DNA of 35,783 nucleotides from Ilumatobacteraceae bacterium (GTDB lineage: Bacteria > Actinomycetota > Acidimicrobiia > Acidimicrobiales > Ilumatobacteraceae). The position numbers were made by a program, and so were the translations under genes. Below, in pieces: positions 1 through 35,783 of the stretch; the first letter of the stretch is position 1, and each line of letters opens with the position of its first letter. The notes under the pieces were generated by a model, which was not told the origin of the DNA, did no database searches, and worked only from the letters and a program-made list of their open reading frames with translations. The stretch is taken from assembly GCA_017856815.1 (NCBI GenBank), contig JAFMEI010000005.1, positions 1 through 35,783 on the forward strand, in the 5' to 3' direction.

Positions 1-1
1 C

Positions 2-1093
2 GGTGGTGAGGGCTATGGACAAGTGAAGCTGTCCCTCCTCAATGAAATTCTTGGAACATCTCCGTGGGCTCCTGTGATCTTTGGAACCCAAGCTCCAGAT
101 ACGGGCAACGCTGAGATCATCGCTCACTACGGGAACGATGAACAAAAGGAGAAGTACTTAAAGCCACTTCTGAATGGAGAGATGTTCTCCTGCTACTCGA
201 TGACCGAGCCACACGCTGGAGCTGATCCCACCCTGTTCACTACATCGGCTGTTCGCGACGGAGATGAGTGGGTGATTAACGGCTGGAAGTTCTATTCCTC
301 TAACGCTCGGACTGCATCATTCCTCATTGTCATGGTGGTTACCAATCCCGATGTAAGCGCATATCAAGGTATGTCTATGTTCTTGGTGCCTACTGACACG
401 CCTGGAGTAAAGATCGTCCGTAATCTTGCATCGGGTCTCGAACCAGATGAGATGGCATCGCATGCGCTGATTCATTATGACAACGTTCGCGTACCAAACG
501 AGGCACTTCTTGGCGGCGAGGGTCAAGCATTTGCGATTGCGCAGACCCGGTTAGGTGGAGGCCGCATTCACCATGCAATGCGCACCGTTGGAAACTGTCA
601 GCACGCGTTGGACATGATGTGTGAGCGTGCACTCAGCCGTAATGTGTCGGGCGGGCTCCTCGCGGAAAAGCAGTTTGTTCAAGGTGCAATTGCGGAGTCA
701 TATGCGGAACTCAAGCAATTCAGGCTCTACACGCTTTACACGGCTTGGACAATTGACAAGTACAAGGATTATCGCAAGGTACGTAAAGACATCGCCGCCC
801 TTAAGTTCCTGATGCCGGAATTGATTAAGAACATCGCCGGACGAGCACTGCATATTCATGGCGCACTCGGCACATCAAACGAGATGCCATTCCGTGGAAT
901 GATCCTTGGCGGCTACATCATGGGTCTCGCAGATGGACCCAGTGAAGTTCACAAGGTAACGGTTGCGCGCCAAGTGCTTCGGGACTACAAGCCAAGTCCT
1001 GATCTGTGGCCGACCGAGCATCGGCCCAAAAAAGTGGCGTATGCGAAGGAAAAACTCGCGCATTATCTCGATCTTGAAGTGGGGAACATGTAA
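2..1093 (+). CDS. Acyl-CoA dehydrogenase, ACAD10/11-like (5' end outside window)
   Basis: FAD-dependent alpha,beta-dehydrogenation of an acyl-CoA. The frame is open from base 2, and residues just before the GTG at 23 (GGEGYGQ) already match the family, so the gene is cut by the window edge and an estimated 65-80 residues are missing. Visible signatures are QAPDTGNAEI and the middle-domain MTEPHAGADP. Near the C-terminus is LADGPSEVH, where most acyl-CoA dehydrogenases have YEGT; an Asp-Gly-Pro version is typical of the ACAD10/11 group. The stop codon overlaps the ATG of the following APH-fold kinase (TAATG), so the two are translationally coupled. This pairing suggests oxidation of branched or 4-hydroxy(phospho)acyl-CoAs rather than ordinary beta-oxidation. 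Family assignment is secure; the substrate is inferred. Confidence 0.93.
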   Translation, partial: GGEGYGQVKLSLLNEILGTSPWAPVIFGTQAPDTGNAEIIAHYGNDEQKEKYLKPLLNGEMFSCYSMTEPHAGADPTLFTTSAVRDGDEWVINGWKFYSSNARTASFLIVMVVTNPDVSAYQGMSMFLVPTDTPGVKIVRNLASGLEPDEMASHALIHYDNVRVPNEALLGGEGQAFAIAQTRLGGGRIHHAMRTVGNCQHALDMMCERALSRNVSGGLLAEKQFVQGAIAESYAELKQFRLYTLYTAWTIDKYKDYRKVRKDIAALKFLMPELIKNIAGRALHIHGALGTSNEMPFRGMILGGYIMGLADGPSEVHKVTVARQVLRDYKPSPDLWPTEHRPKKVAYAKEKLAHYLDLEVGNM

Positions 1094-2181
1094 TGGCTGG
1101 TAACAATGACGCTCTAGCAAAAGTTGATCGTGCGAAGTTAACTGCATGGATGGATTCAAGGGGTCTCGGAGACTCATCGATTCCAATTGAACTCGACTAC
1201 ATGAGTGGCGGTAGCCAAAACGAGATCTTCAAAGTGACACGAGGAGACTGGTCGGCCGCGTTGCGTAAGCCACCATTCCCACCGCCCCCCGGCCGAGCTG
1301 AAGGAATTGTGCGCGAGTGGAAAATCATTGAGGCTCTTGATGGTTCTGATGTTCCTCACACCAAGGCAATTGCATTATGTGAAGACGAGTCAATTATGGG
1401 CACGAACTTCTACATGATGGGTGTGGTAGATGGCTGGAGCCCTATGAGTGCGGGCGACAATTCAGACGATGCTGACGCTTCCACGGTCCGTAAGTGGCCA
1501 GAGCCCTTCGAATCGGATATGGCTACACGTGCTGGATTGGCCAAGGAGCTGATTCGCGGAGCGGCCATGATGGCCAACTTCGATTGGGAGCCGAAGTTGA
1601 AGGATCTTGGTCGTCCCGATGGCTACCACGAACGACAAGTTGAGCGTTGGATTCGTTTTTATGAACGCGTTAAGTCGCGCGAGATTCCTGGACTAGCGGA
1701 AGCAACTAAGTGGCTGGATTCGAATCGGCCCTTGGACTTCAAACCCGGGCTGATGCACGGCGACTATCAGTTCGCCAACGTGATGTTTGCTCATGGAGCA
1801 CCCGCGAAACTCGCGGCCATCATTGACTGGGAGATGGGAACCATTGGGGATCCAAAAATTGACCTCGCATGGATCGTGCGTGATTGGCCAGAGGACACCT
1901 CGCAGGCTTCTGGAGCTTCGTACGTAAACACCACTGGCATGCCTGGACGCACAGAACTACTGAATTACTGGTCGAGTCTTACGGGTCGCTCTGTTGAGGA
2001 CATGGATTACTACTACATACTTGCTGCGTGGAAACTTGGCATTGTGTTGGAGCAGGGGTATGCACGTGCGTTGCAGGGTCATGGTGATGAAAAGCAGATG
2101 GCCTTTGGCCCATTGATCATCGAACTCATGCAAAAGGCCGCAGACATGGCCGCGAGCACTTCGTTTTCAAATCCTAAATAG
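1093..2181 (+). CDS. APH-fold phosphotransferase (ACAD11 N-domain/LvaA-like kinase)
   Basis: A 362-residue aminoglycoside-phosphotransferase-fold small-molecule kinase. The catalytic loop HGDYQFAN (Asp224, Asn229) and the metal-binding IDWE (Asp245) are intact. The start ATG shares one base with the stop of the dehydrogenase. In animals this domain is fused in front of an acyl-CoA dehydrogenase in ACAD10/ACAD11, and in the Pseudomonas levulinate pathway LvaA phosphorylates 4-hydroxyacyl-CoA; that is established family knowledge. I infer the same role here: phosphorylating a hydroxyacyl-CoA so the partner dehydrogenase can process it. Antibiotic resistance is an unlikely alternative given the coupling. 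The gene ends 4 nt from the convergent gene. Confidence 0.9.
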   Translation: MAGNNDALAKVDRAKLTAWMDSRGLGDSSIPIELDYMSGGSQNEIFKVTRGDWSAALRKPPFPPPPGRAEGIVREWKIIEALDGSDVPHTKAIALCEDESIMGTNFYMMGVVDGWSPMSAGDNSDDADASTVRKWPEPFESDMATRAGLAKELIRGAAMMANFDWEPKLKDLGRPDGYHERQVERWIRFYERVKSREIPGLAEATKWLDSNRPLDFKPGLMHGDYQFANVMFAHGAPAKLAAIIDWEMGTIGDPKIDLAWIVRDWPEDTSQASGASYVNTTGMPGRTELLNYWSSLTGRSVEDMDYYYILAAWKLGIVLEQGYARALQGHGDEKQMAFGPLIIELMQKAADMAASTSFSNPK

Positions 2182-2185
2182 CTAG

Positions 2186-3052
2186 TCAGGTTCGTCGCGT
2201 ACGCGCCGCTGGCATCCAAAAATCGCCTGCAGTGTTGTTGATGTGCTGCAGGAAGCGGTCGCTGACTGGTTCCACTATGTCCAAGAATTCAGTGACCAAT
2301 TTTTCCCCGGCGCCTTGCCAGATTGGTACGCACAGATCATCAGTCTTGTCCTCAAGCCACTGGCGATATCGGACGCCTTCTGAGTTGACGCTGGTCGAAT
2401 CAGCGAGCCCTCGGGATGCAAGGCTCATCAGCCCCATTCGAATTTCCTCATCTGAGGCTCCTCGACTCTTAGGAATCCATTGATCTGGATATCCCATCCA
2501 CGCATCGTGAAGTAGCCCAGCCTCTACCGCGCCAATGCCTTCGGTTATGAGGAGCGCAAAGTGCGTATCTCCCCGCCATTCACGCAATGCATTGATCGCA
2601 TGCCACGAAGAGAGAAATGGGTGCTCGGGCCGTTGCCATTGCTTGTGGGCGGCAAACAACACACGCCCACCTACGGGTGCAGCATCAACTACGGCCCATA
2701 ATTCTTTGGCAAGTGCGCCAAGAGGTGCCTCAATCTCTGGAGCCAGTTGACGTATCCCTGTGAGTAGAGCCTGGTCTCGTGCTTGATGTATCTCATGCCA
2801 AGTGGCGTGGGGAGATGCATGGCTCAACGCGAATTCAAGTAACTCACGTTTGATTGTGTAAAACGCCGCAACAATAGATTCGGAGCCCGCAGCCGCGAGT
2901 GGCGCCGCGCGATATGCAACATAGTGGCCAAGTCCACCGGGTACTCCGAGTTTTTCAAGATTCTGTTGTGCTACCGGATCCCAGTAAATCCAGCCAATCA
3001 AGCGGTGGGATGCAAACCCAGCTCTGCGCGTGAGGGTAAGCCAGTCTGTCAT
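2186..3052 (-). CDS. SCO6745/SalK-like family protein
   Basis: A 288-residue soluble protein with no signal peptide or membrane segment. The features I recognise are a WHAINALREWRGDTHFALL segment and a tryptophan-rich N-terminus, which resemble the actinobacterial family named after SCO6745 (older annotations say SalK). Its biochemical function is not known to me. Its ATG overlaps the stop of the upstream thrH by ATGA, so the two are probably one transcription unit. The gene converges on the kinase with only 4 nt between stops. The family call is from remembered sequence similarity and should be treated as moderate. Confidence 0.7.
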   Translation of the reverse strand: MTDWLTLTRRAGFASHRLIGWIYWDPVAQQNLEKLGVPGGLGHYVAYRAAPLAAAGSESIVAAFYTIKRELLEFALSHASPHATWHEIHQARDQALLTGIRQLAPEIEAPLGALAKELWAVVDAAPVGGRVLFAAHKQWQRPEHPFLSSWHAINALREWRGDTHFALLITEGIGAVEAGLLHDAWMGYPDQWIPKSRGASDEEIRMGLMSLASRGLADSTSVNSEGVRYRQWLEDKTDDLCVPIWQGAGEKLVTEFLDIVEPVSDRFLQHINNTAGDFWMPAARTRRT

Positions 3053-3675
3053 TTTCCTAAGACTGCGTCGATTGCACCTTCGAGTTCTTGGTATGTGGTG
3101 AATGCCGGATACTCGGGAAATTCTGCAATCACATTCTTCGGCGCCCGAAATAGGTAGCCCTTCGTAGCGGCTGCGAGCATTGTGGTGTCGTTGTAAGAAT
3201 CACCTGCAGCAACAACCCGGTAATTGAGGCTGCGAAATGCTTCGACAGCTCTCTGTTTTTGATTCACCTGCCGTAGTTCATAATCTTCGATCACGTCGCC
3301 TTTGACGATCAATCGATGGCAAAAAACAGTTGGCATACCCAACTGACGCATGAAGGGTCGTGCGAACTGCTCAAATGTGTCCGAAAGCAGAATCACTTGG
3401 TACTTGCTACGGATTGAGTCCAAGAATTCTTTTGCGCCAGCCAGTGGTTTTAGCTCGGATATAACTTGTTCAATAAGACTCATCGTGAGGCCGTGAGTAC
3501 GGAGAATTTCGAGACGACCCACCATCAATTTGTCGTAATCCGGTTCTTCACGAGTTGTTCGCTTTAAATCTGCAATGCCCGTGTGCTCGGCCACAGCGAT
3601 CCAAATCTCGGGAATCAATACACCTTCAACGTCGAGGGCGACTATTCCTTGGTTGGGTTCGAGCGCATTGGTCAC
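3049..3675 (-). CDS. thrH: ThrH-type phosphoserine phosphatase/homoserine phosphotransferase
   Basis: HAD-superfamily enzyme closely resembling Pseudomonas ThrH, which dephosphorylates phosphoserine and can transfer the phosphate to homoserine. Motif I is LDVEGV (nucleophile Asp15 with the chosen start), motif II is LLSDTF, and GDSYNDTTML carries the acidic Mg2+ residues. VEGVLIPEIWIA and MRQLGMPT..CH are ThrH-specific blocks. I place the start at the GTG at 3675, giving 208 residues against about 205 for ThrH. A TTG at 3747, preceded by GGAG with 8 nt spacing, would add 24 residues with no counterpart in ThrH; it remains possible. ATGA-coupled to the SCO6745-like gene. Known roles are in serine/threonine metabolism; the reason for the partnership is unclear. 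Confidence 0.88.
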   Translation of the reverse strand: MTNALEPNQGIVALDVEGVLIPEIWIAVAEHTGIADLKRTTREEPDYDKLMVGRLEILRTHGLTMSLIEQVISELKPLAGAKEFLDSIRSKYQVILLSDTFEQFARPFMRQLGMPTVFCHRLIVKGDVIEDYELRQVNQKQRAVEAFRSLNYRVVAAGDSYNDTTMLAAATKGYLFRAPKNVIAEFPEYPAFTTYQELEGAIDAVLGK

Positions 3676-3826
3676 ACTTACAGTCTTAACTAGATGGACA
3701 CCCGATAAGAAATAGGTTCCAGCAGTGCCACGCGCATTGATGTCCAACGTGGTTACTCCAGGTCCGATGTCCCATATTTAGAGGCCGATTCCACCCTCGT
3801 GTCGGGTGATCAAGCCCCAGACTTGG

Positions 3827-3832
3827 TAGTTT
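3827..3832 (+). promoter_or_regulatory. Candidate -10 element of folD (leaderless)
   Basis: TAGTTT lies exactly 6 nt before the folD GTG. An in-frame TAG inside the element excludes any earlier start, so transcription would begin at or next to the start codon. No Shine-Dalgarno sequence is visible and no convincing -35 was found. Confidence 0.55.
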
Positions 3833-3838
3833 CGCTTC

Positions 3839-4705
3839 GTGGTTCTTCGTTTAGACGGTGTTGTCGTTCGGGATGCGATGGTGGCACGAATTGCCGCCGC
3901 CGCCGCAGTCAACAAGGGTCCGCGTGTCTGTTTGGCGACCGTGCTCGTGGGTGACGATGGCCCGAGTCAGATTTACGTTCGCAACAAGCACAAACTCGCA
4001 GAGACTGCTGGTTTTGATTCTCGAAATGTTGTTCTACCGGCGTCTGCTAGTCAGGCGCAGCTAGATGATTGCATCTCCGACCTCGCTCATGACCCCGGGG
4101 TTCACGGGATACTTCTTCAGTCACCAATACCTTCCGAGCTTGATTTTGAGTCGGCAGTGTCCCTGGTGCCAGTTGAGAAGGATGTGGATGGCCTCACAGT
4201 TGCCTCTCTGGGTCGACTTGTGCGCGGGTTACCAGGGCACGCTTCTTGCACACCGCTAGGAGTTTTACGAATCTTGCAGCACTACAACATCGCAACATCT
4301 GGGAAACGTGCAGTTGTAATTGGTCGCTCGACTTTGGTGGGTTTACCAATGGCGATCTTGTTGCAGCGCAAAGGGGTTGACGCAACCGTAACTATTGCTC
4401 ATTCACGCACACAAGACCTTGCTCAGGTTTGTAAGCAAGCAGATATTCTGATCGCCGCCACGGGAATGCCACGTATGGTCAATTCGTCATTTGTGAAAGA
4501 TTCTGCGGTTGTTATTGATGTGGGTATTTCGCGGGTGGATGAGCGAATTGTTGGTGATGTTGATTACGAGGCGGTATCAGGGATCGCTTCCGCCGTCACA
4601 CCCATGCCCGGGGGAACAGGACCCATGACAGTTGGTTGCCTTATCGAAAACACGTGGGCTGCCTATCTGTGGCAAACCCAGGGCCATGAGCCCGACATTG
4701 TTTAA
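3839..4705 (+). CDS. folD: Bifunctional methylenetetrahydrofolate dehydrogenase/cyclohydrolase
   Basis: Interconverts 5,10-methylene-, methenyl- and 10-formyl-tetrahydrofolate for purine and methionine synthesis in the cytoplasm. 288 residues, normal for FolD. It has the SxxYVxxK active-site motif (Ser43, Tyr46, Lys50), LLQSPIP in place of the usual QLPLP, KDVDG, the NADP-binding GRSTLVGLP and the C-terminal TPMPGGTGPMT. GTG at 3839 is the only possible start because an in-frame TAG precedes it. Monocistronic, divergent from thrH, and ending 8 nt before the convergent DUF1996 gene. Confidence 0.96.
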   Translation: MVLRLDGVVVRDAMVARIAAAAAVNKGPRVCLATVLVGDDGPSQIYVRNKHKLAETAGFDSRNVVLPASASQAQLDDCISDLAHDPGVHGILLQSPIPSELDFESAVSLVPVEKDVDGLTVASLGRLVRGLPGHASCTPLGVLRILQHYNIATSGKRAVVIGRSTLVGLPMAILLQRKGVDATVTIAHSRTQDLAQVCKQADILIAATGMPRMVNSSFVKDSAVVIDVGISRVDERIVGDVDYEAVSGIASAVTPMPGGTGPMTVGCLIENTWAAYLWQTQGHEPDIV

Positions 4706-4713
4706 TAGTCAGC

Positions 4714-5586
4714 TCAATAGCCAAGAGTTGTATTCCAGGTGAGGTCACAATTGATTGATCTCTGGACACAAAATCTAAGTTCGTCGGCAATTACATCCGG
4801 CTTCCAATGAATGATCGCATCGCCGTGTGCACTAGTGGTATCGCCAGAGGCGAGCCTGAGTTTTGCACCGGGAGGGATTGCATAACGCACTTCAAAGAAC
4901 ATTCTTGTGATGTGCACTGGATGGGTTTTAGGGCAATCACCGTTGTCACTCGGTGTTAGGTGTGATCTGTGATCGGAGCTGTCTAGATTTTTGCCATCCC
5001 AGCAGTCGGGGAACACCAGCATCAGACGAGTCAATGAGCTACCTGGGCACTCTGGCACTTGGGGGGTCGGGTCGTCGACCCTTGCACAAGTCCATTCGGC
5101 GCCGACGCTGATCATCTTGAGTCCATTGGGTGGCACGGTAATAGTTTCAAGATCCGAACCAGGCGTAGCTCGGTAGTACGCCGCTGACTCAACTGGAACA
5201 ATCGCTTTTCCGTCGGCATACAAAGTCGGAGTCCAGTAGGCGGAGATATCACCTGAAGAATCACACACAGAATCGGAAGCTTCGAGCGTTTCCAATGTTG
5301 TAAAGGCATCTACGCCGACAGCGCCGAAGAAATCGTGAGAGTGTGATGCTTCGGGTGCGCCTGGGTAGAGAATCGGGTCGTCTGGGGCCGTGTGCGTGTA
5401 ATCGCAGCGCACGCCAAATGACCCCACGCGATCCTTTCCAGTTTCAGCAATGGGCCCAATCTCTACCTGTGGATGCCAATGGCCGGTAGCGCTCTCTGTC
5501 GAGGATTTGCAAGCACTGATGGCCGCGGCGGCGACCAAGGTGAGCAGTAGCGCCCTAAGGCTTCTTTGGCAGCGCAATGGAGTCAA
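4714..5586 (-). CDS. DUF1996-family lipoprotein
   Basis: A 290-residue exported protein. Basic residues, a hydrophobic stretch and the lipobox ISAC (Cys26) indicate a membrane-anchored lipoprotein. The mature part carries DUF1996 hallmarks: DPILYPG, the His-rich SHSHDFFGA, SAYWTPTLY, FPDCWDGKNLDS and a later CPKTHPVHI. The family has no firmly assigned activity; clustered His, Asp and Cys residues suggest a binding or catalytic site, which is inference. The start is TTG at 5586 or TTG at 5577. Either overlaps the end of the beta-helix gene, so it is the last gene of the cupredoxin/beta-helix/DUF1996 trio. Confidence 0.85.
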   Translation of the reverse strand: MTPLRCQRSLRALLLTLVAAAAISACKSSTESATGHWHPQVEIGPIAETGKDRVGSFGVRCDYTHTAPDDPILYPGAPEASHSHDFFGAVGVDAFTTLETLEASDSVCDSSGDISAYWTPTLYADGKAIVPVESAAYYRATPGSDLETITVPPNGLKMISVGAEWTCARVDDPTPQVPECPGSSLTRLMLVFPDCWDGKNLDSSDHRSHLTPSDNGDCPKTHPVHITRMFFEVRYAIPPGAKLRLASGDTTSAHGDAIIHWKPDVIADELRFCVQRSINCDLTWNTTLGY

Positions 5587-6853
5587 TGAGGGATTGGCTG
5601 TTGCGGTCTGATCCAGGCATATCGCGCGCTGGTTTAGCCGGGGTGGTCAGAGGATCTGGCATGGTCGGCTGTGGTGGTGGATCCTTAATCAACTTACGAT
5701 CGGCCGACGGCGGATGCTCAGCAGTGAGAAGTTCACCAAAAGGCAAACCACCCTCTGTGAATGAACTAGTCGGCTCTCCTTCGCAGGGGGCCGCAGTCTC
5801 AATGTTTGCTGGACCCGATGTTGTGAACTTGTTGCCGCTAAAGCAGTTGCCACCAGTTGGATCCGCTACAAGACCAAGGTCAGCAACTCGTGAATCTGAC
5901 ACATCATTGTCAATGACTTTGTTTCCAGAAACCGGGTAGGTCTTGTCATCACTATTCAATACGGCGGCAATACCAGTTGCATCGTGGTCCCAAACAAGAT
6001 TGCGAATGATGAGGTTGTCATTTCCACCGGCGACCAAGATCCCGTTACCCATAGCGAGGATAGCTGCGTCGATGGCGGGTGTGTCGGGGTTGTTGTTGGA
6101 ATAGACAATGTTGCCCACGATGATGTTGTCAGCTTGAGGAGCGAGTTTTTCGCCACTACCGGAGTTCGGCACGATGCCTGCACGGTTAAATCGGAAAGTG
6201 GAACGCATGATCACGAGGTTTCCACTTGAGTTCGTGCCGGAATAACCAAGCCCATTGTTCTCCGCAAGCACATCGTCGAGAACTGCGTTGCATGGATTGC
6301 ACTGACCTATGTAGAAACCGGCGTCAGGAGAGCCGCCGCCGTAAGAGTGTTCAAACAATCCGTTTACGGAGTCAAATGAGTAAATTCCGTAATCGCCATT
6401 ACGGATGGCGGTCAAATATGAGCCGCGATATCCGTCAACGCCTGTCCAGAAAAAACCATTAAACCGATAATTCATGGCGGTCATGTTCTCAACTGCAACA
6501 CCATTTGCACCAACGATTCGGATTCCGTTATCGAGTTCGTATTCGCCGTCCAAAATCACTTTGTTGCGGTCGACACCACGAATAACTACGTCATCGGTCT
6601 CTACAGTTACCTGTTCGTTATAGGTTCCTTCGGCAATCAATACCAGGTCGCCTGGGACCGCAGCATCTACAGCCTCTTGGATGGTTGCGTAATCGTCTGG
6701 AACATTGAGGACGTGCTCGGCGAGCTTTACGTCACTCTTTGAATCGGTTTCTGAATCGCTACACGCACTCAACCCCGCCAATAAGGCCACAGAGATTAAA
6801 CACGCCCGAATTGCTGAATTCTTCAATTGTCCCCCCAAACTCAATTTCTTCAC
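5555..6853 (-). CDS. Right-handed parallel beta-helix lipoprotein
   Basis: 432 residues. The N-terminus has a signal sequence ending in the lipobox LSAC (Cys31). After an acidic linker comes a DUF1565/NosD-type opening (PDDYATIQEAVDAAVPGD, then GTYNEQV) and repeated beta-helix turns rich in N, G and D to about residue 350, including N-x-V/I-x-x-N ladders. A CNPC pair near residue 185 and later single cysteines could form disulfides or bind metal. The C-terminal about 70 residues are Pro-rich and probably disordered. No catalytic residues of a known polysaccharide lyase were identified. Starts with GTG 16 nt after the cupredoxin stop. It could be a surface carbohydrate-binding protein or, by the cupredoxin link, a copper-related NosD-like protein. 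Confidence 0.85.
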   Translation of the reverse strand: MKKLSLGGQLKNSAIRACLISVALLAGLSACSDSETDSKSDVKLAEHVLNVPDDYATIQEAVDAAVPGDLVLIAEGTYNEQVTVETDDVVIRGVDRNKVILDGEYELDNGIRIVGANGVAVENMTAMNYRFNGFFWTGVDGYRGSYLTAIRNGDYGIYSFDSVNGLFEHSYGGGSPDAGFYIGQCNPCNAVLDDVLAENNGLGYSGTNSSGNLVIMRSTFRFNRAGIVPNSGSGEKLAPQADNIIVGNIVYSNNNPDTPAIDAAILAMGNGILVAGGNDNLIIRNLVWDHDATGIAAVLNSDDKTYPVSGNKVIDNDVSDSRVADLGLVADPTGGNCFSGNKFTTSGPANIETAAPCEGEPTSSFTEGGLPFGELLTAEHPPSADRKLIKDPPPQPTMPDPLTTPAKPARDMPGSDRNSQSLIDSIALPKKP

Positions 6854-6869
6854 ATTAGTGCGCCGTCAA

Positions 6870-7238
6870 CTACTCAACGACGATCGTTCCCGCCATTCCC
6901 GAACCCTTTTTTGTTCCATGGATTGAGCAGAAATATATGTAAGTGCCTGGTTTGTTGATCGCGGCTTCATAAGTGGAGCCCTTAGTAAAGGACTCAAGAT
7001 CGATACCAAAATCAGAGAGGGAGTCTGGTTCGGCTAGGACAATATCGTGTCCGTTTGCCCCAACATTCTCGAATATCAAAGTTTGTCCCGCTTTAATGGT
7101 CACCTCACGCGGGGTGTACTCATTGTCGGTTACTTCAATAGCTACGGGGGGAAGAGCTGCCCCGATGGACAAATCGACCTTTGCGTCTGCGCCACATGCA
7201 AACAGCACCAAAGACATTGCAATAAAAATTTTTCTCAT
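6870..7238 (-). CDS. Exported plastocyanin-like cupredoxin
   Basis: A 122-residue type 1 copper protein. Ligands are visible in the usual order: His64 (NGHDIV), Cys104, His107 and Met115 (YFCSIHG....GMAGTI). The N-terminus is a hydrophobic export signal; processing could be after ADA or at Cys15 as a lipoprotein (LFAC is an imperfect lipobox). I chose ATG 7238 over the in-frame TTG at 7256 because it starts directly at the signal peptide and has AAGG about 8 nt upstream. It may pass electrons outside the membrane or bind copper for the two exported proteins encoded next. The cytoplasmic molybdenum enzymes upstream are not an obvious direct partner. Confidence 0.92.
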   Translation of the reverse strand: MRKIFIAMSLVLFACGADAKVDLSIGAALPPVAIEVTDNEYTPREVTIKAGQTLIFENVGANGHDIVLAEPDSLSDFGIDLESFTKGSTYEAAINKPGTYIYFCSIHGTKKGSGMAGTIVVE

Positions 7239-7255
7239 GATGAATACCTTCGGCA

Positions 7256-7261
7256 ACTATA
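7256..7261 (-). promoter_or_regulatory. Candidate -10 for the cupredoxin trio
   Basis: On the minus strand TATAGT overlaps the stop codon of the molybdopterin subunit gene and lies 17 nt before the cupredoxin ATG, with AAGG in between. It could give the exported trio its own transcript inside the long operon. No clear -35. Confidence 0.4.
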
Positions 7262-9521
7262 GGCAGATGTCTTGTGGGCGCACAGGAACTCGTAGGAGGT
7301 CAACGCCCGTGGCATCACGAATTGCAGCCACAATCGCTGGGGTTACTGAAATGCAAGGTGGTTCCCCAACACCTTTTGCACCAAGAGGAGCGTAGGGATC
7401 CGGAACTTCTACATAGCGCGCGATCACATCAGGTGCGTCTAATGCGGTGGGCAGCAAGTAGTCAGTGAATGATGGATTTCGAACGCGTCCATTCTCGACG
7501 ATTATCTCTTCCATAACTGCAAGACCAAGCCCTTGAGCGATACCACCTTCTACTTGCCCCAGAAGAGATAGGGGATTCAAAACCCGACCTACATCCTGAG
7601 CTGTCGCGATCTGCACGACCTTAACGAGTCCTAGATCGGGATCGACGTCGACTACAGCGCGGTGGGCAACGAAAGCAAAGGCGGTGTGACAGTCGCCTTG
7701 TCCGTTTTCGTCCAATTCACCGGTGGGTTGGTGATGGAATTCGTAAGTTTCAGAAAATCGTTTGCCCTTGGTGGCTGCAACGACTGATTCAACTGCATTA
7801 CCCGAGAGGTCGACAATATCGGTGCCCTGAATTTGCAACGTTGAAGGGTCAAGACCTCGCATTTTTGCCACTTCGGCGATGATGTTGGTCGCGACGAGTT
7901 TGCACGCTCCATTCACCGCTCCGCCACTCATCCATGTTTGGCGTGAAGCCGAAGTTGAACCCGCTGAGCCGATTCCGGTGTCAATTGTTTCAATGAAGAC
8001 CTCATCAAGACCGAGAACTGTGCGAGCAATCTGGGGTGCAAGTGTGACGAATCCTTGACCAACCTCTGAGGTGGCGAATTTGAGTGATACGCGTCCATCT
8101 TCCACGGTGCAACGCGCTGTAGAAAAGTCGTCGAACCCTTCGCTGTACATCAAATTTTTAATCGAGACACCCCAACCAATACCGCGCCGAATTTTTGATG
8201 GTGTGGCCGTCAAACCTGAACCACCCGGGATGGCAAGGACATCCGTATCGTTTGTCATGTTGGGTGGCATCGGAATTTCCGCGGTTTCGCGTATGCACTG
8301 CGCGACTGGAGCCGAGTTGAGGATTGTTTGGCCTGTGATGAGTCGATCGCCGGTTTCCATCGCGTTTATGAGCCGAATATCGACCGGTGATATTCCACAA
8401 GCGAGAGCCAATTTGTCCATCTGTCCTTCGTGAGCAAAGCAAGCCTGGACCACACCAAAGCCGCGCATGGCGCCGCATGGTGGATTGTTGGTGCGAACGG
8501 CATAGCCGTCAACGGTTGCGTGCTCACATTTGTAGGGGCCCTGCACATGGGTGACTGCATTGATTAGGACGGCGGATGATGTAGATGCGTAGGCGCCACC
8601 GTCCATGACGACACGTGCTTCTACTCGTAGAAGGCGTCCATCTTTTGTGGCGTGATGACGCATCCAAATTCGTGCTGGGTGACGGTGCACATGACCAAAA
8701 AAACTTTCCTGCCGGCTGTACTGCATCTTGACGGGTCGACTTGTACGCAGTGCTAGTAGGCAGCTGTGTACTTGCAGACTGATGTCTTCTCGCGCTCCGA
8801 ATGCACCGCCAACTCCACCTAGAACAAGGCGCACTTTGTCTTCCGGCAAATTGAGGCAAGCAGCAATTTGGCCCCGATCTTCATGGAGCCACTGGGTAGC
8901 CACATATAACTCAACTCCGGTTCCGCCAGGATCGGGTAATGCGAGAGCCGCCTCAGTACCAAGAAAAGCTTGGTCTTGCATGCCGAGTTCATAGTTGCCT
9001 TCGACGACAACTTCGCCGATCAGGCTTTGATCACCACGAATGATTTGTTGACGTCGAATCAGATTGCCATCGGGGTGTATTGGGGGCACCGAGAGATCAA
9101 TAGATTTCTCAGGGTCAACTAGGGGTTCTAGTACTTCATACTCAACCTTGATCGCTGCCAGTGCGCGACGACACGTTTCAGGGTGGTCGCCCGCTACAAG
9201 AACAACAGGCTCACCCATGTATCGAACGAAGTCGCGAGCGAGCACGGGTTGATCGGATGCAATGAGGCCATAAGTCGGTTTGCCCGGCACATCTTCGTGC
9301 GTGAGGACACATTCAACGCCATCTATCTTCCAAGCAGCTGTTGTATCGATCGAAACAATTCGAGCGTACGCGTGTGGAGATCTGAGTGTGGCGCCCCACA
9401 GCATGTTCTCGGCCCACAGATCGGATGAGAATGCGAATTTTCCTTGCACTTTGGGAACTGCATCAGGGCGCAGAGCGGAGGTGCCAAGAATGTCGCGTCG
9501 AGTGCGGGTTTTTACGCTCAT
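7257..9521 (-). CDS. pucD: Molybdopterin-binding subunit of a xanthine dehydrogenase-family hydroxylase (PucD-like)
   Basis: A 754-residue catalytic subunit of a molybdenum hydroxylase. Characteristic blocks are RPDAVPKVQGKFAFSSDL at the N-terminus, GGVGGAFGAREDIS in the Mo-cofactor site, SRQESFFGHVHRHPA, NNPPCGAMRGFG, and GAKGVGEPP carrying the conserved catalytic Glu near the C-terminus. The HVHRHPA and GAREDIS variants resemble subunit D of bacterial three-subunit xanthine dehydrogenases. No Tat signal, so cytoplasmic. The ATG overlaps the stop of the [2Fe-2S] gene (ATGA). Substrate is inferred: a purine or related N-heterocycle. The second Mo subunit encoded at 11908-14517 is only distantly similar, so this is not a simple recent duplication. 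Confidence 0.92.
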   Translation of the reverse strand: MSVKTRTRRDILGTSALRPDAVPKVQGKFAFSSDLWAENMLWGATLRSPHAYARIVSIDTTAAWKIDGVECVLTHEDVPGKPTYGLIASDQPVLARDFVRYMGEPVVLVAGDHPETCRRALAAIKVEYEVLEPLVDPEKSIDLSVPPIHPDGNLIRRQQIIRGDQSLIGEVVVEGNYELGMQDQAFLGTEAALALPDPGGTGVELYVATQWLHEDRGQIAACLNLPEDKVRLVLGGVGGAFGAREDISLQVHSCLLALRTSRPVKMQYSRQESFFGHVHRHPARIWMRHHATKDGRLLRVEARVVMDGGAYASTSSAVLINAVTHVQGPYKCEHATVDGYAVRTNNPPCGAMRGFGVVQACFAHEGQMDKLALACGISPVDIRLINAMETGDRLITGQTILNSAPVAQCIRETAEIPMPPNMTNDTDVLAIPGGSGLTATPSKIRRGIGWGVSIKNLMYSEGFDDFSTARCTVEDGRVSLKFATSEVGQGFVTLAPQIARTVLGLDEVFIETIDTGIGSAGSTSASRQTWMSGGAVNGACKLVATNIIAEVAKMRGLDPSTLQIQGTDIVDLSGNAVESVVAATKGKRFSETYEFHHQPTGELDENGQGDCHTAFAFVAHRAVVDVDPDLGLVKVVQIATAQDVGRVLNPLSLLGQVEGGIAQGLGLAVMEEIIVENGRVRNPSFTDYLLPTALDAPDVIARYVEVPDPYAPLGAKGVGEPPCISVTPAIVAAIRDATGVDLLRVPVRPQDICL

Positions 9522-10009
9522 TGGCTAACTCCAGTGCGCCGTGCCACTGCAACACTTACTGCATCAAAGATGCGACCATACCCAGTGCACCGACAGATGT
9601 TTCCTGATAGAGCCTCTTTGACCTGCATCTCGGTTGGTCGCGGGTTGTGCGTAAGAAGATTCTCGACCGCGACAATGAGGCCAGGGGTGCAAAATCCACA
9701 CTGCACCGCACCGGACTCGACAAACGCTTGCTGAACATCGCTAAGTGTTTGACCGTCACCAATTGATTCAACCGTTCGAATATCAGCATCCGTTGCAGCT
9801 GCGGCAAGCACTAAGCAAGAACAAACAGCCTCCCCGTCTAAAAGAACTGTGCAACTGCCGCATTCACCTTGTTCACATGCCCCTTTCGCTCCTGGCATGC
9901 CGAGGCGTTCACGAAGTACATATAGAAGACTCTCGCCGATCCAAGCATCTTGGACATCCAGTGATTTGTTATTGACACGGAGCGTGTATGACTGATTCTC
10001 AAGGCTCAT
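9518..10009 (-). CDS. pucE: [2Fe-2S] subunit of the xanthine dehydrogenase-family hydroxylase
   Basis: A 163-residue electron-transfer subunit. The plant-ferredoxin-like site is CEQGECGSC followed by a fourth Cys in AVCSC; the second, helical-domain site is CGFCTPG with NICRCTGYG. Both clusters are complete. I use ATG 10009, which overlaps the FAD-subunit stop (ATGA), rather than an upstream GTG at 10021. It passes electrons from the Mo site to FAD. Its tight coupling to the FAD gene upstream and the Mo gene downstream gives the small-small-large set of a three-subunit enzyme. Confidence 0.94.
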   Translation of the reverse strand: MSLENQSYTLRVNNKSLDVQDAWIGESLLYVLRERLGMPGAKGACEQGECGSCTVLLDGEAVCSCLVLAAAATDADIRTVESIGDGQTLSDVQQAFVESGAVQCGFCTPGLIVAVENLLTHNPRPTEMQVKEALSGNICRCTGYGRIFDAVSVAVARRTGVSQ

Positions 10010-10848
10010 GATGCCGCACACCTTTCTAAAAGACGCGAAGTAATAACACTTACTGCATGACGCCGGTATTCGGCAGTTGAGCGATGGTCTGTGATCGGCT
10101 GGCTTTCATCACCGCATCGGCGCCCAAACTCGGCGCAAATAGCCGGTGTAATGCTCGACGCAGAGGCAAGATCGCACTCCTCGCCGAGCCATTTTTCTGC
10201 AGCGGATGCGCGAATAATTGTGGGTCCAACTGTTCCCATCGCTAGCCGTACTGATCGATCTATTGGGTTGTGAACTAAGCAGGCGCTGGCAATTGAAATG
10301 ACCATTGCATTACGGACACCAACTTTTGAATAGCCTTGATATCCAGTGCTTGCGGGCAACTCGACCGCAGTAATGATCTCGCCTTTAGAAAGAGCGTTGC
10401 GCTTGGGGCCAACCATGAAGTCTTTTACCGCCATGCGTCGTTCACCAGTCGCTGTGGCAATGATGATCGTGGCATCCAACGCGTAGAGAACTGGCAAAGA
10501 ATCGCCGGCTGGTGAACTGGTGCCGAGGTTGCCGCCCAGTGTTCCAGCGGCTCGAATCTGAGGGGAGCCGACTGTCCGAGCCGCTTGTGCAAGCGCTGGC
10601 AAGAGTTTTGCTAGTGGCCCGGTTTCCATTTGTGCGTAGGGGAGTGCAGAACCAATTCGGATCACACCGTCTTGCTGCGACCAAGTGCACAACTCTTTAA
10701 TTGCGCGTAGCGATAAAACGCTTGTAGGTGCACGATGACCAAAGTTGACCTCGACCATAAAGTCGGTTCCACCAGACAGAATCTGCGCATCGGGATCATC
10801 CTGCAATATTTGAACTGCATTGCTTATTGATTTTGGTGAATAAATCAT
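10006..10848 (-). CDS. pucC: FAD-binding subunit of the xanthine dehydrogenase-family hydroxylase
   Basis: 280 residues, the CoxM/PucC/YgfM fold. It contains SGGTDFMVEVN, AGTLGGNLGTSSPAGDSLP (FAD pyrophosphate loops) and a C-terminal DHRSTAEYRRHAV. It accepts electrons from [2Fe-2S] clusters and passes them to NAD+ or another acceptor. The ATG overlaps the stop of the SsnA-like gene and its own stop overlaps the pucE start, so it sits between the XdhD/SsnA pair and the PucE/PucD pair. It is the only FAD subunit in the window for two molybdopterin subunits. In E. coli a similar FAD protein (YgfM) lies between ssnA and xdhD. Confidence 0.93.
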   Translation of the reverse strand: MIYSPKSISNAVQILQDDPDAQILSGGTDFMVEVNFGHRAPTSVLSLRAIKELCTWSQQDGVIRIGSALPYAQMETGPLAKLLPALAQAARTVGSPQIRAAGTLGGNLGTSSPAGDSLPVLYALDATIIIATATGERRMAVKDFMVGPKRNALSKGEIITAVELPASTGYQGYSKVGVRNAMVISIASACLVHNPIDRSVRLAMGTVGPTIIRASAAEKWLGEECDLASASSITPAICAEFGRRCGDESQPITDHRSTAEYRRHAVSVITSRLLERCAAS

Positions 10849-11915
10849 GCTGCCAACTTTGCGTGTAGTCGCGTTGATTGCTCGGTGGCTTTGGCGCGCA
10901 CCTCTTTGATGTCGACTCTGGAGGGGAGTCCATTCGTAAGTACTTGAGCACCATCAGCAGTGATTGAGATGGGTCTGATCCCTGTTGTGAAAGCGAGATG
11001 CCAAGGGTCGTCCATGTGGTCGTAATTCCAGGTCACCCTGTCGTTGAGTGACTCCGGGAAAAAGTCGGAACCATTTGCAAGCCAAGACCAACTTGTTTCA
11101 GGTGTGGCGTGAATATCGTCGGCTCGATGGGCAACATATGAGAGTCGCGCTTCATCCATCATGTCGGCGCCAATACCGTCGGTGCCGAGAATGACTCTGT
11201 TCTTAAATCGCGCAGGCTGGGCGTATCCCACGGCATTGTTCATATTTGAGCGTGGATTGTGGGCAATGGTGCCTTGAAGTTCTTCTTTTAGGTGCACGCA
11301 ATGAACGAGCAGCCAGTTGTCAGCAGCCAAGGCGCGTAGGCGTGTGCCAGCGCCAGCGTCTTCGCGGCCTTCGGATACGTGGATGTGAACTCCTACTCCC
11401 AAGTCTTGCGCCAGTGCGGCAGATGCCTGCAGTGTGTCATCTGAGCAAGTGAATGCCGCATGAACACCAACCATCGTCCGGTAACCAGCTTCAGCATGGC
11501 GTTTGATCTCTCCGAGGCCACGAGCAGCGGCTTTGCTCATTTTTTTTGGCAGCGAAGCATCTTGGACGAGTGATCCATCGTCCCGCCATCTGTCCGTCAC
11601 GCCGTATGTAGTGATTACACGCACACCAACTGCGTCGCAGGCGCGTTGAATTGCGTCGAGCGACCCTTCAATCGCGTTCGGGGATTCGTGATGATCAATT
11701 AAACATGTGGTGCCTGACATAAGGGCCTCAGTAGCCCCGAGCATCGCGGACCAGTAGATCATGTCGAGATCTAATGCAGCATCGAGTCGCCACCACACTT
11801 GGTTAAGAACATCCAAAAAATTGCCCGGCCGTTTTGGTGGTGCGGGCATTCCACGCGCCAGCGATGAGTAGAGGTGATGATGACCGCAAACCAGTCCAGG
11901 CGTTGTGTCAGTCAT
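10845..11915 (-). CDS. ssnA: SsnA-like metal-dependent aminohydrolase, N-terminally short
   Basis: 356 residues, amidohydrolase superfamily. It tracks E. coli SsnA closely: PGLVCGHHHLYSSLARG (metal His12, His14), WWRLDAALD, IDHHESP, HIHVSEG, NPRSNMNNAVGY and LGTDGIGADM (metal Asp). All expected metal ligands are present. SsnA takes part in E. coli-type purine breakdown alongside XdhD, though its exact reaction is unsettled as far as I know. Oddly, the protein begins almost at the first HxH motif; about 50-60 residues that normally form the N-terminal strands are absent, and part of the C-terminal strand region is shorter. ATG 11915 overlaps the xdhD stop by 8 nt. The longer frame to 11966 only reads xdhD out of frame. 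Confidence 0.85.
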   Translation of the reverse strand: MTDTTPGLVCGHHHLYSSLARGMPAPPKRPGNFLDVLNQVWWRLDAALDLDMIYWSAMLGATEALMSGTTCLIDHHESPNAIEGSLDAIQRACDAVGVRVITTYGVTDRWRDDGSLVQDASLPKKMSKAAARGLGEIKRHAEAGYRTMVGVHAAFTCSDDTLQASAALAQDLGVGVHIHVSEGREDAGAGTRLRALAADNWLLVHCVHLKEELQGTIAHNPRSNMNNAVGYAQPARFKNRVILGTDGIGADMMDEARLSYVAHRADDIHATPETSWSWLANGSDFFPESLNDRVTWNYDHMDDPWHLAFTTGIRPISITADGAQVLTNGLPSRVDIKEVRAKATEQSTRLHAKLAA

Positions 11916-14517
11916 CGGTGTTGTCCTTGCGCATCGGAAGACGATTTCGCCAAATGCCATCCACATCGTGTAGCGCAGCAGCTACGGCGCCAGAAGTTGG
12001 AACAAGACCTATCTCGCCCACGCCTTTAATTCCGTAAGGCGAATTAGGTTGAGGTGCTTCAATCAGCCTGACCTCGATGTCTGGAATGTCCTTTGGGCGC
12101 AAGATTCCAAGTGCACGAAGATTCTTTGCAGTTGGAAAACCTGTGGCGGAATCATGTGGGAAGTCCTCAGTAAGTGCATATCCAAGACCCATATGGACTG
12201 AGCCCTCAATTTGACCCTCGCATAAGAGTGGATTGACAGCTCTACCAACATCGTGTGCTGCGATCACTCGAATGATTTCACCCGTGTTGCGATCTGCGAT
12301 TGCGAGTTGTGCGGCGTATCCAAAAGTTGAGTGAATGATGGGTTCTTCGACACCGGGGTCTCCGAGTTTCGTGGTCCAATCGACTCGATACTCGCCGAGA
12401 TGGTCGACGTCTTTGGTGCAATTAGCCTGCCGGGCGGCATCACACGCAGCCTTGACCGCTCCTGCACCCATCAATGTTCCTCTTGATCCAGTTGTTTGTC
12501 CGAGCCCGAGTTCGCGGGTTGTGTCGACAATTACATCGATGAGAGTTGGGTCAACCCCCAGCTCTTCAATTACCACCTGTGCAGCAACCGTGTTGATCCC
12601 TTGACCCATTTCGGTCCAGCCGTGACGCACCTCAACGCGTCCATCAGAACGAAATCTGACCACTGCTTTAGTGATTTCCTTAAAACCGTTGCCAAGCCCG
12701 CTGTTTTTGAGCCCAAGCCCAACACCTACAGCGAAGCCATCTTGTCGAGCGCGTTCGTAGTCGTCTTTCACGGCATCAAGACACTGTTCTGCACCAAGAC
12801 AACCTTCATCCATGCGTTGTCCCGGGCCCCAGATTTCTCCGGGGTGGATCACATTGATTTTGCGAATTTCCCAACCACTGATCCCAACCTTTTCGGCGAG
12901 TCGGTCAAGGACACCTTCCATTGCAAACTGAGCCTGATTCGCTCCAAACCCACGGAATGCTCCACAAACAGGGTTGTTGGTGCGAGCAGCGATCGACTCC
13001 ACATCGATGTTGGGAACCCTGTATGGACCGCTTGCGTGTCCAGCCATACGCTCCATCACTTTCATGCCCACACTGGCATATGCGCCGCTGTCACCGATCG
13101 CGCGCACGTGAAGTGCCGTCAGTTTTCCGAACTCATCACAAGCGGCTGTGTAGTGCATGGTCACCGGGTGTCGTTTGGCGTGCATTCGGAAACTTTCATC
13201 GCGCGAAAGAGTGCATTTCACGGGGCGGTCAAGTATCCATGCAGCAAGTGATGCGTGAGCCTGGTTGCTCATGTCTTCCTTGCCGCCAAATGCACCGCCA
13301 TTGGTGATGAGCTCAACCGTGACTTGATCGATTGGCAATCCAAGCATCGCCGCAATGTCATTGCGGTCATCCCAAATTCCTTGACCGCCAGAATAAACGT
13401 GCAAATGACGCCTACCGTCAATGGTGCTTGGAACGGCCAGCGTTGATTCTGGTTCCAGAAATGCGTGTTCGATTCTCTGAGTCTGGAAAGTTTCACTCAC
13501 CACATTCGCGCTGGCCGCAATTGCCGCTTGGACATCACCACGCGCATAACTGCTCACCGAAAGAACATTGGAGTCAGTGCCCCAAACTGCAATCTCTTTG
13601 CTATCGATTGCATGTGCCGGGTCGGTAATAGGGGTGTGGACTTGATAGGTGATGTGCACTGAGTCGGCGGCCGCTCGAGCTCGTTCTTTGGTGTCTGCGA
13701 CTACGACTGCGAGCACATCGCCGGCATAGGAAGTTCGACCACCGACTGGAATCATTATCGGCCAGTCCTTATAGATAATGCCTACCTTGAGGTCCCCTGG
13801 GATGTCGGCTGCGGTAAAGCAAGCAATCACGCCTGGCATTTCTCGGGCAGCACTCAAATCAATTTCATCAATATCTGCGCGCGCATGATCGGTGAAACGA
13901 AGAGCGGCGTGCAACATGCCAGGCACGCGTATGTCGTCTACATAACCGCGATCACCGAGGGCGAGCTCTTTGGCTTCGTACTTCACACCTCTGGACCCAA
14001 TACCAGCGAGTGTTTCGGACTCTGGAATCGTTCCTTTGGCTATTGATTCAATCGCATCGAGAATCTTGCTATAGCCAGTGCAGCGACAAAGATGTGCTCC
14101 AAGGTGCCTCTTCATCTCATCGCGTGTGAGATTCTCGCCTTTCTTATCAATCTGCGACTTCGCACGCACGAGTATTCCCGGAATGCAAAACCCGCATTGG
14201 AGACCACCACAAGCGGCAAATGCTGAGGCGTAACAATCACGATCACTTTCATCCCAGCCTTCAAGGGTCGTGATCGAAGCACCCTCACATTTCTCTAGGG
14301 GCTGGGTGCAAGACACGATGGCTTTGCCATCAATTTGCACCGTGCAACAGCCGCATTGCCCCATTGGCGAACATCCGTCTTTGGGTGAGGTGACCCCGAG
14401 CTCTTCGCGCAGTGCTGCGAGCAAGTGGGGGTGAGCCGTAGACACCGAAACGGGGCGTCCATTAACGGACATATTGATACGGGGCTTGCCATCGCTGGCA
14501 TAGATCTCTTGGCTCAC
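11908..14517 (-). CDS. xdhD: Fused [2Fe-2S]-molybdopterin hydroxylase, XdhD type
   Basis: 869 residues combining two subunits in one chain. Residues about 15-165 hold both [2Fe-2S] sites (Cys49, Cys55, Cys58, Cys70; then CGFCIPG and LCRCTGYS). From about 175 on is the molybdopterin domain with NGGAFGGKEDMSNQA, KRHPVTM, NNPVCGAFRGFGANQ, TEMGQGINT and GIKGVGEIGLVPT with the catalytic Glu. This architecture and the GEIGLVPT ending match the group that includes E. coli XdhD and so-called selenium-dependent xanthine dehydrogenases. No selenium-cofactor or Mo-cofactor maturation genes are nearby. It needs a separate FAD subunit, presumably that at 10006. GTG 14517 is chosen; ATG 14472 (right before VNGRPV) is an alternative. 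Likely oxidises a purine-like ring. Confidence 0.92.
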   Translation of the reverse strand: MSQEIYASDGKPRINMSVNGRPVSVSTAHPHLLAALREELGVTSPKDGCSPMGQCGCCTVQIDGKAIVSCTQPLEKCEGASITTLEGWDESDRDCYASAFAACGGLQCGFCIPGILVRAKSQIDKKGENLTRDEMKRHLGAHLCRCTGYSKILDAIESIAKGTIPESETLAGIGSRGVKYEAKELALGDRGYVDDIRVPGMLHAALRFTDHARADIDEIDLSAAREMPGVIACFTAADIPGDLKVGIIYKDWPIMIPVGGRTSYAGDVLAVVVADTKERARAAADSVHITYQVHTPITDPAHAIDSKEIAVWGTDSNVLSVSSYARGDVQAAIAASANVVSETFQTQRIEHAFLEPESTLAVPSTIDGRRHLHVYSGGQGIWDDRNDIAAMLGLPIDQVTVELITNGGAFGGKEDMSNQAHASLAAWILDRPVKCTLSRDESFRMHAKRHPVTMHYTAACDEFGKLTALHVRAIGDSGAYASVGMKVMERMAGHASGPYRVPNIDVESIAARTNNPVCGAFRGFGANQAQFAMEGVLDRLAEKVGISGWEIRKINVIHPGEIWGPGQRMDEGCLGAEQCLDAVKDDYERARQDGFAVGVGLGLKNSGLGNGFKEITKAVVRFRSDGRVEVRHGWTEMGQGINTVAAQVVIEELGVDPTLIDVIVDTTRELGLGQTTGSRGTLMGAGAVKAACDAARQANCTKDVDHLGEYRVDWTTKLGDPGVEEPIIHSTFGYAAQLAIADRNTGEIIRVIAAHDVGRAVNPLLCEGQIEGSVHMGLGYALTEDFPHDSATGFPTAKNLRALGILRPKDIPDIEVRLIEAPQPNSPYGIKGVGEIGLVPTSGAVAAALHDVDGIWRNRLPMRKDNTDD

Positions 14518-14521
14518 CTTT

Positions 14522-14530
14522 ACAGTTTGT
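14522..14530. promoter_or_regulatory. Candidate half-operator upstream of xdhD
   Basis: The 9-mer ACAGTTTGT, 5 nt upstream of the xdhD start, repeats the left half of the palindrome at 16756-16771 read on the minus strand. The other half is not conserved here, so a regulatory role is only a suggestion. Confidence 0.25.
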
Positions 14531-14567
14531 CAAAGGAGCACCCATGAAGGGAACACCAAGGGCGGAT

Positions 14568-15506
14568 TTAGTCCAGGATCGCCCCGCGCTGGCTGGTTAT
14601 AGGCCCATAAACCTCGGGGCGGCGGTACTTGTCAAAATCAAAGAGAGTCTCTTTGTACCGCTTACACCAGTCAAGGTCGCAACGGGCGATAACGAGTTCA
14701 TCATCGGCAGTAAGTGCTTGGGCAACTATTTGACCCGATGGGGCAACGATGCATGACTGTCCGAGAAGCTCTACGCCTTCCTCCAAACCTGCCTTAGCAA
14801 CGCCTACCACCCAGGTGCCGTTCTGGTAAGCGCCAGATTGCATGACCAGCGAATTATGAAAGCCCTGAAGGATGTCTTGGCTCGGATCTGGGACGTAATG
14901 AATCGGTGTGTTGTAGCCACACAAAATCATTTCAACACCCTTTAATCCCATCAAACGATACGACTCAGGCCAGCGACGGTCATTGCAGATCATCATTCCA
15001 AATCGGCCTCCGAAGGCTTTCCATACATCGAAACCCTCTGGCCCGGGCTCGAAGTAGTAGCGCTCAGCATGCTGGAACGGGCGATCCGGTTCATGATGCT
15101 CATGACCAGGAATATGTACCTTGTGATACTTGCCAACGATCTTGCCTTCACGGTCAACGAGGATCTGTGTATTAAAGCGATGGCGTACACCGTTTGTGTC
15201 AGGTGCCGTTATTTCGGCGTAACCAAGGCAAAAGCCAATTTTGAGTTCGCGCGCCACATCAAATATCGGTTGGGTCACCGATGAAGGCATTTCGGTTTCA
15301 TACCAATGGTCGGCCTCGGAGATATTTTCGACAAACCATCTTGGAAAAAACGTAGTAAGTGCGAGTTCGGGAAACACAACGAGCTCAACACCGTTACGAG
15401 ATGCTTCCCTTAGGAGGTGAATCATTCTCGCCACAGCTGACTCGCGTGAGTCTGTGCGTTGTATGGGGCCTAGTTGGGCTGCGGCGACTGTGATTTCACG
15501 GGTCAT
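14568..15506 (-). CDS. N-carbamoyl-D-amino acid hydrolase-like nitrilase
   Basis: 312 residues of the nitrilase superfamily. The Glu-Lys-Cys triad is at Glu47 (FPELAL), Lys129 (KYHKVHIPGHE) and Cys174 (ICNDRRWPE). The ALTTFFPRW, RPFQH and GGYNTP-like blocks are those of Agrobacterium D-carbamoylase (Cys172 there), so hydrolysis of an N-carbamoyl amino or beta-amino acid to amine, CO2 and NH3 is likely. A preceding GAGGA overlaps the stop of the M20 amidase gene, 6 nt upstream. xdhD follows after 50 nt. Beta-ureidopropionase activity is the main alternative. Confidence 0.88.
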   Translation of the reverse strand: MTREITVAAAQLGPIQRTDSRESAVARMIHLLREASRNGVELVVFPELALTTFFPRWFVENISEADHWYETEMPSSVTQPIFDVARELKIGFCLGYAEITAPDTNGVRHRFNTQILVDREGKIVGKYHKVHIPGHEHHEPDRPFQHAERYYFEPGPEGFDVWKAFGGRFGMMICNDRRWPESYRLMGLKGVEMILCGYNTPIHYVPDPSQDILQGFHNSLVMQSGAYQNGTWVVGVAKAGLEEGVELLGQSCIVAPSGQIVAQALTADDELVIARCDLDWCKRYKETLFDFDKYRRPEVYGPITSQRGAILD

Positions 15507-15512
15507 TATTCC

Positions 15513-16751
15513 TCAGTTCAAATGTTCGTCGTTGGCCATAGCCAACATGGTCGCAAGAAGTACGTTTGCGCCTAACTCAAGGAGGTCTGCGTCCGTGTGC
15601 TCGGCTGGGTTGTGTGAGAGACCTTTGTGTGACTGGGTGAAAATCATCCCAGTGGGGCAGACGCGCGCCAACATTTGAGCATCATGCCCAGCTCCTGACG
15701 GTAGGCGCATTGATGTCGCTCCGAGTGCGGTGGATTCTCGCTCGATGACGTCAAGTACTCCGTCATCAAAAACAACAGGTTCAAAACGCGCTAATCGGCG
15801 AGAGGTGATCTCAACGCCTTCGGTTGATGCAAGGCGCTCAATAAAATCTTGGAATGTGCTCTCTGCGTGTTGCAGTAGTTGTTCATCTGTATTGCGAATG
15901 TCAACGGTGAGTGTGGCTGATTTCGGCACGACGTTGATTAGGTTGGGGACCAGTTCAATTCGCCCAACGGTGCAAACCTGATTGCCGCCCATGCTGCGGG
16001 CGAGTTCACGTAGAAAAACGCCAATCATTGACGCTGCATAAGCTGGATCGTGGCGCATTGACATCGGGGTAGTCCCCGCATGGTTACTTTGGCCTTTGAT
16101 CACAATCTCCTGCCATGAGATTCCTTGAACACCAGTAACCACGCCGATTTGTTGGTTCTCAACTTCTAAAACGGGCCCTTGTTCAATGTGGTATTCGATG
16201 AAGGCGTGTGGAGTGGCCCCTGGGCACGGAAGTGCACCCGCATATCCAATCCGCTCAAGTTCGTCGCCGAGACGCGGACCATCTATCGCTTTCGTGTCAA
16301 GCGCGGCTTCTAATCCGAGACCACCCACGTACACGAGCGAACCAAGCATGTCGGGTGCAAAACGCGCGCCTTCTTCATCGGTAAACACTGCAACGGTGAT
16401 GGGACGCTTTGGCTCCACCCCAGCACTTTGAAGAGTCTCAATGACTTCGAGCCCTGCAATCACGCCGAGGTTCCCGTCATAGATCCCGCCTGTGCGCACG
16501 GTGTCAATGTGAGAGCCAGTCATAACTGGAGCCCCGGCACCAACTCTCCAGGTGCCAAAAATATTGCCGATGGCATCTATCTCGACTGTTAGTCCAAGAT
16601 CCTTCATCCAGTTCACGACTAGATCTCGGCCCTCTTTGTCTTCATCTGTAAGTGCGAGCCGACAGCAGCCCCCATCGCCTGTATTGCCCACGGCAGCAAG
16701 AGCTCGAATTCGCTCCTGAAGGCGCTTTCCAGAGATACGCAGATGGGTCAC
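15513..16751 (-). CDS. Hydantoinase/carbamoylase-family (M20) amidase
   Basis: 412 residues of the Zn/Mn-dependent allantoate amidohydrolase / L-carbamoylase / beta-ureidopropionase family. Metal ligands are visible at His81 (GSHIDTV), Asp92 (GIYDGNLGV), Glu127 (TDEEGARF), His188 (YHIEQGPVLE) and the C-terminal SHNPAEHT. A dimerisation-domain SNHAGTTPM is also present. First gene of the ten-gene minus-strand run; its GTG lies 6 nt from a TAAACT hexamer embedded in a palindrome. Members split N-carbamoyl or ureido groups, often with L-stereopreference. Having this next to a D-carbamoylase-like enzyme is notable. The exact substrate cannot be read from sequence. Confidence 0.92.
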   Translation of the reverse strand: MTHLRISGKRLQERIRALAAVGNTGDGGCCRLALTDEDKEGRDLVVNWMKDLGLTVEIDAIGNIFGTWRVGAGAPVMTGSHIDTVRTGGIYDGNLGVIAGLEVIETLQSAGVEPKRPITVAVFTDEEGARFAPDMLGSLVYVGGLGLEAALDTKAIDGPRLGDELERIGYAGALPCPGATPHAFIEYHIEQGPVLEVENQQIGVVTGVQGISWQEIVIKGQSNHAGTTPMSMRHDPAYAASMIGVFLRELARSMGGNQVCTVGRIELVPNLINVVPKSATLTVDIRNTDEQLLQHAESTFQDFIERLASTEGVEITSRRLARFEPVVFDDGVLDVIERESTALGATSMRLPSGAGHDAQMLARVCPTGMIFTQSHKGLSHNPAEHTDADLLELGANVLLATMLAMANDEHLN

Positions 16752-16755
16752 CGTG

Positions 16756-16771
16756 ACAGTTTACAAACTGT
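16756..16771. promoter_or_regulatory. Palindromic operator candidate over the divergent promoter
   Basis: ACAGTTTACAAACTGT has perfect 7-bp arms around a 2-bp centre. On the minus strand it contains TAAACT (16758-16763), placed 6 nt before the amidase GTG like other -10 elements in this window. A dimeric repressor bound here would cover the -10. No regulator gene is in the cluster, so the binding protein is unknown. Confidence 0.5.
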
Positions 16772-16815
16772 TCAACCTCCTAATCAGGGAGCGCCAAAAA
16801 CTGTGCTGATTCAAA

Positions 16816-16821
16816 TAGCCT
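16816..16821 (+). promoter_or_regulatory. Candidate -10 of the aminotransferase gene
   Basis: TAGCCT lies 8 nt before ATG 16830, supporting that start and a very short or absent leader. It is 45 nt from the palindrome. Confidence 0.4.
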
Positions 16822-16829
16822 CGGCTGAC

Positions 16830-18191
16830 ATGGTTGCCGCTCGCATAATCGACCGCACGCGTCTCGCTGACGGTTTCGAAGCCGAAGAAGAGTTGTTTAA
16901 GAAGAGGAATCCAAATTCAGCCCGATTGGCTAAGGCAAGTTCCGCGCATTTCTTGGCGTCTGTTCCAATGCCGTGGATGACGCGTTGGCCAGGGGCGTTT
17001 CCTTTGTTCATTGACAAAGCTGAGCGGGCCCGTTGCATTGACGTTGATGGTCATGAATATGTCGACTTTTGCATGGGGGATACCGGTGCAATGACTGGCC
17101 ACTCGATCAGTGCGGTTTCTAAAGCAGTCCGACGACAGACCAAGCGCGGACTCACCACTATGTTGCCTTCTGAAGATGCTGCATGGGTGGCAGATGAACT
17201 CGCTTCAAGATTTGGTTTAGCAAAGTGGCAGTTGGCAATGACCGCCACCGATGCAAATCGGTTCATCTTGCGTATTGCACGACACGTTACAAAGCGTCCG
17301 AAAATCGCTGTTATTGACTGGTGCTATCACGGCACAGTTGATGAGACGCTGGTGATTCGTGGTCCTGGTGGCGAAACTCTAAAGAGACCCGGTGCGATTG
17401 GCCCGCAAGTAGATCCAGCTCTAACGACACGAGTAATCCCGTTTAATGACTTGAGTGAACTTGACCGAACGTTGGCTATTGGCGATGTGGCCGTGCTTTT
17501 AATGGAACCTGCGTTGACCAACATTGGCATCGTCTTGCCAGATCCGGGATACCACGAAGGGGTCCGAGAGATCACACGTAAACACGGTGTTCTGCTAGCC
17601 ATTGACGAGACCCACACAATTTGTGTTGGCCCTGGGGGCGCAACAAAGGCTTGGAATTTAGAGCCCGATCTTTTCGTGATCGGGAAACCAATCGCTGGAG
17701 GTGTTCCTGCAGCCGCCTATGGGATGACACAAGAAATTGCCACATTGGTTGAACGCGATATTCATGGTCATGAAATTGATGTGTCAGGAATTGGTGGAAC
17801 ACTGACAGGCAGCGCTCTTGCAATGGCGGCAATTCGTGCCACGCTGTCTTCCTCGTTACGTGAGCAAGACTTCGCTAAAAGTATTCCTCTTGCGCAGAGT
17901 TGGACCAGTGGGGTCCGCAGTAGTTACGAGGCGGTGTCTCTTCCTTGGCACGTGCAACAGCTCGGTGGTCGTGCCGAATACTGGTTTTGCCCACCACCCA
18001 AAAACGGAGCGGAAGCCGCCGCCTCCGGCGACGCCCTTCTTGAATCGTTTTTGCATCTCTTCGCTCTAAATCGGGGAGTGCTTCTTACGCCATTCCACAA
18101 CATGGCATTGATGTCACCGTTCCACACCGAGGACGATGTCCAAAGACACACCCGCGTGTTTGCTGAAGCGATTTTGCAGATTACTGATTAG
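16830..18191 (+). CDS. Class III PLP aminotransferase (GSA-aminomutase/beta-aminotransferase-like)
   Basis: 453 residues with the chosen start. Fold-type I, class III features: VDGHEYVDFCMGDTGAMTGH near the N-terminus, WCYHG, AIDETHT (PLP-ring Asp259) and FVIGKPIAGG with the Schiff-base Lys286. It resembles proteins annotated as glutamate-1-semialdehyde aminomutases that act on beta- or omega-amino acids. ATG 16830 has TAGCCT 8 nt upstream. The frame stays open back to ATG 16743, but that start would lie inside the divergent amidase gene and its operator. Given the carbamoylases next door, transamination of a released amino acid is a reasonable inference. Ends tail-to-tail with the metallo-hydrolase, sharing TTAG. 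Confidence 0.85.
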   Translation: MVAARIIDRTRLADGFEAEEELFKKRNPNSARLAKASSAHFLASVPMPWMTRWPGAFPLFIDKAERARCIDVDGHEYVDFCMGDTGAMTGHSISAVSKAVRRQTKRGLTTMLPSEDAAWVADELASRFGLAKWQLAMTATDANRFILRIARHVTKRPKIAVIDWCYHGTVDETLVIRGPGGETLKRPGAIGPQVDPALTTRVIPFNDLSELDRTLAIGDVAVLLMEPALTNIGIVLPDPGYHEGVREITRKHGVLLAIDETHTICVGPGGATKAWNLEPDLFVIGKPIAGGVPAAAYGMTQEIATLVERDIHGHEIDVSGIGGTLTGSALAMAAIRATLSSSLREQDFAKSIPLAQSWTSGVRSSYEAVSLPWHVQQLGGRAEYWFCPPPKNGAEAAASGDALLESFLHLFALNRGVLLTPFHNMALMSPFHTEDDVQRHTRVFAEAILQITD

Positions 18192-18895
18192 CTGAAAATA
18201 CTTAGCCAAGTCTGTTTGTCGCGGGGCTGGTAAACGTAGTTGTGCTTCTTAATCTCTTCCATCTGTGCATATGGTGCTGCGGAGTAACGGTGTCCTGGAA
18301 AGAGAATTGTCTGATCGGGCAATGAAGCCAGCTTGTGCAGACTGTCGTACATGTCTGATGGATTCGAGCCGGGAAAATCGGTTCGACCGCATCCATCGAG
18401 GAAAAGCGTGTCACCACTTACGCACGCACCATCCACAATGAAGCATTGACTTCCTGGAGTATGGCCAGGCGTGTGAAGCATCTGAATCGGAACTGCACCG
18501 ATTTCCAATACATCCCCAGAGTCATGCAGTACGAGATCGTTTGCACTGAGTCCGGAGGATTTGAGCACCCATTCAGACTCTTGGCGCTGGATATGAAGCT
18601 TCACATTGCGACGGCTAAGCAATCCCGCCACGCCCTCGATTTCAAAGTTGCCGATCTTGCCCCCGATGTGATCGGCGTGGAAGTGGGTCCCCAAGACGTC
18701 CGTGATAGTCATCCCATCGGCTTGAGCAATGTCATCAATCTCAAGCACCGCATAGGCCGGATCAACGACCACACACTTTCCCGCCTCGCGATCGCCAATC
18801 AGATAGACAAAATTCACCATCTGTTGAGCAAACTGATCCTCGCCGGCAAAGTCTTGCCCAGAGAGCAATTGGCGGAAATATAACTGTGATGCCAT
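18188..18895 (-). CDS. Metallo-beta-lactamase-fold hydrolase (ETHE1/glyoxalase II-like)
   Basis: 235 residues. The HFHADH metal motif is at residues 71-76, followed by HTPGHTPGS, GDTLFLDGCGRTDFPG and FPGHRYS, which supply the remaining ligands. The GCGRTDF block is shared with persulfide dioxygenases (ETHE1) and some hydroxyacylglutathione hydrolase relatives, so a thioester or persulfide substrate is plausible but unproven. The start is set at ATG 18895 because upstream in-frame sequence has no family similarity and TAGCCT sits 7 nt before this ATG. Divergent from the ProA-like gene with 42 nt between starts. Confidence 0.87.
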   Translation of the reverse strand: MASQLYFRQLLSGQDFAGEDQFAQQMVNFVYLIGDREAGKCVVVDPAYAVLEIDDIAQADGMTITDVLGTHFHADHIGGKIGNFEIEGVAGLLSRRNVKLHIQRQESEWVLKSSGLSANDLVLHDSGDVLEIGAVPIQMLHTPGHTPGSQCFIVDGACVSGDTLFLDGCGRTDFPGSNPSDMYDSLHKLASLPDQTILFPGHRYSAAPYAQMEEIKKHNYVYQPRDKQTWLSIFS

Positions 18896-18902
18896 GAAAT
18901 TG

Positions 18903-18908
18903 AGGCTA
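18903..18908 (-). promoter_or_regulatory. Candidate -10 of the metallo-hydrolase gene
   Basis: Minus-strand TAGCCT, 7 nt before ATG 18895; no Shine-Dalgarno sequence follows. Confidence 0.45.
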
Positions 18909-18937
18909 ATGCCCCAACAAGCGACCACACTAGGAAG

Positions 18938-20401
18938 ATGGGTACTCAGCCTGATCAGAAACTTGTTGCCGGTGATCGCATATTGGTTGGGTCGCGAATC
19001 ATTGCAGTATCTGCAGATCTCGCCGCTCGGTTTCAACCTGGTGATTCGCTTGCAGGTATCGCGGAGACGGGAGAAATCCTTCACATACCCGCTGCGGAAG
19101 CATCACTGGCGTTTGTTGCTGTATCTGAAGCCACAAACGCTTTTGCCCAATTGCAGTCCATACCTCAAGATGCAGTAACGGTATTCTTCAAAACCTTCGC
19201 AAAATTCTTGGAAGAGGATGAGTCGTTCTCCCCAATCGCTGAAGCGAACTTGGCTGACTTGGTAGACGCCAAAAATCGCGGGCGTTCCACAACGAGACTT
19301 GAATTGTCAGAAACTATGCGCGCGGACATGATTGCGGGACTGAGAATGTGGGCGCAGGCCGAAACTTCAATTGGCGCTATTGAACTGTCAGTCGAAAGGT
19401 CTGGGCTTTCAGTAGAAGCGATACGTGCACCATTAGGTGTTGTTGCTTTCGTGTTTGAGGGTCGGCCCAATGTGTTCGCAGATGCAACTGGTGTTTTGCG
19501 ATCTGGTAACTCAGTGGTGTTTCGGATTGGCAGTGATGCGCTACGCACAGCCCAAGCGATCATGAAGCATGCAGTCCAGCCAGCCTTAGCGGTAAGTGGA
19601 TTGCCTAGTGATGCGGTTGTGCTCCTTGAGTCACGGGCGCACGCCGCTGGTTGGGCCCTGTTTGGAGATTCGAGACTTGCACTGGCAGTCGCACGAGGTA
19701 GTGGTTCTGCAGTAGCTCAGCTTGGAGCCATAGCTCGGCAGTCTGGTGTTCCTGTGAGTCTTCACGGAACAGGTGGAGCGTGGATGATTGTGCGGCCTAC
19801 CGCTGATTCGAACTGGATTCAAAGCTGTGTGCGCTGGTCACTCGATCGCAAAGTTTGTAACACCTTGAATGTTTTGTGTCTGCCCAAACTGAGAGACGCT
19901 GAGCTGAATCATCTTGTTGCAGAAGCGATTGCCGAAGCCGCTAAGGCCAGGGGCGAATCAGGGCTGGTGCATCTGGTTGGGGATGAGCCCGAATTGATTA
20001 CTGCATTAGAGAACGCATCTGTACGGGTTGAGCGAAGCACAGAATCAGACCTCGCCACCGAATGGGAATGGGAGTCAAACCCCGAGTTATGCATTGTTTC
20101 TGCCGAAACAATTTCCGATGCAGTGGAATTATTCAATCGCTACGCGCCACATTTCATTGTTTCGCTGCTGTCGAACGATGACCAAGAACATGGTGAGGTG
20201 TGGCAGAAATGTAATGCGCCATTCGTCGGTAATGGTTTCACGCGTTGGGTTGACGGTCAGTTTGCTCTGGACAAACCGGAACTCGGTTTATCGAATTGGC
20301 AGTTTGGTCGAATGCTTGGGCGGTCGGGAGTGCTGTCAGGGGATTCGGTTTATTCTGTTCGCCTGCGGGCGCGCCAAAGCGACGAAAAACTTCACCGTTA
20401 G
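18938..20401 (+). CDS. ProA-like aldehyde dehydrogenase with N-terminal extension
   Basis: 487 residues. From about residue 55 it follows the glutamate-5-semialdehyde dehydrogenase pattern: APLGVVAFVFEGRPNVFADA, LRSGNSVVFRIGSDA, and KVCNTLN with the presumed catalytic Cys307. Residues 1-54 form a beta-rich, Pro/Gly-containing segment (AVSADLAARFQPGDSLAG, then GEILHIPAAE) not found in ordinary ProA, which is about 415-420 residues long. Some ProA blocks are altered (SLHGTGGAW where ProA has GHGDG), so it may use another acyl phosphate or aldehyde. No proB is adjacent. Its stop interlocks with that of panC (TTAG). Confidence 0.8.
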   Translation: MGTQPDQKLVAGDRILVGSRIIAVSADLAARFQPGDSLAGIAETGEILHIPAAEASLAFVAVSEATNAFAQLQSIPQDAVTVFFKTFAKFLEEDESFSPIAEANLADLVDAKNRGRSTTRLELSETMRADMIAGLRMWAQAETSIGAIELSVERSGLSVEAIRAPLGVVAFVFEGRPNVFADATGVLRSGNSVVFRIGSDALRTAQAIMKHAVQPALAVSGLPSDAVVLLESRAHAAGWALFGDSRLALAVARGSGSAVAQLGAIARQSGVPVSLHGTGGAWMIVRPTADSNWIQSCVRWSLDRKVCNTLNVLCLPKLRDAELNHLVAEAIAEAAKARGESGLVHLVGDEPELITALENASVRVERSTESDLATEWEWESNPELCIVSAETISDAVELFNRYAPHFIVSLLSNDDQEHGEVWQKCNAPFVGNGFTRWVDGQFALDKPELGLSNWQFGRMLGRSGVLSGDSVYSVRLRARQSDEKLHR

Positions 20402-21243
20402 GGCTTCAAAACAATGTTGTCAATGAGGCGAACATCGCCAAAGAACACAGCAACTGCCAACACACACTCTTGCTTAATGTCAACTACTGACTGCAGCGAG
20501 CGGACATCTGCAATCTCCACATAATCAATACGCGCTGAGTCTTCGCGGCAGATGATTGTGTTTACCATCTCAATGAGAATCCTCGAGTCCCGTTCTCCGC
20601 GTTCGAATCGTTCCTTGGCTGCTTGCAACGCTGTTGGGATGACTCCTGCAGCCAGCCGATGGTTCGGTGCTAGCCGTTGATTGCGACTACTCAATGCGAG
20701 ACCATCTGATTCGCGAACAGTTGGATAACCAACTATCTCGATGCCCATATTTAGATCTGTAACCATGGACCGCACAATTGCCAGTTGCTGGTAGTCCTTT
20801 TCGCCAAAGATGGCTACATCTGCCTTGGTGGCGTTGAAGAGCTTCGCGACCACGGTCGCCATGCCAATGAAGTGACCAGGTCGCGCTGAGCCTTCCATGG
20901 GCTTTGCCAACTCTCCGGGTGAAACAACGGTGTCAAAATCGTCGGGATACATCGAGTCGTTGGTCGGTGCGTACACCGCAGCCACGCCGAGTCTTTGACA
21001 AATCTCGAGATCTTGTTCAATCGGGCGTGGGTATTTGTCGTAATCGGAAGCAACGTTGAATTGAAGTCGATTGACGAATATCGACACCACTACGGAGTCA
21101 GATAACTCCGTCGCACGCAGGATGAGTGCTTCGTGCCCGCGATGAAGCGCACCCATAGTCGGCACGAAACCAATTGTCTTTCCAGTAGCTTTTTCCCGCG
21201 CCGCCCACTCGGACATGGCTGCGGGGCTTTCCAGCAGTTCCAT
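20398..21243 (-). CDS. panC: Pantothenate synthetase
   Basis: ATP-dependent condensation of pantoate with beta-alanine, the last step of pantothenate synthesis. 281 residues, normal length. It shows FVPTMGALHRGHEALI (His34, His37), FVNRLQF, the GEKDYQQL block and LSSRNQRL, the KMSKS-like loop. The ATG overlaps the panB stop (TAATG). Cytoplasmic. Confidence 0.97.
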   Translation of the reverse strand: MELLESPAAMSEWAAREKATGKTIGFVPTMGALHRGHEALILRATELSDSVVVSIFVNRLQFNVASDYDKYPRPIEQDLEICQRLGVAAVYAPTNDSMYPDDFDTVVSPGELAKPMEGSARPGHFIGMATVVAKLFNATKADVAIFGEKDYQQLAIVRSMVTDLNMGIEIVGYPTVRESDGLALSSRNQRLAPNHRLAAGVIPTALQAAKERFERGERDSRILIEMVNTIICREDSARIDYVEIADVRSLQSVVDIKQECVLAVAVFFGDVRLIDNIVLKP

Positions 21244-22061
21244 TATTTGTAACTATGAGCCGAATCGGGCCATTCGCCGTTGCGGACCTCGGCGGCATAA
21301 GTTTCGATCGCTTCGGTGACCGTGGCGTGTAGGTTCGCGTATTTCTTGGCGAATGTGAAGTCACGCTTGGTGATTCCAAGAAGATCGTGAAGCACTAAAA
21401 CTTGGCCGTCACATTCCTGGCCTGCGCCGATACCGATCGTCGGAATCGAGACTTTACGGGTGATTTCGCCGGCGAGATCGCTGGGCACGCCCTCGATCAC
21501 GAGTGCAAAAGCTCCTGCTTGATCAACTGCATGAGCATCGTCGAGCAGGCGGTCGCGTCCTCCAGGTTCATTTCCTTGAGCGCGTCCTTGAACTTTGTGG
21601 CCACCCATTCGGTGGTAACTCTGTGGCGTCAATCCGATATGGCCCATCACCGGAATGTCCATTCGTGCGATAGCCGCAATTGAGTCGGCCACATTCACGC
21701 CACCTTCAAGCTTGACAGCACCAGCACCCGCTTTGATCAAAGTGGCTGCCGAAGCAATGGCTTGACCGACCCCAACTTGGTAGCTGCCAAATGGAAGATC
21801 ACCCACGATGAGAGCTCGAGGGTTGGCGCGAGCAACCAACTTCACGTGATAGGCCATTTCCTCTAGCGTCACGGGAATTGTGTTGGAATGACCTTGGACA
21901 ACCGTTGCCACAGAGTCACCAACCAAGATGCAGTCAACGCCAGCATCATCCACCAACGCTGCAAAGGTCGCGTCGTAAGCGGTGACCATGACAATGCGTT
22001 GCCCTTCGCTCTTCATACGAGCGAAGTCAGGAACTGTCACGGACTTCTTGGCGCTAGTCAT
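21243..22061 (-). CDS. panB: 3-methyl-2-oxobutanoate hydroxymethyltransferase
   Basis: Transfers a hydroxymethyl group from methylene-tetrahydrofolate to alpha-ketoisovalerate to make ketopantoate. 272 residues; MVTAYDATFA, LVGDSVATVVQGH (metal Asp), AVKLEGG (catalytic Glu region), PVMGHIGLTPQS and IGIGAGQECDGQVLV are diagnostic. ATG 22061 is chosen over the longer open frame, which runs into the esterase gene. TAGCGT lies 8 nt upstream, so panBC may also be transcribed independently of the esterase. Confidence 0.96.
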   Translation of the reverse strand: MTSAKKSVTVPDFARMKSEGQRIVMVTAYDATFAALVDDAGVDCILVGDSVATVVQGHSNTIPVTLEEMAYHVKLVARANPRALIVGDLPFGSYQVGVGQAIASAATLIKAGAGAVKLEGGVNVADSIAAIARMDIPVMGHIGLTPQSYHRMGGHKVQGRAQGNEPGGRDRLLDDAHAVDQAGAFALVIEGVPSDLAGEITRKVSIPTIGIGAGQECDGQVLVLHDLLGITKRDFTFAKKYANLHATVTEAIETYAAEVRNGEWPDSAHSYK

Positions 22062-22069
22062 AGCGGAAA

Positions 22070-22075
22070 ACGCTA
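22070..22075 (-). promoter_or_regulatory. Candidate internal -10 for panBC
   Basis: Minus-strand TAGCGT, 8 nt before the panB ATG and overlapping the esterase stop codon. The same hexamer is the candidate doxX -10. Confidence 0.35.
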
Positions 22076-23458
22076 GTCCCAGAGGGCTAGAAGCTCCGAG
22101 TCGTGATCGACAAGGGTCTTTGGATCGGCACACACCTCAACAATTGCCTTATCTTTCATTGTGAAGGGGCTCCAAGGTGCTTGACCCGATGCGAATTCGA
22201 GGACCTTACGTGAGAACCAAGTTGCGATTGATCCTGCTTGCGGTATCTCTCCGAGGAAGAACGAGATTCCCGGCTTGTCAAGATTGTCAAACACAAATGG
22301 GATGTCCATTGCATGACACGATCCAAGAATCCCATCAAATGACACCGTTGACGTTGTGAACCAATACACATATGTATCGGCACCGTGTTCCGCTCGACGG
22401 CGCGCTAGATCGCGTGCCGGGACTCGAAATGTTCCATCGGTTTCAACAGCAGACAAAATCCAAGATGGATCTGCTGTGGGGTGGTTCTCGGAGTATTGCT
22501 GATACACCGCTTCCGCCCGATCGCCGAATCGGGGTCTCATTCGCTTCACAACATCTCCGGGATTCAGGTTCTGCAATGCGGGATCAAAAGCTGTGAAGAG
22601 TCGGTTCTCATCTTTTGTCGTTCCAATAAACAGTGGAAGTGAGCAGCGCGCAGCGGCTTCGTTGATATCCGCAGCTAGATGGGTTCCGCCATGTGTGGGA
22701 CTGAACGAATTAAATCCGCGATCTCGGGCTTCAACCACGACAGTTTGCGCCGCGAGAATTTCGTCAACTGAACAAGTCGTGACATCGTTGATCCCATTAG
22801 CAAGCAGGGCACTCCTGAATTCGCCCTCACGCAATCTTGCGGTTTCTTGATCTCGGTACTGTCCAAGACTTGGGCTAAGGGCCACAACGCGAGATGCAAT
22901 CTGCTCGATTCCAGGAGATGCCATAAGAGCGATGACACTGCTGCCGCCAGCGCTTTCACCGAAGATCGTTACATTTTCGGGGTCGCCTCCAAAATTGGAG
23001 ATGTTGTTGTTAACCCAACGAAGCGCATTCAATTGATCGCCTAAGCCCCAATTGTTGTCCCCAAGAAAACCAAAAGCGCCGAGTCGGTAGTTAATGGTCA
23101 CGACCACAAAGCCATGTTTCGCAAGATTTGTCCCGTCATACCAGGGAGTTGCACCGTTCCCGTTCAGATAGGCCCCTCCGTGAATCCAGACAAGAACCGG
23201 AACGGGGTGGCCGACACTTTCGGGAGCGAACACATTGAGGAATAGACAATCCTCCGACATTGGTAATGGCGGTGTACCGAGCATCTTCTCAACTGTGCCC
23301 GGAGTCTGTGGTGCGGTGGGAAGGTCTGCAACATCGCCCGGAAATTGCTCAATCGTCTCAAGTAGCGCGGAGTCTTGAAAGCGTTCGGCTCGCGCATATC
23401 GAATGCCGTAGATCGATCGAACGCCGTTTTTGACCTTTGTATTTAGTGACAGTTCCAC
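22073..23458 (-). CDS. Type B carboxylesterase
   Basis: 461-residue alpha/beta hydrolase of the carboxylesterase/p-nitrobenzyl esterase family. Catalytic Ser169 is in FGESAGG; the oxyanion-hole HGGAY, SEDCLFLNVFAP and the acid-His pair (KDENRLF; GSCHAMDIPFVF) are present. No signal peptide, so probably cytoplasmic. GTG 23458 is preceded by TACCCT with 6 nt spacing. It ends 11 nt before panB, so it may share a transcript with panBC, but a metabolic link is not evident. Confidence 0.93.
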   Translation of the reverse strand: MELSLNTKVKNGVRSIYGIRYARAERFQDSALLETIEQFPGDVADLPTAPQTPGTVEKMLGTPPLPMSEDCLFLNVFAPESVGHPVPVLVWIHGGAYLNGNGATPWYDGTNLAKHGFVVVTINYRLGAFGFLGDNNWGLGDQLNALRWVNNNISNFGGDPENVTIFGESAGGSSVIALMASPGIEQIASRVVALSPSLGQYRDQETARLREGEFRSALLANGINDVTTCSVDEILAAQTVVVEARDRGFNSFSPTHGGTHLAADINEAAARCSLPLFIGTTKDENRLFTAFDPALQNLNPGDVVKRMRPRFGDRAEAVYQQYSENHPTADPSWILSAVETDGTFRVPARDLARRRAEHGADTYVYWFTTSTVSFDGILGSCHAMDIPFVFDNLDKPGISFFLGEIPQAGSIATWFSRKVLEFASGQAPWSPFTMKDKAIVEVCADPKTLVDHDSELLALWD

Positions 23459-23464
23459 ACTGGC

Positions 23465-23470
23465 AGGGTA
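23465..23470 (-). promoter_or_regulatory. Candidate -10 of the esterase gene
   Basis: Minus-strand TACCCT, 6 nt before GTG 23458; it immediately precedes the divergent acyltransferase start. Confidence 0.45.
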
Positions 23471-23472
23471 GC

Positions 23473-24081
23473 GTGACCGCGGTGCATAGGTTGATCCATT
23501 GGGTGTGGGCGCGGATCCAATTACATGGCGCTATTGGGGCGACCACCCATAGAGGCCAGAAGTTCGGACGATTTGGAGATAGAAGCATCATTTGTTTCCC
23601 TCCCAACACGATTTACAACGAGCACTACATCCACATAGGTAACGACACCATGATTGGGCCCGGTGTATCGCTTAGCGCAGGCATGTTGCCGGGTCAGCAA
23701 TGCATCACTGATCCTGTGGTGAGCATCGGTGATCGTTGTCTGATTGGGCGCGGGAGCGGGATCGTTGGCCATCTTCGAATTGAGATTGGAAACGATGTTT
23801 GGACTGGACATCACATCTATATCACCGACCAAAACCATGGTTATGAAGATGTCACCACCACGATTTCAAGTCAGATACAACCCGAGAGAGAAGTTGTGAT
23901 AGGCGATGGCGCTTGGATAGGCCATGGTTCTGTAGTGCTTCCTGGCGCACGTATCGGAAAGCACTGTGTGATTGGGGCTAACTCAGTTGTGACTGGAGAG
24001 ATACCTGACTTCAGTGTTGCTGTTGGTAATCCAGCGCGAGTGATCAAGCAATACGTGAATGGTGAGTGGAAGCGGGTCTAG
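23473..24081 (+). CDS. Hexapeptide-repeat O-acyltransferase
   Basis: 202 residues of the left-handed beta-helix (LbH/WbbJ-LacA type) acyltransferases. Hexapeptide turns (I-G-x-x-x-x) run from about residue 55 to 190, with the loop DQNHGYED carrying the usual catalytic His. VVIGDGAWIGHGSVVLPGARIG and AVGNPARVIK close the helix. It probably acetylates a sugar. GTG 23473 is the first start that avoids the divergent esterase gene; the frame is open further upstream. Its TAG interlocks with that of the convergent gene at CTAG. Confidence 0.9.
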   Translation: MTAVHRLIHWVWARIQLHGAIGATTHRGQKFGRFGDRSIICFPPNTIYNEHYIHIGNDTMIGPGVSLSAGMLPGQQCITDPVVSIGDRCLIGRGSGIVGHLRIEIGNDVWTGHHIYITDQNHGYEDVTTTISSQIQPEREVVIGDGAWIGHGSVVLPGARIGKHCVIGANSVVTGEIPDFSVAVGNPARVIKQYVNGEWKRV

Positions 24082-24608
24082 CCAGCTACATCCGTCGGCG
24101 GCGCACACGACTTCATATTGTTTTCGTTCGCGAATGTCAAGAGTCGTTCGCTAATGGGCACACCCTCAATTGCGGTTTCAGAAAAAGTCACATTGTTGCC
24201 TGCCCGCAACTCAGCGATGTATTCACGCCGATCTTCTAGATAGGTCATGTATTCGGCAAGCCAGAGTCTGACTACGTTGCGACCGTTTTCGTCAGAGGGC
24301 GTACGGAGCTCAAGTTCTTCAATCATTTCATCGAGGCCATCGGTGGCTTTCTCAACTAATCCCGCTCGTTTTGTGAGCTCTTCTGGAGTGCCTTCAATGC
24401 GCGAGAAATCGGCGAGTTTGAAACGCTCTTGTTCAGCCTTCGCGCAGATGGTTTCGGCGTATTCGGGCCAAGATTTATCACCGATCAAATTTCGCTTATT
24501 TGTATCAGCAATAAAGAACGCATAAATCCAGAAGGCCGCCAACACGAGACTTAAAAGTAAAGCGGCAATTCGGCCAGGGCGCAGTCGGCGAACCGCCTCG
24601 TCGTTCAT
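24078..24608 (-). CDS. Membrane-anchored hypothetical protein
   Basis: 176 residues, unrecognised. A basic N-terminus (RRLRPGR) and one transmembrane segment (about residues 13-33) leave a soluble, charged, helix-rich domain, probably outside the membrane. Two cysteines (CAKAEQ and the C-terminal KSCAPP) could pair. It follows doxX by 6 nt on the same strand and is likely co-transcribed with it. Function unknown. Confidence 0.75.
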   Translation of the reverse strand: MNDEAVRRLRPGRIAALLLSLVLAAFWIYAFFIADTNKRNLIGDKSWPEYAETICAKAEQERFKLADFSRIEGTPEELTKRAGLVEKATDGLDEMIEELELRTPSDENGRNVVRLWLAEYMTYLEDRREYIAELRAGNNVTFSETAIEGVPISERLLTFANENNMKSCAPPTDVAG

Positions 24609-24614
24609 GATTGT

Positions 24615-25136
24615 TCAGGACTTCTTGGGCCGGTAAAAAATGACCAATTGGCCGATTCCGCCAAGCACTCCTACTGCTAGCGCAATCCAAAAACCAGTGA
24701 AGCCTGATGAATCAAAGATTCCGAGGGCATGGTCGATACTGGCTTGGCCACCGCCAAGGGTTCCCGTCGCTAGTGCGGCAACAATGATGGCACCGTTGTA
24801 CTCCCATCCACCCTTGGTAATCAGGTATCCCGATTTCCAGTGCGCGACGTATCCCGCAACAATCATGAGCCCAACCATCGCTGCCGATGAGAGCGGTGTT
24901 AGGAAACCCACAGCAAGAGCCAACCCACCAAAGATCTCGGTTCCAGCCGCAGCGCGGGCCTGCCACGCTGGATATTTCATACCAATTGAACCAAACCAGC
25001 CGGCGGTGCCCGCCAAGCCGCCTTGGCCGAACACCTTGTTATATCCGTGAACCACCATTGATAGGCCAAAGCCAACTCGAAGAATTAGGGATGCCAGATC
25101 CAGCGTGGAAAATGTTGATTCAGTTACAGCAAACAT
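24615..25136 (-). CDS. DoxX-family membrane protein
   Basis: 173 residues with four hydrophobic segments. The DoxX pattern LILRVGFGLSMVVHGYNKVFGQGG and the later GTEIFGGLALAVGFLTPL are clear. Family members are small integral membrane proteins, some tied to quinone oxidoreduction or redox stress; the role here is not determined. Its start is 18 bp from the divergent lipoprotein gene, and the two -10 candidates overlap. Confidence 0.9.
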   Translation of the reverse strand: MFAVTESTFSTLDLASLILRVGFGLSMVVHGYNKVFGQGGLAGTAGWFGSIGMKYPAWQARAAAGTEIFGGLALAVGFLTPLSSAAMVGLMIVAGYVAHWKSGYLITKGGWEYNGAIIVAALATGTLGGGQASIDHALGIFDSSGFTGFWIALAVGVLGGIGQLVIFYRPKKS

Positions 25137-25142
25137 GGCACC

Positions 25143-25149
25143 TACGCTA
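25143..25149. promoter_or_regulatory. Overlapping divergent -10 elements
   Basis: TACGCTA. On the plus strand TACGCT (25143-25148) is 6 nt before the lipoprotein GTG. On the minus strand TAGCGT (25144-25149) is 7 nt before the doxX ATG. Five bases are shared, and both transcripts would be leaderless. Confidence 0.5.
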
Positions 25150-25154
25150 GGCGG

Positions 25155-25889
25155 GTGCCCGCGGGAATCAATGCATTTCGTCGACTCTTTGTTTGTGGGC
25201 CTCTCGTATGTGTTCTGATCACGGCTTGCGGTACACCTGCAAGTGAATCGGCCTACTGCGTTCGATTGAAGTCAGCTCGTGCTCCGCTCGCTCATCTAGC
25301 GGCCACGACAGAACAACTCTCCACCGTAAGTGCTGGGGATGCGAGGGATGCCTTTGAAGCGGGAATCAAAGAACTTGAGTACTTAACCGAGCGAGCACCG
25401 ACCAGCATGAAGGATGAGATTGACACTGTTCGTAATGCGTATCGCGCCATCGCGATTGAATTAATTGCGCTTAATTGGGATACCGCGGCGTATGTTTCGT
25501 CTGATGCCGCAGAAGTGCAATTGGAATTGGTCACGGGGGGCAGCGTCAATCAGGCAATTGCTCGAATCGGGGTCGACTCAACTGAGCGGTGCAAATTTGA
25601 TATTGATTTCATGGCCGAAACGGCTGACACTCTGGTCACACTGCCGCAACCCCCGGTGCCAGATATCTCACAGCCTGATCTGTCGATTGAGCCTGTTGAA
25701 GGTGACAGTGCCACGATTGCACTTGGTCTAGTTATCGCCGATCGTTATGAGGCGCAAGTAACTGACCCTGAGGCACTTTGTTTGGGCACTGCGTTCAATG
25801 CAGCGACCGAGACGGGGTTGCTAGGAGAGTCTGAAATTGATTTGTTCTACCGACAGATATTCAAATTCTGCGGCATTGAAATCAACTGA
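25155..25889 (+). CDS. Hypothetical lipoprotein
   Basis: 244 residues, no family recognised. The signal sequence ends in the lipobox ITAC (Cys25). The mature part begins with a Cys-containing helical segment (ESAYCVRLKSARAPLAHL) and is mostly acidic and helical, with a Pro-rich linker near residue 165 (LPQPPVPDISQPDLS). Several Cys residues (CKFDID, ALCLGTAF, KFCGIEI) may form disulfides. GTG start with a TACGCT hexamer 6 nt upstream. Confidence 0.8.
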   Translation: MPAGINAFRRLFVCGPLVCVLITACGTPASESAYCVRLKSARAPLAHLAATTEQLSTVSAGDARDAFEAGIKELEYLTERAPTSMKDEIDTVRNAYRAIAIELIALNWDTAAYVSSDAAEVQLELVTGGSVNQAIARIGVDSTERCKFDIDFMAETADTLVTLPQPPVPDISQPDLSIEPVEGDSATIALGLVIADRYEAQVTDPEALCLGTAFNAATETGLLGESEIDLFYRQIFKFCGIEIN

Positions 25890-25918
25890 CAAGCCGTCCT
25901 ATTAATCCAGTTCTCTCC

Positions 25919-25924
25919 TAGAGT
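25919..25924 (+). promoter_or_regulatory. Candidate -10 of the histidine phosphatase gene
   Basis: TAGAGT, 6 nt before GTG 25931; no Shine-Dalgarno sequence. Confidence 0.45.
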
Positions 25925-25930
25925 GCTTGC

Positions 25931-26608
25931 GTGGAAATTGTTCTCGTGCGTCACGCTGAACCGGAATGGGTTAAAGACGGAATCAACTATGACAACCCTC
26001 CGCTCACTGAGCGCGGGTTTAGGCAAGCTGAAATGCTCGCCGATTCATTGCGAGGCCAATCGTTTAGCGAATTTCATGTCTCCCCGCTCGTGCGAGCGCA
26101 GCAAACAGCAGCGCCATTGACCAGTGTTTTGTCTGCCAAGGTTGAGACTTCCAACTGGTTAGAAGAGATTCGTAGCGAAATTTGGCACGGTACTCCTGCT
26201 GAAAAGGCTGAGGAAGCGTTCAGAAAAGTGAGAACTCTTCCGTCTCAACAACGCTGGGTTGGACTCGAAGGTGGAGAGACGGTTCGCGATTTTGTTGACC
26301 GCATTCATCTGGGGGCCAGTGTCTTTCTCCAAGAGCACGGTATTTCGCGCATAGATTCAGATCTCCCGGTTTGGGATATTCAAGATGATCGTGGCGCAAT
26401 AATCCTCGTGGCACATGCGGGCACAAACAGCGTTGTGATCTCTCATCTTCTCGGCCTGGATACCGTGCCGTGGGAGTGGGATCGATTTGTGCTCGGCCAC
26501 ACCTCAGTCACACGCATTGAAGCGATGAAGTTGGGCGATGGCTACACCTTTTGCCTTTCAAAGCTCAGTGATGTCGAGCATTTGCCAAGCGGTATGCGCA
26601 CTCGTTGA
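25931..26608 (+). CDS. Histidine phosphatase (phosphoglycerate mutase-like)
   Basis: 225 residues. The phosphohistidine motif LVRHAEP is at the N-terminus, the second arginine is in SPLVRAQQTA, the acid is in LEGGETVRDF and the second histidine is in LVAHAGTNS. This is the broad-specificity histidine phosphatase pattern; the substrate cannot be assigned. Starts with GTG, which fits because the motif begins four residues in. Confidence 0.92.
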   Translation: MEIVLVRHAEPEWVKDGINYDNPPLTERGFRQAEMLADSLRGQSFSEFHVSPLVRAQQTAAPLTSVLSAKVETSNWLEEIRSEIWHGTPAEKAEEAFRKVRTLPSQQRWVGLEGGETVRDFVDRIHLGASVFLQEHGISRIDSDLPVWDIQDDRGAIILVAHAGTNSVVISHLLGLDTVPWEWDRFVLGHTSVTRIEAMKLGDGYTFCLSKLSDVEHLPSGMRTR

Positions 26609-26614
26609 GTTTGC

Positions 26615-27679
26615 TTATTTGAGCCCCGGCTGCAGTGGCACAACGCTGCTCTTGCAGTTGTCAATCGCCTTCACAAATGGATATGGGTTGACCGGGTCAC
26701 CACCACCGGGGTGAATCTCAAAGTGGAGGTGGTTGACCGTGGTCTCGCCGGTATCGCCGACTGTGCCGATGATCTGACCTGCAGAGACGCGTGTGCCGAC
26801 TGCGATGCCGGGAGCGAACTCACGAAGGTGTCCGTAGTAGAAGTAGGTGCCATTGTCGAGCGTGAGACGCAGCGCGTTGCCAGACAGCCAATGATCAACG
26901 GTGATCTTGGAGATGGTGCCGTCGTTTACTGCATAGAGGTAATTGCCTGAGTTGGCGATGATGTCAACGCCTTCATGCACACGGCCGCCCGAGCGAGGTG
27001 CATGCCACGTGTCATCGAATCCGCAATTGCCCTGAACAGGGAACACCTTCATGTCGACAGTGGAAGCAAGATCGAAGTAGTTATTCAAAGCCTTTGCGGT
27101 AGCTGAATCGACTTTGCCTGTCTGGGCTAGACCCTTCTTGGCCTGGAAAGTCTTAACTGCGCTTTGTGTGGCGGGCCCAAAGACACCGTCGGCTCCACCG
27201 CTCACATGGATGCCAGCGATGATCAATGCACTCTGAACAAGTTTCACCTGTTCGCCGGTTTGCCCGATCGCTACAACCTTGCTCTCATTGATTCGGGCAG
27301 GTGCTGCAGGAGTCGCTTGGGACTGGCTAGGACCAAGAAGTCCGAGCTTGCGAGCGGTACGACGAGTAAGAGTGCCCGAAGTACGAAGGCCATTCTTTTT
27401 TTGGAAGGTCTTGAGAGCTGTTTCTGTCGCTGGACCAAAGATTCCATCGGCACCACCTGGCACCGTGATGCCTTTTTGGATCAAGGCGAGTTGCATTTCT
27501 CGAACTGCTGAACTTCGAGTACCGATACGCAATCCAACGAAAGAACTTGCCTGAACGCTTTTGGTCTCGACTGTGGCCGCCGAGGCGGTTCCTGTGGTGA
27601 CCATTAATCCGGCGGATGAAACCACCGCGGCGATTGTGATCTTTACGATGTACTTCTTGAGTTGGCTTTGTGTGGACAT
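26615..27679 (-). CDS. Secreted M23 peptidoglycan hydrolase with two PG-binding domains
   Basis: 354 residues. A signal peptide (hydrophobic core, cleavage near TASA) is followed by two peptidoglycan-binding_1 repeats (GGADGIFGPATETALKTFQ and GGADGVFGPATQSAVKTFQ) and a LytM/M23 endopeptidase domain with HEGVDI and HLHFEIH supplying the zinc ligands. It cleaves peptidoglycan cross-links during growth or remodelling. ATG 27679 has GGGAG 6 nt upstream. The frame stays open further 5', but that sequence does not look like a signal peptide. The SD can pair with an upstream CTCCC. Confidence 0.95.
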   Translation of the reverse strand: MSTQSQLKKYIVKITIAAVVSSAGLMVTTGTASAATVETKSVQASSFVGLRIGTRSSAVREMQLALIQKGITVPGGADGIFGPATETALKTFQKKNGLRTSGTLTRRTARKLGLLGPSQSQATPAAPARINESKVVAIGQTGEQVKLVQSALIIAGIHVSGGADGVFGPATQSAVKTFQAKKGLAQTGKVDSATAKALNNYFDLASTVDMKVFPVQGNCGFDDTWHAPRSGGRVHEGVDIIANSGNYLYAVNDGTISKITVDHWLSGNALRLTLDNGTYFYYGHLREFAPGIAVGTRVSAGQIIGTVGDTGETTVNHLHFEIHPGGGDPVNPYPFVKAIDNCKSSVVPLQPGLK

Positions 27680-27685
27680 TGCTGG

Positions 27686-27705
27686 CTCCCTTTGAGATTC
27701 GGGAG
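27686..27705 (-). promoter_or_regulatory. SD-sequestering hairpin candidate of the M23 gene
   Basis: On the minus strand CTCCC, a 10-nt loop and GGGAG form a 5-bp stem whose 3' arm is the Shine-Dalgarno sequence. It could reduce translation. It is short and may be fortuitous; I could not match a ydaO/c-di-AMP riboswitch. Confidence 0.3.
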
Positions 27706-27764
27706 AGGTATCGGCGGTCCACGGCGCCACTTAAGAGATTTCTCACGGAAAATATCTGAATCAC

Positions 27765-27775
27765 CACTCAGAGTG
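27765..27775. promoter_or_regulatory. Near-palindrome between the M23 and ctaA genes
   Basis: CACTCAGAGTG is a symmetric 11-mer (odd centre) in the 187-nt divergent gap. The rest of the gap holds a GCGG-TTAT-CCGC mini-hairpin about 27813-27824 and AGAGAGG as the ctaA Shine-Dalgarno. A regulatory role is a guess. Confidence 0.25.
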
Positions 27776-27866
27776 AGATAAACGGACAAAAAGGGGGGTT
27801 TTCGCACAATCTGCGGTTATCCGCCAAAGTTGGAGATAGCCCGAGAGGGCAGAGAGGCCACAAAAA

Positions 27867-28778
27867 ATGCCCAGAATTACCCTGAGACAGTTCAATGTTC
27901 TGGCCAAGGTCAGTCTGTTTTTCATTGTCGGAATTGTCATTACTGGTGCAGCCGTTCGCCTGACGGGTTCTGGACTTGGCTGCACGGATTGGCCGCGATG
28001 TAACGAGAGCAAGTTTGTGGATGTTTCCACGCACCATGGGCGAATTGAACAGGTGAATCGTCTCTTCACTGGTGTGGTGGGAGCAGCAGTGATTTTGGCA
28101 ATGATCGGCGCCCAACGCCTGGCGACACCAAATCGACGCCTGCGCATTCTTGGCGCTTTATTGGTGCTTGGGGTGCTCGGTCAGGTTGTGCTCGGCGGAA
28201 TTGTGGTTCTAACCGGCCTTAATCCATTCGCGAACATGGGGCATTTCGCCCTGTCAATGTTCTTGGTTGGAGTCAATGTCGCTTTGGTGGTCGGCTCCGA
28301 GTCGGTCGTGGCACAGCCGACACAGCGAATTCGACGAGATCTAAATGCCTTGGTGTTCCTGCTGACAGCTGTGTTGATTGCTGGCATGGTGGTAACTGGT
28401 TCTGGGCCGCATGCAGGCGATGAAGAAGCTGTTCGATTCGGAGTGGCGATCGAGACTGCTACCAGAGTGCATTCGGTGCTCGTCTGGATGAGTTTGGCTT
28501 GGCTTGTCTACATCTTGATGCGTTTTCGTAAATCACGTGAGGGTGGCGCTTGGTTCGAGTCGCGTATCAATCAGTTCACTGCTGTGCTCTTAGCGCAAGG
28601 CGCAGTTGGGTACTGGCAGTACTTCACCGATGTTCCTGCAGGACTCGTAGCCGTCCACATTGCCTTAGCAACGGTTCTTTGGGCACTGACAATACGTTTA
28701 TGGATTGAGTCACGAACCGCTGGCGGCGCGGAAGAGTCGGTCTCGAATGGCCAAGCCAATTCCATGAGCGACCGGTAG
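27867..28778 (+). CDS. ctaA: Heme A synthase
   Basis: Oxidises the C8 methyl of heme O to make heme A for aa3-type cytochrome oxidase. 303 residues with eight predicted membrane helices. Marks of the family are the extracellular Cys pair (GLGCTDWPRC), HHGRIEQVNRLFTG with the conserved Glu and His, and later helix histidines (NMGHFAL, TRVHSVL, AVHIALATVLW). AGAGAGG stands 9 nt upstream of the ATG. The last 69 nt overlap the 3' end of the convergent tsaC gene. Confidence 0.94.
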   Translation: MPRITLRQFNVLAKVSLFFIVGIVITGAAVRLTGSGLGCTDWPRCNESKFVDVSTHHGRIEQVNRLFTGVVGAAVILAMIGAQRLATPNRRLRILGALLVLGVLGQVVLGGIVVLTGLNPFANMGHFALSMFLVGVNVALVVGSESVVAQPTQRIRRDLNALVFLLTAVLIAGMVVTGSGPHAGDEEAVRFGVAIETATRVHSVLVWMSLAWLVYILMRFRKSREGGAWFESRINQFTAVLLAQGAVGYWQYFTDVPAGLVAVHIALATVLWALTIRLWIESRTAGGAEESVSNGQANSMSDR

Positions 28779-29621
28779 GACCACTACCGCTACTGCGATG
28801 TTGTCATCGTCGCATTTACGAAGGTCCGCATAAAGATTGTGCGCGAAGGCCTCAAGCTGATCGCGATAGTCGATCAGGCGACTGGCGGTGCCGCGTTCAT
28901 TGAGTTCATCGATTATTACTTCAGCATTGATTGAGTCGTTTACGAGTCGCACCTCGCACCGTGGTGCGTAATGCGATTCGAGGGTGCCCGGCGCTGGCGT
29001 GTCTGAAGTCCCACTCACATTCCCAAGCACAGCTTCAATTTGTTCTGCTGTGATTGCACCCGATCGGAGAATCGCCACAGGATTCACAGTGCAGTCAACA
29101 ATTGTGGACTCAAGACCAACCTCGCATGGCCCACCGTCAAGTACCACCGACACTGATTCTCCTAGGTCTGCTATTACGTGGTCGGCGGTGGTTGGGCTCA
29201 CGTGACCGAACAGATTCGCCGATGGTGCAGCAATGGGCCGCCCGCTCTTACGCAGAAGTTCTCTCGTAAGAGGATGGCTTGGACTACGTAGTGCGATGGT
29301 TGCATGCCCACCTGAAGCTGCTTCGCACATTGATGACTGACGTTGTAGAACAAGTGTTAGAGGGCCCGGCCAAAACTTCTCGCAAAGAAGTGATGCCGAT
29401 GATGGAATGGATACCACTAATGGCGCGATGTCATCGATTGAGTAAACGTGAACAATGAGTGGGTGCGAATCGGGTCGCCCTTTCGCTACGAAAATCTTCT
29501 TAACCGCTGAATCGTTTGTGGCATCGGCACCTAAGCCGTAAACGGTTTCTGTTGGAATCGCTACGAGATCGCCAGCGATAATTGCCGCGGCGGCAACTGT
29601 GGAATCTTTGGTGCGAATCAC
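28710..29621 (-). CDS. tsaC: L-threonylcarbamoyladenylate synthase (Sua5 type)
   Basis: Makes threonylcarbamoyl-AMP for the t6A37 modification of tRNA. 303 residues: the YrdC domain (PTETVYGLGADA, KGRPDSHPLIVHV, FWPGPLTLVL, APSANLFGHVSPT) occupies about 1-200. It is followed by a short Sua5 C-terminal domain after the PGTLESHYAP linker. Its stop is overlapped by 69 nt of ctaA. ATG overlaps the stop of the upstream alpha/beta hydrolase gene (ATGA). Confidence 0.95.
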   Translation of the reverse strand: MIRTKDSTVAAAAIIAGDLVAIPTETVYGLGADATNDSAVKKIFVAKGRPDSHPLIVHVYSIDDIAPLVVSIPSSASLLCEKFWPGPLTLVLQRQSSMCEAASGGHATIALRSPSHPLTRELLRKSGRPIAAPSANLFGHVSPTTADHVIADLGESVSVVLDGGPCEVGLESTIVDCTVNPVAILRSGAITAEQIEAVLGNVSGTSDTPAPGTLESHYAPRCEVRLVNDSINAEVIIDELNERGTASRLIDYRDQLEAFAHNLYADLRKCDDDNIAVAVVVLPVAHGIGLAIRDRLFRAASGS

Positions 29622-30319
29622 TCTTCGTTCTCAAGGAATTGAAGAAGCGCATCGATGAAACCAAAATCTTCCGTGGTTGCAAAGTGGTCTACGCCTTTTA
29701 GGACTTTAAGACGTCCATTTGGAAAGGCTGCGGCAAGTCGATCTGCGGGATGAGCTTCATCCTTGTCCCCAATCACGACGAGCACGCGACCCTCAAAGTG
29801 CGCCAGCTGTTCTGGTTTGATGGGGGGTCTTTCTGGACGCATGAATATTGCGGCTAGGGCGTCAATATCGTTGCCATTTTGTTTGGCATAGTGGCCGAAT
29901 TGCCTTGCGTATTTGTCCTCTGGATCTGCTTGGCCCTTGATGCCGGCTGCAATTCGCTCGCGGTGGGTGCTCGGCTGAACTTCAAAGACCCCATTGCCGA
30001 TACCTGCCAGCACTATTGAATGAAATGGCTTTGGATCCTTCAGGATCGCGCCAAGCAGTGTGATTGCCCCCATCGAGAATCCAACTGCGTCAACATTCTC
30101 GTGTCCTGTGATGGCCTCATAGAGTCGATCCGTCATGTCGCCATAGGCTTCAGGTTCATGCGGCTTGGGAGCGGTTCCGTGTCCTAGAAGATCAACGCCG
30201 ATAACGGGTCTCCCAATATCGCGGACAAGCTGGGCAACTCCTGGGTTCTCCCAAGTGCTGTCAAACGAGCCGGCAAAGCCGTGAACCATTGCTACGGGAC
30301 GATTTTCGGCTGTCGACAT
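29618..30319 (-). CDS. Alpha/beta hydrolase
   Basis: 233 residues. It shows MVHGFAGS (oxyanion region), the nucleophile elbow GFSMGA (Ser82), the acid in VIGDKDEAHP and His in GVDHFATTEDF. Substrate unknown. Coupled to tsaC by an ATGA overlap. TACGGT lies 7 nt before the ATG. Confidence 0.9.
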   Translation of the reverse strand: MSTAENRPVAMVHGFAGSFDSTWENPGVAQLVRDIGRPVIGVDLLGHGTAPKPHEPEAYGDMTDRLYEAITGHENVDAVGFSMGAITLLGAILKDPKPFHSIVLAGIGNGVFEVQPSTHRERIAAGIKGQADPEDKYARQFGHYAKQNGNDIDALAAIFMRPERPPIKPEQLAHFEGRVLVVIGDKDEAHPADRLAAAFPNGRLKVLKGVDHFATTEDFGFIDALLQFLENEE

Positions 30320-30326
30320 GTCTGAA

Positions 30327-30332
30327 ACCGTA
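30327..30332 (-). promoter_or_regulatory. Candidate -10 of the alpha/beta hydrolase-tsaC unit
   Basis: Minus-strand TACGGT, 7 nt before ATG 30319; the 49-bp gap is shared with the divergent guaB1. Confidence 0.4.
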
Positions 30333-30353
30333 CCTTACGCGCGTCGTTAGGCG

Positions 30354-31801
<1,448 letters not shown>

Positions 31802-31802
<1 letters not shown>

Positions 31803-32440
31803 TGCGAGTAATTGCCATTGACGGTCCTGCGGGTGCCGGCAAAAGCACAATTGCCAAGCGACTCGCTTCCCGTGTCGGGCTCGATTATCTGGATACGGGC
31901 GCGATGTACCGAGCCATAACTTTTAAAGTTTTGCGCGAAGGACTCGATCCGGCTGGTAGCGAAGTAGCGGCTGCGGCGCTATCAGCATCAATTGAGATGG
32001 ACGGAGTGAGCGTCATTGTCGATGGCATAGACGCAACTGCTGCGATTCGTAGTCCAGACGTGACCTCTCAGGTCAGCATCGTGGCTGCGAACTCGCAGGT
32101 GCGCGAAGCGTTGAGAGCGCAACAACGTAAGTGGGCCGAGCGGATGGGCGGCGGTGTTTTAGAAGGTCGAGACATTGGAACCGTCGTTTTCCCCGATGCT
32201 GTGATGAAGGTTTTCTTGACTGCTTCGCCCACGGTGCGGGCTGAACGAAGGGTCGCGGAACTAGGTGGCGACCTCAAAGAAATTGAAGCGCAGATCCGGT
32301 TACGGGATGAGCTGGACAGCTCGAGATCCGATAGCCCATTACGACACGACGATGACTACATCTTTCTCGACACGACAGAAATGGATATTGACGAGGTTGT
32401 AGATCAGCTTCATCGCGAATATGTGAAAAGGACCAATTGA
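31802..32440 (+). CDS. cmk: Cytidylate kinase
   Basis: Phosphorylates CMP and dCMP. 212 residues; P-loop DGPAGAGKST, DTGAMYRA and EGRDIGTVVFPDA are diagnostic. The ATG at 31802 overlaps the guaB1 stop; an in-frame TTG two codons earlier is less likely. In many actinomycetes cmk is followed by an acyltransferase or der, as here. Confidence 0.96.
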
Positions 32441-33105
32441 TGAGCCAAGTGGATTCGTTCATGGTTGGCTCATCTTTGCCAGCGCGGGGCTTCTACATCT
32501 TTGGCCGCACAGTTGTAGTTGGAATTACGCGTTTACTTTGTCGCCCGACGGTGATTGGTCGTGAAAATATCCCGACCGAGGGCGCTTTTGTGCTCGCTCC
32601 AGTTCACAGGTCATATATCGACACTCCTCTCGCGGCGGCGGTCACGCGCCGCCGACTTCGCTTCATGGGCAAGGACTCGATGTGGAAATGGCGTCCCTTC
32701 GGCTGGGTGCTGTCGGCACTCGGTGCGTTTCCCGTTACTCGCGGAACCGCAGACCGTGAGGCCCTGAAGCGCTGTGTCGCGGTCCTCGACGGTGGTGACC
32801 CGCTCGTGCTGTTTCCTGAAGGGGAGCGAAAAGATGGTCCGGTGGTTCAACAATTGTTCGACGGCGCTGCTTTCGTTGCAATCAAAGCCGGCGTACCAAT
32901 TGTTCCCCTTGGTATTGGTGGATCCGATCAGGCTTGGTCGCGTGGCAAGAAATTGCCCCGTTTTGCAAAGTGCGTTCTCATAGTCGGTGAACCTATCCAG
33001 ACCTCGGTGAGCGACAATGGAAAGATTGCGCGATCAAATGTGCGCGAAGTCACTGCAACACTGCACGCCGAATTGCAAAGACTCTACGACGAAGCGCGCA
33101 AGTGA
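32440..33105 (+). CDS. plsC: 1-acylglycerol-3-phosphate acyltransferase-like protein
   Basis: 221 residues of the PlsC family. The HX4D motif is HRSYID, followed by GAFPVTRG and FPEGER (phosphate binding) and VPIVPLGIGG. It acylates lysophosphatidate or a related glycerolipid at the inner membrane face. ATG 32440 shares a base with the cmk stop. The last 22 nt overlap convergent apeB. Confidence 0.92.
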   Translation: MSQVDSFMVGSSLPARGFYIFGRTVVVGITRLLCRPTVIGRENIPTEGAFVLAPVHRSYIDTPLAAAVTRRRLRFMGKDSMWKWRPFGWVLSALGAFPVTRGTADREALKRCVAVLDGGDPLVLFPEGERKDGPVVQQLFDGAAFVAIKAGVPIVPLGIGGSDQAWSRGKKLPRFAKCVLIVGEPIQTSVSDNGKIARSNVREVTATLHAELQRLYDEARK

Positions 33106-34346
33106 GCTCCGAGGAGTCGAGTTAACTCGATGGCGTCCTTTACGCCACAGATCTCCCTTGCACTGTGCATCGATAGTTGTGGTACACCAATGTCAACAGT
33201 CGGAATTCCAACTCGTGTGGAGGTAATTGGGCCGATGGTGCTACCGCAGGCAATGTTGTTGCGAGAAACAAAAACCTGAGGATTCAGCCCTTCGAGTTCA
33301 AACAAAGAAAGCACCCTGCGCACGCTGTGCGGTGTGGATGCATAGCGTTGCGATTCGTTGATCTTCACAGCCACACCACGGTTTAGGAACGGAGCATTAT
33401 TTGGGTCATGTCGTTCTGGGTAGTTCGGATGAACACCATGTGCATTATCGGTGGATATCAACAAGGACCGTCCAAGAGCGGCATATAGATCAGATTTGCC
33501 TGTGCCACACGACTCGCTGATCAATTCAACTAAGCGGTCAAAAAGTGGTCCCGAAGCACCATTCAAAGAGTCGGAGCCAACTTCCTCATGATCAAAAAGG
33601 GCAATAATTAAAGCAGTGTCTTCATGTGGTGTGGACGCCGACAACGCGCATGTTGCAGCCCAGCACGAAAGTAAGTTATCAATCCGACCACTCGACAAAA
33701 AGGAGTTGTCTGCACCGAGCAGGCACGCGCTCGAGATGTCAAACAACGACAAAGACCATGAAGCAATCGAATCCGCATTTGTGTTGAGTTGGTCACCGAT
33801 CCAATCAACAAACCGCCCAGTGCCGGGGAGCGTGCACCAAATCGGCTGAAGATGTGAATGGCGGTCAAGAACGAGTCCACGATCATTCACTTCACGATCA
33901 AGGTGGATGGCAAGTTGAGGTATTCGTGCTACTGCCCCTGAGGAATGAATCAGAAAACTTGTGCCATCGCGCAAGACAACCTGTCCAGCAACCCCAAGGT
34001 CGCGATCCAGCCACGAGTTCAACAGAACTCCGCCATAAACCTCGACACCAATACGCCCAAGCCCCGCAGAGTTGTCATCTGGTCGCGGTCTAATGCGCAG
34101 TGTGGGTGAGTCTGTGTGTGCACCGATGACTCTGAACGACTTAAGCAGCCGATTGCTTGGCAAGCGCCACGCCAGGAGGGTCCCGTCTATGAGCAGGTAT
34201 CCAGTATCAGGTAGATCAGAATCGCCAAATTCGTAGCGCACGAATTCAGAACCAAGTGCTTGAACAGCATTCTCTACGGCATGAAACGGGGTTGGAGAGC
34301 CGTCAAGGAATCCCAGCAGGGATTCGACATTTTGCGACAACGACAT
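33084..34346 (-). CDS. apeB: M18 family aminopeptidase
   Basis: 420-residue metallo-aminopeptidase (aspartyl/aminopeptidase I family). Di-zinc site residues are visible in GAHTDSP, SGRIDNL, FDHEEVGS, STDNAHGVHPNYPE and SMHSAREICG. Cytoplasmic peptide turnover. TAACAT stands 6 nt before the ATG. Its 3' end overlaps plsC by 22 nt. Confidence 0.95.
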   Translation of the reverse strand: MSLSQNVESLLGFLDGSPTPFHAVENAVQALGSEFVRYEFGDSDLPDTGYLLIDGTLLAWRLPSNRLLKSFRVIGAHTDSPTLRIRPRPDDNSAGLGRIGVEVYGGVLLNSWLDRDLGVAGQVVLRDGTSFLIHSSGAVARIPQLAIHLDREVNDRGLVLDRHSHLQPIWCTLPGTGRFVDWIGDQLNTNADSIASWSLSLFDISSACLLGADNSFLSSGRIDNLLSCWAATCALSASTPHEDTALIIALFDHEEVGSDSLNGASGPLFDRLVELISESCGTGKSDLYAALGRSLLISTDNAHGVHPNYPERHDPNNAPFLNRGVAVKINESQRYASTPHSVRRVLSLFELEGLNPQVFVSRNNIACGSTIGPITSTRVGIPTVDIGVPQLSMHSAREICGVKDAIELTRLLGAHLRASS

Positions 34347-34352
34347 CGCTCA

Positions 34353-34358
34353 ATGTTA
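34353..34358 (-). promoter_or_regulatory. Candidate -10 of apeB
   Basis: Minus-strand TAACAT, 6 nt before ATG 34346, in the 65-bp divergent gap. Confidence 0.45.
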
Positions 34359-34411
34359 GGTCTCTAAGCGGTTCCCACCATTGGTCGGAGAAGGCGACTA
34401 GAAACGGACAC

Positions 34412-35194
34412 GTGAAATCGCTGAAGATCAATGGGCTTCAATGTGGATTGCAACGCCATCCAGACTCCGAGACCACTCTGATACTTGTGCATGGTGGGAT
34501 GGATCGAATGTCGAGCATGCGCAAACTGATGCGTCTTGGTGCGGAAACCGTGAATGTATTCGCCTACGACCGGCGGGGATATGCGGGGTCGCCGCCCCTT
34601 GAGAGACCCGCCACAATCGCAGACCATATTTCTGATCTCGTCGGTCTCATTGATTTTCTCAACTCTGAGCATGAAATTGCTCCTGCCAATACGGTGTTAT
34701 TCGGGCACAGCATTGGAGGTGTGCCTGCAATTGGTGCCGGCATTCAGGTTGGAGCAAAGGCCACTTGCGTGTTCGAAACTTCACCGATGTGGCTGCCGCA
34801 GTGTTCGACGTCTGGCATCGGTGGAGGATTGATCTCAGAGATCGATGATCCAAGTCAGTTCGCAGAAGCGTTCATGCGCAAAATGGTCGGAAACAAAGTC
34901 TGGGAAAAACTCCCAAGGACCACGAAACAGCAAAGAATGAGCGAAGGGGCCACACTGCGTGCCGAGATGGTGGATGTCAGGGTCAGTATCCCATGGGATT
35001 GGCGAGATATAACTTTGCCATTCGGAGTTGGATATGGCGGCCTGTCTAGAGAACACCAGATTGCAAACTCGAAACTGCTTGCGTCCCTGGTTGAAGGCTG
35101 TTCACTCGTGGAGTTGCCTGATGCTCGACACGGTGCGCATTTGGACAACGCATCAGCGCTTTATGAGCAGCTGATTCAACCGCTGCTTGCCTAA
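34412..35194 (+). CDS. Alpha/beta hydrolase
   Basis: 260 residues from GTG 34412. LVHGGMDRMSSM, AYDRRGYAGS, nucleophile elbow FGHSIGG (Ser100) and a C-terminal DARHGAHLDN fit the alpha/beta hydrolase fold. The frame is open back to 34256, but that stretch lies inside the divergent apeB gene and has no fold similarity. A weak TAGAAA lies 7-8 nt upstream. Substrate unknown. Confidence 0.88.
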   Translation: MKSLKINGLQCGLQRHPDSETTLILVHGGMDRMSSMRKLMRLGAETVNVFAYDRRGYAGSPPLERPATIADHISDLVGLIDFLNSEHEIAPANTVLFGHSIGGVPAIGAGIQVGAKATCVFETSPMWLPQCSTSGIGGGLISEIDDPSQFAEAFMRKMVGNKVWEKLPRTTKQQRMSEGATLRAEMVDVRVSIPWDWRDITLPFGVGYGGLSREHQIANSKLLASLVEGCSLVELPDARHGAHLDNASALYEQLIQPLLA

Positions 35195-35197
35195 TCG

Positions 35198-35494
35198 CTA
35201 TTTGAGCGAATCAGGAATCTGAATTGTTATGTCCTGACCAAAAAAAGTGCAAACAGCGGACTTTCCAGTTGCTGAAATTCCTTCTTCGATTTTGTCCGTA
35301 ATTTTGTCCGCGCAACTCTTGAGTTGGTCCTGCTGCGTGTATAGAGCCAGTGCCACCGCTGCCGTAATTGCCACCGATATCAACTTGCCGACAACTGATT
35401 TGATGACCAATGCAAGTACCAAGGAGAGAAGCACGCTGGCCCCAACGCCTCCAAGAGCGATATTTCGAAGGGTGTCTGCGGTGATTGCGAGCAT
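35198..35494 (-). CDS. Small membrane protein
   Basis: 98 residues, family not recognised. One long or two closely spaced hydrophobic helices (about residues 12-52) are followed by a charged tail with two cysteines (KSCADK; SAVCTFFG). The composition is typical of a real membrane protein, and TACCTT lies 6 nt before the ATG. Confidence 0.7.
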   Translation of the reverse strand: MLAITADTLRNIALGGVGASVLLSLVLALVIKSVVGKLISVAITAAVALALYTQQDQLKSCADKITDKIEEGISATGKSAVCTFFGQDITIQIPDSLK

Positions 35495-35500
35495 GTTCCA

Positions 35501-35506
35501 AAGGTA
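35501..35506 (-). promoter_or_regulatory. Candidate -10 of the small membrane protein gene
   Basis: Minus-strand TACCTT, 6 nt before ATG 35494. Confidence 0.4.
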
Positions 35507-35513
35507 GTCCGAC

Positions 35514-35519
35514 TAGATT
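35514..35519 (+). promoter_or_regulatory. Candidate -10 of the rhodanese gene
   Basis: TAGATT, 8 nt before ATG 35528. Confidence 0.4.
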
Positions 35520-35527
35520 CATCAGAT

Positions 35528-35783
35528 ATGGCAGTACATGAAATTCATGCACAAGAACTGATGAACCTACGTACCAACGGCGTCAATTCGGTACTGGTGG
35601 ATGTGCGGGAAGAACACGAGTACATCGCTGGGCACATACCTGGAGCCATCAATATTCCTCTGTCGCAGATTGTTGATCGGGTGGACGAGATGAAGGGACA
35701 CGCCACCATGCATATCGTGTGTCAGCTGGGTGGTCGCAGCATGCGAGCATGCGAGTTTGTTGAATCCCACGGGGTAGTTGCTA
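35528..35783 (+). CDS. Rhodanese-like sulfurtransferase (3' end outside window)
   Basis: 85 codons are visible before the window ends. ELMNLRTNG, LVDVREEHEYIAGHIPGAINIPL and IVCQLGGRS, with the active-site Cys in a six-residue loop closed by Arg, identify a single-domain rhodanese. The loop CQLGGRS differs from the common CRSGxRS but keeps Cys and Arg. Persulfide transfer is the family function; the partner is unknown. Confidence 0.92.
   Translation, partial: MAVHEIHAQELMNLRTNGVNSVLVDVREEHEYIAGHIPGAINIPLSQIVDRVDEMKGHATMHIVCQLGGRSMRACEFVESHGVVA

Follow-up and report, generated by a model that had tools for sequence, protein, structure and literature searches.

The 18 bp that separate the doxX gene from a divergently oriented putative lipoprotein gene in an Ilumatobacteraceae bacterium probably constitute a minimal bidirectional promoter, in which one symmetric −10 element would serve two leaderless mRNAs. 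The symmetry of this element, its spacing from both start codons, a genome-wide leaderless signal and a conserved doxX −10 are all directly observed. The relevant features of the window (the whole stretch of DNA analysed, 35,783 nucleotides) are given below, and a direct read of the sequence gives GGCACCTACGCTAGGCGG as the entire 18-bp intergenic gap.

24615–25136, minus strand: doxX (PF07681; Pfam match, E 4.8e-21)
25134–25136, minus strand: doxX start codon (ATG); RNA predicted to begin at 25136 or 25137, from the spacing
25137–25154: the whole intergenic gap, 18 bp (direct read)
25143–25149: TACGCTA, symmetric heptamer and candidate shared −10 of the form TANNNTA (direct read; rarity in the genome sample)
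25143–25148, plus strand: TACGCT, candidate −10 for the lipoprotein gene (GTG 6 nt on; 14th percentile)
25144–25149, minus strand: TAGCGT, candidate −10 for doxX (ATG 7 nt on; 85th percentile; TANNNT kept in relatives)
25155–25157, plus strand: GTG start of the lipoprotein gene; predicted RNA +1 at 25155, from the spacing
25155–25889, plus strand: putative lipoprotein gene, no Pfam family (lipobox LITAC, by eye)
25166–25171, minus strand: TTGATT, possible but weak doxX −35 (16-bp spacer), within the lipoprotein gene (direct read)
25931–26608, plus strand: histidine-phosphatase-family gene (PF00300; Pfam match), downstream of the lipoprotein gene

At the heart of the gap, TANNNT can be read on both strands of the heptamer TACGCTA. 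Because TANNNTA is self-reverse-complementary at the positions that matter, TACGCT on the plus strand and TAGCGT on the minus strand overlap by five common bases (25144–25148), as the initial annotation had described. The last T of the −10 lies 6 nt from the start codon of the lipoprotein gene and 7 nt from that of doxX, and these spacings, together with the genome-wide TANNNT peak presented below, support the further claim of that annotation that two leaderless-type promoters are folded into 18 bp. The reciprocal −11/−7 relation of the Grainger-type 18-bp class is also present, as the A at 25144 and the T at 25148 serve both directions. For doxX there is a single candidate start, ATG 25136, and for the lipoprotein gene GTG 25155 is the sole ATG, GTG or TTG ahead of the lipobox. 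None of the Shine–Dalgarno cores GGAG, GAGG, AGGA and AAGG was found upstream of either start; AGGTG and AGGCGG beside the starts bear a faint Shine–Dalgarno resemblance, but are merely 2 and 0 nt away respectively. RNA folding of both predicted 5′ ends gave nothing special.

Similarity to TATAAT is low on both strands (three of six matches for TACGCT and likewise for TAGCGT), and a scan with the TATAAT/TTGACA consensus, which is uninformative here, called no promoter at 25137–25154. As a yardstick of strength we used the host genome's own leaderless TANNNT set, which we judged to be fairer than TATAAT, and on this scale TAGCGT stands at the 85th percentile whereas TACGCT reaches just the 14th. 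The −35 regions had been expected within the opposite genes; the positions agree with this and TTGATT is a possible match for doxX, whereas on the lipoprotein side a direct read of the sequence found no good −35. A T at −18, helpful and non-essential, is absent on both strands, which have G (plus) and C (minus) at this position. The weakness of TACGCT, the want of a good lipoprotein −35, the absent −18T and the lack of the overlap in all six syntenic relatives (see below) count against a bidirectional reading. In addition, the shared −10 is bracketed by the inverted repeats GGCACC/GGTGCC (25137–25142 and 25154–25159), nested within the outer inverted repeats TTGATTC/GAATCAA (25115–25121 and 25165–25171); the arrangement is possibly an operator, or chance.

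The wider genome was surveyed for leaderless starts in a sample consisting of the window and 60 contigs (595 kb, including some N), using the first starts of 530 ORFs that were 100 aa or longer. Of these ORFs, 64 have a TANNNT ending 6 nt ahead of the start and 22 have one ending 7 nt ahead, against a background of approximately 2; the counts at 8 and 9 nt are 13 and 10, and most other distances give approximately 2. With the sample enlarged by ten contigs, the figures were 67/587 at 6 nt and 23/587 at 7 nt. Because of this excess at 6 nt, the host genome seems to use a bare −10 routinely for leaderless expression. The hexamer of the leaderless set resembles TAGCCT and is accompanied by hardly any −35 signal, and two higher-GC relatives display the same 6-nt peak in weaker form (4/153 and 11/160). 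An apparent avoidance of A at −6 in leaderless promoters (8/86) was dropped, since A is rarer still over all sampled TANNNT (3.7%).

Divergent pairs were then counted with alternative starts allowed, TANNNT at 6–9 nt on both sides and a separation of less than 150 bp. This yielded 24 doubly leaderless start pairs out of 93 divergent neighbours, compared with 1, 0 and 0 at spacings of 13–16, 18–21 and 24–27, and the doxX/lipoprotein pair is the tightest of the 24. Such pairs are fewer in the two higher-GC relatives, one of which has none among 38 divergent neighbours and the other 3 among 39.

Both the hexamer and its symmetric form are strongly avoided in this genome. The sample here was 665 kb (the window and contigs L067–L126 and L237–L246) read on both strands, including 42 kb of N, which raises all observed/expected ratios by approximately 6%. 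TA-N3-T occurs at 0.34 of expectation, against 1.03–1.23 for spacings of 0–2 and 4–12, and TA-N3-TA at 0.12, an approximately 8-fold avoidance that is near the square of 0.34. The TA-N3-T dip is seen in the two higher-GC relatives too, at 0.24 and 0.27 versus 0.53–0.77 at spacings of the same codon phase. Avoidance of this kind is what an actively promoting bare TANNNT would lead one to expect. The 41 occurrences of TANNNTA in the sample (6e-5 per bp) are sparsest in ORFs, at 0.038 per kb, whereas gaps between co-directional genes have 0.54 per kb and divergent gaps 0.92. Divergent gaps hold 10 sites in 10.8 kb versus 22 in 576 kb of ORFs, a 24-fold higher density (Fisher p 2e-10). The spacing-specific avoidance and this density thus make the gap heptamer a rare word placed where such words are retained. 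Selection against spurious −10 motifs is already known from the available text of PMC1939733; the terms TANNNT and ‘palindrom’ are absent from the main text of that paper. The avoidance offers an RNA-free and independent pointer to which −10 words act as promoters.

The divergent doxX/lipoprotein order was found in six relatives (L003, L007, L014, L045, L050 and L057), with start-to-start gaps of approximately 53–55 bp in four, 100 bp in one and 530 bp in one. Conservation of the hexamers in relatives that share this gene order, which the initial annotation had made its refutation test, holds for doxX, as all six have TANNNT at precisely 6 nt upstream of a doxX start. It fails on the lipoprotein side, where a strict TANNNT is found in L003 alone (TAGGGT at 6 nt), and for the overlapping −10 geometry, which would be expected of a conserved divergent regulatory promoter and is found in none of the six. 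On the lipoprotein side, L045, L050 and L057 carry, by eye, CAGACT or CAGAAT at the 6-nt position. L014 shows a Shine–Dalgarno-like AGGA at its likeliest start, and TANNNT also precedes, by 7 nt, a further in-frame ATG two codons downstream; L007 has none of these. Among all doxX relatives, TANNNT lies at 6–9 nt in 38 of 49 distinct doxX loci, compared with 1, 3, 1 and 3 of 49 at the control spacings of 2–5, 11–14, 15–18 and 20–23. The −10 fusion is therefore specific to the window's lineage among the seven loci compared. As the doxX −10 is conserved and the overlap is confined to this lineage, the ancestral state was probably a leaderless doxX promoter opposite a separate lipoprotein promoter; two separate leaderless promoters, with start codons approximately 53 bp apart in several relatives, would then probably have fused. 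In one other genome of the same genus, the gap region matched nothing at the DNA level. Its contig L043 has a doxX match of 31 residues near the contig end, the rest of which enters the opposite strand of the neighbouring gene, so that this genome offers no gap for comparison; the doxX fragment looks like an assembly artefact.

Predicted fused pairs similar to doxX/lipoprotein recur in the family. We searched 101 family genomes for the pattern CAT-N5-6-TANNNTA-N5-6-ATG, which misses the window's own site (its plus-strand start is GTG), and counted the sites by hand; shifted spacings served as controls, a reversed pattern being rejected as unfair because it tests AT and not TA. Flanks of 3–4, 5–6, 7–8, 9–10 and 12–13 gave 27, 67, 53, 23 and 33 sites respectively, the 67 and the 23 being confirmed by a recount. 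ORF context was examined for flanks 5–6 and 9–10 only, and 21 of the 67 sites, versus 3 of the 23 controls, had flanking ORFs of 80 aa or more on both sides. Taken as proportions, these do not differ significantly (Fisher p 0.11); taken as counts, 21 versus 3 gives a p value of 0.00014, and with orthologous pairs merged by eye the comparison is 16 versus 3 (binomial p 0.002). Part of the 67 sites is chance or other palindromic operators, such as a repeated CATATG-type site. A glycosyltransferase-like gene (by eye) keeps the same partner and a fused site in three species (L205, L206 and L217), with differing inner three bases of the heptamer; a lipoprotein-like pair with a fused site is kept in two genera (L196 and L199), and one further pair in two species (L157 and L158).

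The founding paper on bidirectional promoters is reportedly that of Warman, Grainger and colleagues in Nature Microbiology in 2021. In E. coli and Salmonella, the available text of PMC10268837 and PMC12825309 describes such promoters as having a common −10, reciprocal −7T/−11A and 18 bp between starts, often between divergent genes, and PMC12825309 gives the preferred distances between divergent start points as 18, 10 and 23 bp. The gap, with its predicted starts, has the geometry of the 18-bp class so described. Unlike those promoters, both RNAs here are predicted to be leaderless, with the gap consisting of promoter alone; the −10 is the actinobacterial TANNNT and not TATAAT-like, and the −18T that helps in E. 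coli is missing. Leaderless genes with a TA-like signal, as presented in the available portions of Zheng et al. 2011 (PMC3160421) and, for M. tuberculosis, Cortes et al. 2013 (PMC3898074), have TANNNT approximately 12 bp before an ATG or GTG start and little −35, and both sides of the gap are like them (6 and 7 nt from the last T); the genome-wide TANNNT peak agrees with these published signals as well. In those portions such genes are treated singly, whereas here one −10 would be common to two. The prpD/Rv1129c pair of M. tuberculosis, in the same available part of PMC3898074, is likewise divergent with both genes leaderless (here predicted), and its members rise together in starvation; its −10 elements are separate, the start points (1254630 and 1254510) being 120 bp apart, whereas ours is shared. 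Neither leaderless genes nor symmetric bidirectional promoters are new in themselves, and the gap joins these two separately studied facts. A literature search, with most subscription papers outside its scope, found no description of their fusion into a promoter-only gap.

In the mechanism that we propose, RNA polymerase holoenzyme would bind the TANNNTA −10 in either orientation, because the −7T of either strand is base-paired with the −11A of the other. From the sequence we infer two-way transcription from canonical start points predicted at 25155 (plus) and 25137 (minus), 18 bp apart. Both RNAs would start at, or within one base of, the start codon and be translated as leaderless mRNAs, making space for a ribosome-binding site unnecessary. 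Both genes would probably be served at a modest level, with doxX as the stronger side. Should both RNAs prove leaderless, the same 18 bp would be at once promoter and intergenic region, a near-minimal divergent control region.

It is possible, although rather unlikely, that doxX alone uses the shared −10, with TACGCT a mere consequence of the symmetry and the lipoprotein gene read, with a short leader, from a promoter inside doxX. This would suit a doxX −10 that is strong and conserved and a lipoprotein −10 that is weak, with a strict TANNNT in one of six syntenic relatives. However, TACGCT stands exactly 6 nt from the sole possible lipoprotein start, there is no usable Shine–Dalgarno sequence for a leadered lipoprotein RNA, and the consensus scan offered nearby just a weak promoter-like site (TTGATA-16-AAGAAT, 25058–25085). 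The CAGAAT or CAGACT seen by eye at 6 nt in three relatives also suggests a weak leaderless lipoprotein promoter.

We regard as very improbable a true either-or switch, i.e. regulatory mutual exclusion, perhaps through a factor acting on the flanking inverted repeats. The initial annotation had claimed mutually exclusive transcription, and steric exclusion of two polymerases does follow from the geometry of the overlapping −10s if both promoters work, yet it would last only while polymerase is bound. Functional exclusion at basal strength is unlikely by analogy with five E. coli bidirectional promoters, whose basal activity, in the available text of PMC12825309, is too low for competition, which appears only once one direction is activated. 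The GGCACC/GGTGCC repeats flanking the −10, with TTGATTC/GAATCAA further out, could be the target of such a factor, but a comparable 6-bp inverted repeat is present in approximately 3.7% of the window's 32-bp stretches, and the six syntenic relatives lack the overlap. Least credible of all is that both TANNNT strings are functionless and the genes expressed by other means: once one TANNNT is present the second needs only a single further base, but the 24 doubly leaderless pairs against 0–1 in controls, the strong avoidance of TANNNTA in the host genome and the conserved doxX −10 all argue against chance.

Beyond the bidirectional promoter that we favour for this gap, we are evenly balanced on a wider proposition, namely that Ilumatobacteraceae, and probably other Acidimicrobiales, share a minimal divergent-promoter class with a symmetric TANNNTA in a 17–19-bp gap between the start codons of two leaderless genes. 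A bare TANNNT would be sufficient to start transcription, so that the genome would purge TANNNT to approximately one-third and its two-way form to approximately one-eighth to one-ninth, about the square, keeping the latter mainly between genes. For actinobacteria, the prediction would be that 17–19-bp divergent gaps with TANNNTA mark shared promoters.

The second-tightest doubly leaderless pair lies in the same window, with GTG 23458 (minus) and GTG 23482 (plus) separated by a gap of 23 bp; its −10 elements TACCCT and TAGCGT have TA in common, and by eye the minus-strand gene is esterase-like and the plus-strand gene acetyltransferase-like. This arrangement fits the 23-bp bidirectional promoter class, and the window seems to contain two of the three bidirectional arrangements already described (18 and 23 bp), as listed in the available text of PMC12825309. 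Another doubly leaderless divergent pair, at 30319–30369, has a gap of 49 bp with a TANNNTA inside it (TACCTTA at 30331).
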